Positions 1 to 64,000 of a DNA stretch of 64,000 bases are shown in pieces. Each line of letters starts with the position of its first letter. Positions within the stretch are counted from its first letter, which is position 1. The notes below the pieces were generated by a model, which saw only the letters and a list, made by a program, of their open reading frames with translations, did no database searches and had not been told where the DNA came from. The stretch comes from Lysinibacillus sp. FSL M8-0337 (GTDB lineage: Bacteria > Bacillota > Bacilli > Bacillales_A > Planococcaceae). The position numbers and the translations under genes are program-made. The DNA lies in assembly GCF_038593855.1 (NCBI RefSeq), contig NZ_CP151996.1, positions 3,534,001-3,598,000 of the forward strand. The letters run 5' to 3'.

Positions 1-1
1 T

Positions 2-484
2 TTCAGTTATCTTGATCGCTTCCATTTCCGTTCCATGGTGGCAAAGGATCATACTTATGCTGCTTCATTAGGTGGATTAACATATGGCGTCACGGCTCTT
101 GAGCTTGCAGATGCCTATACAAGCTTTATCGATGGCTCTTATGTGCTAGCCCACAGTATTCGAAAAGTAACCGCTAATGATGGCACTGAGCTATATAGTT
201 GGGACAAGGCACGTGACCAGATTTGGTCGCCTAAAACCGTAAAATATATGCGTGGGCTACTTGCTGAAGTTGTCTCAAATGGGACAGGGCAAGGGGTTTA
301 TAGCAATAGTAGCTATGTTGGGGCTAAAACAGGTACAACAAATGATTACCGTGATTACTGGCTAGCAGGTTTGAATGATCAATATACGGCTGCCGTGTGG
401 CTTGGTTACGATAAACCTCAGCCAATGGAAAAACTAGAAGCGTACAAAATCCATCACAAACTCTTTAATGTTTTACTAGAGTAA
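2..484 (+). CDS. Class A penicillin-binding protein, C-terminal part (gene starts before the window)
   Basis: Only the end of the transpeptidase domain is present; the frame is open to base 2 and runs upstream. The KTGTT motif near residue 105 is the third conserved motif of penicillin-binding transpeptidases, and the following DYWLAGL and AAVWLGYD stretches are typical of bifunctional PBP1A-type glycosyltransferase/transpeptidases. These proteins polymerise and cross-link peptidoglycan outside the membrane. No C-terminal extension follows the transpeptidase domain. A terminator hairpin lies about 45 bp after the stop. The family is clear; which PBP it is cannot be told from this fragment. 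Confidence 0.85.
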   Translation, partial: FSYLDRFHFRSMVAKDHTYAASLGGLTYGVTALELADAYTSFIDGSYVLAHSIRKVTANDGTELYSWDKARDQIWSPKTVKYMRGLLAEVVSNGTGQGVYSNSSYVGAKTGTTNDYRDYWLAGLNDQYTAAVWLGYDKPQPMEKLEAYKIHHKLFNVLLE

Positions 485-500
485 CTTTCTATTATCAGCG

Positions 501-524
501 CAAATTGTTTCAGTGACTGGCACT
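501..524 (+). repeat. Mosaic repeat, TGACTGGCAC core, copy 1
   Basis: CAAATTGTTTCAG followed by TGACTGGCACT, lying 16 bp after the PBP stop codon. It matches copies near 605-631, 7497-7523, 15561-15611 and 24717-24743. Confidence 0.6.
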
Positions 525-528
525 AGCA

Positions 529-594
529 TAAAAACCCACTTCACTATCTGCGGGCATTTCGTAAGCCTTCGCAGGAGTCAAAGTGGGTTTTTAC
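529..594. terminator. Bidirectional terminator between convergent genes
   Basis: AAAAACCCACTT pairs with AAAGTGGGTTTTTA across a loop that itself contains GC-rich, partly palindromic sequence (CGGGCATTTCG, CGCAGGAGTC). The T run after and A run before allow it to serve both the PBP gene and the convergent yufK-like gene. The long loop resembles the GC-rich repeat at about 7183-7310. Confidence 0.75.
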
Positions 595-604
595 TTAGAA
601 AAAA

Positions 605-631
605 TTCAGAATTGTTTGGGTGACTGGCACT
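605..631 (-). repeat. Mosaic repeat, TGACTGGCAC core, copy 2
   Basis: TTCAGAATTGTTTGGG plus TGACTGGCACT on the plus strand. Read on the minus strand it begins with GTGCC directly after the stop codon of the yufK-like gene. Confidence 0.65.
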
Positions 632-1195
632 TTATTTGGCAAATGGGAGACTTGCTAGTACGCCGTTGTACAATTTTAAAATGACATAAACTAATAACGA
701 GAATAGTAATGTCCACATGAACAGCTCAAATATGAGTAATCCAATTGTTCCGCCCATAGACATATAAAGGCTCATTTTATAAATACGATAAATGAAATAT
801 ATAAAAACCGTTAATACAAAAATACCTGCCAATACATAGATAGATTGAATTGCAAAGGCAGAACACATTGCACCAATAAATAAAATGACATAGCCTCCAC
901 GTGCTTGGCTCACCGCAGCCCCTTCATTGTCCTTCGAAAAAAACAACATTCCTAGTTCATGAATTGTTTCTCCAACTAATTTAAGTGCTGAAAACGCCAT
1001 AAAAAAAATAAGAGCAAATACAACGAGTAACAATACACGTAATTCAAAATCCGATAAAAATTCACGCATTCCTGAATAAACACCGATTGCTTGAAACAAC
1101 TGTAATGCTTCACCTACGGCATACATGCCGAACGTTAAACTAAATAATAAAATTGTAATTAATGGTAAATAACCATATATGTAAGGGTTCCTCAT
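632..1195 (-). CDS. yufK: YufK-like (DUF5366) multi-pass membrane protein
   Basis: 187 residues with about five or six hydrophobic segments, no soluble domain and few charged loops. It has the size and layout of B. subtilis YufK (DUF5366), which also lies in the chromosomal neighbourhood of the mrp operon; the identification is from memory of that family. Function is unknown. It is divergent from mrpA and shares a 154-bp intergenic region. A GAGGAAA ribosome site precedes the ATG by about nine bases. The 3' end abuts a mosaic repeat. Membrane location is secure, family moderately so. Confidence 0.6.
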   Translation of the reverse strand: MRNPYIYGYLPLITILLFSLTFGMYAVGEALQLFQAIGVYSGMREFLSDFELRVLLLVVFALIFFMAFSALKLVGETIHELGMLFFSKDNEGAAVSQARGGYVILFIGAMCSAFAIQSIYVLAGIFVLTVFIYFIYRIYKMSLYMSMGGTIGLLIFELFMWTLLFSLLVYVILKLYNGVLASLPFAK

Positions 1196-1349
1196 AAAAA
1201 ATTTTTTTCCTCATTTTTTTTTGATAACTTCCTATTTATAATATAGCTAAAATTCTCCTTGTATCCAAGCTAAATCCTACTAGTCGATATGCATTCCCTA
1301 CAAAAGTACGTTATAATTATTACACTTACCTGCATAAAGGAGGATTTTT

Positions 1350-3767
1350 TTGTTACAAGTACTCTATATTTTCATCCCGATGCTTGCTGCAATTTTTGTG
1401 CCTTTTATATATAAAAGCATTAAAAATATTCACACAGGCTGGTTTGTTCTTGCAGTACCTGCTACACTCGCTGTGATTTATGCTACTTATATAGCGAGAG
1501 TTGCTCAAGGCGAAGTATTTTACGATGGGATTCCTTGGATACCATCACTTGATATTTCTGTTGTATCTTATTTAGACGGACTTAGTTTATTATTTTCATT
1601 ACTAATTACTGGAATTGGCTCACTTGTTGTGCTTTACTCCATTTTCTACTTAGATAAACATAAAGAAAAACTACATAATTTTTATGTTTACTTATTACTA
1701 TTTATGTCCGCAATGCTCGGTGTTGTACAATCAGACCATTTAATTACTTTGTACTTTTTCTGGGAATTAACATCTATTTCATCTTTCCTATTGATTGGTT
1801 ATTGGTACACACGCGATGCTTCTCGCTTCGGTGCACTAAAATCGATGATGATTACCGTTTTTGGCGGATTAATGATGTTAGGAGGATTTATCCTTCTTTA
1901 TTTAATGGGTGGAACATATTCAATCCGTGAACTTATTGCTATGGCGCCAAACTTAGTGCAACATCCGTTATTCATTTGGGCCCTTATATTATTGCTGTTA
2001 GGGGCGTTTACGAAATCTGCACAATTCCCATTTTATATTTGGTTACCTGATGCAATGGAGGCACCGACACCTGTCAGCGCATATCTTCACTCTGCAACAA
2101 TGGTAAAAGCAGGTATTTACTTAGTTGCTCGCTTCACACCTATTTTTGCAGCTTCTGAACTTTGGATTTGGCTTGTTACAGGGGTTGGTCTGCTAACGCT
2201 CTTCTGGGGTTCGTTCTTTGCAGTAAAGCAAACCGATTTAAAAGGTATTCTTGCTTTTTCTACTGTCAGTCAGCTTGGGCTAATTATGTCATTATTAGGG
2301 GCTGGTGCAGTTGCATTTCATGTAAATGGAGCAGCTGATTCGGTGTTTAAATATGCAGCTTTTGCAGCCATTTTCCACTTGATTAACCATGCAACATTTA
2401 AAGGTAGCTTATTTATGATTGCAGGGATTATCGATCATGAAACAGGTACACGTGATATACGTAGACTTGGAGGATTAATGAGCATTATGCCTCTTAGTTT
2501 TACGGTTGCGGCTATCGGTAGTTTTTCAATGGCCGGTTTACCACCATTTAACGGCTTCCTAAGTAAGGAAATGTTTTTAACGGCGATGTTATCACTTCAG
2601 AATTTCGAATTTTTCGGCTTTGATACATGGGGTGTGCTGTTCCCAATTGTCGCTTGGATTGCGAGTATATTTACGTTTATTTATAGCTTTTATTTTGTAT
2701 GTAGAACATTTACAGGAAAATATAAACCAGAACTTTACGCTCATAAACCACACGAAGCTCCGATAGGCATGCTTATATCGCCGATGATTTTAGCATCATT
2801 AGTCGTGATTATTTTCTTCATTCCGAATCTTATTGGTGATACGTTTGTGAAGCCGGCTGTACAAGCTATTCAGCCGTTTTTATACAATGCACCTGAAGAT
2901 ATCAACATTCACGTGTCCGCTTGGCATGGCGAAATCACACCAGAATTAGTTATGACAGTTGGCATTGTTATTATAGGCGTCTTATTATTTGTTGCCTTAC
3001 CTAAATGGAAAGGCATCTACAACCTATTCCCGCGTGCTCTAACGTTCAATAATGCCTATGACAAAATGATGCTTGCTTTAGATGTAGGGTTAAATCGTGT
3101 ATCACGTCTTTATATGACGGGGTCTATGCGTCACTATCTACTGTATATGTTTAGTGGCATTACCGCGATTTCAATTGGAACCTTATTTGTAAAAGATGCC
3201 TTTTCATTATCTTTTGAAGGTGCAGCACCAATTCGCTCATACGAACTAATTTTAATTGTCGTGTTAATGATTGGAACAGCAATCACAATTTTTGCAAAAT
3301 CACGACTGACAGCAATTATTGGACTAGGCTCTGTCGGTTATACTGTTGCATTATTCTTTGTTATTTTTAATGCACCTGATTTAGCGTTAACTCAACTAGT
3401 TATTGAAACCATTTCGGTTGCGTTATTTTTATTGGCGTTTTATCATCTTCCGAAGCTTGGCAAGCGCGAAGAACGCATGCGCTTTCAATTAAATCGGGCG
3501 ATTATTTCAATCGCAGTTGGTGTGATGGTGACACTTATCGCATTATCTGCACATTCGCAAAAACTTGTGCCGACCATCTCAAAATATTATGAAGAAACCG
3601 TCTATTCTAAAGCGGGTGGCGGTAATATTGTCAATGTGATTTTAGTAGACTATCGTGGCTTTGATACATTATTTGAAATTACAGTATTAGGTATTGCAGG
3701 TATGGCAATTTTAGCAATGATTAAGCTGCGTATGAATAGAAAGGAGAAACCACATGAAAACAAATGA
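1350..3767 (+). CDS. mrpA: Mrp Na+/H+ antiporter subunit A
   Basis: Large subunit of the multi-protein Mrp antiporter, which exchanges cytoplasmic Na+ for external protons and supports growth at high pH or salt. The 805 residues hold the NuoL/ND5-like core (FFWELTSISSFLL with the conserved membrane glutamate near residue 140, HSATMVKAG near 245) followed by the MrpA-specific C-terminal region with the MbhD/E-like segment (about residues 600-800). The start is TTG, chosen because AAAGGAGG lies 7 bases upstream. A TATAAT sequence at about 1311-1316 may be the -10. It overlaps mrpB by 14 bp, and the gene order A to G is complete. Confidence 0.95.
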   Translation: MLQVLYIFIPMLAAIFVPFIYKSIKNIHTGWFVLAVPATLAVIYATYIARVAQGEVFYDGIPWIPSLDISVVSYLDGLSLLFSLLITGIGSLVVLYSIFYLDKHKEKLHNFYVYLLLFMSAMLGVVQSDHLITLYFFWELTSISSFLLIGYWYTRDASRFGALKSMMITVFGGLMMLGGFILLYLMGGTYSIRELIAMAPNLVQHPLFIWALILLLLGAFTKSAQFPFYIWLPDAMEAPTPVSAYLHSATMVKAGIYLVARFTPIFAASELWIWLVTGVGLLTLFWGSFFAVKQTDLKGILAFSTVSQLGLIMSLLGAGAVAFHVNGAADSVFKYAAFAAIFHLINHATFKGSLFMIAGIIDHETGTRDIRRLGGLMSIMPLSFTVAAIGSFSMAGLPPFNGFLSKEMFLTAMLSLQNFEFFGFDTWGVLFPIVAWIASIFTFIYSFYFVCRTFTGKYKPELYAHKPHEAPIGMLISPMILASLVVIIFFIPNLIGDTFVKPAVQAIQPFLYNAPEDINIHVSAWHGEITPELVMTVGIVIIGVLLFVALPKWKGIYNLFPRALTFNNAYDKMMLALDVGLNRVSRLYMTGSMRHYLLYMFSGITAISIGTLFVKDAFSLSFEGAAPIRSYELILIVVLMIGTAITIFAKSRLTAIIGLGSVGYTVALFFVIFNAPDLALTQLVIETISVALFLLAFYHLPKLGKREERMRFQLNRAIISIAVGVMVTLIALSAHSQKLVPTISKYYEETVYSKAGGGNIVNVILVDYRGFDTLFEITVLGIAGMAILAMIKLRMNRKEKPHENK

Positions 3768-4176
3768 TGTGATTATACAATTTACAGCTAAAATTGTATT
3801 CTTCATTATTTTCTTCTTCTCCATTCATATCTTCCTAGCTGGACATTATACACCAGGTGGCGGCTTTGTCGGGGGGCTTTTAACATCCAGTGCCATTGTC
3901 CTGTTAGTCCTTGCCTTTGATTTAAATACAGTGCGAAATGTTTTACCGATAAACTACACGTATTTAACGGCTACAGGCTTATTATTGGCATTTGCGACAG
4001 CCGCATTCCCGATGTTTTTAGGAAAACCATTTTTTACACATTTCTTTGATTATTTCGAATTGCCGCTTCTAGGTAAGCAATCTTTGCACACAGCAATGCT
4101 TTTTGACAGCGGTGTTTACTTGGTTGTTGTTGGCGTTACGATGACCATTATTCAAACGATTGGAGAGGATGAATAA
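3754..4176 (+). CDS. mrpB: Mrp Na+/H+ antiporter subunit B
   Basis: 140 residues with four hydrophobic segments and the MrpB signature region HYTPGGGFVGGLL near residues 30-43. A small membrane subunit required for assembly and activity of the antiporter. The ATG lies inside the end of mrpA (14-bp overlap) with AAAGGAGAAA in front. The stop shares one base with the mrpC start, so the genes are translationally coupled. Length is normal for the family. Confidence 0.94.
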   Translation: MKTNDVIIQFTAKIVFFIIFFFSIHIFLAGHYTPGGGFVGGLLTSSAIVLLVLAFDLNTVRNVLPINYTYLTATGLLLAFATAAFPMFLGKPFFTHFFDYFELPLLGKQSLHTAMLFDSGVYLVVVGVTMTIIQTIGEDE

Positions 4177-4517
4177 TGGAAATAATTATGGCGTTTGTCA
4201 TTGGCTTTCTGTTTATGGCAGCGGTTTATTTAATATTATCGAAGAGCTTATTACGCATTATTATTGGTACTGGACTTTTAAGTCATGGTGCACATTTACT
4301 TATTTTAACAATGGGTGGATTAACAAGTGAGGCACCTCCTGTTTTAAAAGAAGGAGCCAAAACGTTTGCTGATCCTTTACCGCAGGCATTGATTTTAACG
4401 GCGATTGTTATTAGCTTCGGGGTAACGGCTTTCTTCCTAGTACTCGCATATCGCTCCTATCAAGAGCTTGAGACAGATGATATTAGCTTAATGAGAGGAA
4501 GTGATGAGGATGAATAA
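4176..4517 (+). CDS. mrpC: Mrp Na+/H+ antiporter subunit C
   Basis: NuoK-like three-helix subunit, 113 residues. Visible features are the RIIIGTGLLSHGAHLL helix and ADPLPQALILTAIVI, the strongly conserved MrpC helix with the DPLPQALVLTAIVI pattern. It starts on the last base of mrpB and overlaps mrpD by 17 bp. The acidic C-terminal tail (MRGSDEDE) is encoded in the overlap with mrpD. Confidence 0.95.
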   Translation: MEIIMAFVIGFLFMAAVYLILSKSLLRIIIGTGLLSHGAHLLILTMGGLTSEAPPVLKEGAKTFADPLPQALILTAIVISFGVTAFFLVLAYRSYQELETDDISLMRGSDEDE

Positions 4518-5997
4518 CTTCCTTTTACTGCCGATTATCATTCCGTTCTTCTTCGGTATGATTTTAATGTTTGGGCAAAAAAATTTAAAATACCAGCGTT
4601 CGTTTGCTTTACTAGGCATCCTACTTGCTTTTGTTTCAGCCGTTTCGCTGTTACTAAAAGTTAAAAATGATGGCATTCAGAAAGTCACTTTTGGCAATTG
4701 GCCAGTACCATACGGTATTACAATGGTTTCTGATATGATGTCAGCACTGTTAGTAACTACATCGCTACTCATTGCATTCTTTGTTGTATGGTACGGGTTT
4801 GGCTCTATTACAAAAGAGCGTGAACGCTTTTTCTATTACCCTGGTATGATGTTTATTTTAACTGGTGTAAATGGTGCCTTTACGACAGGAGATATTTTCA
4901 ACTTATTTGTATTCTTTGAAGTACTCTTAATGGCGTCATATTTACTAATTGTGCTAGGTGGAGAAAAAGGACAACTGAAAGGCTCCATTAAATATATTTT
5001 AATTAATGTTATTTCTTCTGCTTTGTTTGTTATTACGGTAGCCTACCTTTACTCGGTTGTGGGTACACTAAATATGGCAGACATCGCAGTAAAGATTAGC
5101 GACATTAATCAGCCAGGTATTATAACCGTAATTGCTGTTATGTTTTTAATGGTTTTCGGACTAAAAGCGGCCATATTCCCGCTTTACTTCTGGCTTCCAA
5201 CCTCTTATGCTGCTGCGCCTATTCCCGTGTTAACACTTTTCGGTGCACTGCTAACAAAGGTTGGCGTTTATGCGATTACGCGCACATACACATTATTTTT
5301 TGTCCACGATTTATCGTATACACATGATTTACTAATGGTGCTAGCCATTGGAACAATTATTGCTGGCTGTATCGGCGCACTAGCCTATTTCGATGTCAAG
5401 CTCATTATTATTTACAACATCGTGATTGCAGTAGGTGTCATTTTGTTTGGTGTTTCCCAAATGAATGAAATGGCGCTAAAGGGCGCAATGTTCTATTTGA
5501 TTCATGACATGCTTATAAAAGCAGCACTCTTTATGTTAATTGGTATTGTCATCTACATTACCGGTACATCAGATTTACGTAAAATGGGCGGTCTTATGAA
5601 AACATATCCTGCTCTTGGATGGTTCTATTTAATTGCTGCCTTTGGTTTAGCAGGGATTCCCCCGCTTAGTGGTTTCGTTGGAAAGCTATTAATTGTGCAA
5701 GGGGGCTTTGAGGCTGGCAGTATGTGGAGCAGTATCTTTATTTTAGCCTCCTCTTTACTTGTATTACTGTCGGTTATCCGTATTTTCCTATATGCCTTTT
5801 GGGGAGAGGAAAAGGCAACTAAAGGAACTGTCGATAAAAAAGTCTATACTACACTTTTTGCGCCGACTGTCCTATTAGTGCTTATTACTGTTGCCTATGG
5901 TGTTGGTTCGGAATGGATAACACCATTTATGAATGATGCTGCAAAACTATTAAATGACCCATCTATTTATATAGATGCTGTAATGAAGGGGGATTAG
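4501..5997 (+). CDS. mrpD: Mrp Na+/H+ antiporter subunit D
   Basis: NuoM/N-like subunit, 498 residues and about 14 hydrophobic helices. FNLFVFFEVLLMASYLL carries the conserved membrane glutamate (about residue 137) used in proton translocation in this family. KAAIFPLYFWLP and HDMLIKAALFMLIG are further conserved helices. It is the second antiporter-like core subunit with MrpA. The start ATGAGGATG offers two in-frame ATGs; the first is kept, but the second (4507) has the better spacing from GAGGAAGTGATGAGG. Confidence 0.95.
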   Translation: MMRMNNFLLLPIIIPFFFGMILMFGQKNLKYQRSFALLGILLAFVSAVSLLLKVKNDGIQKVTFGNWPVPYGITMVSDMMSALLVTTSLLIAFFVVWYGFGSITKERERFFYYPGMMFILTGVNGAFTTGDIFNLFVFFEVLLMASYLLIVLGGEKGQLKGSIKYILINVISSALFVITVAYLYSVVGTLNMADIAVKISDINQPGIITVIAVMFLMVFGLKAAIFPLYFWLPTSYAAAPIPVLTLFGALLTKVGVYAITRTYTLFFVHDLSYTHDLLMVLAIGTIIAGCIGALAYFDVKLIIIYNIVIAVGVILFGVSQMNEMALKGAMFYLIHDMLIKAALFMLIGIVIYITGTSDLRKMGGLMKTYPALGWFYLIAAFGLAGIPPLSGFVGKLLIVQGGFEAGSMWSSIFILASSLLVLLSVIRIFLYAFWGEEKATKGTVDKKVYTTLFAPTVLLVLITVAYGVGSEWITPFMNDAAKLLNDPSIYIDAVMKGD

Positions 5998-6001
5998 AGC
6001 T

Positions 6002-6481
6002 ATGGCATTTCAAATTATTTTAAATTTTGCTCTTGCCTTCGTTTGGATGTTCCTTTCATCTAATTACACAGCAACAGGCTTTATAGTAGGCTTCATCCTT
6101 GGTATTGTATTGCTCGTCATTATGAGAAGATTTTTCTTTACACGTCTCTATGTATTTCGAGTATGGGCAATTATTAAACTCACTGTTCTCTTTTTCAAGG
6201 AATTACTATTAGCCAATATTCAAGTATTGAAAGTTGTATTAAAGCCCAAACTGGACATGCAACCTGCCTTCTTTGCTTACCCAACTGTATTGAAAGAAGA
6301 CTGGGAAATTACATTACTATCAAGTCTCATTACATTAACACCTGGGACTGTTGTAGTGCATGTTTCAGATGATGCTAAAACATTGTTTGTTCACGCTATT
6401 GATATTAGTGATGTAGATGATGCCATTGCATCCATTCGCGACTCTTTTGAAAAAGCTATTTTGGAGGTGAGTAAATCATGA
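6002..6481 (+). CDS. mrpE: Mrp Na+/H+ antiporter subunit E
   Basis: 159 residues, two N-terminal helices, then a cytoplasmic part with the typical TLTPGTVVVHVSDD sequence (residues about 110-123). It begins four bases after mrpD ends, with GGGGG upstream of ATG, and overlaps mrpF by ATGA-type coupling (4 bp). MrpE is needed for full activity but is the most diverged Mrp subunit. Length is normal. Confidence 0.94.
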   Translation: MAFQIILNFALAFVWMFLSSNYTATGFIVGFILGIVLLVIMRRFFFTRLYVFRVWAIIKLTVLFFKELLLANIQVLKVVLKPKLDMQPAFFAYPTVLKEDWEITLLSSLITLTPGTVVVHVSDDAKTLFVHAIDISDVDDAIASIRDSFEKAILEVSKS

Positions 6482-6759
6482 TGACGTTTATTATTGCAGC
6501 GATCGTAGTGATTTGCTTATCAATGATTGCAGTGATTTACCGTATGGTGAAAGGACCCTCTGCATCAGATCGTGTCGTAGCACTTGATTCCTTAGGTGTA
6601 TCACTTATTTCTTTAATCGCATTATTTTCAGTTTTAGTGGAAACAAGCTTCTTCCTAGAAATTGTTTTATTATTAGCGATTTTATCATTCATCGGTACTG
6701 TTGCTTTCTCTAAATTTATAGAGAAAGGAGATATCATTAAACGTGACAATTCTCGCTAA
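6478..6759 (+). CDS. mrpF: Mrp Na+/H+ antiporter subunit F
   Basis: 93 residues, three helices, with the family motif KGPSASDRVVALDSLG at residues 24-39. B. subtilis MrpF has also been implicated in bile-salt export. It starts ATGATG, overlaps mrpE by four bases, and its last 17 bp overlap the mrpG start. Confidence 0.95.
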   Translation: MMTFIIAAIVVICLSMIAVIYRMVKGPSASDRVVALDSLGVSLISLIALFSVLVETSFFLEIVLLLAILSFIGTVAFSKFIEKGDIIKRDNSR

Positions 6760-7111
6760 TACGTTAGTTATTTTATTTATTTCGATTGGTGTACTATTTA
6801 TCGTTGTAACAGCTATTGGGCTGATTCGATTACCTGATTTGTACACACGGGCACATGCCGCATCTAAAAGTGCCACACTTGGTGTAATGTGTGTGTTGGT
6901 AGGTGTATTCTTTTATTTTTGGCTGATTGAGGATCATTTTAACCCACGTATTTTATTAGGTATTTTGTTTCTATTCATAACTGGACCTGTCGGAGGACAT
7001 ATTATGACTCGTTCCTCCTACATAGCAGGTGTTAAGCCATGGAAAGGAACCGTACGTGATGAGCTAGGACCAGAAATTGAGAAAATGAAAAAAGAACAAG
7101 GTATCAAATAA
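6743..7111 (+). CDS. mrpG: Mrp Na+/H+ antiporter subunit G
   Basis: 122 residues with three helices and the MrpG pattern IGLIRLPDLYTRAHAASKSA near residues 25-44. A GTG start is used with AGAAAGGAG about eight bases upstream, inside the mrpF coding end. Last gene of the operon; a strong hairpin terminator begins 20 bp after the stop. Confidence 0.95.
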   Translation: MTILANTLVILFISIGVLFIVVTAIGLIRLPDLYTRAHAASKSATLGVMCVLVGVFFYFWLIEDHFNPRILLGILFLFITGPVGGHIMTRSSYIAGVKPWKGTVRDELGPEIEKMKKEQGIK

Positions 7112-7131
7112 CCCAAGTTGAGACAAAAATG

Positions 7132-7172
7132 AAAAAGTGTTAGATTGACTACAATCAATCTAACACTTTTTT
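7132..7172. terminator. Terminator after mrpG; member of a repeated hairpin family
   Basis: A 16-17-bp near-perfect stem (AAAAAGTGTTAGATTGA with its complement) and a 6-base loop, flanked by A and T runs, so it can stop transcription from both mrpG and cysC. Nearly the same hairpin recurs at 15477-15514 after cysA, and similarity continues for about 40 bp beyond it. Confidence 0.85.
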
Positions 7173-7182
7173 GCTACACCGT

Positions 7183-7310
7183 TATTGTCCGCTTCGGCGG
7201 TGCTTTCCGCTCAGCACAGTAAGCCGCAACCCTCGCTAACGCGCAGAATGCCCGCGTCTTACGCTGTGTGCGTTCTGAGCAGGAGTCACCGCCTCCGCTA
7301 CCAACAACTA
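7183..7310. repeat. GC-rich imperfect palindromic intergenic repeat
   Basis: The segment starts TCCGCTTCGGCGGTGCTTTCC and ends GGAGTCACCGCCTCCGC, and carries internal inverted parts such as GAATGCCCGCG and GTGTGCGTTCTG. It is far more GC-rich than its surroundings and has no ribosome site or credible reading frame. Related pieces occur at 545-580 and, truncated, at 15524-15550. It looks like a Bacillales intergenic repeat able to fold as RNA. The rest of the 7112-7525 gap holds the terminator before it and a mosaic repeat after it; nothing else was seen. Confidence 0.6.
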
Positions 7311-7496
7311 GTGAACCCTTCTAATTTTTTCTTTATTGCAAAAGCAAGAATAGCTAAGTTCTCCATATAGCAAAAATTTATGAACACCTTTCCTCTGTTC
7401 CTTAAATTTTTTTAGTTATGTCCCGTCACTTTTTTGCTATATCTTTGTCTGTTACGGTGGCGGTTTCTCTTGCCCAATCATTGCTCTAAGGCAATC

Positions 7497-7523
7497 ATTG
7501 AAATTGTTTGAATGCCTGGCACC
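7497..7523 (-). repeat. Mosaic repeat, TGCCTGGCAC core, copy 3
   Basis: ATTGAAATTGTTTGAA followed by TGCCTGGCACC. Its GTGCC end on the minus strand lies within 3 bp of the cysC stop codon. Confidence 0.65.
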
Positions 7524-7525
7524 CT

Positions 7526-8119
7526 TTATATATAGCCTTTATCTGTTAAAAATGTTGTTAACTGCTCTACACATTCCTCAATAGAATAGAGTTCGGTATC
7601 CAAAATAAATTCGGGATGTTCAGGTTCTTCATAGGGCGCACTAATACCTGTAAAATTAGCAATTTCCGCATTGCGCGCTTTTTTATATAGACCTTTTGGA
7701 TCGCGCTGTTCACATGTTTCTACGGAGCATCTTACATACACTTCTAAAAATTCTCCCTCTTCCACTAGCTGTCGAACGACTTGACGATCTTGTCGATAAG
7801 GTGAAATAAAGGCCGTAAGCACAATTTGACCACTCTCCACAAAAAGCTTAGAAACTTCCCCGATACGTCTTATATTTTCCTTACGGCTTCCTTCGTCAAA
7901 GCCCAAATCATTATTTAATCCATGTCTTACATTATCACCATCTAATACGAACGCCTGATTACCTCGCTCAAATAATGTACGTGCAAAGGCGTTTGCTACG
8001 GAAGATTTTCCTGATGCCGATAATCCTGTAAACCATAAAATAAAGCTATGATGGTTGTTTTGCGTGCGACGCTCTGTTTTCGTAATAGAAGCTTCATGCC
8101 ATACGATATTGAAACTCAT
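7526..8119 (-). CDS. cysC: Adenylyl-sulfate (APS) kinase
   Basis: Phosphorylates APS to PAPS with ATP in the cytoplasm, the second step of sulfate activation. 197 residues with the P-loop GLSASGKSS at about 33-41, the DGDNVRHGL motif near 62, and [10 protein letters not shown] near 104, all typical of CysC. Last gene of cysH-cysP-sat-cysC; its ATG overlaps the sat stop by four bases, so the two activating enzymes are translationally coupled. Confidence 0.96.
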
Positions 8120-9255
8120 TTTAATACCTCCTTACGCATGCCTTTTATTAGTACATCGACAACCTCTTGACGGCTAAAGGTACTTGGAGGCACTTCTCCA
8201 TTACGGAGCATTTCCCGGACTTTCGTTCCTGATAATATTACATGTGATGCACTATCATGCGGGCAAGTTTTTGTAGTTGCCATGCCTTCACATCGAGTGC
8301 AATAGAAACTATGTTCAAACTTTAAAGGCACAATGCCAAGTTCATCTTCGGTAAATTGTTCAAAGATTTTTTGCGCATCATATGTGCCATAATAGTCTCC
8401 TACACCTGCATGGTCACGTCCTACAATAAAATGGGTACAGCCGTAATTTTTCCGCACTAGTGCATGGAAAATGGCTTCCTTAGGCCCTGCATAGCGCATA
8501 GCCGCTGGGAACACACCTAACTGCACACGACTTTGAGGATAGTAATTTTCCAAAAGCACTTCATAACTTTCCATACGTATAGCGGCTGATACATCATCCG
8601 ACTTCGTTTCACCGACTAATGGATTTAAAAATAAGCCATCAATTGTTTCTAATGCCGCCTTTTGAATATATTCATGCGCACGGTGAACAGGATTACGCGT
8701 TTGGAAGCCAACAATTGTTTGCCATCCTTTGTCTTTAAACAACTGTCTTGTTTCTGTTGGATCAAATGAATACGTAGGGAATGGTTGCTCTAGACGCTTA
8801 ATTAACGTAATTTGACCACCAACATATATCGCCTGCCGTTCATGTAACTTTTTCACACCAGGATGGGCTAAGTCTTGTGTACCGTAAATAAGTAGTGCCT
8901 CTTTTTGCTTGTCTGGTTCATATATATCCGCGATATGAATAACACCATAGACATCGTTACCATATATTAATTTTGCTTCATCCCCTGGTTGTAAAGTTGC
9001 TGCTACTGCCTGATCAACAGGAAGTGTAATAGGGATACTCCACACAACGCCAGAGGCCAACCTTGTATGTTCAACAACAGATTCATAATCTTCTTTAGTT
9101 AAGAAACCGTCGATTGGGCTATACCCTCCAATTGCGATTAATTCTAAATCGCTTAACGCAATGGTATCTAAAACAATCTCCTTCTTAATATGTACTACTG
9201 ATTTTTGTGGATTATAAGCTTGCACTAAAGTGCCGCCATGTGGTTGTAAACTCAT
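8116..9255 (-). CDS. sat: Sulfate adenylyltransferase (ATP sulfurylase)
   Basis: Makes APS from sulfate and ATP. 379 residues, normal for bacterial homo-oligomeric Sat. [11 protein letters not shown] near residue 184 is the QxRNPxHxxHE substrate motif and GRDHAG near 280 is the second nucleotide-binding motif. A C-terminal cysteine cluster ([13 protein letters not shown]) fits the zinc-binding type. The start has GGGGGAAT upstream. It lies between cysP and cysC in one minus-strand operon. Confidence 0.96.
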
Positions 9256-9297
9256 TCAATATTCCCCCTAATTTTATTTGAATACTATGTTTTATAT

Positions 9298-10362
9298 TTA
9301 AATGCCTTCACCAGCATCGTATATGGATTGTTCTTCTTCACGCATTGTTCGCATTAAACTAATAGCACCAAGCGTTCCGATTATAACGCTCCCCATAATG
9401 ACGATGGCATATAAATCTTTCTCCATAAATAACTGAATCAGACTATAAGAAATCGCTAATGAAAAAATAGGTGATACAATCCAAATACACATAATTTTCT
9501 TTACAATATGTTTATGAAAAATTTGTTTACCGCTTTTCGCCATTCCGATACCAATAATAGAAGAGGAAGTTACTTGCGTTAATGGCACAGGTAATCCCAA
9601 CAAGGAACTAATACCAACAAGCAAGGCACCTGTAGTTGAAATAAGAATGCCTTCAGCTTTTTCAAAACGCACTATCTTTTTGCCATTTGTTTCGAGTACA
9701 CGTCTTCCTAGCAACAACGCCCCTAGTGCAACAAAAGCACCGCCTAGCCAAATACCCTTTGTCACCGTAATCATACCAGCACCAACAAGTGGGCCTACTG
9801 CATTGGCAACATTATTCATACCTGCAGAAAAAGCTTCAAAAAATCCCGCAAATACGAGTAGCACTGTTAAAATAGGGTGATTTGTCAAAAAACTCTTCCC
9901 TTGAAATTTATACAGTACTTTGCCAACTATAAAGGCAATAACAAACGCAATAACGGGAACGATTACCCAAAAAGACATAATCACGAGCAATGATTTGACA
10001 TATAGCACACGGTAGGCAATTCCTACACCTACAACAGCTCCTACGGTCACTTCACTCGTCGATAAGGGGATGCCTAACAAATTGGCAAGAAACAACGCAC
10101 TTGTCGCAGAAATTAATATAATGATGACGATTTTCACAGTAATATACTGTTGTGGCATAATACCTGAACTGATAGTCTTGACAACTTCACCGCCACCCAA
10201 TATAGCGCCTGCCAAAACCCCTATCGCACAAATTAACAATGCGTGCCTTGCTTTTTTTATAGCTCCTGCCCCATAGGCAACACCCATTGACGCTGCTGCA
10301 CCACTTGCCCCAATATTCATTGCAAAAAATAAACTTATGGCTAATGCAATATATTCTAGCAT
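9298..10362 (-). CDS. cysP: PiT-family permease, probable sulfate permease CysP
   Basis: 354 residues and about ten hydrophobic helices, in two inverted PiT halves. GMNNVANAVGP near residue 181 is the PiT repeat signature. PiT proteins usually carry phosphate, but B. subtilis CysP, encoded in the same place in cysH-cysP-sat-cysC, carries sulfate. The operon position therefore argues for sulfate here. It starts 13 bp after cysH stops and ends 42 bp before sat. Substrate is inferred from context. Confidence 0.87.
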   Translation of the reverse strand: MLEYIALAISLFFAMNIGASGAAASMGVAYGAGAIKKARHALLICAIGVLAGAILGGGEVVKTISSGIMPQQYITVKIVIIILISATSALFLANLLGIPLSTSEVTVGAVVGVGIAYRVLYVKSLLVIMSFWVIVPVIAFVIAFIVGKVLYKFQGKSFLTNHPILTVLLVFAGFFEAFSAGMNNVANAVGPLVGAGMITVTKGIWLGGAFVALGALLLGRRVLETNGKKIVRFEKAEGILISTTGALLVGISSLLGLPVPLTQVTSSSIIGIGMAKSGKQIFHKHIVKKIMCIWIVSPIFSLAISYSLIQLFMEKDLYAIVIMGSVIIGTLGAISLMRTMREEEQSIYDAGEGI

Positions 10363-10375
10363 GATTTAAACGCCC

Positions 10376-11077
10376 CTATTCATGTAACCCACATTCAGTT
10401 TTACCCGTTCCTTGCCATCTACCTGCACGTAAATCATCCAACGTAAATGCAGGTTGTGTGCAGTGTTCACAGCCAATACTCGGATAGCCTTGATCGTGTA
10501 ATGGATTGTACGTTAGGTTATGCTTGGAAACATAACGCCATATATCTTTCCATGACCAATGAATAAGTGGACAAATTTTAATGGATTTGAATTTTTCATC
10601 CCGATTGATAAAATTTGTCTGTTGCCGAGTTGGCGATTGTTCTCTGCGCAGCCCTGAAATCCAAGCTTTTGCTCCTGATAACGCCTCATGTAATGGCTTT
10701 ATTTTTCGGATGTCACAGCACTGATTAGGATTGGACTTCCATAATTCATCGCCATATTGTGTCTTTTGCTCTTCAAGTGTCAGCTTAGGCTTTTGCAGTA
10801 TAATCGTTAGCTGCGGATAGTTTGCTTTTACTCGTTCAATCGTGTCATACGTTTCTTTGAAATGGACATCTGTGTCTAAAAAAACAATCGTAGCATTTGG
10901 CTTTACTTTTGAAATCAAATCAATTAACACAATTCCCTCAATACCAAAGCTACACGCATATACAATCTCATCTCCATATTGTGCATAGCTCCAGCGTAAC
11001 ACCTCAAGTGCACCTTTATAGGATTCATCCACTTCAAAATTAGTCGTTGGCTCCTGCCAAGTTGCATACGTTAACAT
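10376..11077 (-). CDS. cysH: (P)APS reductase
   Basis: Reduces APS or PAPS to sulfite with thioredoxin. 233 residues. The PP-loop-type nucleotide domain includes [16 protein letters not shown] pair (NQCCDIRK) plus CEHC form the four-cysteine set that binds a 4Fe-4S cluster in APS-type enzymes. The C-terminal ECGLHE carries the catalytic cysteine. The 4Fe-4S ligands suggest APS use, although the B. subtilis enzyme accepts both substrates. First gene of the operon, behind a leader with an intrinsic terminator. Confidence 0.95.
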
Positions 11078-11098
11078 AAAATCCCCCTTTCGGATATA

Positions 11099-11180
11099 GA
11101 AAAAGGCGTTTTAACAACAGATACAATAATGCATTGTATCTTCGTTAAAACGCCTCTAGTTTGACTAGCCAGCATTTATG
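11099..11180 (-). promoter_or_regulatory. cysH leader: shared hairpin motif plus attenuator-like terminator
   Basis: Read on the minus strand: GCTGG, a CTAG...CTAG hairpin, then AGGCG, which opens a long terminator stem (GGCGTTTTAAC pairing with GTTAAAACGCC, inner stem AGATACAAT/ATTGTATCT) followed by T5. The terminator ends about 20 bp before the cysH start, so it must be overcome for expression. The same arrangement precedes sbp and cobA. No S-box or T-box core was seen. The leader function is inferred. Confidence 0.7.
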
Positions 11181-11236
11181 ATGATTGTAAACTAGTAATC
11201 TTGTACCTCATTCAACAATCACTTTTCTTATTACCC

Positions 11237-11271
11237 AATATATACTAAATTACACCTAGTAGTCAACTAGG
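11237..11271 (-). promoter_or_regulatory. cysH promoter with palindrome over the -35
   Basis: On the minus strand TTGACT (-35) and TATATT (-10) are 18 bp apart. The -35 lies inside CCTAGT-TGACT-ACTAGG (11255-11271), a perfect 6-5-6 inverted repeat. A copy with 15 of 17 matching bases covers the -35 of the divergent sbp promoter, so a shared DNA-binding regulator is likely. Which one is not known. Confidence 0.6.
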
Positions 11272-11432
11272 TTTTGTAAAAATATAAACATATTTAAAGA
11301 ATGTCGTTTTACACCTTTTAGAACTGTCACTTTCGTTATATACAAATAATTTTATTCATAAAAAGAGTCTTTTGCTACTCGTTACCACACTTAGGGAAAA
11401 ACCTATCTAAAAATTTCAAATATTTTATAATT

Positions 11433-11466
11433 CCTTGTTGACTAATAGGAAATATATGTTTAATGT
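11433..11466 (+). promoter_or_regulatory. sbp-cysTWA promoter with matching operator-like palindrome
   Basis: TTGACT (11438-11443), a 17-bp spacer and TAATGT (11461-11466). CCTTGTTGACTAATAGG at 11433-11449 matches the cysH operator-like sequence at 15 of 17 positions. Confidence 0.6.
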
Positions 11467-11469
11467 GGT

Positions 11470-11560
11470 ACTAAGCTAAAAAAACAAAACATGCTGATCA
11501 GATTATCTGAAGGCCATCTCCTTAACATGTGTTAATACATGTTGAAAGAGATGGTCCTTT
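11470..11560 (+). promoter_or_regulatory. sbp leader: shared hairpin motif plus attenuator-like terminator
   Basis: ACTAAG, a 17-base A-rich linker, GCTGA with a TCAG...CTGA hairpin, then AGGCCATCTC, which starts a terminator stem closed by GAGATGGTCC and T4 (inner stem AACATGT/ACATGTT). The hairpin bases differ from the cysH and cobA copies yet still pair. It ends about 30 bp before the lipoprotein start, so readthrough is needed. Confidence 0.7.
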
Positions 11561-11591
11561 TGCATTTTGTAAGAAAAAGGAGCGATTTTCA

Positions 11592-12644
11592 ATGAGAAAA
11601 AGAAAGACTATTTTTCAAACAATTGTACTCTTATCGGGGTTAACAATTATGTTAACAGGATGTAATAGCACGTCCAAAGATAACGATACAACTTCGGAAG
11701 ACACACAAAAAACAGTTGAATTACTAAATGTATCTTATGATCCAACACGTGAGCTTTACGATGAATTTAATCAAGACTTTATCGCAAAGTGGAAAAGCGA
11801 AACAGGGCAAGATGTAAAAATTCATCAATCACATGGTGGCTCGGGTAAACAAGGGCGTGCGGTTATTGATGGTCAAGAAGCCGATGTTGTCACATTAGCA
11901 CTTGCTTACGATATTGATGAAATTGCCCAAGCTCGTAATCTACTAAACAAAGACTGGCAAACAGAATTTGAAAATAATTCTACACCTTATACTTCTACCA
12001 TTGTTTTTTTAGTAAGAAAAGGGAATCCAAAAGCGATTCAAGATTGGGATGATTTAGTAAAAGACGATGTCTCAGTCATAACGCCAAACCCAAAAACTTC
12101 AGGTGGTGCCCGTTGGAATTACTTAGCCGCATGGGGCTATGCAGCGAAATTGTATAACAATGACGAGAAGCAAATAAAAGATTTTATGAAGGCTTTGTAT
12201 AGCAATGTAGAGGTACTGGATTCTGGGGCTCGCGGCGCAACGACTACCTTTGTTGAAAGAAAAATTGGTGATGTGTTAATTGCCTGGGAAAATGAAGCTT
12301 ATTTATCACTTAATGAATTAGGGAAAGATGCATTCGAAATCATTACACCTTCTTTAAGTATTTTAGCAGAGCCTCCTGTAGCAATCGTTGACAAAATTGT
12401 AGATAAAAAAGGGACGCGTAAAGTGGCAGAAGCATACCTACAACATTTATATAGTGATATTGGCCAAGAGATTGCCGCAAAAAACTACTATCGACCACGC
12501 AATGAAGATATATTAGCAAAATACCAAGCACAATTCCCTAAGCTTGAACTTATTTCCATTGAAGACTTTGGGGGTTGGACAGAAGCTCAGACAACACATT
12601 TTAAAGATGGTGGTACATTTGATGAAATTTACGTTCCAAAATAA
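11592..12644 (+). CDS. sbp: Sulfate ABC transporter, substrate-binding lipoprotein
   Basis: Extracellular sulfate/thiosulfate-binding component. The start is the ATG at 11592: AAAAAGGAG lies upstream and it gives a proper lipoprotein signal (MRKRKT, hydrophobic core, LTGC lipobox near residue 21). A longer frame from 11529 would cover the leader terminator and is rejected. The mature part carries the sulfate-binding family patterns [21 protein letters not shown] and ARGATTTF. 350 residues. It heads sbp-cysT-cysW-cysA, eight bases before cysT. Confidence 0.93.
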
Positions 12645-12652
12645 GGAGGCAT

Positions 12653-13489
12653 ATGATGACTAGCCTAACATTTAAAAAGAAGCCGGCTCGTGTTATTCCC
12701 GGCTTCCACCTTTCACTTGGTTATACGATGCTCTACGTAAGCTTGCTTGTGCTCTTACCTTTAGCCATGATTTTCATTCATACCATGTCGTTAAGCTGGG
12801 CAGAGTTTATGGCAATTGTCACCGACCCTCGAGCAATTGCCTCCTACAAGCTAAGCTTTGGCACTGCACTTACTGCTGGTTTAGTAAACGTTGTGTTTGG
12901 CACCATTATCGCTTGGGTACTCGTACGCTACCACTTCCCGTTTAAACGTATTATTGACGGTCTTGTAGATTTACCATTTGCTTTACCTACGGCAGTAGCA
13001 GGTATTGCTTTAACATCGCTATATACCCCGAATGGCTGGATTGGCCAGTTTTTCGATTTTAAAATCGCCTTTACACCACTCGGTATTATAATTGCTCTAA
13101 CATTTATTGGTCTTCCATTTGTTGTGCGTACTGTGCAACCTGTTTTACAAAATATTAGTGTGGAAGTTGAAGAAGCCTCAGCAAGTTTAGGGGCAACACG
13201 TCTGCAAACTGTATGTAAGATTATTTTTCCTGAACTTGCACCAGCCATTTTGACTGGCTTTTCATTAGCCTTTGCACGTGCATTAGGAGAATACGGTTCA
13301 GTTGTCTTTATCGCTGGTAACATGCCGATGAAAACAGAAATTACACCGTTAATCATTATGACAAAGCTTGAACAATATGACTACGCGGGTGCCACGTCTA
13401 TTGCTGCTGTTATGCTGATTACATCCTTTGTCTTATTATTTACGATGAATCTTATTCAATGGCTAGCAAATCGCCGCTTTATACATTAG
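12653..13489 (+). CDS. cysT: Sulfate ABC transporter permease CysT
   Basis: 278 residues, six helices, with the permease EAA loop (VEEASASLGATRLQT) that contacts the ATPase near residues 178-192, and the CysT-type start of helix region LVRYHFPFKRIIDGLVDLPF. It pairs with CysW to form the membrane channel for sulfate/thiosulfate. AAGGAGG precedes two adjacent ATGs (12653, 12656). Nine bases separate it from cysW. Confidence 0.94.
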   Translation: MMTSLTFKKKPARVIPGFHLSLGYTMLYVSLLVLLPLAMIFIHTMSLSWAEFMAIVTDPRAIASYKLSFGTALTAGLVNVVFGTIIAWVLVRYHFPFKRIIDGLVDLPFALPTAVAGIALTSLYTPNGWIGQFFDFKIAFTPLGIIIALTFIGLPFVVRTVQPVLQNISVEVEEASASLGATRLQTVCKIIFPELAPAILTGFSLAFARALGEYGSVVFIAGNMPMKTEITPLIIMTKLEQYDYAGATSIAAVMLITSFVLLFTMNLIQWLANRRFIH

Positions 13490-13498
13490 GAGGTATTT

Positions 13499-14374
13499 AT
13501 GGATCAGTCTACGATTATTGAACCTTTGGCTCCACAAACACGGATTGTAGCAGCAAAGCCCGCTGCCTTACAGGAGCCTCGCTTCTTTCGTTATGCATTA
13601 ACATTTATTGCACTTGCATTTTTAGCATTTTTTATCGTACTCCCTCTCGTATCGATTTTTATTACAGCCTTTCAAAAAGGGGCAGACGTATACTTTGCAG
13701 CAATCACACATCCAGATGCTTTAGCTGCTATTCAGTTGACCTTAACAGTAGTAGCAATTGCCGTTCCTTTAAATGCCATTTTCGGCATTATGGCTGCTTG
13801 GGCATTAACGAAATTCAATTACAAAGGAAAAAATTTATTATTGACCGTAATTGACTTACCTTTTGCTGTATCGCCCGTGATTGCAGGTTTAGTGTTTATC
13901 TTGCTATTTGGTGCACAAGGGCTATTTGGAGATTGGCTATTTGCTAATGACATTAAAATTGTTTTTGCCTTACCTGGCATTGTGCTTGCGACTATATTTG
14001 TAACATTACCTTTTGTTGCACGTGAGCTTGTTCCGTTAATGCAAGCACAAGGAAATGCTGAGGAAGAGGCTTCCATTTCTCTCGGAGCAAATGGCTTTAA
14101 AACCTTTTGGTATGTAACATTACCCAATATTAAATGGGGGTTAATTTACGGTTTAATTTTATGTAATGCACGTGCCATTGGCGAGTTTGGTGCAGTTTCT
14201 GTTGTCTCAGGTCATATTCGAGGTATGACGAATACAATGCCACTTCATATCGAAATTTTATACAATGAATACCAATTTTCAGCAGCTTTTGCTGTTGCTT
14301 CATTGATGAGTGTGTTAGCGATTATTACGCTTGTTATAAAAGATATTGTTGCATGGAAATCGAAATCAATTTAA
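13499..14374 (+). CDS. cysW: Sulfate ABC transporter permease CysW
   Basis: 291 residues and six helices, with the EAA loop [16 protein letters not shown] near 183-198 and the CysW-type end [19 protein letters not shown]. The N-terminus has about 30 extra polar residues before helix 1. GGAGG lies seven bases before the ATG. Second permease of the sulfate importer. Confidence 0.94.
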
Positions 14375-14389
14375 AGGAGGTATTCTTGC

Positions 14390-15460
14390 GTGAGCATTCA
14401 AATTCAAAATGTTTCTAAGAAATTTGGTTCTTTTCAAGCTTTACAAGATGTATCCATCGATATTCAATCTGGTGAATTGGTTGCGCTACTTGGCCCTTCT
14501 GGTTCTGGTAAAACGTCTTTACTGCGCGTGATTGCAGGGCTTGAAGCATCGGATGTTGGCGAAATCTTATTTGACGGCCAAACAATTACCAATCATCACC
14601 CGAAGGAACGAAACGTAGGCTTTGTCTTTCAGCACTATGCGCTCTTTCGCCATATGACGGTCTTCGATAATGTTGCCTATGGATTGAAAGTACGACCACG
14701 AAAAACAAGACCATCCAAAGCAGAAATCACCGATAAAGTAATGACCCTACTGCGACTTGTTAAACTAGAAAATTTTTCTGATCGCTATCCAACACAGTTA
14801 TCTGGTGGCCAACGTCAACGGGTTGCACTTGCGCGTGCACTTGCTGTGGAACCTAAAGTCCTTTTACTAGATGAACCATTTGGAGCACTTGATGCAAAAG
14901 TGCGTAAGGAATTACGGCGTTGGTTGCGGAAGTTACATGATGATTTTCATATTACAAGTATTTTTGTTACGCATGACCAAGAAGAAGCACTCGATGTCGC
15001 AGATCGTATCGTTGTGATGAACAACGGCAAAATTGAGCAAATTGGAAGTCCAGATGAAGTGTACACCCATCCTAAAAGTCCATTTGTTTATGATTTCTTA
15101 GGTAATGTTAACCTCTTTAAAGGGCGTTTACATAACGGTAAGTTGACACATGGAGAATTTGCCATTGATGTGCCAGATACGCATACCCATACACAAGAAG
15201 ATGCAGTAGGCTATGTGCGACCACACGATATACAAATTGAAAAAACAGCGGTAGCAGGCACTGTCCCCGCTTATATAAGCCATATTCATTTGCTTGGACC
15301 GATTGTTCAAATTGAACTCCGTCGTTATGACATGGATGAATTTTTAGAGGCAGAACTGACAAAAGAACAATTTTTAAGTCTTCATCTTAAAGTAGGCGAC
15401 AATGTATTTGTGCGACCAAAGCAATTAAAAGTATTTATCCCAGAAGATTATTCTATTTAA
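14390..15460 (+). CDS. cysA: Sulfate ABC transporter ATP-binding protein CysA
   Basis: 356 residues. Walker [10 protein letters not shown] near 35-43, Q-loop FVFQHYALF, signature [15 protein letters not shown] near 136, Walker [12 protein letters not shown] and the switch histidine in [12 protein letters not shown]-terminal TOBE-like regulatory part follows (from about residue 240). GTG start with AAAGGAGG eight bases upstream. It powers import through CysT/CysW. A repeated hairpin terminator follows the stop. Confidence 0.95.
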
Positions 15461-15476
15461 AGCTGGGACAAAAAAG

Positions 15477-15516
15477 AAAAGTGTTAGATTGACTGCCTTC
15501 AATCTAACACTTTTCG
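15477..15516. terminator. Terminator after cysA; second copy of the mrpG-type hairpin
   Basis: AAAAGTGTTAGATTGA pairs perfectly with TCAATCTAACACTTTT over a 6-base loop. The sequence, and roughly 40 bp after it, resemble 7126-7210. It lies between convergent cysA and cysI. Confidence 0.8.
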
Positions 15517-15560
15517 CTATGCTGTTGATGTCCGTTTTGCTGGAAGCGTTCTTACCTCTA

Positions 15561-15611
15561 TTGAGTGCCTGGCACTAGTAGAATTCAGAATTGTTTGAGT
15601 GCCTGACACCC
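15561..15611 (-). repeat. Mosaic repeat, TGCCTGGCAC core, copies 4a and 4b
   Basis: Two tandem units: GAGTGCCTGGCACTAG at about 15563-15578 and TTCAGAATTGTTTGAG with TGCCTGACACC ending at 15610. The second unit touches the cysI stop codon. Confidence 0.65.
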
Positions 15612-17333
15612 TCATTCCTTATGGAATTCTCGACCATCAAAGACGGCTGTTACATAACCTGCACGAATGACAAAATCCCCGAAATGCTCGCCCTCTACAC
15701 GGTCCTTTGCATAGTGCAGCATAATTGGACGTAGTTCGGCTAAAATTTCTTCTTCCCCAATATTTTCGCGATAAATTTTATTTAAACGATTGCCTGTAAA
15801 GCTTGCGCCAAGATACATGTTATATTTTCCTGGACCTTTGCCGATAAAGCCGATTTCACCCATTGCAGCACGTGAGCACCCATTTGGGCAACCCGACATA
15901 CGAATAACGATTTCCGTATCATGTAAACCCGCTTCATCAATAATCGTATCAATTTTCGTAATAAGTGAAGGCAAATAACGTTCCGCCTCTGCCATTGCTA
16001 AACCGCAAGTAGGCAACGACACACAAGCAATGGAATTACGGCGCAACGCTGAATAGTGGGCACCGTCTGTTAACTTATACTGCTCAATAAGCGCAGCAAT
16101 GATTTCCTTCTGCTGTTGCGATACATTGCCAATCATTAAATTTTGATTTGGTGTTAACCGGAAGTCACCCGTATGCACTTTGGCAATTTCTCGTAAACCT
16201 GTTAACAGCTCATAATCCTCAAAATCTTTAATGCGCCCATTTTGAATAAATAACGTATAATGCCATTTACCATTTGCACCTTTAATCCAACCAAATTCAT
16301 CGCCCGTTCGCTCAAATGTAAATGGACGCTCCGCTTGTATTTCCCACCCTAGCCGACGATGTAATTCTGTTTTAAACCAGTCGAGTCCACGTGCATCAAT
16401 TGTATATTTAAAACGGGCATTTTTACGAATTGAACGATTGCCATAATCACGCTGTATCGTAATAATTTTCTCTGCCGTCTCAAGTAATTTATCTGGCGTA
16501 ATAAAGCCAATCATACGCGCAAGCTGTGGATACGTTTCATGATCACCATGTGTCATCCCCATACCTCCACCAACGACTACGTTAAAACCTACAAGCTGCT
16601 CATCTTCAACAATTGCAATAAAGCCAATATCTTGTGAATAAACATCGACATCATTACTCGGTGGAATCGCAATACCAATTTTAAATTTACGAGGCAAATA
16701 TTGTGCACCGTAAATTGGCTCGATTTCTTCTTCTTGGCTATCCACTACTTTTTCGCCATCTAGCCATAACTCGTGATAGGCACGTGTTCTAGGCAATAAA
16801 TGCTCACTTAACTTTGCTGACCAATTGTAAATTTCCTCATGTAATGCTGATTGATTGGGATTGACATTACACATTACATTGCGGTTAACATCCCCACATG
16901 CAGCAAGAGAATCTAACAGTACTTCATTTATTTCTTGCATATATTTTTTGACATTCCATTTTAAAATCCCGTGCACTTGGAATGCCTGACGCGTTGTTAA
17001 TTTTAATGAACCATTGCCATATTTTCTTGCCATCTCATCCATAACAAGCCACTGTGCAGGTGTTGCCGCACCACCAGGTGTACGTACGCGCACCATAAAC
17101 TGATACGCTGGCTCTAATTTTTGACGTTGCCGTTCATTTCTTAAATCTCGATCATCCTGTAAGTAACTCCCATGAAATTTCATTAAGCGATTATCATCTT
17201 CAGGAATACCTGAACTTAAAGGTTCGTTCATTGTTCTTTCTAGTGTCCCACGCAAGTAATTACTATCGCTTTTAATACGCTCGACATCACTTGGTGTTCC
17301 AGGTTGTGGGGGTAAAATAATTTTTCCAGTCAT
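15612..17333 (-). CDS. cysI: Assimilatory sulfite reductase, hemoprotein subunit
   Basis: Six-electron reduction of sulfite to sulfide on a coupled siroheme and 4Fe-4S centre. 573 residues, normal length. The two cluster/siroheme ligand motifs are visible near the C-terminus: [15 protein letters not shown] and [19 protein letters not shown] and [14 protein letters not shown] are other conserved siroheme-binding stretches. It follows cysJ by 16 bp with GGAGCGAG before ATG. Last gene of the cobA-sirB-yezD-cysJ-cysI operon. Confidence 0.97.
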
Positions 17334-17349
17334 TTATCTCGCTCCTTTA

Positions 17350-19134
17350 CTAATAAACGTCACGTTGGTAGCGCTTTTGTTGTTTCAAATCATTGATATA
17401 TGCTTTCGCTTCTTCAGGCGTTTTGTGCCCTTGCTGCTCAATAATGCGACAGATTGTTTGATCAACATCCGCAGCCATCGATTTTTCATCACCACAAACG
17501 TAAATAACAGCCCCTTGCTCAAGCCATTTATAAAATACTTGTGCCTTTTCGAGAATTTTATGTTGGACGTATACTTTTTTATCTGTATCACGTGAGAAAG
17601 CAACATCCATTTGAGCCAATGTGCCTGAAGCAAGCCAGCGCTGCCAATCTGTTTGATAAAGGAAATCGGTGACAAAATGTTGATCGCCAAAAATCAGCCA
17701 AGAATTTCCTGTTATTCCTACCTCTTCTCGCTGCTCTAAAAAAGCACGATACGGCGCAACACCTGTGCCCGCCCCAATCATAATAATTGGTGTATCTGCT
17801 TGTTCTGGCAATCTAAAGTTTGGATTTTTATGGACATAAATCGGTACTGTATCGCCCACTTGAATTCGCTCTGCAATACTGCCCGAACACACGCCTAAAC
17901 GCTTTCGACCAGCCGTTTCATAACTCACTTTACCAATTGTTAAATGGACTTCATCACTATTGGCCAATTGGCTACTAGCAATGGAATACAATCTCGCTGG
18001 AATTTTACGAAGAAGGGCTACAAACTGTTGTGCATCCCAAGTAAAAGGAGCAAAATCTTCAACGACATCAAGTAAATCTCTTCCTCTTGCATAATCCTTC
18101 CATGCTGTAGCACTTTCACATAGCTCTGCAAATGCTTTATGCACCGTAAAAGCACTTATTTTTTGTAAAAGAGGCTTCGATAACACTGTAATTTCTAATT
18201 TTTTTTGAAGCGCCTCTTTTAATTGCATGGATTCCTCAAACACCGTTACTTCTGTTTGGGGATGAAACTGTAAGGCTGTGATTAATGCATCTACTAAAGA
18301 TTCATCATTTTCTGGCAAAATACCAATGCTATCTCCAGGCTCAAAATGTAAATTTGCACCTTCAATGGACAACTCAATATGACGTGTTTCCTTATTCGAG
18401 CCACGACCATTTAAATTGATATTTTCCAATACTTCGGCATAATACGGATTTTTGCGGGAATATGTAGCCTCTTCTTCTAATAATGGCGTTGCTTTTGAGA
18501 CAATCGCTGTATCGCTTTGCTGTAATAATGCCTGTTGAACAGCTGTAAACCATTTGGCTGCTGGCTCATCGTAATCAACATCACAGTCTGTACGTGAAAC
18601 GATGCGTTTCGCACCTAACTTTTCAAATTGTGCGTCAAAATCCTGCCCAGTTTTACAGAAAAATTCATATGAGCTATCTCCTAATGCCAAAACGGAAAAG
18701 TGCAGATGTTCTAATTTAGGTGCACGTTTACTGTGCAAAAATTCATAGAATTGAATTGCTTGATCGGGTGGTTCCCCTTCACCATGCGTACTCACTACGA
18801 GCAAAAGATTCGTTATTTTCTTCAAATTATTTGGCTTAAACTTTGCTAAAGATGTGACAGTCACCTCAATATCATTTGCTTTTAATGCAGCTGCATATTT
18901 TTCAGCGAGTCCTTGGCTATTTCCTGTTTGTGAGCCATATAATAGCGTCACCATTTTCGTCTCAGGTACTACCGACAATACTGCTTCTTCTACAACGGTA
19001 TCTACTGTTGTTAGTGGAGCACTTAAGTATCCATTCAACCATATTTTTTGTTCTCCAGTTAATTTAGGTAGAAGTTCATTTAATAGCTTCACCTGTTCCT
19101 CATTAAAAGGACTGTTAATTACTTGCAGTTTCAA
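17350..19134 (-). CDS. cysJ: Sulfite reductase [NADPH] flavoprotein subunit
   Basis: Supplies electrons from NADPH through FAD and FMN to CysI. 594 residues: an N-terminal flavodoxin domain (LLYGSQTGNSQGLAEKYA near 64), a linker, an FAD domain (RLYSIASS) and an NADPH domain (MIGAGTGVAPYRAFLEQR, then YVCGDEKSM). The end DLKQQKRYQRDVY is the usual CysJ terminus. GAGGTGG sits before the ATG. It follows yezD by 28 bp. Confidence 0.97.
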   Translation of the reverse strand: MKLQVINSPFNEEQVKLLNELLPKLTGEQKIWLNGYLSAPLTTVDTVVEEAVLSVVPETKMVTLLYGSQTGNSQGLAEKYAAALKANDIEVTVTSLAKFKPNNLKKITNLLLVVSTHGEGEPPDQAIQFYEFLHSKRAPKLEHLHFSVLALGDSSYEFFCKTGQDFDAQFEKLGAKRIVSRTDCDVDYDEPAAKWFTAVQQALLQQSDTAIVSKATPLLEEEATYSRKNPYYAEVLENINLNGRGSNKETRHIELSIEGANLHFEPGDSIGILPENDESLVDALITALQFHPQTEVTVFEESMQLKEALQKKLEITVLSKPLLQKISAFTVHKAFAELCESATAWKDYARGRDLLDVVEDFAPFTWDAQQFVALLRKIPARLYSIASSQLANSDEVHLTIGKVSYETAGRKRLGVCSGSIAERIQVGDTVPIYVHKNPNFRLPEQADTPIIMIGAGTGVAPYRAFLEQREEVGITGNSWLIFGDQHFVTDFLYQTDWQRWLASGTLAQMDVAFSRDTDKKVYVQHKILEKAQVFYKWLEQGAVIYVCGDEKSMAADVDQTICRIIEQQGHKTPEEAKAYINDLKQQKRYQRDVY

Positions 19135-19162
19135 CTAAGCCACCTCACGTATCATTATTAAA

Positions 19163-19312
19163 TTATCTAAGACGTATTTTTTCTTTCTTTTCAATTTGTA
19201 CAACGTAAAAGTTTTGAACAGTTAATGTAATCGAGCCATGATTAACTGTATTTAAAATTTGTCGGACATTATCTAATGCTAGATTTATATTTTCTTTTCT
19301 TTTATCTACCAT
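19163..19312 (-). CDS. yezD: YezD-like (DUF2292) small protein
   Basis: 49 residues. The core HGSITLTVQNFYVVQIEKKE matches the DUF2292/YezD pattern (GSI-x-L-VQ-x-VVQIE), a small protein often encoded beside sulfur-assimilation genes. Its ATG overlaps the sirB stop by one base (TAATG) and it lies 28 bp before cysJ, so it is translated within the siroheme/sulfite reductase operon. Function is unknown; a role with sulfite reductase or its cofactor is only suggested by position. Confidence 0.8.
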   Translation of the reverse strand: MVDKRKENINLALDNVRQILNTVNHGSITLTVQNFYVVQIEKKEKIRLR

Positions 19313-20064
19313 TACGAAAAACACCCTTCCTCCAAATAATTTCGTTTTATTAAATCGATAATACGTTCCACTAATACTTTTCTTACATTATCGTCATAGC
19401 CCAAGCTATTACATAAAATCATGTTTTTTACCTCATATCCTTGTAAACGCTTGGCAATACTTTGACGTAAAATGCCTGTAAACAATAAATACGGCACAAT
19501 AAATACCTGCTCATTGTCTTGTTTTCTTTGTGCTAACCATTCCTCCAAATTAGGACCCGCTCCGTATAAAAAGCACGTATCGACCTTTCCATAACCATAT
19601 TTATCGCGTAATCTTAATGCAATTTTTGTTAAATCCTCTCTTACTGCTTGATCACTACTGCCACGTCCAATCAGTAATACACTTGCATTGTTAGAATGGA
19701 GTTGTGTTTCTAAAATTCGTTTTTGAAGTGTATCAATTAATAGTTCATGTACGCCGAGTGGTTCACCATATGTAAAATGCACTGTTGGATATCGCTTTTG
19801 TGCTTTTTCAATTTCCTTTGGAATATCATGCTTGGCATGCTGCGCGGCTAACAACAAAATTGGCATAATCGCAATGGCTGTTGCTCCTTGGCGGAAGCAG
19901 TTTTCTATACCTTGTGCAATCGTCGGCTCGGCTAGTTCCAAAAAACAAATTTCTTGTATTGGTAATGCAATGTCCTGTTGCACGCGTTGTAGAAATGCAA
20001 CTGCTTGCTCTACACCAGCTTTCACACGACTGCCATGTGCTACATATAAAATCGCTTGCATCAA
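19312..20064 (-). CDS. sirB: Sirohydrochlorin ferrochelatase (CbiX/SirB family)
   Basis: Inserts iron into sirohydrochlorin to make siroheme for CysI. 250 residues, two CbiX-like halves. VAHGSR at the N-terminus carries the metal-binding histidine; MPILLLAAQHAKHDIP is the second metal-site region. It follows cobA by 9 bp. A cobaltochelatase role is possible in this family, but the sulfite reductase context favours iron. Confidence 0.9.
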   Translation of the reverse strand: MMQAILYVAHGSRVKAGVEQAVAFLQRVQQDIALPIQEICFLELAEPTIAQGIENCFRQGATAIAIMPILLLAAQHAKHDIPKEIEKAQKRYPTVHFTYGEPLGVHELLIDTLQKRILETQLHSNNASVLLIGRGSSDQAVREDLTKIALRLRDKYGYGKVDTCFLYGAGPNLEEWLAQRKQDNEQVFIVPYLLFTGILRQSIAKRLQGYEVKNMILCNSLGYDDNVRKVLVERIIDLIKRNYLEEGCFS

Positions 20065-20073
20065 AACACTTCC

Positions 20074-20850
20074 TTATACTGACATCTCTTTGAAAGGCAT
20101 TTGTGGACAAACTTCCTCAAACCATTGGATTTTTTCCCTTAATGTCACCACCTTACCAATTACAATCATGCTCGGATTTTGAATTTTTTCTTGTTGTACG
20201 ACATCCACAATAGTTGCTAATGTACCTAGCACCGTTTTTTGTTGTGCACATGTTCCCCAATGAATAAGTGCGACAGGCGTTTGCGCATCACGTCCATATC
20301 GCAGTAACTGCTGTTGAATATAAGGTAAATTGCCAACACCCATATAAATCGCAAGTGTATCAATCCCTTTAGCAAGGCTTTCCCATTGAATACCATCATC
20401 TTTTCCTTCTCGCATATGCCCTGTGACCATTGCAAAGCTTGAACTCAAATCCCGATGTGTAACAGGAATACCCGCATAGGCAGGTGCAGCTATACCAGAT
20501 GTAATACCAGGTATGACCTCAAATGGTATATGATGTTGTGCCAGTACTTCAGCTTCCTCCGCCCCTCTACCGAAAACGAATGGGTCACCTCCTTTTAACC
20601 TTGTGACGATAAAACCTTGTTGAGCATAGCTTACAAGCGAATGATTAATATGCTCTTGAATCATGGCATGCCGATTTGGTAATTTACCGCAAAATATTAA
20701 CTTGGCACCTTTTTTCGCATAGGCTAATAAATCCTTATTGACCAGTCTGTCATATAAAATGACATCCGCTTGTTCAATGCAGCGCAATCCACGCACTGTA
20801 ATCAAATCAACATCTCCAGGACCCGCTCCTACTATGAACACTTTCCCCAT
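20074..20850 (-). CDS. cobA: Uroporphyrinogen-III C-methyltransferase
   Basis: SAM-dependent methylation of uroporphyrinogen III to precorrin-2. 258 residues; VGAGPGDVDLIT at the N-terminus, RLKGGDPFVFGRGAEE near residue 84 and VIPGITSG near 109 are the SUMT signatures. First gene of the operon, with GGAAAGGAG before ATG and a terminator-bearing leader upstream. No SirC or CysG-type dehydrogenase domain is fused, and no separate sirC is seen in the window. Confidence 0.95.
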   Translation of the reverse strand: MGKVFIVGAGPGDVDLITVRGLRCIEQADVILYDRLVNKDLLAYAKKGAKLIFCGKLPNRHAMIQEHINHSLVSYAQQGFIVTRLKGGDPFVFGRGAEEAEVLAQHHIPFEVIPGITSGIAAPAYAGIPVTHRDLSSSFAMVTGHMREGKDDGIQWESLAKGIDTLAIYMGVGNLPYIQQQLLRYGRDAQTPVALIHWGTCAQQKTVLGTLATIVDVVQQEKIQNPSMIVIGKVVTLREKIQWFEEVCPQMPFKEMSV

Positions 20851-20872
20851 GTCGTTGCACTCCTTTCCATCG

Positions 20873-20969
20873 ATAAAAAAAGAGACTCATACTATCCATA
20901 GACACAGTCCTGCCTTTGGATAATAAGAGCCTCTAGTTTGCTAGTCAGCTTTTATTTTTAATTCTTAGT
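20873..20969 (-). promoter_or_regulatory. cobA leader: shared hairpin motif plus attenuator-like terminator
   Basis: On the minus strand: ACTAAG, a 14-base A-rich linker, GCTGA, a CTAG...CTAG hairpin, then AGAGGCTC, which pairs with GAGTCTCT to close a long terminator stem (TATTATCCA/TGGATAGTA part) followed by T7. Architecture is as in the cysH and sbp leaders. The terminator ends about 20 bp before the cobA start. Confidence 0.7.
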
Positions 20970-20981
20970 AATATAATAAGA

Positions 20982-21010
20982 ATAATAAATAATTTAGTAT
21001 ATTCTGTCAA
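20982..21010 (-). promoter_or_regulatory. cobA operon promoter
   Basis: On the minus strand TTGACA (21005-21010), a 17-bp spacer and TATTAT (20982-20987). It would start transcription about 10 bases before the ACTAAG of the leader. It lacks the CCTNGT...ANTAGG palindrome of the other two sulfur promoters. Confidence 0.6.
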
Positions 21011-21070
21011 CAGTTGTTTTATTCATTTTACAAGTCAACGAAGAAACCAATCGTTACAAGACGCAAAAAA

Positions 21071-21107
21071 ATATGCTAGGAGCGAATACTCCTAGCATAC
21101 TTTTTTA
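21071..21107. terminator. Terminator downstream of the Gly/Tyr/Pro-rich gene
   Basis: TATGCTAGGAG pairs with CTCCTAGCATA over a 7-base loop, with T6 on one side and A7 on the other. It serves the minus-strand gene at 21156. Confidence 0.8.
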
Positions 21108-21155
21108 CTTTTTAATGAGCCAACTGTTAAACTGCTGGCCCCCATTTAAATCACA

Positions 21156-21374
21156 TTAATAAGGTCTACGATACCTCGGGTATGGTCTACCTGGCGGGTA
21201 AAATGGACCTGGTGGGTATGGACGATAGTTTGGATAATTAGGGTAGTTTGGATAGTTTGGATATTGATTAAATTGTGATCCAAGTAGACCGCCTAAAAAT
21301 CCTCCAAAAAATGGTGCGCCAATTGGCCAAAAGAAGCCACCGAAGCCTCCTGGATATCCTCCGAAATTCCGCAT
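21156..21374 (-). CDS. Gly/Tyr/Pro-rich small protein, possibly a spore coat component
   Basis: 72 residues. An N-terminal half rich in Gly and Phe (GGYPGGFGGFFWPIG) is followed by a YPN tripeptide repeat (four in a row, about 38-49) and a Pro/Tyr/Arg-rich tail (RPYPRYRRPY). There is no signal peptide. AGGGAGG precedes the ATG. Composition resembles spore coat proteins that are cross-linked through tyrosine, but I do not recognise a named family; the coat role is a guess. Confidence 0.6.
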   Translation of the reverse strand: MRNFGGYPGGFGGFFWPIGAPFFGGFLGGLLGSQFNQYPNYPNYPNYPNYRPYPPGPFYPPGRPYPRYRRPY

Positions 21375-21439
21375 ATGCTACCTCCCTTTTTCTCTATCGT
21401 ATGAAGGGAGGTACATATACCGCAAGTCCTTTGCCTACT

Positions 21440-22948
21440 CTATTTCTCTTCACCTAAACGTTGCACAAAGTTTGCTAATGTTCGCACCATGACACCTGTA
21501 CCGCCTTTTGGTCCTAAATCATGTGCAGAGACTGCATCCGATGTACCTGCAATGTCTAAATGAATCCATGGTAAATCCCCAACAAACTCACCTACGAAGC
21601 CACCTCCGAAAATCATATGGCCATCGCGACCAGGAGAGTTGTTTAAATCTGCAATATCTGATTTCCGAATTCGCTTTTTATCACTTTCTGTTAACGGCAT
21701 ACGCCATACAAACTCATCTGTCTCTTGTGCTGCCTCCATAAAACTCGCATAGAATTCATCGTTATTAGAAAGCGCACCCGTTTTATCTAAACCAAGAGCT
21801 GTAATAACACCACCAGTTAAAGTGGCAACGTCGATTAGCGCAGTTGCACCTTGTTGTTTAGCATATGTAGTAGCATCTGCCAGTACTAAACGACCTTCAG
21901 CATCAGTATTTAAAATTTCAACCGTTTTACCGCTATACGTTGTAATCACATCATCAGGTTTAAAGGCTGTATCCGAAACCATATTGTCTGTAGAACCAAT
22001 AACGGCTACGACGTTTTTATTAGGGCGTAATTCACCAATAATTTTCATAGCGCCAAGCACAGCTGCTGCACCACCCATATCGCCCTTCATTCCAACCATC
22101 GAATCTTTAGGTTTTAGAGAATAGCCCCCTGTATCATACGTTACACCTTTACCGACAAGGCCAATCGGATCAGTGAAATCTTCTGTTGCTTTATACTTTA
22201 AAGTGATAAGGCGAGGTTCCTCATATGAGCCTTGATTTACACTTAAAATACCACCCATTCCCAGTTCCTCTAGTTGGGCTTTATCTAAAATTTCCACTTC
22301 AAAATCATAGTCAATAGCAAGGGACTGTGCATAATTTGCTAAGTCTGTCGCTGTTAATAAATTTGGTGGAAGATTAATTAAGCTACGTGCTTCATTTACG
22401 GCATCTGCATAAATAATTCCAACCTCAAAGCTAGCCACAACATTATCTAAATCTTCAGCAGTAGTCAAGAAATGTACAGCTTCAATGCGCTTATCCACTT
22501 CATTTGAAGTTGTTTTATAATGCGGAATCGTATAATAGCCTAGCGTTGTGCCTTCTCCTGCTAAAAATGCTACATCATCTACCGTTATTGTTTCTGTTGT
22601 AAATGATTCTAACCAAATGGAATACTCTTTCACTTTTAAAGTATTTAGCTCTTTGCCGACTAAACCAAAGGCTGCACGCAAATCGCCTTCCGTTAAGTTT
22701 TTACGTTCATCTAAGCCAACAAATAAAATTCGTTTTAGATGGGCATGCTCCTTCATAAATGGCAATTTTGTAATGGCTTTTAGTTCAGTCGAAACATCAC
22801 CTGCACTAAGCCAACTATTCAGAGCTTCTCCGTAAAAAGTCGAAAAACTTGCCCAATCTTGCATTTGTTCACGATGTTTTGTGACCCCCACCACTAATAC
22901 TTCTGTAGAAATCGTTTCAAATGTTTTTGCTTCTTTAACAATATGCAT
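21440..22948 (-). CDS. pepA: Leucyl aminopeptidase (M17 family)
   Basis: Cytosolic two-metal aminopeptidase. NTDAEGRLVLADA near residue 345 is the M17 signature and DTGGYSLKPKDSM near 270 holds metal ligands. The start used is the ATG giving MHIVKEAK, with GGAGG seven bases upstream; a longer frame to 22966 has no better site. 502 residues, normal. Corresponds to B. subtilis YuiE, and its neighbour yuiD is conserved too, here divergent. Confidence 0.94.
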   Translation of the reverse strand: MHIVKEAKTFETISTEVLVVGVTKHREQMQDWASFSTFYGEALNSWLSAGDVSTELKAITKLPFMKEHAHLKRILFVGLDERKNLTEGDLRAAFGLVGKELNTLKVKEYSIWLESFTTETITVDDVAFLAGEGTTLGYYTIPHYKTTSNEVDKRIEAVHFLTTAEDLDNVVASFEVGIIYADAVNEARSLINLPPNLLTATDLANYAQSLAIDYDFEVEILDKAQLEELGMGGILSVNQGSYEEPRLITLKYKATEDFTDPIGLVGKGVTYDTGGYSLKPKDSMVGMKGDMGGAAAVLGAMKIIGELRPNKNVVAVIGSTDNMVSDTAFKPDDVITTYSGKTVEILNTDAEGRLVLADATTYAKQQGATALIDVATLTGGVITALGLDKTGALSNNDEFYASFMEAAQETDEFVWRMPLTESDKKRIRKSDIADLNNSPGRDGHMIFGGGFVGEFVGDLPWIHLDIAGTSDAVSAHDLGPKGGTGVMVRTLANFVQRLGEEK

Positions 22949-23072
22949 AAATATTCCTCCATTCAATATTTCTATTATACCTAACTTTCAGAAATGCACG
23001 TAATATTTAGCTATTTCTTCTTTTAGAAAATAATGAATGTTATAATAAAAGTAATTACAAGTGAAGGTTGTG

Positions 23073-23555
23073 ATGAATATGTCGATACTTCAAAATACGC
23101 CTCTACTCGTCGCCCTCTTTTCCGTTCTTTTTGCACAGTTTGTTAAAATCCCCATTCACTTTTTAATGACCAAACAATTGAAATGGGGACTATTCACATC
23201 TACTGGAGGCATGCCTAGCTCACACTCCGCTTCTGTTACAGGGTTAACAACGTCAATCGCTTATGAAACAGGCTTAGATTCTCCCATTTTTGCCATAGCG
23301 GCTATGTTTTCTTTTATTGTCATGTATGATGCAAGTGGTGTTCGATACCAAGCAGGACAACATGCCGTTGTTTTAAATCAATTGCGCAAAGATTTTCAAA
23401 CATTGCTACGTGATATTAAGGATTGGCCACAAATGGATGGGCAAGAAAAAATGGAAGAATTAAAAACCTTGCTTGGGCATAAGCGTAGTGAGGTATTTTT
23501 CGGAGCATTGACTGGCATCTTTATCGCCATCATAGCCTATCAATTTATTCAATAA
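23073..23555 (+). CDS. yuiD: Divergent PAP2-family membrane protein YuiD
   Basis: About 160 residues. GGMPSSHSASVTGL (about 47-60) is the PAP2-type phosphatase SxxxH motif, and DASGVRYQAGQHA is typical of this divergent (DUF212) group. Four hydrophobic segments. The start ATG at 23073 is chosen because GAAGG lies five bases before it; the longer GTG at 23061 would overlap that site. A lipid phosphatase activity is plausible but unproven. Confidence 0.85.
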   Translation: MNMSILQNTPLLVALFSVLFAQFVKIPIHFLMTKQLKWGLFTSTGGMPSSHSASVTGLTTSIAYETGLDSPIFAIAAMFSFIVMYDASGVRYQAGQHAVVLNQLRKDFQTLLRDIKDWPQMDGQEKMEELKTLLGHKRSEVFFGALTGIFIAIIAYQFIQ

Positions 23556-23560
23556 AAAAA

Positions 23561-23592
23561 GAGTTGGTTCACATCCTCGAACCAGCTCCTTT
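23561..23592. terminator. Terminator between convergent yuiD and yuiB
   Basis: GAGTTGGTTC pairs with GAACCAGCTC over an 8-base loop, with A7 upstream and T-rich sequence downstream. Confidence 0.8.
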
Positions 23593-23618
23593 CACAATTA
23601 CATTGTGTCTTGTAAATA

Positions 23619-23948
23619 TTAAAACATTCGATATCCACTTTTACGTAAATAAATCATCACAATTCCTGCTACAATCGCTCCTGCGAAGCCGCCAGATAAA
23701 ATAGCAATATCTACTGTTTGAAGTGCTTGCAATTTCTCTAACAGCGCTGGGAAAGCTGAACCAGGTTTAAAAATATAGTCTAAAAAGCTTACTTCATCGA
23801 CAATAAAAACAACAACAATTGGATATACAATTGCCATTAACCATGTCATTCGCAGTAACATATTCAATAAGAATCCGATACCAAAAAACATGACGAAAAA
23901 TAACACAATTGAAATGATTAACTGTACTAATGAAACTGAACCACCCAT
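23619..23948 (-). CDS. yuiB: YuiB-like membrane protein
   Basis: 109 residues with three or four hydrophobic segments; LVQLIISIVLFFVMFFGIGF at residues 7-26 and FLLNMLLRMTWLMAI are as in the YuiB family of Bacillales. Function unknown. GGAGG lies nine bases before the ATG. It sits beside yuiD, as in B. subtilis. Confidence 0.75.
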   Translation of the reverse strand: MGGSVSLVQLIISIVLFFVMFFGIGFLLNMLLRMTWLMAIVYPIVVVFIVDEVSFLDYIFKPGSAFPALLEKLQALQTVDIAILSGGFAGAIVAGIVMIYLRKSGYRMF

Positions 23949-24087
23949 GTATGTATAACCTCCGTTTTCCTCTCATTAGTTTACATGATTATGAGAGTGC
24001 TTTCAATGAAGACATCCTTCATTTCGCATGTTCGTCATATTTTAGTAAATCGTCAACTTTCAGTCAATATACTTGCTGTTCCTTGCA

Positions 24088-24585
24088 TTATTTTTTAAAG
24101 AATAAACGGTAAGAAGTGTAACCGAATACCTCTCCTGGATTGATACCCTCAATGGCATCTAATTGATGCTGTTCAAACTGATTAGAAACCATTTCCTTTA
24201 ACATGACCGATGTCATTTCATCCTGTGCCAATTCCCATGGATATAACCATTTTGCCTCTAACAATTCATTTTCTTGAATACACAGCTTTTGTCGCTCGTC
24301 TTTCATCTTACAATAAAAAATAGCCATATTATCACTAACTTCACCGTGAATCACACCTGTACGAAAGCCTATTAAGCCCGACACATAACAATCTAAACCT
24401 GTTTCTTCTTGTAATTCCCGGACAATCGCCTCATCCACTGTTTCACCTGCATTTACAAAACCTGCTGGTAATGACCAGCGCCCCTTTAAACCGCTATACG
24501 CCTTTTTGACAACAAGCCATTGTCCAAGCTCATTGACAGTACAACCCGCGACTCCTAACCAAACTTTGCCTCGATCCTTTTTCAT
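24088..24585 (-). CDS. NUDIX hydrolase
   Basis: About 165 residues. The Nudix box is complete: GFVNAGETVDEAIVREL then QEETGL (about residues 40-62), matching Gx5Ex7REUxEExGU. It hydrolyses a nucleoside diphosphate linked to another group; the substrate cannot be read from sequence. The second ATG is chosen (GAGGTG with 7-base spacing) over the one at 24591, which would lie one base after the ribosome site. Confidence 0.88.
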   Translation of the reverse strand: MKKDRGKVWLGVAGCTVNELGQWLVVKKAYSGLKGRWSLPAGFVNAGETVDEAIVRELQEETGLDCYVSGLIGFRTGVIHGEVSDNMAIFYCKMKDERQKLCIQENELLEAKWLYPWELAQDEMTSVMLKEMVSNQFEQHQLDAIEGINPGEVFGYTSYRLFFKK

Positions 24586-24716
24586 ATCCATTCACCTCTA
24601 TGTCCATATTATAGCGTTAAGCTTTCTATAGGTAGAAATTTTAATTGTAGAAAAAAGACGATATCGTTGCAGAAGAAGCCTTAAACTCAGCACACTCGTC
24701 CTGCGCAATAGAAATA

Positions 24717-24743
24717 TTCAGAATTGTTCCGGTGACTGGCACT
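24717..24743 (-). repeat. Mosaic repeat, TGACTGGCAC core, copy 5
   Basis: TTCAGAATTGTTCCGG followed by TGACTGGCACT. Unlike other copies it runs into a gene: it encodes the last residues (CQSPEQF) and stop codon of the MarR-type protein. Confidence 0.65.
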
Positions 24744-25182
24744 CCATCCAATTAAGTTGTAAGATATTTTTTAATTTCGCTACTTGCTCTTCTCCGATAG
24801 TACGAACTAATTGCTGTTCAATTTCTGCTTTATTACGTTCATTTTGCTCATAGCATATTTCACCGAAGCTCGTCATTCGAATTACTTTGTGCTTTTTACT
24901 ATTCTCAGCATTGCTCACTTCCACCAAACCTTTAGCTGCTAAACTTTTAATAAATTTATGAGTGGCTTGGCGAGAAAAATCCACAACTTTTGTTACTTCT
25001 GAAATAGTCGGTTGGTTTTTATAAATTTTGCTTAAAATATGCCATTCTGAGTTGGATATATGGACTGTATTATGTTTATTCCATTTCTCTTCAGCAAGTC
25101 GTCGAAGTATTTCATGACGTTCGCTCAACAAATCAATGACATCTCGATTTTGCAATTCGTCCTTCAACTCGTTCACCTTCAT
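24718..25182 (-). CDS. MarR-family transcriptional regulator
   Basis: 154 residues from the chosen ATG. The winged helix is in the middle: SEWHILSKIYKNQPTISEV, then TKVVDFSRQATHKFIKSL (recognition helix), then the wing with EVSNAENSKKHKVIRMT. The longer frame to 25287 is rejected because a good promoter (TTGACG-17-TATAGT) lies inside it; the ATG at 25182 follows that promoter by about 20 bp, though its ribosome site is weak. Two palindromes upstream are likely its own operators. The C-terminus is made of a mosaic repeat. Confidence 0.85.
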   Translation of the reverse strand: MKVNELKDELQNRDVIDLLSERHEILRRLAEEKWNKHNTVHISNSEWHILSKIYKNQPTISEVTKVVDFSRQATHKFIKSLAAKGLVEVSNAENSKKHKVIRMTSFGEICYEQNERNKAEIEQQLVRTIGEEQVAKLKNILQLNWMECQSPEQF

Positions 25183-25200
25183 TCCATAATTTTCGTAATT

Positions 25201-25285
25201 ACTATACAAAAAAACGAAGCCATCGTCAACTAAGTTGACAAAAGTTCCTTTATTGTTTACAATTAATTTAGTCAACCAAGTTGAC
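25201..25285. promoter_or_regulatory. Divergent promoters with two identical-type palindromic operators
   Basis: GTCAACTAAGTTGAC (25225-25239) and GTCAACCAAGTTGAC (25271-25285) are 6-3-6 inverted repeats 46 bp apart centre to centre. Minus-strand promoter: TTGACG (25224-25229)-17-TATAGT (25201-25206). Plus-strand promoter: TTGACA (25235-25240)-17-TACAAT (25258-25263). The first operator overlaps both -35 boxes. This fits MarR autoregulation together with control of the carD-like gene. Confidence 0.8.
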
Positions 25286-25311
25286 AATAATGTTTGATGG
25301 AGGGAATATAC

Positions 25312-25803
25312 ATGTATAATGTTGGCGATGTAGTCATTTATTCATCACATGGACTTTGTTCAGTTGAAGATATTTGTGAACAAACCTTTAGCGACATTAC
25401 TAAAACTTACTACGTTTTACAACCACTAAACGATTCAAAATTAACGATACGTACTCCTATTGACAATGCAAAAAAACAGCTTAGAGATGTTATAAAAAAA
25501 GAAGAAGCCATTCAAATTTTACAATCCTTTACGTCTCCTGGTGTGGAATGGATTGAACAAAACACACATCGTATGAGATTTCACGTAGAAATTATTAAAA
25601 CCGGCGATCGACAAAAGCAAGCTAACCTCTTAAATACTCTGCTACGCAAAAAGATTGAATATGAAGCGAACGAAAAAAAATTCCCAAATCAAGAAGAAAA
25701 ATTACTGCACTCTTTACAAGAAATTATATTTTCGGAGTTCTCCATTGCACTCGATAAACCTTCAGAAGAAATTTATGATTATGTAGTAGCGAAACTTAGC
25801 TAA
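25312..25803 (+). CDS. CarD/CdnL-family transcriptional regulator
   Basis: 163 residues. The N-terminal CarD/TRCF RNA-polymerase-interaction domain is visible: MYNVGDVVIYSSHGLCSVEDI, then YYVLQPL and TIRTPID. The helical C-terminal part fits the DNA-binding half of CdnL-type proteins. Such proteins bind the RNA polymerase beta subunit and stabilise open promoters. The start MYN was chosen for its GGAGGG site; the longer frame from 25294 includes that site. Divergent from, and probably controlled by, the MarR gene. Confidence 0.85.
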   Translation: MYNVGDVVIYSSHGLCSVEDICEQTFSDITKTYYVLQPLNDSKLTIRTPIDNAKKQLRDVIKKEEAIQILQSFTSPGVEWIEQNTHRMRFHVEIIKTGDRQKQANLLNTLLRKKIEYEANEKKFPNQEEKLLHSLQEIIFSEFSIALDKPSEEIYDYVVAKLS

Positions 25804-25821
25804 CCATCTTTTACCGGTACA

Positions 25822-25874
25822 TAAAGAAGCCGCAAATATCTCTATTTAAGAAGATATATCGCAGCTTCTTTCTT
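25822..25874 (+). terminator. Terminator after the carD-like gene
   Basis: AAAGAAGCCGC pairs with GCAGCTTCTTT across a 27-base loop, followed by CTT-rich sequence. Confidence 0.65.
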
Positions 25875-26075
25875 ACTTGTACGAATATCCCCTTTCACCA
25901 AAATCAAAGTAAACTTATCTACAACACCCTGCTCACCCTATGCCCCTAAAAATTTACATAACCATTTATTTATTACTTTTATATGTTATTATTTGTAATA
26001 GATATATTTTAGTTAACAAATAAGCAACAATACTAAAATTATTTATCATAAATAAAATCGGGGAGTAGGCAATTA

Positions 26076-26639
26076 ATGGGGTTCTTTAATAGATTTTTAA
26101 AAAAAGTTGAAGAGGTTAATAAAGCAGAAGCTGATATTTCTGAACTTGAGTCTGCGTTTACTCTACTGTCACCATTAGATGAGGCAAATGACTTTTGGAA
26201 GGAAATTGCACAAAATATTATCGTAAACGCAGTGAAGGCGACTGACAACACAGTAGAACGTGCCTTTATTTTAATAGATATGGGTGTACAGCCATCTTTC
26301 CATATTTTTTACCAAATTGATGGGCATCTAATGAAGTGGCATGAGCTTGAAAATCCTACAATTATAGAAAAAATTCAAAATGAGTTACTACCTCAAGCTT
26401 CTAACGTTTCTAAAGCAGTAAATGATAAATTTATTCAAGTGAACCATCCTAAAATTTCATTTGCTGAACTGCAATTTGAATGGGCAACAGGAGCTTGGTT
26501 TTCTCATATAATCTGGGAAGATAATGACGATATCAATCTCAAAGCAGAAGAAATTTCACGTCAATGGTTTAATACTTTGAGTGAGGAAATAAAAAATAAA
26601 CCATTAGATAGTGATGCTAAACTTTCTTGGTATCCTTAA
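26076..26639 (+). CDS. Uncharacterised protein, possible stand-alone immunity protein
   Basis: 187 residues, acidic, soluble, no signal. The predicted region IAQNIIVNAVKA, then VERAFILIDMGVQPSFHIFY and KWHELE, has the alternating strand pattern with a late tryptophan-rich section (FEWATGAWFSHIIWED) seen in some small polymorphic-toxin immunity proteins (for example DUF600/YezG type). I cannot assign it with certainty. GGGGAG lies nine bases before the ATG. There is no toxin gene beside it; a terminator follows. Confidence 0.55.
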   Translation: MGFFNRFLKKVEEVNKAEADISELESAFTLLSPLDEANDFWKEIAQNIIVNAVKATDNTVERAFILIDMGVQPSFHIFYQIDGHLMKWHELENPTIIEKIQNELLPQASNVSKAVNDKFIQVNHPKISFAELQFEWATGAWFSHIIWEDNDDINLKAEEISRQWFNTLSEEIKNKPLDSDAKLSWYP

Positions 26640-26682
26640 CATCTTAATAGGATTATATATTTTCAAAGAAATACTTTTGTGA

Positions 26683-26722
26683 AGGCTTGTGCGTCGAACG
26701 ACGATTCAGCACAAGTCTTTTT
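26683..26722 (+). terminator. Terminator after the 26076 gene
   Basis: AGGCTTGTGC pairs with GCACAAGTCT, loop 16 bases, then T5. Confidence 0.8.
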
Positions 26723-26805
26723 ATGCTACTTTCTCAATCGCTACTGTAGATTTACATTACAACAATGTGAGGCTTTTTTATAAATACAACCAGATCACTA
26801 ACACT

Positions 26806-26906
26806 GAATATTCATTCTCCATTGCAATTTTCACCTTCTTTAAAACCATACAAAAAAGCCTTTTAAATTAATTATGCTTTTGCAAGCACCAACTTAAAAG
26901 GCTTTA
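26806..26906. repeat. Repeat with terminator hairpin, copy A
   Basis: It holds AACCATACAAAAAAGCC (26844-26860), preceded by a CATTGCAAT stretch and followed by an AAAGCCTTTTAA/TTAAAAGGCTTT stem. The same 17-mer and a similar setting recur at 29360-29466. The hairpin with T6 on the minus strand terminates the SH3 gene. Confidence 0.6.
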
Positions 26907-26933
26907 TATCTAATAGTTCTAACTATATGAATT

Positions 26934-28019
26934 TTATTTACGATAATATATTAACTTTGCCGTTGTATAAAGATAGTTATCGTGCACTGTTAGCAATGCC
27001 TTGTAACCACTCTTTTCCCAAGTTGTATATAAACTATTATATTTCTCATATGTGAATTGATAGTCATTACCAAATTCTTCAACTCCTTTTCTATGCAGAA
27101 TATCATGTAAAACAGACATTTCATCCCATGTATGATAACTATTTTGATCTGGATAGAAATCATAGCTAATATACTCTAATTGCCCACCTATAAAAATGTA
27201 CGTTAACTCTGCAAAATAGCCATATTTTTTCGTCTCATAAATTAAATAAGTTTCTCTATCGTCTTGAATTTTTTGAATAAACGTTGATTTTTCATTTCTC
27301 TCTACATCACGAATAGTCAATTTAAAGTTAATATTATTGAAAGGTACAACAGGTTTCTTTGTCGATAAAAATGAATCCACTACATACCCTTTAACATTAC
27401 CAGCCGTTACATAAGACCACCCTACTAATGTAGAATGTACTGTTACTTGTGTACCATTGCTTAATGAACCTACTGAAGCTCCAGATTGACTGGCAATATT
27501 GCGAACAACAACTCCACTACTTGTATTTACATACTTAGTCGATGTTTTAGTCTTTCCCATAAAATCCGATTTAACATAGCCTATCACATTACCATATTGC
27601 ACATAGGACCATCCATTCCCTACCGAACCATAATCTTCAACGACCATATTGTACTTCAATGTCGCTAATGTGGCTGCCGATAGTGATGGCGTAGATTTTA
27701 CAACAAGACCACTTTTAGAATTTGCAATTTTTATTGTTGAAGGTGGAACGCTTAAAAATGAAGTATTAACGTATCCCTTAACATCACCAGCTTGAATGTG
27801 AGACCAACCATTAGAAGTAGAAAACTCTATTACAAATTGGTTCTTATCTAGATTACCAACCGAATTTGCTGTATCACTCGGCGACTCTCTGACAATTAAG
27901 CTGGAGCCACTCACAACTTTTACTGTTCGATAGTCTGCTGCTTCGGCTACTTGGTGCTGAAAACTAAATAACATAATGAGTACAAAGGCTGCAACAAACC
28001 ATTTCTTAAGTATATTCAA
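26934..28019 (-). CDS. Secreted protein with three bacterial SH3 domains
   Basis: 361 residues: signal peptide (MNILKKWFVAA...AEAA, about 27 residues), then three SH3b repeats at about 30-93, 95-158 and 160-223. Each has the pattern xxxLxVRxxPSxxAxxVxxL...GWSxVxxGxVxGYV. A C-terminal domain of about 135 residues that I do not recognise follows (mostly beta, Tyr-rich, ending LIYYRK). SH3b repeats usually bind the cell wall. No catalytic domain is evident. GGAGGTCATTTG precedes the ATG. Confidence 0.85.
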   Translation of the reverse strand: MNILKKWFVAAFVLIMLFSFQHQVAEAADYRTVKVVSGSSLIVRESPSDTANSVGNLDKNQFVIEFSTSNGWSHIQAGDVKGYVNTSFLSVPPSTIKIANSKSGLVVKSTPSLSAATLATLKYNMVVEDYGSVGNGWSYVQYGNVIGYVKSDFMGKTKTSTKYVNTSSGVVVRNIASQSGASVGSLSNGTQVTVHSTLVGWSYVTAGNVKGYVVDSFLSTKKPVVPFNNINFKLTIRDVERNEKSTFIQKIQDDRETYLIYETKKYGYFAELTYIFIGGQLEYISYDFYPDQNSYHTWDEMSVLHDILHRKGVEEFGNDYQFTYEKYNSLYTTWEKSGYKALLTVHDNYLYTTAKLIYYRK

Positions 28020-28386
28020 TCAAATGACCTCCTTTTAATCTTCACTATTCTACCATTTTTACTATTGACTGTATATATTTCCATAATAAATTTTACCTAT
28101 TTTTAAAGCTGAACATATATGAATAAACAAGTAATGAAATCCTCTTTCATTGCTTCGACTGTGCACAACCTCGATATATTTTAAATGAGCTTCAAGGCGT
28201 TCTAGAAAATACCTTAGTCTTTCTTTATAAATATGTGTATATATTCACTCAGTTTTATCAAATCAATAAGGTAAGCAACATGCACAATATTATGTTTTAA
28301 ATTGAAACTTTCGCCAATATATATCGTTAAACTTAGTATTGATATTTTTTCAAAATATGTAATTTATTTATAAAGGAGGGGTAGAA
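28020..28386. other. AT-rich intergenic region, no gene seen
   Basis: About 370 bp between divergent genes. It carries the ribosome site AAAGGAGGGG for the next gene and a possible weak promoter (TTGATA at about 28338). No reading frame with a ribosome site, hairpin terminator or RNA motif was recognised. Confidence 0.5.
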
Positions 28387-28785
28387 GTGTTAAAAAGAGC
28401 TATGCTTTCAGGAATTGTTTTTAGTTCAATTTTGTTAGTTGGCTGCAATAGAGAGGAAATTATAGATATTACGGGAAACAAGGAAAATGATGCAAATGTA
28501 ATGTCAGAATCTAAAGAATTAAATTTAGTTTCAGAATTTAAAACAGAAATAATGGCATCTATAACAGAACAAACGGAATTGGATAATGAGTTAATAGAAG
28601 GAATAATGGTAAATGGTAGTCCAGTTAAAGGAATTATTGATATATCAATAAGCTTTTCGAAGGATATAAAAGTTTATGATAAGATGATTAAACAAATAAT
28701 TAAAGATTCTATAAAGAAAGTATCTGAAACAGAAAACATCACAATTAGCGAAGAAAATATAACAATAAAAATTGAGAAACTCTAG
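28387..28785 (+). CDS. Small putative lipoprotein
   Basis: 132 residues; signal peptide with lipobox LLVGC (Cys near residue 20) after MLKRAMLSG. The mature part is Lys/Glu-rich, with a predicted alpha/beta domain in the last 60 residues (IIDISISFSKDIKVYDKM, then ISEENITIKIEKL). GTG start with AAAGGAGGGG upstream. No named family recognised. Followed after 95 bp by another small exported protein. Confidence 0.65.
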   Translation: MLKRAMLSGIVFSSILLVGCNREEIIDITGNKENDANVMSESKELNLVSEFKTEIMASITEQTELDNELIEGIMVNGSPVKGIIDISISFSKDIKVYDKMIKQIIKDSIKKVSETENITISEENITIKIEKL

Positions 28786-28880
28786 CGGAGAAGTTCTAAG
28801 TTGCTTTCTAAGATTGTATAAGGAAAAATTATAAAGAAATATGTTATTAGTTCAAACTACATTCAGATGGAGGTTTTTAT

Positions 28881-29234
28881 ATGAAAGGGAAGTTAGTCTT
28901 CACTATTGGTTTAACAGGCGTTTTAGCATTCACAATTGGTTTTTCAAAAGACTTGCAAAGCAATATAGTATCAGCTGAAGAACAAACAGACATTACTACG
29001 GTTATAACAAAAGAAGAACAAAAAATAGTGGAAAATATGTCCGTTAAAGAAGGATTTGTACAGCAAGAAAATGGAACAGGTTTCTTTTTTATTAAAGGTG
29101 AGCCAACTGAAAAAAAGGATGTTACCGCTGTAATTACAGCAGATGAACAAAACACTATAGAAAAAATGTCCATTAAAGAAGGATTTATACCACAAGAAAA
29201 TGGAACAGGTTTCTTTTTTATAAAAGAAAAATAA
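28881..29234 (+). CDS. Secreted protein made of two tandem repeats
   Basis: 117 residues: a signal peptide (MKGKLVFTIGLTGVLAF..., cleavage perhaps after VSA near residue 31), then two copies of a 36-37-residue unit, about 39-74 and 82-117. Shared core: VIT-x-x-EQ-x-x-x-E-x-MS-V/I-KEGF, then QENGTGFFFIK. The DNA repeats are also close, implying a recent duplication. AGATGGAGG lies before the ATG. I know of no family for it. Confidence 0.7.
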   Translation: MKGKLVFTIGLTGVLAFTIGFSKDLQSNIVSAEEQTDITTVITKEEQKIVENMSVKEGFVQQENGTGFFFIKGEPTEKKDVTAVITADEQNTIEKMSIKEGFIPQENGTGFFFIKEK

Positions 29235-29569
29235 GATTGGTTTCCTGTTATAAGAAGGAAAACTTTTCACTTACGCAGTTACAATAGTAAGAATAGGAAG
29301 CCCATCTGCACTTTTAGCAGAAACCACAAGGTCAATTGATTGTTCTAAGTTTTTGGATATTCTTTCTACATTGCAATCTTTCCACTGTTTGTTTACTCTT
29401 TTTTAACCATACAAAAAAGCCCTTTCAATTTGTGATGCTTTCCGCAACAGACAAATCAAAAAGGCTTGGTATTCACAGCCCTAACGACACTAATTTAGGG
29501 TTGTGTTTACTTATAATCGGGAGTGTATAGACCTATACAACCCTTCTTCAACATTTATATCACGTTTAA
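29235..29569. other. Intergenic region with repeat copy B and a hairpin
   Basis: Contains the second copy of the 17-mer AACCATACAAAAAAGCC (29405-29421) in a context like 26806-26906, and a stem ACAGCCCTAA/TTTAGGGTTGT (29476-29504) that may end the minus-strand Fe-S gene. No gene seen. Confidence 0.5.
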
Positions 29570-29944
29570 TTATTCACAAACTTCAGGCGTACCTTCACGT
29601 TTTGCCGCTTTAAAGCTTGTGCCACAGCCGCAAGATGCGATGGCATTTGGGTTGTCGATGGTGAAGCCACCGCCCATTAACGATTGTTTATAGTCAATTT
29701 TTGTTCCCATTAAAATAGGCGCATCTTCGCGGGAAACAAGAATCGTTAAACCATGTTGTACATCTTCAAAATCGTCTTCTTTTTTCTCTTTATCGAAATG
29801 CATGCCATACGATAGACCACTACATCCGCCACCATTAACAGCTACGCGTAAAAAAGAACCTTGCTCCTCATTATGCTCCATCATTTCATTAATATGAAAT
29901 GCAGCCGCTTCAGTCACTTCTATTACTTGCTTTAAACTTGTCAT
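29570..29944 (-). CDS. yutM: Fe-S cluster carrier, HesB/IscA/ErpA family (YutM)
   Basis: 124 residues. The three cysteines of A-type carriers are present: NGGGCSGLSYGM (Cys near 40) and SCGCGTSFKAA (CxC near the C-terminus). It hands Fe-S clusters to target proteins. The start is the ATG of MTSLKQV, with AAGGAAGGTGA upstream; the frame to 29953 begins on a poor codon. It has the position and family of B. subtilis YutM. Confidence 0.92.
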   Translation of the reverse strand: MTSLKQVIEVTEAAAFHINEMMEHNEEQGSFLRVAVNGGGCSGLSYGMHFDKEKKEDDFEDVQHGLTILVSREDAPILMGTKIDYKQSLMGGGFTIDNPNAIASCGCGTSFKAAKREGTPEVCE

Positions 29945-30126
29945 CCCAATCACCTTCCTTCTTACTTATCATATCAATTTTGACTATTGTATGACAAACA
30001 TTCAGCTTCAAGTAGATTATTAGCAAAATTCCCGATATTTTCACTTAATTAGTATTTTTTATTCATGTGTTAAATGCATCTATTGGTATAATAGTTATAA
30101 TTACATCGATGAAAGAGGTATATATT

Positions 30127-30819
30127 ATGGAGATTTCCCCGTATTACGAAAAAAAAATCCAATGTCTTAATTGTAAAAAAGAATTTCCAACATTAAAAGT
30201 ACGCTCTAAATTCATAAAAGTGGATCATACAGAAACCGATTTTCAGCCGATTTATGCAGACGATGTTAATGCTCTTTACTACAATGTATTTGTTTGTGAG
30301 CATTGTGGCTTCTCCTTTACAGAGGACTTTACAAAATATTTTGCCCCTGGCGTACAAGATGAGCTAAAGACACAAATTACAGAAAAATGGGTTCACCATG
30401 ATTTTAAAGGTGAACGTACGGTCTTCCAAGCGATTCAAGCCTATAAATTAGCATTTTTATGCGCTACCATTAAAAAAGAAAAATTCGTTGCTACTGCTGG
30501 TCTGACTTTACGCCTTGCGTGGTTATATCGTTCATTAAAAAATGAAGGACAAGAGCAGCGTTTTATGAAAATGTCGCGAGATCTTTATATGGATTCCTAT
30601 TCAAATGAGGACTACAGCACAACTCAAATGTCCGATGTACGCATTATGTATATGATTGCCGAGCTATCACGACGTATCGGTGATATCGAAAATGCAACAC
30701 GCTTCTTTTCTAAGGTTATTGAGAAACAAAGCCTTGGTGGCGAAGCAAAAATTATCGATATGGCAAAGGAACAATGGACACTGATTCGGGAGGAAAAGGA
30801 AAAATCTCGACAAGTGTAA
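30127..30819 (+). CDS. DUF2225 family protein
   Basis: 230 residues. Two CxxC pairs (IQCLNCKKEF at about 10-19; VCEHCGFSFTEDF at about 57-69) form a likely zinc site, then a helical TPR-like part (AIQAYKLAFLCATIKK..., RLAWLYRSLKNEGQEQ, MYMIAELSRRIGDIENA) typical of DUF2225. The start MEISPYY is chosen with AGAGG upstream; the upstream frame (20 extra hydrophobic residues) looks non-coding. Function unknown. Confidence 0.8.
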   Translation: MEISPYYEKKIQCLNCKKEFPTLKVRSKFIKVDHTETDFQPIYADDVNALYYNVFVCEHCGFSFTEDFTKYFAPGVQDELKTQITEKWVHHDFKGERTVFQAIQAYKLAFLCATIKKEKFVATAGLTLRLAWLYRSLKNEGQEQRFMKMSRDLYMDSYSNEDYSTTQMSDVRIMYMIAELSRRIGDIENATRFFSKVIEKQSLGGEAKIIDMAKEQWTLIREEKEKSRQV

Positions 30820-30823
30820 ATTA

Positions 30824-30859
30824 AAAAAGTTCTAGCCTGATGCAGCTAGAACTTTTTTT
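30824..30859. terminator. Bidirectional terminator
   Basis: AAAGTTCTAGC pairs with GCTAGAACTTT over an 8-base loop, A6 before and T7 after; it serves DUF2225 (+) and yutI (-). Confidence 0.85.
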
Positions 30860-30870
30860 GTACGTAAATG

Positions 30871-31107
30871 TTAGAAAACTTGTTCTACTTCAATAATTCC
30901 TGGTACTTCTTCTAATAAAGCACGTTCGATACCTGCTTTTAATGTAATCGTAGAACTAGGGCAACTACCACATGCACCTAATAAACGTAATTTTACAACG
31001 CCATCTTCCACATCTACTAATTCACAGTCTCCACCGTCACGTAATAAGAATGGACGTAATTTATCTAATACTTCTTGAACTTGGTCGTTAATTGTTGCTT
31101 CTGCCAT
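30871..31107 (-). CDS. yutI: NifU-like Fe-S scaffold protein (YutI)
   Basis: 78 residues, only the NifU C-terminal (Nfu) domain. CGSCPSS at about 50-56 is the cluster-binding CxxC. It assembles or carries 4Fe-4S clusters. GGAAAGGAG precedes ATG. The promoter (TTGGAT-17-TATAAT on the minus strand) has its -10 inside a perfect PerR-type box, so control by peroxide or iron status is likely. Lies between DUF2225 and yuzD. Confidence 0.93.
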
Positions 31108-31125
31108 TTGTCTCGACTCCTTTCC

Positions 31126-31140
31126 TTATAATGATTATAA
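31126..31140. promoter_or_regulatory. PerR-type box over the yutI promoter
   Basis: TTATAATGATTATAA matches the B. subtilis PerR consensus TTATAATNATTATAA at every defined base. It covers the -10 of the minus-strand promoter for yutI and sits about 50 bp before yuzD. Binding is inferred; AT-rich promoters can mimic this box. Confidence 0.6.
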
Positions 31141-31191
31141 TGTTAGCAACAGAAAAAATCCAATATAGAATCACAAGGGAGAATAAATACT

Positions 31192-31527
31192 ATGGGTCAA
31201 ACAAAACCAATTATCGAAATTTACGGCACTGCGGTCATCTGTGCTAGCTGTGTCAATGCACCATCTTCTAAGGATACATATGAGTGGTTGCAAGCCGCTA
31301 TTGATCGTAAATATCCAGACCAAGCTTATGCTATTCGCTATGTCGATATTGAAGGTCCAATTGAGAATGAACGTGATTTGGATTATGCTAGACGTATTCA
31401 AGAAGATGAATTTTTCTATCCACTCGTGCTCATCAATGATGAAGTAGTAGGAGAAGGTTATGTCCAATTAAAGCCGGTCTTTAATGCCCTTGAAAACCTT
31501 GGGTTTACACCAGACGAAACCGTTTAA
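31192..31527 (+). CDS. yuzD: YuzD-like (DUF1462) protein
   Basis: 111 residues, thioredoxin-like layout: strand IIEIYGTAVICASC (with CASC, about 18-21), then the helix SSKDTYEWLQAAIDRKYPD, then YPLVLINDEVVGEGYVQLKPV. Matches the DUF1462/YuzD pattern, an uncharacterised family fixed next to nifU-like yutI in Bacillales. GGGAGAAT precedes the ATG. A redox role in Fe-S assembly is suggested by the CxxC and position only. Confidence 0.85.
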   Translation: MGQTKPIIEIYGTAVICASCVNAPSSKDTYEWLQAAIDRKYPDQAYAIRYVDIEGPIENERDLDYARRIQEDEFFYPLVLINDEVVGEGYVQLKPVFNALENLGFTPDETV

Positions 31528-31536
31528 TAATAAATG

Positions 31537-31577
31537 AAAGGGATTGTTCACAAGTTTACCTTTGAGCAATCCCTTTT
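31537..31577. terminator. Terminator between convergent yuzD and yutJ
   Basis: AAAGGGATTG with partner CAATCCCTTT, followed by TATTAT on the plus strand. Confidence 0.75.
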
Positions 31578-31616
31578 ATTATTTAATAGTATGCTCAAAA
31601 GAACGTGAGCAACGCA

Positions 31617-32684
31617 TTAATCATTTTGATATTTGTACATCCATAGTAATCCAGATTTCATTAAACGTGCAATACGACCAGTAACAGTTGTATCCGCTAA
31701 GTAAGCAAAACCTTGTTTTTTACCTAATGATCCCATGAAACCTTTTAGTTTAATATCAGGCATTTTTTCTGGTAAATGCTCACCTTTCCAACGCATACGT
31801 AATACTTTCACGATATGCTCTGCCTGCTCTTCTGCTAATTGTGCACTAGGAGAAAAGTCAGAAGAAGCGCAGTCACCAACAACGTATACATGCTCATCAT
31901 CCAACACATTAAAGTATTGAGTGACAATCGGACGACCTTGACGATCCTTTTCAACATCCATTTCACGCACAAGTTTAACAGGCTGCACACCAGCAGTCCA
32001 AACTACTGCATCCAGTGGTATTTCCTCTTCATGGTTAAAAATTTTACCTGGTTCTACTTTTGTAATATTAGAATTCGCAATAACATCTACATTATGTTTT
32101 GTAAACCAATCTTTCACATATTTGCTAAGCTTCTCTGGGAAGTCTTTTAAAATACGTGAACCTCGGTCAAACAATTTTACTTTTAAATCAGCACGGCTTT
32201 CTCGTAGCTCACTCGCCAACTCAATACCGCTTAAACCAGCACCGACAATGCCGACAGTTGAGCCTGCTGGTAAACCACATAACGCTTGGAATGTTGCACG
32301 TGATTTTGCCATCGTCTGAATGCTGTATGTGTACTCTTCTGCACCTGGTACACCATGGTATTTGTCCTCACAGCCTAGACCAATAACTAAATCGTCATAT
32401 TCAATACGTTGCCCATCCTCTAGAATGACTACTTTTTCAGCACGGTTAATCTCAACGGCTTCACCATACACAGCCGTTAAACGCTCGTGCTCTGGGAAAC
32501 TTACACGAATTTCTTTATCTGTTGAAGTCCCTGCTGCTAATGCATAAAATTCTGTTTTTAAACTATGGAAAGGTGCTCTATCTACTAACACGATTTCCGT
32601 GTCCAAAGGTAAGTTGTTTGGTAAAAGTCGAAGCATGACACGCATATTGCCGTAGCCGCCACCTAAAAGTACTAATTTCCCCAT
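31617..32684 (-). CDS. yutJ: Type II NADH dehydrogenase-like oxidoreductase (YutJ)
   Basis: 355 residues. FAD-binding Rossmann start MGKLVLLGGGYGN, second (NADH) Rossmann motif VGIVGAGLSGIELASEL near 152, and VYVVGDCASS near 285 for FAD. It oxidises NADH and passes electrons to quinone at the membrane face. The start is set by AAAGGAG before the MGKLV ATG; the longer frame to 32810 runs through the promoter and both Rex-type palindromes. Lies between yuzD and yuzB as in B. subtilis. Confidence 0.9.
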   Translation of the reverse strand: MGKLVLLGGGYGNMRVMLRLLPNNLPLDTEIVLVDRAPFHSLKTEFYALAAGTSTDKEIRVSFPEHERLTAVYGEAVEINRAEKVVILEDGQRIEYDDLVIGLGCEDKYHGVPGAEEYTYSIQTMAKSRATFQALCGLPAGSTVGIVGAGLSGIELASELRESRADLKVKLFDRGSRILKDFPEKLSKYVKDWFTKHNVDVIANSNITKVEPGKIFNHEEEIPLDAVVWTAGVQPVKLVREMDVEKDRQGRPIVTQYFNVLDDEHVYVVGDCASSDFSPSAQLAEEQAEHIVKVLRMRWKGEHLPEKMPDIKLKGFMGSLGKKQGFAYLADTTVTGRIARLMKSGLLWMYKYQND

Positions 32685-32727
32685 AATAGTCTCCTTTAAT
32701 GTATCTAATAATAATTGTTCACAAAGT

Positions 32728-32800
32728 ATCCACAAATGAGTATAACCGATTGTGAGAAGTTTCACAATATAAGATTGCATTTTTGTGAAAGATTTCACAA
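32728..32800 (-). promoter_or_regulatory. yutJ promoter with two Rex-type palindromes
   Basis: TTGTGAGAAGTTTCACAA (32750-32767) and TTGTGAAAGATTTCACAA (32783-32800) match the Rex consensus TTGTGAAAT-N-TTTCACAA; the second is a perfect palindrome apart from its 2-base centre. Centres are 33 bp apart, about three helical turns. The minus-strand promoter TTGTGA-17-TATACT has its -35 in the first site. Rex senses the NADH/NAD ratio and represses NADH dehydrogenase genes in relatives. The rest of 32685-33067 shows nothing beyond the yuzB ribosome site. Confidence 0.8.
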
Positions 32801-33067
32801 TATCGATCACTTCTTTGCGTTTTTACACAACAATTATGCCAAAGTCAATTATATCTCGGCATAATTTGTACCCTGTGGTTACAAGCCGACTTGAAAAGTT
32901 CAACTTAAAATTTATACCATTCAAAAGTATCCTTCAATAATTTGCATTCCTACTGAATGTAAATGCCTAGTAGCATTCCTATAAATGTGAAGGTCTTCAG
33001 CTCAATCAATTTAAATGATTGACGAACGTTTCAAAAGCTAGTAGCATATCAATGGTGAGGTGAACAT

Positions 33068-33304
33068 ATGAATCCAATGGTTGAATTTTGTGTAAGTAAT
33101 TTAGCAAATGGCTCACAAAAAACTTATGAAATACTCGAACGCGATCCAAATATCGACGTTTTGGAATATGGCTGCCTTAGCTACTGTACAAAGTGTTCTG
33201 AATCTTTTTACGCGATTGTAAATGGTGAATTAGTGGAAGCTGCTTCACCAGAGGAGCTCACAAAAGCTATATATCAATTTATTGATGAAAATCCATTATG
33301 GTAA
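33068..33304 (+). CDS. yuzB: YuzB-like (DUF1450) protein
   Basis: 78 residues. VEFCVSNLANG at the N-terminus and EYGCLSYCTKCSESFYA near 37-53, giving four cysteines (one upstream, then CxxxCxxC), fit the DUF1450/YuzB family of Bacillales. It looks like a small metal or Fe-S protein, function unknown. GAGGTG precedes ATG. Position beside yutJ is conserved. Confidence 0.88.
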   Translation: MNPMVEFCVSNLANGSQKTYEILERDPNIDVLEYGCLSYCTKCSESFYAIVNGELVEAASPEELTKAIYQFIDENPLW

Positions 33305-33350
33305 TTGTTCGTCAAAGTTTGAGTCCCAACAAAATAAAGTTACACATATG

Positions 33351-33390
33351 AAAAGGATGTTATACCAAAATCGGCATAACATCCTTTGTT
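33351..33390. terminator. Terminator between convergent yuzB and yutF
   Basis: AAAGGATGTTAT pairs perfectly with ATAACATCCTTT over a 13-base loop. Confidence 0.8.
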
Positions 33391-33404
33391 AATTTATACC
33401 TCAT

Positions 33405-34157
33405 TTAAAGTAGCGTTTCCATTAAATAAGTAGGTTGCTGTTCTTTTGTTAATACTTCGCTTGTTGGTGTTACACCTGTATTGACATGAATGGTATCACA
33501 GCCAAAATGAATACCACACATAATGTCCGTATCATAGTTATCACCAATCATAACCATCTCATCTTTTGTCAAACGATGCTCTAACGCAATAATGTCGAGC
33601 ATTGCAGCAGACGGCTTCCCGATGTAGATTGGTTCAACCCCAGCAACCTCTCCTACTAGGCGCGCAAATGAGCCATTTCCAGGTAAAAATCCATATTCTG
33701 TTGGAAATTTAATATCTTGATTAGTTGCAATAAAGGCCGCACCATTTTGTACAGCAATTGTAGCCTTTGCTAGTGCCATATAATCTAATGTGCGATCGAT
33801 TCCCATAACAAATACATCTGGCTCATTGTCTACAGGTTCAATTCCTTCATTTAACAACGCCAATCGAATACCGTCAGCGCCCATCATCGCTACTTTTTTA
33901 TCTGGATAATTTATAGCAACATATTTTGCGGTTACTAAAGCACTTGAATAAATATGATGAAGTGGTGCTTCTACGCCAATTGCGTATAATGCTTCTTGTA
34001 ACTGCTCTCTCGTTTTAGAAGAATTATTCGTTACGTAAAACGGCTCGATCCCTTGCTGCTGTAATTGCTGTATAAAAGCAACCGCAGAAGGAATACCTTC
34101 CTTTCCGCGGTAGACAGTACCATCTAGATCAAAGCAATAAGCCTTATAGGTTTTCAT
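33405..34157 (-). CDS. yutF: HAD-IIA family sugar phosphatase (YutF)
   Basis: 250 residues. DLDGTVYRG (catalytic Asp pair) at 10-18, FYVTNNSS near 39-46, KPSAAMLD near 180 and MIGDNYDTDI near 200 are HAD motifs I-IV, with the HAD-IIA cap between. B. subtilis YutF belongs to this TIGR01457-type group with unknown natural substrate. Its ATG overlaps the end of yutE by four bases. Confidence 0.88.
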   Translation of the reverse strand: MKTYKAYCFDLDGTVYRGKEGIPSAVAFIQQLQQQGIEPFYVTNNSSKTREQLQEALYAIGVEAPLHHIYSSALVTAKYVAINYPDKKVAMMGADGIRLALLNEGIEPVDNEPDVFVMGIDRTLDYMALAKATIAVQNGAAFIATNQDIKFPTEYGFLPGNGSFARLVGEVAGVEPIYIGKPSAAMLDIIALEHRLTKDEMVMIGDNYDTDIMCGIHFGCDTIHVNTGVTPTSEVLTKEQQPTYLMETLL

Positions 34158-34606
34158 TGATGATCCTCAGGTAAAAATGCTGATACGGGACCTAGCTCAT
34201 TTGTTAAGTAGTTATTCACTGCTGGTCCAAACTGCTTTAAAGCAGGTAAGCTTGCTGTTAAAACCGTCACAACTTCTGAAATATCTACAGATGCGAATTC
34301 ACGAACGAGCATTTTACGTAAGCCTACAACAGCTTTTAACGATGCTTCCATATCAGTCGATACGACTTTTTCGTCGATTAAAATATCAATAATATCCTCA
34401 TAGCTACCTGGATCACGCATAATGAAACCGTCAATCATCAAGTTCCCTACATCCATCATTGATTCCATCACATTATGACCAATACGTTCAATCGCTAATT
34501 TCTTAATATCATTTTGTAGCCAGTTTTCCTCTGTCTCCAAAATAGCTAATAGTTTATCTAAGTACTGTAAGTTTGTTGTGATTTTATTTCGATCTACAAA
34601 ATACAC
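34154..34606 (-). CDS. yutE: DUF86 (HepT-like) protein YutE
   Basis: About 150 residues, all-helical. The start is the GTG giving MYFVDRNKIT, with GGGGG upstream; family members begin the same way. Central AIERIGHNVMESMMDVGNLM and the later RKMLVREFASVD (R...RN/H-like HEPN region) match DUF86. DUF86/HepT proteins are toxins when paired with an MNT antitoxin; no MNT gene is here, and in Bacilli yutE is a stable partner of yutF. Confidence 0.82.
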   Translation of the reverse strand: MYFVDRNKITTNLQYLDKLLAILETEENWLQNDIKKLAIERIGHNVMESMMDVGNLMIDGFIMRDPGSYEDIIDILIDEKVVSTDMEASLKAVVGLRKMLVREFASVDISEVVTVLTASLPALKQFGPAVNNYLTNELGPVSAFLPEDHQ

Positions 34607-34694
34607 AAGGAAAGCCCCCATTCAAATCATTTAAAGTTGATAGTCTTTTCTCTTCTATAGTACCATATCTATAGGACTGGAAGGAGATTAAAAG

Positions 34695-34961
34695 ATGGAA
34701 CGTTTTTTCTTATATGATGATGTAGAAGATACAAAAACACGCTTTGTTAGTTTTGCAGGACAGAAACTACGCTACGATTTAGCCATTTTACAATCTGGCC
34801 GCTTCTTTGGCAAAGTACTTGTGATGGATATCCAATTTGGCCGCTTTGCGATTATAGGACCAGATGACATAGAAGAACCTGGCTATCTTGAACACGTATA
34901 CAACCGTTCTGAAGAAGAGACAGTCGAACTGCGTGAATACTTACGGGAATTACTAAACTAA
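34695..34961 (+). CDS. Small conserved protein, probably DUF3055
   Basis: 88 residues, soluble, acidic. Pattern MERFFLYDDVEDTKTRFVSF, then DLAILQSGRFFGKVLV and RFAIIGPDD, ending in a helix EETVELREYLRELLN. This agrees with my memory of the DUF3055 family (Firmicutes only, unknown function). AAGGAG precedes ATG by about nine bases. A strong terminator follows. Confidence 0.7.
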   Translation: MERFFLYDDVEDTKTRFVSFAGQKLRYDLAILQSGRFFGKVLVMDIQFGRFAIIGPDDIEEPGYLEHVYNRSEEETVELREYLRELLN

Positions 34962-34981
34962 TACTGTTAAAAGATTTAAAT

Positions 34982-35050
34982 AAAAAAATTTCGCTAATCC
35001 ATTTGCTCGGGACTGCAATAGACCCTTTGGTATATAGCGAAATTTTTTTG
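34982..35050 (+). terminator. Terminator after the DUF3055-like gene
   Basis: AAAAATTTCGCTA pairs with TAGCGAAATTTTT, then more T. The 44-base loop has its own partial pairing. Confidence 0.75.
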
Positions 35051-35116
35051 TCAAAATCCCATCATGTCAATTTATTATTTGAACCAATTACACTAAATAG
35101 AATCCCTTACGTATCA

Positions 35117-35296
35117 TTATTTATTTAAAGTGGAAGGGTTATCTTTATTATGGGGCTTGTTTTTGTTTTCATTATCATTTTGTTTTTTCGCTTGTTTATT
35201 TTGCCCAATAACAGCTAAATCATCTACACTAATATCAAAGCCATATCCGTACTCTTCACGGTCTAATTGCTTTTTCTTTTGCTTTTCGTTAGCCAA
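35117..35296 (-). CDS. Small hydrophilic Lys/Asn-rich protein
   Basis: About 59 residues. The TTG at 35296 is preferred because GGAGGTGA lies five bases before it. The middle EEYGYGFDISVDDLAVIG is the only structured-looking part; the tail is Lys/Asn-rich and disordered. Probably a small Bacillales-specific protein. I do not recognise a named family. Confidence 0.55.
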   Translation of the reverse strand: MANEKQKKKQLDREEYGYGFDISVDDLAVIGQNKQAKKQNDNENKNKPHNKDNPSTLNK

Positions 35297-35356
35297 AATT
35301 ATCACCTCCACTTTATAAACTTTCCTTTTTTAAATGATTTATACTTATACAAAAAA

Positions 35357-35908
35357 CTAATGTGCATCCTCAATCATCCAGTCAACAGCACTTATTAAAT
35401 CTGGGAATACGGCATCCGCAAGTGGATCATAGCTACCTAAAAAAACACCTTTTGTACCAGCTCGTTTCCCTGCAATAATATCTGTATCTGTATCTCCCAC
35501 CATATAAGATTTTGATAAATCCACATTATATTTTTCAGCGAGGTCTACAATTAACTTGCTATTTGGTTTCCGACAATCACAACCAGCTTTTGGTTTATGG
35601 GGACAATATACGACTTCATCGATAATTGCTCCCTGTTTTTTTAATTCATTTGTCATATGCGTGTGTATTTTTTTGAGCTGACCTTCTTTCATAAATCCTA
35701 AGCCTACACCACCTTGATTTGTTACAACAAAGACAAAATCAAACGAGTCGTTTAATTTTTTAATCGCTTCTGGCACACGTGGTAAGAAAAACAGTTGCTG
35801 CGGTTTATTCACAAATTTAACTCTTTTCGTCAACACTTCGTTAATTACCCCATCTCGATCCAAAAATACTGCTCTTTTTATATCAATCACACCTTTAATA
35901 AGAATCAA
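35357..35908 (-). CDS. HAD-IIIA phosphatase, GmhB-like
   Basis: About 175-183 residues. FLDRDGVINE (motif I), FVVTNQGGVGLGFM (motif II), a zinc-loop CPHKPKAGCDCRKP and MVGDTDTDIIAGKRAG (motif III/IV) are the hallmarks of histidinol-phosphatase/GmhB-like HAD-IIIA enzymes. Likely a sugar bisphosphatase; substrate unknown. The start is uncertain: the listed TTG has no clear site, and a GTG or ATT after AAAGGTG (about 35887-35890) is more likely. Confidence 0.85.
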   Translation of the reverse strand: MILIKGVIDIKRAVFLDRDGVINEVLTKRVKFVNKPQQLFFLPRVPEAIKKLNDSFDFVFVVTNQGGVGLGFMKEGQLKKIHTHMTNELKKQGAIIDEVVYCPHKPKAGCDCRKPNSKLIVDLAEKYNVDLSKSYMVGDTDTDIIAGKRAGTKGVFLGSYDPLADAVFPDLISAVDWMIEDAH

Positions 35909-36370
35909 TTATATCGTGCCCCATTGTAATTCAACTTATATATACACATCGAAAAATACATTTCATTTTAGTAGGAAAAGCATTTCACAAAAAAGACTAG
36001 TTAGTCACTGGCAATAGCAGCGTATGTCCATCATACCTTCTTTTCTTTATATTACAGTTTATATTGCGAAACATATAAAAAGACTTTTCTATTTTTCATA
36101 GAAAAGTCTTTAGACTATAGCCCCATAGTTGAATAATTATTACACTACCAATTATGTAAAAATTTATAAATATTTTTTTAACTCTTGAATCCCTAACAGT
36201 CATTTTTATAAGGCTAATTCATATCCTTATAGACGCTCTTACCTTTTTGATGGCTGCTTTTAAATCTACCATTACCTATGTTTAATTTCATTGCTTATTA
36301 AAACTTGACTATCAATTTAAATATTATTAAAAAATTAAAAATATCCAATCCTTTGGTACCTCTATAGTTC
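35909..36370. other. Intergenic region with a partial mosaic repeat and a hairpin
   Basis: Contains TTAGTCACTGGCAATAG (36001-36017), a partial match to the mosaic repeat, and a perfect hairpin AAAGACTTTTCTAT/ATAGAAAAGTCTTT (36079-36112). No coding frame with a ribosome site found. Confidence 0.5.
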
Positions 36371-36553
36371 CTATATGTTCTTTTTCTTCTTCATTTTTTC
36401 AATCCCATCAATTAGAATACCTATGCCAAATAACATAAACCCTATCTCAAATGAATATTTAAAATAAATAAAGCTATTATAGCCGAGTTTGTAAACTAGA
36501 CCAATCAAAATGAGGACAACACCTATAATAATAGTGCTATTCCCAATATTCAT
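36371..36553 (-). CDS. Small two-helix membrane protein
   Basis: 60 residues: two hydrophobic segments (TIIIGVVLILIGLVY and FEIGFMLFGIGILI) and a lysine tail (MKKKKNI). The ATG giving MNIGNS follows AAGGAGGAG by five bases. Unknown function. Confidence 0.6.
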   Translation of the reverse strand: MNIGNSTIIIGVVLILIGLVYKLGYNSFIYFKYSFEIGFMLFGIGILIDGIEKMKKKKNI

Positions 36554-36708
36554 TAACACTCCTCCTTCTTAAATAACTCCGAAAAAGCATATAATTTCTT
36601 CAACAGATATCTGTATTATTTTTTTAGTAAAGTTAGTTGTTGATTTGCTGAATTTTTCTCTGTAATTTCAATAAAGAAAACGCTGATATATCAGGTTTTC
36701 TTTATAAT

Positions 36709-37463
36709 TTACCACTTAGAAATTTGTGTACCTGAATAAATTGGTGTGAGATTTCTATCGAAAGCTTCTTTATTATTCCATATTGTAGTTTTTACATGAA
36801 GACCACTTTCACTATACCAAGTTTCAACTTTATAGTATTGCCCTACTGCTTTAGGTGGGAATCCTGATACTACTCCAATCGAAGTAAATGCATAATAAGT
36901 GGTAAATCCTGCATAAAGCGTTTTTGTTATGAAACCAATAGTATTATTTTTTAAAAACTTCACACCAACACCAAGACCACCGATTACAAAATATTCAGCT
37001 AAGGCATTTGCTCTCGAAACTGTGTAGTATTCAGTTACTACTTGACCTGATGGATAATTGTAAAATGTCCCAAGCGATTTTGATTCTGAATATCTTTTAT
37101 TAAATTTCGCAACAACATATTGTGTACCGATAATATTAATCCGAGGCCTAGGTATAGTAAGAGTATGGAAACCAACTGTATTAGCTACTGTAACACAAGT
37201 ACTATCTGACAACCTATATTGGCTAGGCCATTCATAGCCTATACAGACACCTGTATTACCAGCATTTCTTATTTTCACATGGTAATAAACTCTTATAGTT
37301 CCATCACTATAATCTTTAACTATATTAGAAACACTAATATAACTATCAACAAGAGGCGTAGAACCTTTAAAAGAAGTAGCAGCTTTAGCACTATCATTTA
37401 ATTTAAGAAACGATAGTGCTGAGATTAATAGAACACAAACTACCATTTACTTATTTTTCTCAT
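36709..37463 (-). pseudogene. Secreted protein gene with an apparent frameshift in its signal peptide
   Basis: A 245-residue open frame begins MVVCVLLISALSFLKL and ends a signal peptide at AKA, but lacks the charged start. Just upstream, in another frame, GGGAG then ATG encodes MRKISKW and stops at once. Adding one A to the AAA before TGG joins them into MRKISKMVVCVLLI, a normal signal peptide. The mature protein (about 220 residues, many beta strands, WPSQYRLSD, a central hydrophobic part near 160-190) is not a family I recognise. It may be a real mutation or a sequencing error in the A tract. Confidence 0.6.
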
Positions 37464-37935
37464 AATACTAAATATTCTCCCTTTTCTTAATTATTAATTA
37501 ACATTAAATACTTTTTAAACAAAAATAGATTTTTTTAGAATAAAAGTAATAACATTTTTCAATTTTCAGAAAGTAGAATAAATAAATAGAAATCTTTTAG
37601 CAATTGATAAGGCATTACAGAAGTTTTTATACAACATTCGGAAATTAATAAGGTATGCTCGAGGAACAAAAAGATTAATTATCTAATAAGAAGAAGTGTT
37701 GAAAATAAGCCAGCAGCTCAGACGAAGGGGGAAAAGAAGCTCCTCAAGTCTTTATGGATTATAAGTGTTAATTATTCTTTACTATGTAAAACATTAAAAT
37801 GGCTGATTCTTAAATTAATTTCATTTTAGTATGATATAAAAGATATTTCAAGAATAAAATGATATTTTCAATCTATATATTTGCATTTTTCCTGTAATTC
37901 ACCTAAAAAATACAGTCATACTACAGAAAATAATA

Positions 37936-38095
37936 TTAAGAACGTTTCTTTATTACCAAGCTTATTTCACCTTCTATTTTTGGTGATTGATAATACAAAT
38001 GATAACGAGCTCCATGACTTAAACTAGATTCCGTCATTTGATAATCAATAGCATATTTATTAAAAGAGAGCTTTAATTAGATTAAAAAGTGCCAT
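37936..38095 (-). pseudogene. Small gene with a one-base frameshift
   Basis: GAAGGAG precedes an ATG at 38095 that codes MALFNLIKALF and then stops at a T4 tract. Removing one T joins it to NKYAIDYQMTESSLSHGARY and a further 21 residues ending KKRS, giving 52 residues in 160 bp. The ribosome site, the joined frame and the stop suggest a real small gene. Family unknown. Confidence 0.45.
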
Positions 38096-38220
38096 AGTTG
38101 TTCTTCTCCTTCTTCAAAAATTTTTAAAATAGTAGGTAGTTATTATACATTATAATAATTGCACTCTAAATTAGTTGAATGCTCTTAAATATTTTATAAC
38201 CCCTATAAAATAAATATAAA

Positions 38221-38250
38221 AAAACCTGATGCACATTTGGCATCAGGTCG
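38221..38250 (-). terminator. Terminator after yutD
   Basis: ACCTGATGC pairs with GCATCAGGT over 7 bases, with T7 on the minus strand. Confidence 0.8.
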
Positions 38251-38256
38251 TTATAG

Positions 38257-38610
38257 CTATTCTACTATTTGTTCATTGTCATTTGGTTTTGTCACTTCGG
38301 TAGCTTCATTTATTACAACGTCTGGCTGCAAAATAGCTTTACCGGATTTACGCAATACAAAATAAGCACAGCCAAAATTACAATACTCATATAAGTAATC
38401 TTGTAGCGTACTGATTTTTGTATCAAAGGTAGATTTCTGATTTTTATCATCAAAAAAACCTTTTAAACGCAATTGATTATAGCCCCAGTCGCCTACAATA
38501 TAATCATATTTGACTAAAATGTCTGAGTACCGCTCCTTAAAGGCTTCTTCCTGAAAAGCTTCACGGTAATCTTCAACAACTTCGTATTCATATCCTTCAA
38601 TAATGATCAA
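38257..38610 (-). CDS. yutD: YutD-like (DUF1027) protein
   Basis: 117 residues. EEAFKERYSDILVKYDYIVG and DWGYNQLRLKGF (about 21-52) match the YutD/DUF1027 family. Cytosolic, of unknown function, and normally near lipA in Bacillales, as here (34 bp after the lipA stop). The C-terminal 20 residues are variable and acidic. Confidence 0.88.
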   Translation of the reverse strand: MIIIEGYEYEVVEDYREAFQEEAFKERYSDILVKYDYIVGDWGYNQLRLKGFFDDKNQKSTFDTKISTLQDYLYEYCNFGCAYFVLRKSGKAILQPDVVINEATEVTKPNDNEQIVE

Positions 38611-38644
38611 AGTGACACCACCTTTCTAGATCTACTAAATTATA

Positions 38645-39568
38645 TTACACTTCGGCCTGTAATTGACGCTCTTTTGTTGCGGCATTGACTTGCTCGTCTG
38701 CGTGATAACTACTGCGTACAAGTGGGCCTGCTTCACAATGCTTGAAGCCTTTTTCCATTGCAATTTTGCGAAGTTTACCGAATTCAATCGGTGAATAATA
38801 TTTTTTTACAGGTAAATGTTTTTTAGTTGGTTGTAAATATTGACCAATTGTCATAATATCCACGTTATTTGCACGTAAATCGTCCATTACTTCTAAAATT
38901 TCTTCATGCGTTTCACCTAAACCGATCATTAAAGATGATTTTGTTGGAATGTCTGGTTGCATCTCTTTTGCTAAACGAAGAAAGTCTAAAGAACGTTCGT
39001 ATTTTGCACGTGCACGTACTCTTGGCGTTAAACGTCGTACTGTTTCAATATTATGATTTAAAATATCTGGTCTTGCATCCATTAGAAGTTGAAGATTTTC
39101 CTTAATACCTCCAAGGTCAGAAGGCAATACTTCTACTGATGTTAAAGGGCTTTTACGACGAATAGCGCGCACCGTTTCCGCTAACACTTCTGCACCACCA
39201 TCTTTTAAATCATCACGTGCTACCATGGTGATAACAACATGCTTTAAGTTCATAATTGCCACTGAATCAGCCACACGTTCTGGTTCTGCAAGGTCTAACT
39301 CATTTGGTAAACCCGTTTTGACCGCACAGAAACGACATGCACGTGTACAAACTGAACCCAAAATCATCATTGTCGCTGTTCGGCGCTCACCCCAGCATTC
39401 ATGAATATTTGGACAACGTGCTTCTTCGCATACTGTATGAAGATTTTTTTCACGCATAAGCTTTTTAAGACCCTTATATTCATCGTTCGTGTTTAGTTTA
39501 ATTTTAAGCCAATCAGGTTTTCTTACATGTTCTTCTTTTTCATTGCTAGTAGGTTTACAGGATGTCAT
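38645..39568 (-). CDS. lipA: Lipoyl synthase
   Basis: Radical SAM enzyme that inserts two sulfurs into octanoyl groups to form lipoyl cofactor. 307 residues. [12 protein letters not shown] (Cx4Cx5C) binds the auxiliary cluster sacrificed for sulfur, CTRACRFC (CxxxCxxC) binds the radical SAM cluster, and the closing serine motif [10 protein letters not shown] holds the auxiliary-cluster serine. The start is not strongly marked. Corresponds to B. subtilis YutB/LipA. Confidence 0.96.
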
Positions 39569-39683
39569 ACAATTTCGCCCCTATCAAAGTAATCTTTTGT
39601 TGAATATGATCTACCATCACTGTTGTCAATGTATCATATTACACGAACTGCAACAACTAACATTTACTCTCAACTTAACATTT

Positions 39684-40454
39684 CTATTGATATGGCACCG
39701 GCACTTCTATAGATGGCTGTACCGCATCTGTGCCATTCGTATAAATATTTGGTACTGGTCCTCTCGTTAACCCCATAGCTACAGGAATATCCTGTGATAC
39801 CGTCGTTGACTTACTGGCAAATGGCACGATTATTTGGACATTCACTTCTATATGAATGCCAACTTCGACATACGCACTATTAATACCAAATTCTCTAATA
39901 TCTGCTGTAACATTACTATGGACATTGCCAATTACATGAAAACGTATTGGTATTTTAGGCCCTAAATTACCGAGCAAAGGAATATCTGCCGCCTGTGCAA
40001 GTGGGACGAAAAAGACAATACCATCTCCTTGTTGAATTTTATTGACATCATATTCGACATTATCTAAATCTGGTAAGTGGGACAATTCTCCATGTTCAGC
40101 TTGTTCTAAATACATTTTCACAAGTTCAAGTGTTTCAGCACGCACTCTATTAATAATTTCTGTATTAAATTTTGTGGTCACTGACGTACCAGATGGTACA
40201 TCTTCGATTATATCATTAACGTCCAATACGTTAGAAGTACGTGAGTTAATGGCTTTACTCACAACATACGACGCAATTTTATTTGTCTGCACTTCTGCAT
40301 ATTCTAAATATGTGGGTTTAAGACGCTCATTTAAAAAATACAGAAAAAATGCTATACAAATAATACTTGCAACGATTAATAAGGTTAAACGATTAAGCTG
40401 CATTCCTCTTTTATGATTCGTTCGCAATTTCATCCTTTTTCGAGGGAAAAACAA
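39684..40454 (-). CDS. yunB: Sporulation protein YunB
   Basis: About 250 residues: Arg/Lys-rich start, one membrane helix (LLIVASIICIAFFLYFL near 26-42), then an extracytoplasmic domain with ISYVVSKAINSR-like and IPLGNLGPKIPI-like stretches as in YunB (here NKIASYVVSKAI and DIPLLGNLGPKIPIRFHV). YunB is a mother-cell sporulation protein. The TTG at 40454 has GGAGGAG eight bases before it, but that sequence is part of the upstream terminator stem; an ATG eight codons later has only AAAAGG. Confidence 0.85.
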   Translation of the reverse strand: MFFPRKRMKLRTNHKRGMQLNRLTLLIVASIICIAFFLYFLNERLKPTYLEYAEVQTNKIASYVVSKAINSRTSNVLDVNDIIEDVPSGTSVTTKFNTEIINRVRAETLELVKMYLEQAEHGELSHLPDLDNVEYDVNKIQQGDGIVFFVPLAQAADIPLLGNLGPKIPIRFHVIGNVHSNVTADIREFGINSAYVEVGIHIEVNVQIIVPFASKSTTVSQDIPVAMGLTRGPVPNIYTNGTDAVQPSIEVPVPYQ

Positions 40455-40495
40455 AAAAATCTCCTCCTGTTCTACAACGTATGAACAGGAGGAGC
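40451..40495 (-). terminator. Terminator after the HD-GYP gene, overlapping the yunB start region
   Basis: CTCCTCCTGTTC pairs perfectly with GAACAGGAGGAG (12 bp, 10-base loop), followed on the minus strand by ATTTTTTTG. The GGAGGAG arm is also the best ribosome site for yunB. Confidence 0.8.
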
Positions 40496-40498
40496 AAA

Positions 40499-41608
40499 TT
40501 ATACGACTCTCGTTGGCACTACATAATCGGTTTCAATACTATCAATTTTTACAGTTGGATAGTCCACTAAATTAATTTCATATGTCGCTGTAAGTAATTC
40601 ATTACGCTCTTCAAAAATGCGAATCCAAGGCAAGGCAGCATCCAAAGTATTTTGTTTAGAAACAATGCCTCGGCGACCATCTGATAATTTTAAAATCAGC
40701 CCATTCGGATAATGGACAACCGATCTTTTTAATGCATTGACAATTCGTGCATCATAAATAGTGCCTGAGCCAGCTTCAACAATGGCAAGCCCTTGTGATG
40801 GTAGCATTTTTTCACGATATACACGATTTGTCGTCACTGCATCGAATACATCCGCTACACCAATAATTTTGGCAAATGGATGGATTTCGAAATCAACTAA
40901 GCCACGTGGATAGCCACTCCCATCAATGCGTTCATGATGTTGAAAAGCACAATGTGCAACCAGTAAGGAAATTGAGTGCAAATTACGTAATAAATCAAAG
41001 CCGTAACGCGTATGCATTTTCATCATTTCAAATTCCTCATGCGATAAGCGACCTGGTTTTTTTAATATCTCTTTCGGCACCATAAGCTTTCCAACATCAT
41101 GCAATAAGGCACCAATACCAATTAAACGAAGATCTTCAGCAGAATGACCTAATTCTTTTGCAATCGCAATCGAGTATAAAGTCACATGAAAAGAATGCTG
41201 ATATAAGTATTCATCAAATAAATAAGCATCTGTTAAAACCGTTAAAATTTCATTATTACCCGTAATAGCTGAGAGTAGTTCATCGACAATCGTAACAATC
41301 GCTTTCGACTGCTGATCTAGTACATAAGAGGCATTCACCGTACTTAAACCATTCAATGATTGGAAAGAATCTTTAATAGTTGAAATGGCTTTGTTCCGGA
41401 CATCAGGAGGAACTGTCTCCTTGACTTCAATGCCTTCAGAAATTTTGTCATCAATATATAAATAATGCGTATTCAACTGTTGAAGTCTTTCAATAATACG
41501 TTCATTAATGACAACGTCTTTCTTTAAAAGTGGATGACCTGCCTCATTCCAAATGGTTCTTCCTAGTACCATTCCTTCTTTTAATACATCGATTGAAATT
41601 AATCGCAT
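40499..41608 (-). CDS. HD-GYP domain protein, likely cyclic-di-GMP phosphodiesterase
   Basis: 369 residues. HDVGK (about 170) and HHERIDGSGYPRGL (about 230) are the HD and GYP motifs; the domain spans about 125-300. The N-terminus (LKEGMVLGRTIWNEAGHPLL) is the usual DUF3391-like lead domain, and about 70 C-terminal residues follow. Cytosolic. It occupies a place between yunB and yunD that holds yunC in B. subtilis. Enzyme activity is inferred from intact motifs. Confidence 0.9.
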   Translation of the reverse strand: MRLISIDVLKEGMVLGRTIWNEAGHPLLKKDVVINERIIERLQQLNTHYLYIDDKISEGIEVKETVPPDVRNKAISTIKDSFQSLNGLSTVNASYVLDQQSKAIVTIVDELLSAITGNNEILTVLTDAYLFDEYLYQHSFHVTLYSIAIAKELGHSAEDLRLIGIGALLHDVGKLMVPKEILKKPGRLSHEEFEMMKMHTRYGFDLLRNLHSISLLVAHCAFQHHERIDGSGYPRGLVDFEIHPFAKIIGVADVFDAVTTNRVYREKMLPSQGLAIVEAGSGTIYDARIVNALKRSVVHYPNGLILKLSDGRRGIVSKQNTLDAALPWIRIFEERNELLTATYEINLVDYPTVKIDSIETDYVVPTRVV

Positions 41609-41643
41609 GACTTCTTCCCCAATCCATTCTTAAAGCATTTTAT

Positions 41644-43011
41644 CTATCGCTTAAAGAAACTTTGCCCATAATCTAACATAATGTTTCGTAAAAAATCAGG
41701 TAAAATATATTTTTTCTTTGCATATTTAAAGCTAGGATAAAAATAACCGAACGTAAACAAATCCAGCGTCACTAATTTATAAGTTCGCTCATTATCTGCA
41801 ATTTTTCCATTAATGAGCAATTGACGCTCCTCATTCATTGCAAAGCCATACGTCAGCATTTTACCAAAAACAACGCCCCTAAACCCTAATCCTTTAAGCT
41901 CCATATTGGGCCATTCTTCATTTTTCGATTGCTGAAAAATCTCTTTTATTTCGGATACCGACAATTCGATTGTACATAAATTAATTGGATGTGGAAAAAT
42001 TTTATGTAAATCAAGCGCGGTTACTGTTCCTTTTGGAAGGCCCTCTAGAAAAATCCCTGCATTAAATAACGCACAGTCTGCACCACTTTTTTCTATAATT
42101 GCTTGCGCAAATAGGTGAGATAATTGTGAGTAATGGAACCATTCTTTATTGTACATTTTTTCTGTCGAAAATACAGGCTTGTCTAATAACCTTTTGCCTT
42201 CTTCTTCTAAAGTTAGCAAAAATTCATTTTCATTTTCAACAATTGGCAAGTCCTTATTATGAATTAAAGTATCCTTTTTTTCAACAATTTCTCTCGTTTT
42301 TCTATCATATTCTATCGCGAGATGTCCAGTATATTGGCCAAATTTCCCTCCACCAGTAAGCAATACACCGTTGATAAACTTCCCATTTGGCAACGTATGA
42401 TGCGTATGAGACCCAAAGATAACATCGATTTCAGGACATTCCTCTGCTAGCAGTTCATCTTCAGTAATTCCTAAATGTGACAGACAAACAACAATGTCTA
42501 CTTCTTTACGCAGTTGATGGGTTAATCGAATAAGGGAACTTCGTGCATCGTCTATTTGCCATTGCAATTCCTTATAATAAATTTCGAACATAGCTGTTGC
42601 TGCAATAACCGCGATTTTCGTGTCATTTTTTGTGGTTAACACAACGTAAGGCTTTAACCACATTGGGTTTTGTCCCTTCGAGGCATTAACATTCGCCACT
42701 ACGACTTCAAATAGCGCGTCATCGTATAGATGAAACAACTCCTCATGAGACAGTGTAATGCCTTCATTGTTACCGATTGTCACAACATCATAACCGGCGT
42801 CGTTTAATAATTTGACATTTCCCTTACCAATCGTCGCGTCTGTATAAATATTTGACCTATCTAGATGATCTCCAACATCAACTAAAAAGCTAGTTTCCCC
42901 TAGAGCCGCATATTGAGCACGTTGCGCATTGACATAGTTTTGCATGCGTGGCCAATACTTAAAATGACTATGCAAATCATTTGTATGAAAAATATGAATT
43001 TTTTCCAGCAT
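41644..43011 (-). CDS. yunD: Metallophosphoesterase / 5'-nucleotidase-like protein YunD
   Basis: 455 residues. HTNDLHSHF near the start, DVGDHLDR, GNNEG (GN-x-E/H position) and GSHTHHTLPNG are the five metallophosphoesterase motifs. The second half is the 5'-nucleotidase C-terminal domain (LFNAGIFLEGLPKG, LVTLDLF). No signal peptide, so cytosolic as for YunD. The ATG at 43011 is chosen (GAGGTGG upstream) over a GTG three codons earlier. Confidence 0.88.
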   Translation of the reverse strand: MLEKIHIFHTNDLHSHFKYWPRMQNYVNAQRAQYAALGETSFLVDVGDHLDRSNIYTDATIGKGNVKLLNDAGYDVVTIGNNEGITLSHEELFHLYDDALFEVVVANVNASKGQNPMWLKPYVVLTTKNDTKIAVIAATAMFEIYYKELQWQIDDARSSLIRLTHQLRKEVDIVVCLSHLGITEDELLAEECPEIDVIFGSHTHHTLPNGKFINGVLLTGGGKFGQYTGHLAIEYDRKTREIVEKKDTLIHNKDLPIVENENEFLLTLEEEGKRLLDKPVFSTEKMYNKEWFHYSQLSHLFAQAIIEKSGADCALFNAGIFLEGLPKGTVTALDLHKIFPHPINLCTIELSVSEIKEIFQQSKNEEWPNMELKGLGFRGVVFGKMLTYGFAMNEERQLLINGKIADNERTYKLVTLDLFTFGYFYPSFKYAKKKYILPDFLRNIMLDYGQSFFKR

Positions 43012-43027
43012 TCCAGCCACCTCTTCT

Positions 43028-43849
43028 TTACAATAAGCCCTCTATAATGGAACGAATTCCTAATAATAATAAAATAATTCGAAGTGCCAGGACAAGTGTA
43101 TCTGATTTAATTTTTTTATTGAGTGCTGCTCCTAGCTTAGCTCCAATATAAGCTCCAGGAATAACTGGAATCGTATAAAGCCAAGGTATATGACCTAAAT
43201 AAATATGGCTTGCGGAGTTCACAATGGATGTTAAGAAGACCATAAACATGGATGTTGCCACTGCCACATGTGGTGGAAATAAAAATAATATGATCATTGC
43301 AGGCACAACCATTGAGCCGCCACCAATACCAAATAATCCAGATGCAAAGCCAACTGCAAAGCAGAACAACAACGCAAACCAAATCGGATAGCCGTAAACA
43401 TATGTTTGTCCAGATGCATCAATAAATTGGTGTTGTGTACCGTTTTTCACAAACCATTGTACAGGTTTCAATTTATCGCGTACAAGTAAAATAATCGATA
43501 TAACAATTAACAATAACCCAAAATATAAATTAAATGAAGGTAAATCCAACCCTTTATTTACCCATGCACCCACCATTGTTCCTGGAACACTACCTAAAAA
43601 AAATATAAAACCACTTTTATAATCCACAGTTTTGGATTTCATGTAGCTTAATGTTGATGCTAGCCCGGTGAAAATCATCATCACAACAGATAGCCCAACC
43701 ACCTTTTGCGGTGTTATATCTGGAAGCAACCCAAGATTTAAGCCAACAAATAAAGTAGCCGGTACTAAAATAATCCCTCCACCTAGCCCAACAAGAGAGC
43801 CGATTAGCCCCGATGCTAGTGCAATGATAACTAAAAGAATAAACTCCAT
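43028..43849 (-). CDS. yunE: TauE/SafE-family membrane permease YunE
   Basis: 273 residues, about eight helices in two halves; each half opens with the family glycine motif (GLIGSLVGLGGGIILVPA and FASGLFGIGGGSMVVPA). Members export sulfite, sulfoacetate or related anions, so a link to sulfur metabolism is possible but the substrate is unknown. Its ATG overlaps the yunF stop by one base (TAATG). Confidence 0.88.
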   Translation of the reverse strand: MEFILLVIIALASGLIGSLVGLGGGIILVPATLFVGLNLGLLPDITPQKVVGLSVVMMIFTGLASTLSYMKSKTVDYKSGFIFFLGSVPGTMVGAWVNKGLDLPSFNLYFGLLLIVISIILLVRDKLKPVQWFVKNGTQHQFIDASGQTYVYGYPIWFALLFCFAVGFASGLFGIGGGSMVVPAMIILFLFPPHVAVATSMFMVFLTSIVNSASHIYLGHIPWLYTIPVIPGAYIGAKLGAALNKKIKSDTLVLALRIILLLLGIRSIIEGLL

Positions 43850-44706
43850 TATATTTCTCCTTCAAACATATTTAATTGTTTTGGCGCTAAACCAACATCT
43901 CGTATTGCTAATAGCTCCTGAAGCTCCTTTGCATTTTTCGCAGCATGCAATCCTGAATTATTATTAAATAACACAAATAGCTCCTGTACCTTCGGCTGTA
44001 TAGCTTGAATATGCTGACCGAGTTGTTGCAACTCTTCTTTATTATAATCATATAGAAAACGAACTTTGCGCCAGTTTTCCATATTGCCAGTATTACGCCA
44101 GCCATGAATATTGCGACCATGAATACGTACGAGTGCCCTATTAGCAGTTACTTCAGGGTAAAAGGGAACAGAGCCAATACCCGCTTGTGGTTCATCACAA
44201 ATCGTATGAATAAATTGATGTTCCTTTAAGAAATCCATTGTTTGCTGGACAAGCTTGTCTGCATACCACGTGCGATTACGAAATTCAATTGCCACATTAA
44301 ACTCTTTTAATTGTTGCCTAATATACAATAAATATTGGACATTTTTTGACTGACAATCAAACCATGGTGGAAACTGTGCGAGTACCATCGCTAATTTTCC
44401 ATGACGTTTAAATTCATTGGCACATTCGATAAACGCGTTAAACATATCATTTTTGGATTCGAAGGGAATTTCCCCACGTAAATGACCGGTCATTCCTTGA
44501 TAAGCTTTTATAACAAAACGAAATGAATCTGGTGTTAGTTCACACCATTTTCGCACATTGTCAACTGATGGAATAGCATAAAATGATGTATCTACTTCTA
44601 CTGTCAAAAAATGACCTGCATAATCAAATAATTTGTCCTTTGAGGCAGTCACACCACTGTATAACGAAGGATGATCGCCCCAGCCTGTTAACCCAATTCG
44701 AATCAT
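43849..44706 (-). CDS. yunF: DUF72 family protein YunF
   Basis: 285 residues, TIM-barrel-like DUF72. Visible marks: GLTGWGDHPSLYSG near the start, EVDTSFYAIPS near 36, AIEFRNRTWY near 140 and VRIHGRNIHGWRN near 193. Biochemical role unknown. GGGAGG precedes the ATG. First gene of yunF-yunE-yunD. Confidence 0.88.
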   Translation of the reverse strand: MIRIGLTGWGDHPSLYSGVTASKDKLFDYAGHFLTVEVDTSFYAIPSVDNVRKWCELTPDSFRFVIKAYQGMTGHLRGEIPFESKNDMFNAFIECANEFKRHGKLAMVLAQFPPWFDCQSKNVQYLLYIRQQLKEFNVAIEFRNRTWYADKLVQQTMDFLKEHQFIHTICDEPQAGIGSVPFYPEVTANRALVRIHGRNIHGWRNTGNMENWRKVRFLYDYNKEELQQLGQHIQAIQPKVQELFVLFNNNSGLHAAKNAKELQELLAIRDVGLAPKQLNMFEGEI

Positions 44707-44939
44707 AAGACTCCCTCCCTATGTACCTAATGATAGCATACACTTTCTAGTGCAAATACTTACAAAAATCAGAACTACCAGTTGAGTACAATCAATAATG
44801 CAGAATTACTTAAAACGTTGAAAATCATTAATAGCTTTCGACGTTATTATCTAAATATTTTCAATATTCTAATTTATGATTTATAATAGATGCGATTTTA
44901 ACAAAACATTCTAAAAAATGAAGGGAAGGAGAAAGGGAA

Positions 44940-45311
44940 GTGCCAAAAAAAATCATTTATTTCATAGTAGCTTTGGTTTTGGTTGTTTCATTTGGTTCAA
45001 TTGTAATTCAGCCACAAGCAGTGACTAAAGGTGGGGTAAGTGTAGATTATACAAAAGAAAAAGTTGGTGATATGAGTGGAAATTTATACACAATAAATAA
45101 AGATGAGGTTACAACTTATGGGTGGCCTTGGACTGCAATAACTAAAACTGTAAAAAAAGAATATACTTCTGCTGCTGCAGTCCCAGATTCAATTTATTAC
45201 GAAGAGTATATTGATGGTAAATGGTATCATGGCAAACTAAAAAGAACTGGAGAAGTAGAAAAGCTTCAATATACTTGGAGAGCAACTTTCACAGGTAAAA
45301 TTAATTATTAA
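44940..45311 (+). CDS. Secreted small protein, paralogue A
   Basis: 123 residues with a signal peptide (MPKKIIYFIVALVLVVSF, cleavage perhaps near residue 28). The mature part is Tyr/Trp/Lys-rich. IYYEEYIDGKWYHGKLKRT and YTWRATFTGKI near the end form a beta-rich C-terminal unit that is also found in the broken neighbour. GTG start with AAGGAGAAAGGGA upstream. It looks like a secreted peptide, possibly bacteriocin-like; no family assigned. Confidence 0.6.
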   Translation: MPKKIIYFIVALVLVVSFGSIVIQPQAVTKGGVSVDYTKEKVGDMSGNLYTINKDEVTTYGWPWTAITKTVKKEYTSAAAVPDSIYYEEYIDGKWYHGKLKRTGEVEKLQYTWRATFTGKINY

Positions 45312-45327
45312 AAGGAGTATTATATAT

Positions 45328-45660
45328 ATGATTAATATTTTTAAAAAAGGTTTATTGATGTTTGGAGTTGCTGCGTTTATTTTACCATTTTCTAGTCCAA
45401 CTGTTCAGGCAAGAGGAACAACAATACCCGTGACACAAGAAACATAAACCGAATTAACGCCATTTTGGGTATATGATCATGTTCAAACAATCACTTTGAC
45501 TTTTCCTACACCTTCATTAATTCCTAAGGAAGTACCCTATGAGTATTATCATGAAGTTTACGGCGTAATGAGGGGTGTTTTAAAATATGTAAAACATGAG
45601 TATGTTAAAGGAGAATATAAAGCTACTTTTACAGGTAGGATGTATAGTAATCCTGTATAA
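45328..45660 (+). pseudogene. Secreted small protein, paralogue B, with premature stop
   Basis: AAAGGAG and ATG, then a signal peptide (MINIFKKGLLMFGVAAFI..., cleavage near VQA) and an in-frame TAA at 45445-45447 after 39 codons. The frame then stays open for 70 codons to 45660, ending YKATFTGRMYSNPV, which aligns with YTWRATFTGKINY of paralogue A. A single nonsense change would explain it. It lies 16 bp after paralogue A. Confidence 0.65.
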
Positions 45661-45964
45661 CTGGTCTTCAGTTAAAATAAAAAATATAGAGATGGGACAA
45701 CCCCCTCTCAAATATAAAAAATTGTGTAGTGTGAGGGAGATGCAGGATTGCTTAAAATGCTAGGAATTTTTGTAGTACAAGTTTTTGACGAAAATTTATA
45801 AAACAACGCATAAACAATGTTCACAGACCATTGTTTTGCAACTAATTAAGAAATGGTCGATAATATAAATGGGCCTAACCCTGTGGACAACAATTAAAAT
45901 AGCATTATCCAACCAGTTGTCGGTATTGAACCGGTGACTGGTTGTTTAGTTTTGTTTGGATTCG

Positions 45965-46200
45965 GGTTATTGTTATAATAATTAATCTAGTCTTTTACAG
46001 TTTGTTCTTCGATGGCCGTCGTAGTACTTTTCAAAATGTGTAAGTAGAATGTTTCAGACTTTAACACAGAATGAAACGATTCGATTGGGGCATTATCAGC
46101 GAACGTACCTTTACGGAACATCCTCATGGTAATGCCTTTTGCTTCTACAGCTTGTTGATATTGATAAAATGTATACACCGCGCCCTCACCTAGTTTTTGG
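45965..46200 (-). mobile_element. IS3-family (IS150-like) transposase remnant
   Basis: The fragment on the minus strand encodes FADNAPIESFHSVLKSETFY, matching the DNAPIESFHSVLK end of the IS3 OrfB DDE domain, with the catalytic Glu region. The part before it (YQYQQAVEAKGITMRMFRKG) has a diverged HSDQG-type start, and the rest of the transposase is gone. An end-like sequence TGTCCACAGGGTTAGGCCCA (minus strand, about 45870-45892) may be the old terminal repeat. Confidence 0.7.
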
Positions 46201-46625
46201 TTTATTTTACCTATATAAACATATTCATCATAAGCCTCTCTGTGTTCTTTTCCTTTATCCTTCTAAAGCATAACTGTAGCTTTTTATTTCTCGGCTGTTT
46301 TTCTAAGCTATAATAGAGAAACCATGTCTTGGTCATAAATCAATATAAGTAACAGCAGATACTTATTTGTATACAACAAAAAGATCGAGCGCAACGCACT
46401 CGACTCTATGAAAAACATATAAATTTTTAATTTGTTTTTTTCTTACACCAACCATACAGAAACATTGATGTATCAAGTTTTATCGGACTTTTATCCAATA
46501 CTTCCTTCCATCTCGAACTTGATAAATGGAGGCTTTTGAAATGTCATATATAATAGTAGAAACTCTATAAAATCAATGTTTTTGAATAAAAGCTACTCTA
46601 TATTTGTTTATGCATTTGTACATTG

Positions 46626-46658
46626 TCGGCATGAAATCGGCACAAAGTCGGCATGAAA
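46626..46658 (+). repeat. Three tandem 11-bp repeats, possible integrase arm sites
   Basis: TCGGCATGAAA, TCGGCACAAAG, TCGGCATGAAA in direct succession. Such short direct repeats, with about one helical turn of spacing, occur beside phage attachment sites as tyrosine-integrase arm sites. They lie between the chromosomal yunF region and the prophage. No integrase is in the window. Confidence 0.45.
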
Positions 46659-46670
46659 AATGGTAACACT

Positions 46671-46697
46671 GACCGTCCGAAAAAAGGCGGTCTTTTT
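46671..46697 (+). terminator. Short hairpin terminator
   Basis: GACCG pairs with CGGTC over a 12-base loop, then T5AT. Confidence 0.5.
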
Positions 46698-46853
46698 ATA
46701 TTTTATCTCCTCACGATCTACCTTAAGAGTTACAATGAAACTCTTTTTACCAACAGCCTTACTATACGCCGACTACAAATACAACGTGATATTTCTAGAA
46801 AATTTAAATATAATTAATATCGGAGATAGATAAAATTAAAATGAGGTTTCAAA

Positions 46854-46985
46854 ATGAACAAATTAGAAGAAACAACAAAGGAATTGCTTGAAAAAGGTTA
46901 TACGATCGAGGAAATTAAAGCAGCTTTCGAGGAAGTAATTGAACAAGCTAAAGATTCCAAGGTAGATGATGAGACAGATAACTAA
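46854..46985 (+). CDS. Small acidic protein
   Basis: 43 residues, MNKLEETTKELLEKGYTIEE then IKAAFEEVIEQ and an Asp-rich tail. One amphipathic helix pair; no membrane segment. GAGG lies about seven bases before the ATG. Position between the presumed phage end and the lipoprotein gene. Unknown. Confidence 0.5.
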   Translation: MNKLEETTKELLEKGYTIEEIKAAFEEVIEQAKDSKVDDETDN

Positions 46986-47061
46986 TTACAGTTGTCTGTT
47001 TTTTGTATGTACTTTTAACTCAAAATTACCTAAAATGGAAATGTAAAGGAGAGGTTTTGAA

Positions 47062-47604
47062 ATGAAAAAAATAATTTTTAGCGCTGCATTAGTATTAAGT
47101 TTAGGATTAGCTGGTTGTGGTGAAACGAAAAAAGAAAATGTTTCAGGTACAGCAGAAAGTGCATCTGCACAAAATGATACCGACACAGACAATAGTCAGG
47201 TAGAGAATGAAAAAGATGATACAGGAGTAGAAGAAATTAAAATAAATCAAGTAGTAGTTGATAACGAAAGTTATAAAGCTACTCTTGTTGAAATAGTAAA
47301 AAAAACAGATGATATATGGGGTAATTCCATCGATGTTATTTATGAAATCGAAAATAAACTTGATTATACTATCGGAGTACAGGCGCGCAGTGTATCAGCA
47401 GATGGGTATATGGTGGATGAAGCGATTTTGAATATGTCTCAAGAAGTAGGTGCTGGTAAGAAGGCTAAAGCAATCTTAACTATTAGTGATTTTGATGGAC
47501 ATGATTTCCCAGAACTAAAAAGCGATTTAGAAATGCAATTATATGTTTTTAACTATGATACGTTTATTGAGATTGCTGAACATGAAGTAAAAGTTTCATT
47601 TTAA
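47062..47604 (+). CDS. Putative lipoprotein
   Basis: 180 residues: signal peptide with lipobox LAGC (Cys at 19), a low-complexity Ser/Asp/Glu-rich linker (about 25-58), then a beta-sandwich-like domain (YKATLVEIVKK, IDVIYEIENKLDYTIGVQAR, DLEMQLYVFNYD) that resembles the DUF4352/FxLYD-type extracellular domains. AAAGGAGAGG precedes ATG. Possibly a prophage-borne (lysogenic conversion) gene. Function unknown. Confidence 0.7.
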   Translation: MKKIIFSAALVLSLGLAGCGETKKENVSGTAESASAQNDTDTDNSQVENEKDDTGVEEIKINQVVVDNESYKATLVEIVKKTDDIWGNSIDVIYEIENKLDYTIGVQARSVSADGYMVDEAILNMSQEVGAGKKAKAILTISDFDGHDFPELKSDLEMQLYVFNYDTFIEIAEHEVKVSF

Positions 47605-47620
47605 TAAATACTAACTATTT

Positions 47621-47647
47621 TGCCACTTTATCGAGTGGCTTTTTTTA
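47621..47647 (+). terminator. Terminator after the lipoprotein gene
   Basis: GCCACT, 6-base loop, AGTGGC, then T7. Confidence 0.85.
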
Positions 47648-47758
47648 TTAATCAAATCAGTAATTTATTTCAATAAAAGCAAAATAAATACACAATAGCT
47701 GTTTACTTTTTTAAATAGGTATTGTATAATAAGAGTATAGAAAGGAGGTGAACAAGAA

Positions 47759-47908
47759 CTGGATGAATTTGAGAAAGTCCTTGCAACAGTAGCGCTAGTC
47801 GCAACAACCTTTAAAGCTTTCACATCAGGCTTGAAAGACATTTACGACATGGTGCAAGGAACAAAGAAAAAGCGACGCCCTCCCGCAAAGAAGAAACGTC
47901 GCAAATAA
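47759..47908 (+). CDS. Small basic protein with a probable CTG start
   Basis: A perfect GGAGGTGA is followed, seven bases on, by CTG opening a 49-residue frame: DEFEKVLATVALVATTFKAF, then GLKDIYDMVQG, then a Lys/Arg tail (KKKRRPPAKKKRRK). No ATG, GTG or TTG occurs in frame between the upstream stop (47738) and residue 25. A strong promoter (TTTACT-17-TATAAT) lies just before it. The hydrophobic then very basic layout recalls small phage or type I toxin peptides, but no family is recognised. Confidence 0.5.
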   Translation: MDEFEKVLATVALVATTFKAFTSGLKDIYDMVQGTKKKRRPPAKKKRRK

Positions 47909-47911
47909 CAC

Positions 47912-47937
47912 CTAGAAGGAGGTTGACGCCTCCTTCT
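47912..47937 (+). terminator. Hairpin after the small basic ORF
   Basis: GAAGGAGG pairs with CCTCCTTC over a 6-base loop. The sequence after it is not strongly T-rich, so termination is uncertain. Confidence 0.45.
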
Positions 47938-47969
47938 CAATCAAATTATAACACATCCACTTATTATGT

Positions 47970-48161
47970 ATGAAAAGAATGCTTAAACGAATTGGTTATG
48001 TAAACATCGCTTTATTAATCGCGAGTACTGCTGTAATACTCAAATATGTTGATTTTCAAAGTCCATCAACAATTGATTATGTATTATTAGCACTTTATGG
48101 AACAACTGTTTTAATTCACTTCACAAGGCTAATAATATTTATGTTACCAAAGGAAAGGTGA
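47970..48161 (+). CDS. Small two-helix membrane protein
   Basis: 63 residues, two hydrophobic segments (VNIALLIASTAVILKYV and YVLLALYGTTVLIHF) and basic ends. Its stop lies four bases before the next start; the gene has no strong ribosome site at its own ATG. Probably in one unit with the DNA-binding protein that follows. Unknown function. Confidence 0.5.
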   Translation: MKRMLKRIGYVNIALLIASTAVILKYVDFQSPSTIDYVLLALYGTTVLIHFTRLIIFMLPKER

Positions 48162-48165
48162 TTAC

Positions 48166-48405
48166 ATGAAATATGAATTTTCCACAACTGAAGAACTTCT
48201 AGAATTTTTAAATGCTGAATTACTATCTGCTGCAGAAGCTGCTGAGGTATTAGAAATATCGAAAGCCCGTCTCGGACAATTGATGAAAGATGGAAAGTTA
48301 AAAGCAGCTAAAGACCAGCCTAAAATGTTTTTAAAAAGTGTACTGCTTGAGAAAAAAGATGAGCTTGAATCGCTTCGAAAAAAATATAGACCTTACGATG
48401 AATAA
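48166..48405 (+). CDS. Small helix-turn-helix protein (excisionase/MerR-like fold)
   Basis: 79 residues. ELLSAAEAAEVLEISKARLG then QLMKDGKLKAAKD (about 19-51) is the helix-turn-helix and wing pattern of helix_turn_helix_17/excisionase-like proteins. AAAGGTG precedes ATG. Located at the lysis end of the prophage, on the opposite strand to the late genes. Could be a recombination directionality factor or a small regulator; not decidable. Confidence 0.65.
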   Translation: MKYEFSTTEELLEFLNAELLSAAEAAEVLEISKARLGQLMKDGKLKAAKDQPKMFLKSVLLEKKDELESLRKKYRPYDE

Positions 48406-48407
48406 AC

Positions 48408-48452
48408 AAAAAAAGCCCAGGCTCAAAATTAATTGAGATCCTGGGCTTTAAA
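48408..48452. terminator. Bidirectional terminator at the end of the phage late operon
   Basis: AAAGCCCAGG pairs with CCTGGGCTTT over an 18-base loop; A7 before it gives T7 on the minus strand after the amidase gene. Confidence 0.85.
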
Positions 48453-49196
48453 TCATTCAGCTACAATATTTGTTACCTGGGCTAACTTAGCTGTTTTAAT
48501 TTTACTAGCTCCTGCTTGTGCTGCAGCCATTCCAGTAAATGTACCTGTTTTAACACGCCATTTAACACCATCTTGCTCACTATACGCAACCCAGCCGAAA
48601 CGATGTTTTAATACATCTAAGACATTTTCAGCAGCTTGTCGTGTGGCGTATGTGCCAGTAAGTACACGGTATTTATTATTATCAATAACTGGTTTTTGTT
48701 GCTGTACATTACCACTTGCATTTTTAACCATTGTAATAAATTGTGACCATGTAATTTTACCTTCTCGTAAATTTCGAGGGCAATTTTTGCCACTAAAATA
48801 ATTGTGCTGAACAACATTACTAATTGGAATGTTTTCATCCTTCATGATTTTAGCAACTAACTCTGCAGCATTTTGCATTGCCTTTGGATAGTTACCATCA
48901 CCATTTACGCAAACTTCTACTTGTATACCTTGATTATTACCTGTCGTGCTTCCCGCAGCCCAACATCTCCAAGCATGTTCAAAAGATTGTACAGCCTCTT
49001 TGTCATCCACAGTATAATGCCACGATGCATTACGACTATTTCCATTGTATTGTAATCGTGCATGCGCGTCTGCATCAGCCCCTGAACGTGTATTATCTGT
49101 CTCATGAACAACAATGTATTTTTTAGCGTTCCCTTTGCCATAAGAGACCTTGTTAGCTAGTACATCAGGAACTAATTTTTTACGAATTGTACTCAT
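48453..49196 (-). CDS. Phage endolysin: N-acetylmuramoyl-L-alanine amidase with SPOR-type domain
   Basis: 247 residues. Amidase_2 domain (about 20-150): KYIVVHETDN (zinc His), ASWHYTVDDKEAVQSF, then QHNYFSGKNCPRNL (second zinc His and Cys). A SPOR-type peptidoglycan-binding domain follows (YRVLTGTYATRQAAENVLD, VKTGTFTGMAAAQAGA, about 172-245). It cleaves the amide bond between MurNAc and the stem peptide to release phage. Its ATG overlaps the holin stop by four bases. Confidence 0.92.
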   Translation of the reverse strand: MSTIRKKLVPDVLANKVSYGKGNAKKYIVVHETDNTRSGADADAHARLQYNGNSRNASWHYTVDDKEAVQSFEHAWRCWAAGSTTGNNQGIQVEVCVNGDGNYPKAMQNAAELVAKIMKDENIPISNVVQHNYFSGKNCPRNLREGKITWSQFITMVKNASGNVQQQKPVIDNNKYRVLTGTYATRQAAENVLDVLKHRFGWVAYSEQDGVKWRVKTGTFTGMAAAQAGASKIKTAKLAQVTNIVAE

Positions 49197-49456
49197 TTTA
49201 TTTCACCATCCTTTGGTTTGTTATAATCCATTGCTAGTTGGCTATCTGAAATTCCTTTTGTTGTTGGGTCGATGATAATACCAAGTAAACCTAAAATGCT
49301 TAAAATCGTTTCAGAAATAGCCGTGATTTGATCGTTGTAAATTGTAATATCGACATGAAAAATGCCCGCAATTTGATTAGCGAGCACAATAAGTAATGCG
49401 ATTAAAGACACCCAAAATTGCTTGTGTTGCAGACGTACTTTCCAGTTAATTTTCAT
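49193..49456 (-). CDS. Phage holin (phi LC3-type)
   Basis: About 87 residues: INWKVRLQHKQFWVSLIALL start, two hydrophobic segments, then LGIIIDPTTKGISDSQLAM, the hallmark of the phage_holin_1 family. It forms membrane holes that let the amidase reach the wall. The ATG of MKINWK is preferred (AAAGGAGAG upstream). Confidence 0.92.
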   Translation of the reverse strand: MKINWKVRLQHKQFWVSLIALLIVLANQIAGIFHVDITIYNDQITAISETILSILGLLGIIIDPTTKGISDSQLAMDYNKPKDGEIK

Positions 49457-49715
49457 ATTTAACACTCTCCTTTGTATTTCCCTGTATACCTGCTACTTTT
49501 TCAAGAACGACAATTCGTACTTCATGATTATTAATGCGTTGCACTGAATCCTTTGCAGTTTCATCAACTTCGTTCAAATGTTGGTTTAATCTATCGATAC
49601 CATTAGTTAAACTAAGTAACGTTTTATTCAGATTGTTGGTAATGCGCCAAATAAATAAAAGTCCTGCAAATAATGCTGATACAATCGGCAACCAATTATT
49701 GATTGTTTCGACCAA
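49446..49715 (-). CDS. Phage XhlA-like membrane-associated protein
   Basis: About 89 residues from TTG at 49715 (AAGGTGAGG upstream). An N-terminal helix (WLPIVSALFAGLLFIWRI), then a long amphipathic coiled-coil region (NLNKTLLSLTNGIDRLNQHL...RIVVLEKVAG). Position just before the holin fits the haemolysin XhlA/DUF-type accessory lysis proteins. The frame extends to 49754 but that part lies in a terminator hairpin. Confidence 0.65.
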   Translation of the reverse strand: MVETINNWLPIVSALFAGLLFIWRITNNLNKTLLSLTNGIDRLNQHLNEVDETAKDSVQRINNHEVRIVVLEKVAGIQGNTKESVKYEN

Positions 49716-49746
49716 TGTCCTCACCTTCGTTTCTCCAATATAAAAG

Positions 49747-49780
49747 CCCTCCACAATTATCTATGGAAGGCATAAAAAAT
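49747..49780 (-). terminator. Hairpin between phage structural and lysis genes
   Basis: On the minus strand GCCTTCCA pairs with TGGAGGGC, followed by TTTTATATT. It could reduce readthrough into the lysis genes or mark a lysis-specific transcript. Confidence 0.6.
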
Positions 49781-49790
49781 AACGCTAAGC

Positions 49791-49985
49791 TTACGCTTGC
49801 GTCTCTGGTTGAATAGCTGTAGCTGGTAATACACTCACAATGATGTGCTTATTAATAATAGCTCCACCAATATTAACGAAGTTTACTTTTTGGTCATTTA
49901 ATATTACTGTAAATGCCGTAGCATCAAACTCTGCATTTGTTAAATTTATTGCTTTACCGTTGTTTAGTTGTACTTGATAATCCAT
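49791..49985 (-). CDS. Small phage protein
   Basis: 64 residues, starting MDYQVQLNNGKAINLTNAEF, mostly beta, no signal or helix. Located between the tail protein and lysis genes with AAAAGGAG before the ATG. Unknown; small proteins of this sort are common at this place in siphovirus genomes. Confidence 0.7.
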   Translation of the reverse strand: MDYQVQLNNGKAINLTNAEFDATAFTVILNDQKVNFVNIGGAIINKHIIVSVLPATAIQPETQA

Positions 49986-50003
49986 TCTATCAATCTCCTT
50001 TTA

Positions 50004-51827
50004 TTATGTTAGATTCACATAGCCCACATCAGAACCATTCATACGCACATATAAACGCCTTGCCCCAGAACTATATGCAATACCTAAACCTGCTGTATGT
50101 GCTAGGGCAAATTCATAGTGCCAGAAACCGTTCAGTTTATTAGCGTTGCCTACCGTAATGTTGCTGTAATTTGATGATGACATCCCACCAAAATCAATAT
50201 TCCCACCACCAAAAACACTACCGAATCTTATAGTACTAGCGTTTAGTTGCACTTGGTTTGTATCCCAAATCGACAACCCTGAACCCACATTTGATGAGAT
50301 GGATGCCATAGATTCCGTAAACTGAATAGCTCCACCTGATCCTTGGATATTCAAGCGATTACCAATACTCATTTGCTGTTGGATGTTGATATTACCAGCA
50401 TGGATATTACCTAAATCCCCGTTTATATCCGAAAGTGCATATATCTCACCAACAAACTTTATCTTACTTGCTTTGATAAGTACTTCTGATGCCGTTTGAT
50501 TTATCAGCGAAGATATAGTGTTTCCGTTATAGTCTGTGACTGAAACCTTTTGCGTAATTTGGTGAGCTTGTTGAGTAATAGATGATTCAGCACTAGCTAC
50601 TCTTGTGTCTATCCCATGCAATTGAGTCGCTTGAGCCGTTACTGTAGATTGTATTTGATCGGCTCGAATGTTAATAGCAGCCATCTCATTAGTAATGCGA
50701 TTATTCACCGATAGACTAATCTGGTCAGCTTTCACGTCGATAGCTGCTATTGATTTATTGAGTTGCTCTACTTCTATCGTTATACGGCTATCCGTTTGTG
50801 TGATGGACGACCTAAATTCCTTTTTATTTTCCTCAATTACTTCTTCTAGCTCTTCTTTTGTATCTTCAATAAGCTCTTCTGTATCAACTTCGTTATCTGA
50901 CATTGTACGAGGTAAAGAGTTGCCTAGTGTAACCGCAATCGTCTTTAACTCGTCTGAAAGTTCGTCTACTATACAAATTCGTTTAAGTATTCGTGTCTGT
51001 AGCTCTAACCCCTCAATTGGCTCGTAAATCAACCATACTTTCTCACCTAATGCCTTATCCAATAATTCAATTGTATCCAGTTCAAACGACACTTCTGGAT
51101 AGTCAATAAGTGAATCCTTAGCCTTTTTCAACAGGTTATCTGCAATTGTAAAACGTTCATCACTAATCGGATCAGCAACACGAATCCCCCATATTGTGTG
51201 ATTAGGTGAAGTATAGGTAACGGTTAAATCTTCCTTACCGGTGGCTGTGATTTTTGTTCTAAGATGATTCGTATCGACCTTACGGCTAAGGGCTTTAATG
51301 TTATGGCCGTATCGATATTGTGCGCCATTATCAGGACCAAGTGACTTACTAAAGTGAACTCGGTTATTAGGCAATATCTCAAACTCACAATTAAAGGCAT
51401 CACAGATTTGATTCGCGCATTGGACAATATTTTTGGATCCAAATTTATCGATGGTTTCAGTTTCTGTGAAATCACAGGTTGCTGTCCAACCACTACCAGT
51501 AAATAAGTAATTCACAAACTCTTGACTACTATGAGTGCCACCAAAGGTTTTATCTTTAAACTGATAAGCTAAATCGAAAAAAGTTGAGATGGCAAGGATG
51601 GTTTTGCGCCCCAGCTTATCATCAATTATTTGTTTTACTCGAAAATCATAATTAGCAGCCGTAACAATTGACTCTTCTTGGAGAAGGTTAAATCCTGCCA
51701 CGTTATTAATTTTATTAACTGTAAATTCAAGCGTTAAATTCCCTTGGGTATCTTGCTCGAATACAGGTGCAGATGTTGTGAAAAAAGGCTCTGTCTGATT
51801 ACCTGCGAAGTTTGTAACGATTAACAT
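50004..51827 (-). CDS. Phage tail-associated (minor structural) protein
   Basis: 607 residues. The N-terminal third (MLIVTNFAGNQTEPFFTTSA, LTLEFTVNKINN, CDAFNCEFEI) matches phage minor structural / tail-hub proteins (TIGR01665-like, gp44/baseplate hub fold). The middle is a long helical part (about 330-440: ELIEDTKEELEEVIEENKKE, repeated AINIRADQI/AIDVKADQI units), and the C-terminus is beta-rich and may bind receptors. It follows the fibre gene in transcription, as in many siphovirus tail-tip modules. Confidence 0.8.
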   Translation of the reverse strand: MLIVTNFAGNQTEPFFTTSAPVFEQDTQGNLTLEFTVNKINNVAGFNLLQEESIVTAANYDFRVKQIIDDKLGRKTILAISTFFDLAYQFKDKTFGGTHSSQEFVNYLFTGSGWTATCDFTETETIDKFGSKNIVQCANQICDAFNCEFEILPNNRVHFSKSLGPDNGAQYRYGHNIKALSRKVDTNHLRTKITATGKEDLTVTYTSPNHTIWGIRVADPISDERFTIADNLLKKAKDSLIDYPEVSFELDTIELLDKALGEKVWLIYEPIEGLELQTRILKRICIVDELSDELKTIAVTLGNSLPRTMSDNEVDTEELIEDTKEELEEVIEENKKEFRSSITQTDSRITIEVEQLNKSIAAIDVKADQISLSVNNRITNEMAAINIRADQIQSTVTAQATQLHGIDTRVASAESSITQQAHQITQKVSVTDYNGNTISSLINQTASEVLIKASKIKFVGEIYALSDINGDLGNIHAGNINIQQQMSIGNRLNIQGSGGAIQFTESMASISSNVGSGLSIWDTNQVQLNASTIRFGSVFGGGNIDFGGMSSSNYSNITVGNANKLNGFWHYEFALAHTAGLGIAYSSGARRLYVRMNGSDVGYVNLT

Positions 51828-51919
51828 TCTTTATCACCAACTAACATGTATTTCATTAACTCACATCCTTTCAAGCAAAAGAAAAAGCATCCTTAAAAGA
51901 GGACACTTTGTTATAGTAA

Positions 51920-52090
51920 TTATTTTGTCAGTGCTTCAATTTCACGTTCAGCTATTTCTAACTCAACATAAGGTTTTAAATCTGCAGGCACAACATCCTC
52001 AACCGTACGAACGTCACCCATAATTGTAGTTGCGTAGGCTTTCACAAGTCGTTTTTGCACCAATGATAAACTTTCTAAGTGTTTGTCCAT
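51920..52090 (-). CDS. Small phage protein (CD1375/XkdX-like)
   Basis: 56 residues: MDKHLESLSLVQKRLVKAYA, TTIMGDVRTVEDVVPADLKP, then ELEIAEREIEALTK. The LVKAYATTIMGDVRTVEDVP-like pattern recalls small tail-module proteins of the CD1375 group. Its ATG overlaps the preceding stop (TAATG). A short helical protein of unknown role. Confidence 0.65.
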   Translation of the reverse strand: MDKHLESLSLVQKRLVKAYATTIMGDVRTVEDVVPADLKPYVELEIAEREIEALTK

Positions 52091-52413
52091 TACTGGATAA
52101 CCCCCATTTCCGTAAGCATCGTTATCATTTTTATTTCTAATTCAGCATCTTCGATTTCATTTTGAGAAGGTTTCAATGATTCTAGCATTTGCTGTGCTTC
52201 GCGTTCTGCTTTTTCCTCAGCCGTTTCACCTTCTACCCATTGTACGCCATCCCATCTACGTTTGTAGAAAGATATGTCATCTGGTTGTGGGACAGTAACT
52301 ACATTACCTTCTACCCCTTCCTTTTCACAGGTAACTAATATTGAATCAACAATGTAACCATTTTCATCAATGATATGTCCAATTCTCTCTATTAGTTTAT
52401 TAGATTCTTCCAT
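52090..52413 (-). CDS. Phage tail-module protein, XkdW-like
   Basis: 107 residues. The ATG MEESNKL is chosen (AAAGGTGG eight bases upstream). VTVPQPDDISFYKRRWDGVQ then WVEGETAEEKAERE is typical of proteins encoded after phage fibres, including XkdW of PBSX; the last 40 residues form a helix. Possibly a fibre chaperone. Translationally coupled to the next small gene. Confidence 0.7.
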   Translation of the reverse strand: MEESNKLIERIGHIIDENGYIVDSILVTCEKEGVEGNVVTVPQPDDISFYKRRWDGVQWVEGETAEEKAEREAQQMLESLKPSQNEIEDAELEIKMITMLTEMGVIQ

Positions 52414-52428
52414 TATTAAATCCACCTT

Positions 52429-54213
52429 TTAATTTGCATAGTATGTTACCATCCCTTGAATGGTAGTGTCTACAGGTATAATTACAGGCAAGCCATGTAA
52501 AAACATAGCTCCACTACTTACTATTATTGATAATGTATAAAATTTACCAGATACTGAACAATATCCGAATCCAACTACTCCCGACCTAGTTGGTTGGAAT
52601 CCACTAGGTATTGATGTTGTTATAAAATAAGTAGTTGTAGTATTTAATTGTTGATTATTTTTTATTACAAAAGAAATAGTTGTAGTATTTCCTATTTTTT
52701 GAATAGTAAAGTCACTAGAAGCTCCGTTCGATTTAACGAATGGCGCATCTGGGGTTAGGACTAATGGACTTGCTGAAATTTTATCATTAACCTGTTTCAA
52801 TGCCTTAGCTGTAGGAGCTGTGAAATCAGAATCACTAGTTACACTATCAGTTAACCTAATAGTATCATTAATCCAACCATTGATTTGTCCTGCTCCAGAT
52901 ACAACGCTAAAATTATAAGGAGCTTGTCCTGTTGCGCTATAACCTGTTCTTCTTAAAATTGCAGCATTATTGTTATTAGATAATGTTAAAAATTTTTGAA
53001 CTACTATTTTATTGTCTAAAGATGTTAAAACTTCAACTATTCCCGGAGAGTTTGAAGGAGTATTTGCTGTAAAACTTGGTACTTCATATAATCCAGTTTT
53101 AGTTAAGTCATTCAAATTACCGCTGAAAGGTTTTACTTCATTAGTAACTAAAGATGATGCAACGCCGGTAACAGGGTCTACAGTAAACGTTGTACCATCA
53201 GGCCTAATGTGACCGAGTTTTTCATTAGTAGCTATTCCAGTTACATGTTCATTAACTTCAGTTTGTAATGTTGAGACCTGTTGATTGATTTCTGTTAAGT
53301 CCGCTGGTGGTCCAGGAGGCCCCATAGGACCTGGAGGACCTTGCTCGCCTTTTAATGACTCAATCCACTCTTCCATCGTCCCTTGAAACCCATTTTTTAC
53401 AGCTAAATCATATGCAGATTTACCTTCTGGACCTTGAATCGGACCAACGTTCTTCCAAGTTTTCGTGTTATCCTGCCATACATAAAGATTACCTTCAATC
53501 ATATATGCGTCTCCGGGAGCACCAACAGGAGGTAAATCTGTTTCACTTGGTAAACTGCCGATGATTGTGACCCCTGTACCGTCTTTACCTGGTGGTCCTT
53601 GTAATCCTGTGTTGCCTGTTGCTCCTTTTTCAGCAAACAGTGACCAATAAGCGTTCGATTGAGTAGGAAGTGTAGGCGGAGTCTTTCCTAAGTTATCCTG
53701 TAAGGCAATGAACGTTGAACCGTTAAAGACTGCAAAATTATTTTTGTAATACTGTGTAGTATCATTCCAAACGCCTTTTGAGCCCAAATTAGTAATGAGC
53801 GATTGCATTGAAGTTAGAGCTGTTTGCGCTTGTACTGTTGCCTCTAAAGCACCTTGTTTGGCTGTATTGGCTTGAGTTGTAGCAGTATTAGCATCAGCAA
53901 TCGCCTTATTAACATCTACTAATGTTTGTGAAACTGTAGTAAGCGCCTCTTGCAAGGCTGTGTTATTAGCTTCTATTGCCTCTTGGGTTGCCGTATTGTT
54001 GGCATCAATGGCTTGTTGAACAGCTACATTTGCACCGTCTACAGCTTCATTTAAGCGTTGAATCAACTCATCAACTTCCGCACCACCAGCCAACACCTTG
54101 ATTTGTTGTTGTAAATAAGAGTACCCCGAAATAATCCGTTGCCAGTTTTCGTTAATTTTCAACCGTTCTGTATTACTTATAGGGTTTTCTGTATTATGCA
54201 ATTCTAAAGTCAA
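52429..54213 (-). CDS. Phage tail fibre / receptor-binding protein with collagen-like segments
   Basis: About 594 residues from TTG at 54213 (AGAAAGGA upstream). N-terminal attachment part, then a heptad-like coiled coil of about 90 residues rich in ANT and TALQEA units, a carbohydrate-module-like section (GVWNDTTQYYKNNFAVFNG), short collagen-like Gly-Xaa-Yaa runs (TGLQGPPGKDG; GEQGPPGPMGPPGPP), then a beta-rich tip. It probably binds the host surface. The longest frame starts at 54312 but that overlaps the distal tail gene by 83 bp. Confidence 0.85.
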   Translation of the reverse strand: MTLELHNTENPISNTERLKINENWQRIISGYSYLQQQIKVLAGGAEVDELIQRLNEAVDGANVAVQQAIDANNTATQEAIEANNTALQEALTTVSQTLVDVNKAIADANTATTQANTAKQGALEATVQAQTALTSMQSLITNLGSKGVWNDTTQYYKNNFAVFNGSTFIALQDNLGKTPPTLPTQSNAYWSLFAEKGATGNTGLQGPPGKDGTGVTIIGSLPSETDLPPVGAPGDAYMIEGNLYVWQDNTKTWKNVGPIQGPEGKSAYDLAVKNGFQGTMEEWIESLKGEQGPPGPMGPPGPPADLTEINQQVSTLQTEVNEHVTGIATNEKLGHIRPDGTTFTVDPVTGVASSLVTNEVKPFSGNLNDLTKTGLYEVPSFTANTPSNSPGIVEVLTSLDNKIVVQKFLTLSNNNNAAILRRTGYSATGQAPYNFSVVSGAGQINGWINDTIRLTDSVTSDSDFTAPTAKALKQVNDKISASPLVLTPDAPFVKSNGASSDFTIQKIGNTTTISFVIKNNQQLNTTTTYFITTSIPSGFQPTRSGVVGFGYCSVSGKFYTLSIIVSSGAMFLHGLPVIIPVDTTIQGMVTYYAN

Positions 54214-54229
54214 TTCCCGCACATCCTTT

Positions 54230-55138
54230 CTATTTGTATAGGAATCTAAAATCAAATTCGATTGATTGAACAGTTCCACCGGACACCGAAAAAACATTGT
54301 TTCCTGGTGCAAGCGTTAGTAACTTTTTATTCGTATTCAAAATGGCATTCACTCCATTTTTATAAGAGTAAATGCCATTCAAAACGATTGTGTCAGATGC
54401 TGATAAAGCGCCATTAAACCTAAATATTTCGCCAGTAGATACATTTTTAATTTCTAAGTAAGTCGATGCTGATGCTCTAATGGTTATTTTCAATTCACTT
54501 TCGCGCGGATCAACTTTTACATTACCAAGGTTCTTTACTGTGAAATCATTGGTTGTAAACTTGTATTGCAAATCCTCGTCCCACGTTAACCCTTGGTTCC
54601 ACTCCCACTTATTAACGTCCCATAACTTTAGCTCTTTAAGTGTTGCTGCGCTTTCACCGTATGGAAGTAAATAAGTTTCAAGTTCAACAGTGAAAATTCC
54701 TGTGAGGCCTTTCTGTTCAATTATAGACATATCACTATTAATAACGAGGTATCGTTTCCCCTGTAGAAAAGCAACCTCACTAGGCTTAAAATCAAGCTCT
54801 TTACCCCAATCCTTACCGGGTAGCTCGAACTCATACATAGTGGATTGCTTTGTTGGTATTGCTTTATATAAATAATATGGTTCTAAATCTGTAAACAAAT
54901 CAAACGCTCTATCCTGGAGTATTTCAAAGTCCGAATGGTCTTTTGCAATAAACATTAGTTGTAGCTGTATGCTACGAGTGCCGTGTTTGATTAACTCATT
55001 CACGGCACCGGCGCGTCTTTCGACATCGGCTACATCTCGTTTAATTTCAATCGGCGAAACCACAATGTCCTTTGTAATGAATCGTTCATTAGACAAGACA
55101 ATTTCAAGCCCATTATTTTTAACTATTTTCGCGTCCAT
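54230..55138 (-). CDS. Phage distal tail protein (Dit-like)
   Basis: 302 residues. The N-terminal half (EIVLSNERFITKDIVVSPIE, ERRAGAVNELIKHGTRSIQL) and ETYLLPYGES near 170 fit the phage_tail / siphovirus distal-tail family, with a C-terminal galectin-like domain (EIKNVSTGEIFRFNG, IEFDFRFLYK). Dit forms the hub at the tail tip. Located between tape measure and fibre, the usual place. Confidence 0.85.
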   Translation of the reverse strand: MDAKIVKNNGLEIVLSNERFITKDIVVSPIEIKRDVADVERRAGAVNELIKHGTRSIQLQLMFIAKDHSDFEILQDRAFDLFTDLEPYYLYKAIPTKQSTMYEFELPGKDWGKELDFKPSEVAFLQGKRYLVINSDMSIIEQKGLTGIFTVELETYLLPYGESAATLKELKLWDVNKWEWNQGLTWDEDLQYKFTTNDFTVKNLGNVKVDPRESELKITIRASASTYLEIKNVSTGEIFRFNGALSASDTIVLNGIYSYKNGVNAILNTNKKLLTLAPGNNVFSVSGGTVQSIEFDFRFLYK

Positions 55139-55144
55139 TCATTC

Positions 55145-58100
55145 TCACCCTCTCATAGAACGTTTTAAATCTACTTTTCTTGCATTGCTTTCATCGACGT
55201 AGTTAGATAACAAGCGACCATCAAGCTCAAGAGATAGGTTTTTATCTGCAATGATTCGAAGGAGCTGTATTACATTATCCAGCATTGATGAATCTAGAAC
55301 AGATTCGCTTGTAATACTTGTGTTCTGTGCACTACTGATTGCACTTTTCATCGATAGTCCGTCAGTTATCACGCTTAGATCAGCTCTTGCTGCTTCTGCT
55401 AATTGGGATGCTGCAAGCTTAATCTCTGCTTTTGTAGCAGCTAAACTTGAACTTATATCAGGAACAGCATTAGCTGCCATAATAGATGCAGCTTTCGTTA
55501 CAACTTTTGCGCTACCTTTAATCCCTTTTGCAAGACCTGGTGGAATCCATTTACCGACAGCCATCATGATACGAGAAGGCGATTTAATACCTAAAGCTTT
55601 TCGTGTTGTTTTTTCAATCTCTGATGCCATTGCTTTTACTTCGGCCATCATATCAGGGATTTGAGATTTCATACCGTTACGCAAGCCTTGAATAACATTT
55701 CCACCGATTTGCTTCATAGATGCAGTCATCGCATTAAATTCACCAGTAGTGCCTGTTTTGATTGATTTAATTTGATTCAACCATTCATTTTTATAAGTTT
55801 CAAGCTGCTTCTTCGTATCATTTTTAAGCGTTTCAATCTGTTTGTTTGTATCTTCTCTCAAGCCGACTAATTCTGATTCAGCTTGACTTCTAGCAAGAGC
55901 TGTTTTCGTTTTCCATAAGTCGTTATAATAAGACAATTCCGTAGCTGTCATACTATTTAAAGCTTCGATTTCAGCGTAAGCGTTCGGTCCCATTGCCTGT
56001 AACTCTGCAAGTAACCCCTTATCTATACCTTTGCCTGCAAGCGCTTGAATGTCTCTAGCCCAGTTACCCATAACAGCCACTTGATCTTGTAAATTCTTAG
56101 TGAGCTGTTGACTTGTAACCTGTGCCTTTTCACCAATCTCATCAAATAAATTCTTGAATGAGTAGATACTATTAGCTCGATTATTAACAGCATCTTCATA
56201 CGCTTTTTCGAGCTCTTTGATACCGTCTACTTCTTTTTGTTTTGCCTCGTTAAATTTAGTAATGTACTCATCATTAAGGGACGTAAGTTTTTCATGGATG
56301 GCTTGTTTCGTTTCAGCAATTTTATCTTCATAGTAAACTCGCTCTTCACTGCCGACTTTATATTGTTTCAAGTATTTTTGATAAGCAGCAAGTTCTTGCG
56401 TAAGAGACATTTGATTGTATTTCTTCTTACGATCAATGTAATCTTTCTCTTTATCAAATTTCTCTTTAGTCAGTTCAGACATTGCTTTATTGTAATTAAT
56501 TTGAGCTTCAATACGCTCGTCTGTACCTTCTTTAAATGCTGTAGCTGCATACTGCCAATACTCGGCCAGTTGCTTAGTCGACCATTTCTCTAATCCTACT
56601 TGCTTGTCCGCGAAATCTTTTAGGGCATCAAACGTCTCTTTTTGTGACTTAGATTTCACCTTTGAAATAGCTTGTGCCTCTGCTTTAGCAAGTTTTTCTC
56701 TACTCGCTTTTGCGTCCTCTTGAATCTTCGTAATTTGACGCTCTTGTGCAGCAGTAAGCTTCTTCCCTTTATCAGCGGCTTTCGCTTTGATTTCTTTAAT
56801 TTGAGCATCAGCCTTTTTAGTTGCTTCAGCTCGTTTTGCTTCGTAATCCTTTTGAATAGCAAGAACTTCTTTATTGGATTCTTTCAGTGAAGTACTAACT
56901 ACTTTTTGCGTTTGTTGTACCATGTCTTTTGTGATGGATAGAGACTTACTGAAATCTGGAATGGCTTTATTAGTCATTTTGTTGACTGCATTTTTCACTA
57001 CGCTAGTTGTGCTCTCAATCCCTTTAGCAACACCAATCGGAATCCATTTAGCAATCGCAATCATGACTCTCGATGGAGAGTGAATGCCTAATGCTTCTTT
57101 TACCCATTTAGGTATTTTATCTGTTAACGAGCTTAAAGCAGTAGCAACGGCACCGAATGAATCTGTAATTCCTTTGATTAAACCATTTATAATGTCTTTA
57201 CCGATCTTTAATAGGTTGATACCTTCCAAGAATGTTTTAGCAGCATTCCATCCTGTTTCAATGGCTGATTTAACGCCATTCATTACTGTTTCGACAGTAG
57301 TTTTAATACTGTTCCAAACTGTCGTAATGGTTGTTTTTATACCGTTAACTACTGTAGTTACAACGGATTTAATCGCATTCCATATAGAAGTAACGACACT
57401 TTTAATGCCATTTAAAACTGTTGAGATTACACTTTTTATGGCATTCCATATAGTGGTTACAGCGATTCTGATATTGTTTAGCGCTGCACTAATGACGCTT
57501 TTAATACCATTCCAAATTGTTGTGACAACGGACTTTATAGCATTCAAGACAGTGGTTATCACTGATTTAATACCATTCCAAATTGTTGTGGTTGTGGTCT
57601 TAATACCATTTAACACAGTTGAAATGGTTGTTTTTATTCCATTAAAAATCGTTGTTACAACTGTTTTAATTGCATTAAGTGTATTTGTAAAAATGCCCTT
57701 AATTACATTCCAAACAGTTTGTACAATCGTTTTAGCTGTACTTCCAAATGCTTTTAGTGGACCAAGTAACTTACCTACAAAGTAAAGATTGATTACGCCC
57801 CAAACAGCCTGTAATGCCCCACCTAAAATTTGTTTAATGCCATCCCAAACGCCTTGCCAGTCACCTCTAAATAGTGAGGTGAACGTTTTAATGATTCCTA
57901 AAATGACATCGATGGCACCTTGGATAACATTTTTAATCGCTCCCCAAGTCGATACAATTAAAGCTTTAACAACAGGCCATATAAACTGCATGATTGCCCC
58001 GATTGCAGACATCACAGTTGTTACAATCTTTCCTATTACATTCCATATAGTCGATGCAGTCGCCATAATATTTTCTTGATTTTCAGCCCAGAAAGTCGTG

Positions 58101-59812
58101 ATTTGTGTCCAAACTGACATGATTAAATCTTTAACTGCTGTTACTGCAATGGAAATTCCAGTTTTAATCGCTTCCCATACTGTTTGAACCTGACTACGAA
58201 ATTTTTCATTTGTGCGGTACAACCCTACAAATACTGCGATTAAAGCTACTATTGCTGCAATAATCAACCCTGCTGTGCTTGTTATAGCGCCGAATGCCCT
58301 GACTATCACTTTTATTGCTGGTTTCAATTTAGCAAGTGTTCCACTAAAGTTAGTAAATAAAGATTTGATAAATTTAAAAGCCTTACCGAGCCCACTAGTC
58401 ATAGAGGTGCCTAAACCTTTAAATAAGGTTCCAAATGCAATGATGTTAGGAACAACAGCTAATAAAATACCGCCAAACGAAATAAGCCCTGCTATGATGA
58501 TTCCTATTGATCGATTATTTTCCATCAAACTATTAGCAAAATCAAAAAATTTATTTGCAATATTAATAATGGCCGCACCAAGAGGAGCCATTCCGATGCC
58601 TAAGTTCACAAGGAAAGTAATTAAGTTTCCGATGAGCTTCATGACACTAGGAGCTGTTTGTTGTACATAAGCTATAAACTGTTGGAATCCTTGATTCTGG
58701 CTTAAAGTTGCTGACCACTCTTTAAATCGAGCCATCATCGACACAAGACCATCCATCATCCCCGAAGATGATCCAGCAAAAGCGCTAAAGAAATACACAA
58801 CTCCAGCTATCGCATCTCGGAAGATAGCACGAATCTTTGGCATGTTTGTATTCACGTAGTCCATGAACGCTTGGAGTTTTGCACTACTGCTTAATCCATT
58901 TGACCACTCGGCAAACCGTGCTGTCATTGCCTCGAATCCTTTAGCTGTACTTGCACTTAAAGGAGCAAATGCAGTAAGCATGGATAACAAGCCTTTAAAG
59001 ACATTACCAAATGAACGGCCAAACGTCTCCAACATGGGGGCTCCACTAGTATTTAGATAGTCTAAAAACTTCTGTATAGGTGGTGACTCAATAGCTGTAT
59101 TTAGCTGGGCCATCAAGTTAGCTACTGCTTGTGCACTTGAAATGAATAACGGTCTTAATTTTTTTAATATGGTATCTGTTGCTTGCATTGCACTTGTAAA
59201 TGCTTTTAAGACTGGCGTTTCAGTCTCTTTAACAAGAGAACGATAGGTTTTCTTTACACTTTCAAACGTGTTCCACGCTTTCTTTTGTAATGCTGTGAAT
59301 GGTGGACCCGTCTCGTTAAATAAATCTTTGATTGTTGGGATTGCTACTGCACCGAACCCAACTGCTGCGGCACCTGCTGCAGCAAAGGCACCAGCTAATG
59401 CAAATGTAGAGCCAGCGACAGTACCAATCATTGGACCTAAATTTGCAATAGCCACCGCGACATTCGCTAACAACGGTGAGATTGCTGGAAAGACTGCCAT
59501 AAGTGTGCCCATTAAGGTGTGTTGCATTAACTCACCAAAAGCGCGAATATTCGTTGCAATCCGGTTTATTTTATTCTGAAACTCTTCTATTCGAGCTTCT
59601 ATCTTTACAACTACTCGTTCACGAATTAAAGATGCAATGCGAGCTCGAATTTCGGCCATACGACGATTAAATTGACTAATATCTGCGCCAATATCAACAC
59701 GTACATCGTTTGCAGTAGTGCGAATAGTATTTTGTACTTGGCGCATACGTGCCATAAACTCTGTAATACGAGCGCCAATTCGAGCTGAAAAGTTAGCGTT
59801 CATCTGCATCAT
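55145..59812 (-). CDS. Phage tape measure protein
   Basis: About 1555 residues; sets tail length. Four regions: an N-terminal coil, a hydrophobic Gly/Ala-rich part (about 100-170, 430-560), a long run of 11-residue repeats (about 700-890, typical TTIWNGIKSVI / TTVLNAIKSVV), and a charged coiled-coil (about 960-1350). Two copies of LGI-H/K-SPSR-x-M-x-A-x-KWIP flank the coil (about 920 and 1425). ATG at 59812 overlaps the preceding stop (ATGA). The longest frame to 59839 adds nine residues. Confidence 0.92.
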   Translation of the reverse strand: MMQMNANFSARIGARITEFMARMRQVQNTIRTTANDVRVDIGADISQFNRRMAEIRARIASLIRERVVVKIEARIEEFQNKINRIATNIRAFGELMQHTLMGTLMAVFPAISPLLANVAVAIANLGPMIGTVAGSTFALAGAFAAAGAAAVGFGAVAIPTIKDLFNETGPPFTALQKKAWNTFESVKKTYRSLVKETETPVLKAFTSAMQATDTILKKLRPLFISSAQAVANLMAQLNTAIESPPIQKFLDYLNTSGAPMLETFGRSFGNVFKGLLSMLTAFAPLSASTAKGFEAMTARFAEWSNGLSSSAKLQAFMDYVNTNMPKIRAIFRDAIAGVVYFFSAFAGSSSGMMDGLVSMMARFKEWSATLSQNQGFQQFIAYVQQTAPSVMKLIGNLITFLVNLGIGMAPLGAAIINIANKFFDFANSLMENNRSIGIIIAGLISFGGILLAVVPNIIAFGTLFKGLGTSMTSGLGKAFKFIKSLFTNFSGTLAKLKPAIKVIVRAFGAITSTAGLIIAAIVALIAVFVGLYRTNEKFRSQVQTVWEAIKTGISIAVTAVKDLIMSVWTQITTFWAENQENIMATASTIWNVIGKIVTTVMSAIGAIMQFIWPVVKALIVSTWGAIKNVIQGAIDVILGIIKTFTSLFRGDWQGVWDGIKQILGGALQAVWGVINLYFVGKLLGPLKAFGSTAKTIVQTVWNVIKGIFTNTLNAIKTVVTTIFNGIKTTISTVLNGIKTTTTTIWNGIKSVITTVLNAIKSVVTTIWNGIKSVISAALNNIRIAVTTIWNAIKSVISTVLNGIKSVVTSIWNAIKSVVTTVVNGIKTTITTVWNSIKTTVETVMNGVKSAIETGWNAAKTFLEGINLLKIGKDIINGLIKGITDSFGAVATALSSLTDKIPKWVKEALGIHSPSRVMIAIAKWIPIGVAKGIESTTSVVKNAVNKMTNKAIPDFSKSLSITKDMVQQTQKVVSTSLKESNKEVLAIQKDYEAKRAEATKKADAQIKEIKAKAADKGKKLTAAQERQITKIQEDAKASREKLAKAEAQAISKVKSKSQKETFDALKDFADKQVGLEKWSTKQLAEYWQYAATAFKEGTDERIEAQINYNKAMSELTKEKFDKEKDYIDRKKKYNQMSLTQELAAYQKYLKQYKVGSEERVYYEDKIAETKQAIHEKLTSLNDEYITKFNEAKQKEVDGIKELEKAYEDAVNNRANSIYSFKNLFDEIGEKAQVTSQQLTKNLQDQVAVMGNWARDIQALAGKGIDKGLLAELQAMGPNAYAEIEALNSMTATELSYYNDLWKTKTALARSQAESELVGLREDTNKQIETLKNDTKKQLETYKNEWLNQIKSIKTGTTGEFNAMTASMKQIGGNVIQGLRNGMKSQIPDMMAEVKAMASEIEKTTRKALGIKSPSRIMMAVGKWIPPGLAKGIKGSAKVVTKAASIMAANAVPDISSSLAATKAEIKLAASQLAEAARADLSVITDGLSMKSAISSAQNTSITSESVLDSSMLDNVIQLLRIIADKNLSLELDGRLLSNYVDESNARKVDLKRSMRG

Positions 59813-60300
59813 CCCTTCATGTTTAATTTTTCTGCCCAAGCCTTCATATCAGCCTGTGCTTTCTTGTAAAGTGTCGTGTTCATTTTCTTAGATTCCTTCC
59901 AGTCTTTATCACCTTCTAGGATTCTCTTTCTAGCTTTATCAGCATCGAATAAATCAGTTAGCTTCAAACGTTTCTCATTATCAGCTTTGCGGATATACAT
60001 CGCTTGAATTGCTAGATTTTCATAGTCACTCACCATTTTCATTTGTGCACCTTTTAAAAAGGCTTTGTACTCGTTTGGTGTCCATGACATAATTAAATCC
60101 ACATCATGAACACCTAAGTACTCAGCAGCGTTTGCTAAGACATCTAGCCATTCTAGTCCGTCAACTCTGTTTCCTCGTCCGTCATTTCCTCGCCCAATAA
60201 CTCTGCTCTCGCATCCAGCATTACCTGTACGCCCTTCGCGTTCTCTTCCTTTTCTTCCTCGGTTTTGCCCATTGTTTTGAATAACTCGAAGTTCTTCCAA
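59809..60300 (-). CDS. Tail assembly chaperone extension (gpT-like), probably made by frameshift
   Basis: The meaningful part starts at about GLEWLDVLANAAEYLG (60160) and runs to 59809: MSWTPNEYKAFLKGAQMKMV, then helical, 110-120 residues. It overlaps the upstream chaperone in the -1 frame, and the overlap part (RGRKGREREGR...) looks like the out-of-frame shadow. No start codon with a ribosome site exists, which fits the gpG/gpGT arrangement where a share of ribosomes shift frame. Coordinates give the open frame, not a proven product. Confidence 0.75.
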   Translation of the reverse strand: MEELRVIQNNGQNRGRKGREREGRTGNAGCESRVIGRGNDGRGNRVDGLEWLDVLANAAEYLGVHDVDLIMSWTPNEYKAFLKGAQMKMVSDYENLAIQAMYIRKADNEKRLKLTDLFDADKARKRILEGDKDWKESKKMNTTLYKKAQADMKAWAEKLNMKG

Positions 60301-60638
60301 AACATCTTCACATCTTTTTTGAAAAAACCCGAGTCATTAATCTCACGAAATGCTTCTTTGAATAAATCCGTTGTGTCTCCATCCACTTCAATTCGTGCCT
60401 CTAATGCTGCCTCAATTTGAGCGATAGATGGACGTTGCTTTAAATGAGCTAATCCACAATCCCAAAACGCTTTTAAAGCATCCAAATCATATTGCAATAA
60501 ACTTGTATAGATGGCACTGAACCCACCTACATCGTTTCCATCTTTATCCGATTGATTGTAGTTTTTATCTGCTAGGTTTTTAAATGCGAAACCAAATTTT
60601 GCTTCGTGTTGTTTTTCACCAATTTTTAATGTAGCCAT
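60153..60638 (-). CDS. Tail assembly chaperone (gpG-like)
   Basis: 161 residues from ATG at 60638 (GGGAGGG seven bases upstream). MATLKIGEKQHEAKFGFAFK at the start and FWDCGLAHLKQRPSIAQIEA fit tail assembly chaperones of Gram-positive siphoviruses (TAC). The C-terminus is acidic (EEMTDEETELTD). Located between tail tube protein and tape measure, as expected; it keeps the tape measure soluble during tail assembly. Confidence 0.85.
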   Translation of the reverse strand: MATLKIGEKQHEAKFGFAFKNLADKNYNQSDKDGNDVGGFSAIYTSLLQYDLDALKAFWDCGLAHLKQRPSIAQIEAALEARIEVDGDTTDLFKEAFREINDSGFFKKDVKMFWKNFELFKTMGKTEEEKEENAKGVQVMLDARAELLGEEMTDEETELTD

Positions 60639-60698
60639 GTTATATAGCCCTCCCGTTAAATTAATCAAAAGAAAAGAGCGCATTTAGCGCCCTTAAAA

Positions 60699-61478
60699 TT
60701 ATGCTGTTACTGTTACTGCAACCGTTGCTGTTTTAGCTCCACTTACCGTTGTGACTGTCACCGTTGATGTACCCGCTGTTAATCCTGTTACAAGACCTGT
60801 AGGCGATACTTTCGCAACCGAAGTGTCACTAGATGTAAACGTCACATTTTGGTTTGATGCATTATCTGGAGCAACTACCACGCTTAATTGTTTGGTAGCA
60901 TTAACTGCAATCGAAGTTGTTGCAGGTGTCACTGTCACACTTGTTACTGCAACAGCGTCGTCTTGCCCTTTACCAAATTCACCTGTTTTCTCTCCTGGTG
61001 CTTCGAAGCCATATGTTGCAAACTCAATCACCGAGTTAGGTAGTTTAGGCAATTGACCTGTTTTCGACTCTCCAATAACCTGTAAAGTACCTGATACCTC
61101 TTGGAAGTTATCACCTGGATTTGATTTCTCAACAGATTCAACTAGCGTGTAAGCAAAGATTGAATCATGCACATCCTCACCAGCATCATTTTTGACCGTA
61201 TTTAAATCAACTTCCCAAACTTTTAATTGCACTTTATTACGGATTGCATCCAAGATCGCTTTTTGACCAGGATCAGTTTTGTCACCAAACATCGTTACCT
61301 CAAATGATTCACTAGATTGGCCATAAGCTACAATACGACCAAATTTCGTTTGTTCATCTACTAATTCGTTTTCCATCGAGTGGCTATTTTCTGTTAGATG
61401 CCCAATAAGGTAGCCATCTTCACCTAATGCATTTGTAGCAAGTTGTACAAGTAAAACTGTATCTTTACCGTTTTGCAT
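60699..61478 (-). CDS. Phage major tail (tube) protein with C-terminal Ig-like BIG2 domain
   Basis: 259 residues. The tube domain (about 1-175) resembles the phi13/TIGR02126 group: VQLATNALGEDGYLIGHLTE, FGDKTDPGQKAI, LKVWEVDLNTV. After a linker (FGKGQDDAVAV) comes a BIG2 domain (about 180-258): VTVTPATTSIAVNATKQL, then PDNASNQNVTFTSSDTSVA. Such added Ig-like domains decorate tail surfaces and may bind carbohydrate. GGAGG before ATG. Confidence 0.88.
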   Translation of the reverse strand: MQNGKDTVLLVQLATNALGEDGYLIGHLTENSHSMENELVDEQTKFGRIVAYGQSSESFEVTMFGDKTDPGQKAILDAIRNKVQLKVWEVDLNTVKNDAGEDVHDSIFAYTLVESVEKSNPGDNFQEVSGTLQVIGESKTGQLPKLPNSVIEFATYGFEAPGEKTGEFGKGQDDAVAVTSVTVTPATTSIAVNATKQLSVVVAPDNASNQNVTFTSSDTSVAKVSPTGLVTGLTAGTSTVTVTTVSGAKTATVAVTVTA

Positions 61479-61523
61479 TTGTATTTTCCCTCCTAAAATA
61501 AAAACAGCCCCGTATTAGGACTG

Positions 61524-61967
61524 TTAAATGTTCTGTATTTTATATTGCAGGACTGAGATGCCATGCTTTACACCCGGGCTATTGTCATCAATAACACGAG
61601 ATTCACGTCTTGTGACACTTAATACCCTCGCATTTTGAATCATGTAATTTCGCGCCATGAGAGCCTGCTGACAAGCTGATAACATTTCATATGTTTTACG
61701 TTTGCCACTATAGTCATCGTTATCCATCCACCAAGCATGAATCGTAAACGTAATCGTCTCGATATTGCTTGTCTTAGTATCAAACGGGCTTGAGTAGGGT
61801 TCTGAAATTGTTACATAAGGATAAGGCGTATTTTCGTCTACTGCATCATATACACCTGAATCTTCATCACTTTTCTTAGTAATTGTTGTAAGTGCTTCAC
61901 AAGCAGTTAACTTTTGAAAAATGACTTTTTGTAAATCAAAGAAAGGCAAGGCGTAGTAATTACTCAT
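61524..61967 (-). CDS. Phage tail completion / terminator protein (DUF3168-like)
   Basis: 147 residues from the ATG that overlaps the upstream stop (TTATGAG). LPFFDLQKVIFQKLTACEAL, YPYVTISEPYSSPFDTKT and TFTIHAWW are typical of gp17-type tail terminators. The extra 43 residues of the longest frame are the shadow of the upstream gene. Confidence 0.85.
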   Translation of the reverse strand: MSNYYALPFFDLQKVIFQKLTACEALTTITKKSDEDSGVYDAVDENTPYPYVTISEPYSSPFDTKTSNIETITFTIHAWWMDNDDYSGKRKTYEMLSACQQALMARNYMIQNARVLSVTRRESRVIDDNSPGVKHGISVLQYKIQNI

Positions 61968-62380
61968 AAGCCCAATCGCCTCATTTCTCTTTCGAAGTAT
62001 TCTCGGCCAGCATCTACAGCAGGACCCCAAAATGGTTGAGCTCGCATACCTTCGGTGGTTACATAACGACCTAGTTTTGTACTGAAATATGTCCACGGTG
62101 TTCTACGGCCATTTCCATTTTCAGCGTAAATGCCAGTGCCGTACTCTACGTAAATTGCATAATGAGCACCAACAGTAACTACCGCGTTGTATTTACCTAA
62201 CATCTTCATTTCGATAGAGTCTTTCAAGCTCCCATCATCAAAAGGAGCAAGTGCCTTTGCTTGAGATTGGATAAGCCTTGCTGTTTCATATACAATGTCT
62301 GAAATCTTATCTAGTAAACCTTCTTCAAAACGTTGCGCTGCTCTTAAAAATTGGCGACCACTGAATGTGATTTTAGCCAT
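61964..62380 (-). CDS. HK97 gp10-like head-tail connector protein
   Basis: 138 residues. IVYETARLIQSQAKALAPFD, then GSLKDSIEMKML and YAIYVEYGTGIYA are the signature of the HK97-gp10/putative-tail-component family. It joins head and tail during assembly. Start and stop overlap both neighbours. Confidence 0.9.
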   Translation of the reverse strand: MAKITFSGRQFLRAAQRFEEGLLDKISDIVYETARLIQSQAKALAPFDDGSLKDSIEMKMLGKYNAVVTVGAHYAIYVEYGTGIYAENGNGRRTPWTYFSTKLGRYVTTEGMRAQPFWGPAVDAGREYFEREMRRLGL

Positions 62381-62700
62381 TATACAGTCACCAACTTTAA
62401 TGCTACCCGCATGATTTCATGTTGACCGCCTTGATCTTCAGGACGTCCAGCAAATTCGTATATTTCACCTTCATAACGCAATCGCATAGCTGATGTTAAA
62501 TCTGTTCGATACGGATAATACATGTACCGTTGTAATGGATTACCAAGTTGTTGTGCATAATACTGCTCTTTGCTTGTTGGTGTATCTACAAATGCCTCAA
62601 TGGTATCTACTGGCACCCAATCTGTTTTATGATCTCCTGCACCAACAGAAACTTTTTTCTTTTCAACTACTTCAACTTCATGAGGAAATTCATCGTACAT
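62380..62700 (-). CDS. Phage head-tail joining (head closure) protein
   Basis: 106 residues, beta-rich: MYDEFPHEVEVVEKKKVSVG, then FVDTPTSKEQYYAQQLGNPL and LRYEGEIYEFAGRPEDQGGQ, matching the Phage_H_T_join pattern. Located in the standard order capsid, connector, head closure, gp10, terminator. Confidence 0.88.
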   Translation of the reverse strand: MYDEFPHEVEVVEKKKVSVGAGDHKTDWVPVDTIEAFVDTPTSKEQYYAQQLGNPLQRYMYYPYRTDLTSAMRLRYEGEIYEFAGRPEDQGGQHEIMRVALKLVTV

Positions 62701-62701
62701 A

Positions 62702-63034
62702 CTACCACCTCAGCTTTCTATAAGGCTTTAACGGCTTATAGACAGTTGCTGGTATCTCATCGGTGTAAGAATAAGCAACCGTACCCATTGAACGACTAAC
62801 AAGCCCTATTTTTAATTCAAAGAACTGACAAGCTTTAGCTATAAACAGTTTCATGGCACTCTGCTTTTGCCTGTGAGCATCCTCAGACATATCAAATATG
62901 TTATTAGTCCATGAACAGCCAACATCGTATAAAACAGGTGCTAGTGCTGTGTAATGTTCTATACGTTTGGCTGTAGCTTTTTCACCGTTTAGAATAATGA
63001 TTCCGTTGATTTCGTCACTTGTCGGCTCCCACAT
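62702..63034 (-). CDS. Phage head-tail connector (gp6-like adaptor)
   Basis: 110 residues, largely helical (AKRIEHYTALAPVLYDVGCS, AMKLFIAKACQFFELKIG). Size and position fit the adaptor that binds the portal. Its ATG lies 20 bp inside the end of the preceding small gene. Family by position plus general resemblance. Confidence 0.75.
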   Translation of the reverse strand: MWEPTSDEINGIIILNGEKATAKRIEHYTALAPVLYDVGCSWTNNIFDMSEDAHRQKQSAMKLFIAKACQFFELKIGLVSRSMGTVAYSYTDEIPATVYKPLKPYRKLRW

Positions 63035-63146
63035 CTTCTTTCACCTTCTTAGGTGCTCGTTTTGTTTGAGCTTTTGCCTTTTCTTCCTCTAACTCTTTGG
63101 CTTTTGCAAGCTCTCGTCTACGTCTTTGATAAGCTGTAGCACTCAT
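63015..63146 (-). CDS. Small basic coiled phage protein
   Basis: 43 residues: MSATAYQRRRRELAKAKELE then alternating Glu/Lys (EEKAKAQTKRAPKKVKEDVG). A charged helix with no fold signature. It starts 48 bp after the capsid gene stop, with AAGGGGTGATGG before the ATG, and overlaps the connector gene by 20 bp. Short Lys/Glu-rich ORFs after capsid genes are common in phages; function unknown. Confidence 0.6.
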   Translation of the reverse strand: MSATAYQRRRRELAKAKELEEEKAKAQTKRAPKKVKEDVGADK

Positions 63147-63193
63147 ACCATCACCCCTTTACTCAAAAATAAGAGGGGATGCCCCCTCTTGGA

Positions 63194-64000
63194 TTAACCT
63201 AATGTAATTAATGCAACCATACGAATGTCTTTATCTTCATAGACTTTCGACCAGTTAGCAGCTAACTCTAATTCTGTATTTAATGGCGCAGTTCCAGTTA
63301 CAGTAGCATTTGTAAATTTAATACCGCGTGGGTGTAATACAAAGTGTTTACGATTGATAAGAATATCTTCACCGGCTAACTTATCACGATCCGTCTCTGT
63401 TGGTACTTCTGGTGAACCTTCTGCGTAACCAATAGCACCAGCACCAAATAAATACGTCGTATACTTCGTATTTGGCCCCGTTCCTTCTGTTGGTACACCA
63501 TCATCAATAATGATTCGTTTGCCTAAGTAAGCTTTATAAAGTACATTGCCGTTAGCATCTCGTACATCTTCCAGTAACCCTTGTTTCACAAGGTTGAAAT
63601 ATGGAACGCTATGCATAACTAAGCCTGTTAAGACTTCGTGTGCATCCCCTAACTTAGACATCGTATCAACGATTGATGCGCCTGAAATCTTCGCTGCTTC
63701 ACCAGTGCCACCTGTAATGTCATTGACGTGGGTAGATGCAATAGTAGTGAAAGAACCTTTCAAAGTTGAGATTAATGCAGCTTGCATACGACGATTCCAA
63801 TAACTGGCTACTAAATCACCAATTGCTTTCATTGGATCATCGCCTGATAATGTACGAGATAAATCTGTTGCTGACCATGCTTTACCACGGAACAATTGAG
63901 TAGCCATATCTTGTTCCGAAGTAATCTTGTCAGGAGTTAATGCCCAACCTGATTTATCCTCTAGTGATTCATCATCACCACTTAAATCATTCCAATAAGG
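63194..64000 (-). CDS. Phage major capsid protein (5' end beyond the window)
   Basis: The frame stays open to base 64000; 268 codons are visible. ATGs exist inside (63907) but coding continues before it (PYWNDLSGDDESLEDKSGWA). TDLSRTLSGDDPMKAIGDLV, ASYWNRRMQAALISTLKG, HSVPYFNLVKQGLLED and RIIIDDGVP are typical of the HK97-fold/encapsulin-like coat protein group of Gram-positive phages. The last residues VYEDKDIRMVALITLG end the product. Confidence 0.88.
   Translation of the reverse strand, partial: PYWNDLSGDDESLEDKSGWALTPDKITSEQDMATQLFRGKAWSATDLSRTLSGDDPMKAIGDLVASYWNRRMQAALISTLKGSFTTIASTHVNDITGGTGEAAKISGASIVDTMSKLGDAHEVLTGLVMHSVPYFNLVKQGLLEDVRDANGNVLYKAYLGKRIIIDDGVPTEGTGPNTKYTTYLFGAGAIGYAEGSPEVPTETDRDKLAGEDILINRKHFVLHPRGIKFTNATVTGTAPLNTELELAANWSKVYEDKDIRMVALITLG

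Follow-up and report, generated by a model that had tools for sequence, protein, structure and literature searches.

Transcription antitermination by BglG, SacY and LicT relies on the RAT. This short hairpin is imperfect, has an asymmetric internal loop and shares sequence with the 5′ arm of a terminator. The proteins stabilise it through a small domain dedicated to RNA binding, and the gene of the regulator often adjoins the terminator. ANTAR antitermination makes use of paired hexaloop hairpins. Sulfur genes in Bacilli are also controlled by premature termination at the SAM riboswitch (S-box, RF00162).

Here we describe a hairpin-terminator element in leaders of sulfur operons of Lysinibacillus sp. 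FSL M8-0337, found in a 64-kb window (the whole stretch of DNA that was analysed, 64,000 nucleotides), together with its putative protein partner, YezD. By analogy, our best reading is that this system would work like BglG/RAT antitermination, with an unrelated protein and an unrelated RNA. As with the RAT, the hairpin (through its lower stem) and the terminator are mutually exclusive by sequence and folding, and yezD often adjoins the terminator; the small RNA-binding role is, for YezD, only proposed. There are differences too: the targets are mainly sulfur rather than sugar genes, and we take the YezD hairpin to be unlike the RAT. It is also unlike ANTAR targets, as each leader carries one hairpin with a loop mostly of 4-5 nt (3-8 permitted in the search). 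In a Pfam scan with E up to 10, DUF2292 was the sole match of the window YezD, with no CAT, PRD or ANTAR domain.

In the part of the open-licence literature listings that was covered, no RNA target or regulatory role is given for DUF2292/YezD and no YezD-hairpin pair is described. B. subtilis yezD is listed as a gene of unknown function whose deletion caused no loss of viability in deep starvation (PMC6385201), and the pertinent part of PMC7921472 lists a change in DUF2292 expression and nothing further. In bacilli, Naville and Gautheret (2010) reported one terminator element shared by the upstream regions of a sulfonate ABC operon and of an unknown gene (PMC2965389); by term counts, cysH and yezD are absent from the main text of that article, and its sulfonate-operon attenuator may be the same element as ours.

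Three sulfur operons with a common leader

The window contains three sulfur operons: cysH-cysP-sat-cysC; the divergent sbp-cysT-permease-like ORF-sulfate transporter ATPase; and sumT-ORF-yezD-cysJ-cysI (Table 1). A sequence-only reading had proposed that the cysH and sbp leaders share one design, a small hairpin plus a terminator. This design is indeed present in both, and also ahead of sumT. The hairpins span 21-22 nt and consist of 3 bp, a GA/A internal loop, 4 bp and an A-rich loop of 4-5 nt, with GG/A replacing GA/A in the cysH leader. RNAfold predicts the cysH 22-mer as (((..(((((...))))).))), at -5.4 kcal/mol. In 3/3 window leaders the motif AGGC belongs both to the hairpin and to the first strand of the terminator, as the same reading had noted.

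Table 1 Features of the three operons and their leaders, in window coordinates.
Feature	Position	Strand	Basis
cysC, adenylyl-sulfate kinase	7526-8119	-	TIGR00455 above cut-off
sat, sulfate adenylyltransferase	8116-9255	-	NF003166 above cut-off
cysP-type sulfate permease	9298-10362	-	NF053884 above cut-off
cysH, phosphoadenylyl-sulfate reductase	10376-11077	-	TIGR00434 above cut-off
cysH-leader intrinsic terminator, 5′ base AGGC = hairpin 3′ strand	11155-11104	-	
cysH-leader hairpin GCTGG-CTAG-TCAAA-CTAG-AGGC	11173-11152	-	sequence and folding
Candidate cysH-operon promoter TTGACT-18-TATATT	11237-11266	-	10/12 consensus; partly within CCTAG..CTAGG palindrome
sbp-leader hairpin GCTGA-TCAG-ATTAT-CTGA-AGGC	11493-11514	+	
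sbp-leader intrinsic terminator, AGGC common to hairpin	11511-11556	+	
sbp, sulfate ABC transporter substrate-binding protein	11592-12644	+	NF008022 above cut-off
cysT	12653-13489	+	above cut-off
Permease-like ORF, sulfate ABC transporter operon	13499-14374	+	ORF list, not in profile scan
Sulfate ABC transporter ATPase	14390-15460	+	TIGR00968 above cut-off
cysI, sulfite reductase hemoprotein	15612-17333	-	TIGR02041 above cut-off
cysJ, sulfite reductase flavoprotein	17350-19134	-	TIGR01931 above cut-off
yezD, DUF2292, 49 aa, proposed hairpin-binding antiterminator	19312-19163	-	Pfam PF10055 50.1 bits, cut-off 22
ORF between sumT and yezD	20064-19312	-	ORF list, not in profile scan
sumT/cobA, uroporphyrinogen-III C-methyltransferase	20074-20850	-	profile scan
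sumT-leader intrinsic terminator, AGGC common to hairpin	20932-20883	-	
sumT-leader hairpin GCTGA-CTAG-CAAA-CTAG-AGGC	20949-20929	-	

A fourth copy of the hairpin lies outside the window, before an ssuE-like gene; the cluster to which this gene belongs, NADPH-dependent FMN reductase (SsuE-type), is named after its representative. The Rfam scan of the whole window gave 0 matches at gathering score, in line with the earlier statement that the leaders have no S-box or T-box core; between 11060 and 11600, with E up to 1, a sub-threshold Srn266 match (minus strand) appeared alone. The YezD hairpin further differs from the SAM riboswitch in being a separate element, located downstream of yezD.

The candidate cysH-operon promoter comes from a scan that overall was not above shuffles (14 versus 15.4). 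A palindrome, CCTAG-TAGTCAA-CTAGG (11255-11271), overlies its -35 box, and TTGACTNATNGGAA-like -35 regions are seen in the sbp leader and in some related ones. A DNA operator common to these promoters is possible, and a DNA-binding regulator may act at the cysH palindrome in addition to the hairpin.

Specificity and covariation of the hairpin

We searched with the pattern GCTGRYYAGN{2,9}CTRRAGGC and took the same pattern reversed as control. It matched four times in the 4.56 Mb of the genome (control: 0) and in 53 of the 151 genomes of a family sample, with control matches in 5/151. With 3 mismatches permitted, three matches in the window by itself are unremarkable: 8/100 shuffles contained as many. 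Across the class, 44/398 genomes had a match versus 29 with a control match; as the bare pattern is not specific at this scale, later searches relied on the terminator and on a covariance model. A generalised descriptor with free stems of 3 and 4 bp, a GA/A internal loop between them, a loop of 4-5 nt and an overlapping terminator gave 254 unique matches across the window and the fetched loci, against 0 in a block-shuffled copy. This number measures specificity, not frequency, since most loci had been retrieved because of a hairpin or a yezD gene.

In an alignment of 70 distinct hairpins, 99.8% of cells are paired and five of seven pairs vary on both sides; among 29 variants picked for diversity, both-sided change extends to 7/7 pairs. 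Both sets are biased towards pairing, because the rules by which they were gathered demanded pairs. A non-circular test is offered by the two pairs that the pattern leaves free (Y against R): both are Watson-Crick in 144/145 pattern matches with an overlapping terminator versus 16/41 without. Taking the compensatory stem change between leaders as a sign of RNA structure was justified. The lower stem occurs as GCY/GGC, ACY/GGU, GUC/GAC and UCY/GGA. GA opposite A, for which the window's cysH hairpin has GG, and the A-rich loop are conserved. Six yezD loci (L386, L390, L387, L391, L416, L423) carry altered lower stems (GUC/GAC, UCC/GGA); the first rule was blind to them, and the generalised one admits such variants. 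On these sequence criteria, the hairpin-terminator is a real and widespread RNA element.

An ACTA motif, which the sequence-only reading had placed at the head of the leader design, does stand 16-19 nt before GCTG in the three window leaders. It was found 14-27 nt upstream of the hairpin in 22/235 leaders versus 14/235 in a shifted window, which rules it out as part of the element.

Distribution and downstream genes

The hairpin-terminator was found across Bacillota and in Geobacter relatives, mostly upstream of sulfur genes (cysH, sbp, ssu, cysK, metY). Among the matches listed in a scan of named genomes, which include chance matches, are Bacillaceae-type genera, Fictibacillus, Brevibacillus, Sporomusa, Pelosinus, Clostridium, Heliobacterium, Geobacter relatives and others.

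For 235 unique hairpins with a terminator we classified the next gene, each class being named after one representative per cluster: CysH (48), Sbp (29), SsuB-type ATPase (14), SsuD-type monooxygenase (13), SumT (11), SsuE-type (10), CysK-type (9), TauE (8), SsuA-type (8), MetY-type (5) and YezD (4). The other 76/235 fall beyond these eleven classes; for six of them no ORF was found. Further downstream genes, not all of which reach the family cut-off, include taurine dioxygenase-like, SfnB-like, LarE, sulfopropanediol dehydratase, YeiH-type, PHO4-family permease, rhodanese and nitrogenase-like. Several, such as a dihydrodipicolinate-synthase-like protein and a GntP permease, have no evident relation to sulfur.

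In five loci (L096, L110, L142, L152, L161), the hairpin is followed by nitrogenase-like genes of the NifH and component-1 types, which may encode methylthio-alkane-type sulfur-scavenging reductases.

Co-occurrence of the hairpin with YezD

In the family sample, the pattern is present in 43/56 genomes with both YezD and CysH, 9/15 with YezD and no CysH, 0/10 with CysH and no YezD, and 1/70 with neither. YezD is thereby found in 52/53 pattern-bearing genomes (Fisher p 3e-23, kinship not corrected for), and the match in the one exception, G007, is without an overlapping terminator. The hairpin tracks YezD rather than cysH.

In the class sample of 398 genomes, the covariance model had a match in 68 at E<=1e-3, a threshold chosen after the list was seen; YezD is encoded in 63/68 of them versus 94/330 of the others. 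The five genomes with a model match and no YezD are G289, G343, G399 and two of Streptococcus, G365 and G475; in the first three, neither YezD nor a descriptor hairpin-terminator was found. We then consider 36 further genomes picked from named loci: YezD is present in 29/30 with hairpins, G516 being the single one without PF10055, and in 0/6 false-hit genomes, a soft control because these come from other groups. A terminator accompanies 29 of these 30 hairpins, L117 being without one though its genome has YezD, and three hairpins (L103, L109, L155) each fall within an open frame of 300-400 aa.

Conversely, the model found no match at E<=1e-3 in 94 of the 157 class-sample genomes that encode YezD. 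Among 40 yezD loci taken from genomes missed by the model, 28 have a hairpin by either rule, in 24 cases within 200 nt after yezD; the model search, with its strict filters, therefore misses true cases. Neither rule detected a hairpin in the other 12/40. A look-alike is visible by eye in two of them (L406, L422), and in the remaining ten (L384, L389, L392, L399, L403, L404, L410, L412, L417, L421) no hairpin was found by either rule within the surrounding 6 kb. Some YezD genes may have other hairpins, or none.

Adjacency of yezD and the hairpin

The two are frequently neighbours. For 35/152 hairpins in the pattern-fetched loci, yezD ends on the same strand no more than 200 nt before the hairpin, compared with 269/50000 random positions there. 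The same spacing holds for 21/77 hairpins in loci L209-L282, which were retrieved along with the model search or later, and for 16/18 in yezD-fetched loci. The arrangement seen most often is yezD, hairpin-terminator, cysH (37/64 adjacent cases).

At many loci, yezD has its stop codon inside the hairpin or within about 30 nt of it. Such proximity would suit translation-coupled attenuation, with ribosomes that finish yezD covering the hairpin and setting the terminator, so that yezD would be a leader ORF acting in cis. However, 117/152 hairpins of the pattern-fetched loci, including those of the window and ssuE-like leaders, have no yezD directly upstream, and the Lysinibacillus genome holds a second, separate yezD copy, with no recognisable sulfur gene in the surrounding 3.1 kb. 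We regard this mechanism as very improbable. Where yezD is not adjacent to the hairpin, as in the window, YezD would have to act in trans.

SAM riboswitches upstream of yezD

In 11 yezD loci (L186, L197, L207, L188, L192, L184, L191, L180, L204, L179, L190), which make up 2/3 and 9/20 of two scanned sets, the YezD domain is preceded by a SAM riboswitch at a distance of 98-198 nt. None was found directly before yezD in a further 40 yezD loci (one is about 2 kb away) or in the two yezD loci of the Lysinibacillus genome. As yezD stands behind a SAM riboswitch in some genomes, YezD would be made there when SAM is scarce; this one branch probably couples YezD production to low SAM. In these 11 loci, the S-box, yezD and the YezD hairpin-terminator follow in series, as two consecutive attenuators.

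YezD-like proteins of satellite phages

In the two Streptococcus genomes with a hairpin and no PF10055 (G365, G475), the partner is a divergent YezD-like ORF. The ORF that ends at the hairpin in such loci has 54-57 aa (from ATG), and its second half resembles YezD. A tblastn search returned 104 records, 104/104 of them Streptococcus satellite phages. PF10055 scores of three phage proteins are 26.1, 17.4 and 16.6 bits, one above the cut-off of 22 and two below, and a profile comparison of YezD with six phage proteins gave 95.6%. They also match PBSX XtrA (PF17356) and DUF3954 weakly, all below curated cut-offs, so that kinship with these families is not established.

On viral contigs, the descriptor hairpin was found in 16/60 stretches, and a YezD-like ORF could be recognised by eye just upstream in 13/16; of the remaining three, one ORF is cut off and two are unlike YezD. 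Among 10 fetched satellites, a strict hairpin lies <=5 nt from the ORF end in six, a similar one is seen by eye in three, and one has none. Downstream, the first annotated gene encodes a major capsid protein in one satellite and a hypothetical protein in nine.

These findings bear on the two options that the sequence-only reading had left for the leaders, a sulfur-metabolite riboswitch or a protein-bound attenuator. In the former, a very small riboswitch, the hairpin would bind a sulfur metabolite and compete with the terminator, yezD being merely another target. Most classified downstream genes do belong to one metabolic area, and the terminator overlap resembles a riboswitch expression platform. 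Yet the shared part amounts to just 21-22 nt with exchangeable stems, the hairpin tracks YezD in CysH-positive and CysH-negative genomes alike, and in satellite phages YezD-like ORFs stand beside it without an adjoining annotated sulfur gene. We therefore judge a riboswitch distinctly unlikely and retain the protein-bound option. The earlier interpretation is supported in this part; it had made no mention of yezD in the third operon. As the hairpin is usually accompanied by YezD or a look-alike, YezD probably binds it, and the genomic evidence taken together strongly indicates YezD as the protein partner.

The YezD protein

The predicted structure of YezD comprises one helix and a beta hairpin (pLDDT 88.5); structure comparison revealed no clear PDB relative and no recognisable RNA-binding fold. 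Two neighbouring YezD domains, apparently in one frame of roughly 100-160 aa, occur in G517-G519, G524-G527, G530, G532-G534, G536, G537 and G539, which are many of the non-Bacilli genomes. This pairing suggests a dimer as the working unit.

A protein without a known RNA-binding fold could instead be a co-selected accessory of the regulon, the hairpin being recognised by another RNA-binding protein or by RNA polymerase itself. The 12/40 yezD loci with no hairpin nearby, all from genomes without a model match, would be compatible with such a role. That a YezD-like ORF stands beside the hairpin in satellite phages as well as in sulfur operons argues against it, and we find it unlikely.

Proposed mechanism

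With YezD as the probable binding partner, the predicted folds allow us to propose a mechanism. Taken alone, the four hairpins of the genome (cysH, sbp, sumT and ssuE-like) have folding energies of -5.3 to -6.0 kcal/mol. In unconstrained folds of the leaders the terminator forms, and forcing the whole hairpin costs, relative to these folds, 6.5 (cysH), 2.1 (sbp), 2.7 (sumT) and 9.7 (ssuE-like) kcal/mol. The competition is confined to the lower stem and its flank: in the predicted sbp fold, the upper stem coexists with the terminator. The earlier suggestion that refolding could control termination is borne out by this competition. Because the unconstrained fold favours the terminator, termination is the predicted default and the lower stem would need to be held.

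By default, then, the long terminator would close and transcription would halt ahead of the sulfur genes. YezD would bind the small hairpin upon its emergence and keep the lower stem shut. The 3′ strand of that stem doubles as the terminator base that adjoins the U tract; with the hairpin kept shut, the terminator could therefore not close, and read-through would follow. YezD would act in trans on such leaders of a genome, that of its own operon included, and would therefore serve as a relay of the sulfur-starvation regulon.

We infer that YezD binds RNA directly, that it does so in the direction of antitermination and that the signal is one of sulfur. Judging from the genomic and folding patterns, it is very probable that YezD binds the hairpin, prevents termination and so turns on sulfur acquisition.

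More broadly, it seems likely that YezD/DUF2292 constitutes a previously unrecognised superfamily of small RNA-binding antiterminators with a cognate hairpin. It would relay sulfur starvation to sulfate, sulfonate, taurine, cystine and even nitrogenase-like operons across Bacillota and the Geobacter group, with satellite phages gating phage genes by the same pair. If true, this would assign a role to a widespread DUF and name a missing sulfur regulator in many bacteria. It would also place a new protein-RNA pair among the few dedicated antiterminators, and link a metabolic switch of the host to the control of phage genes.
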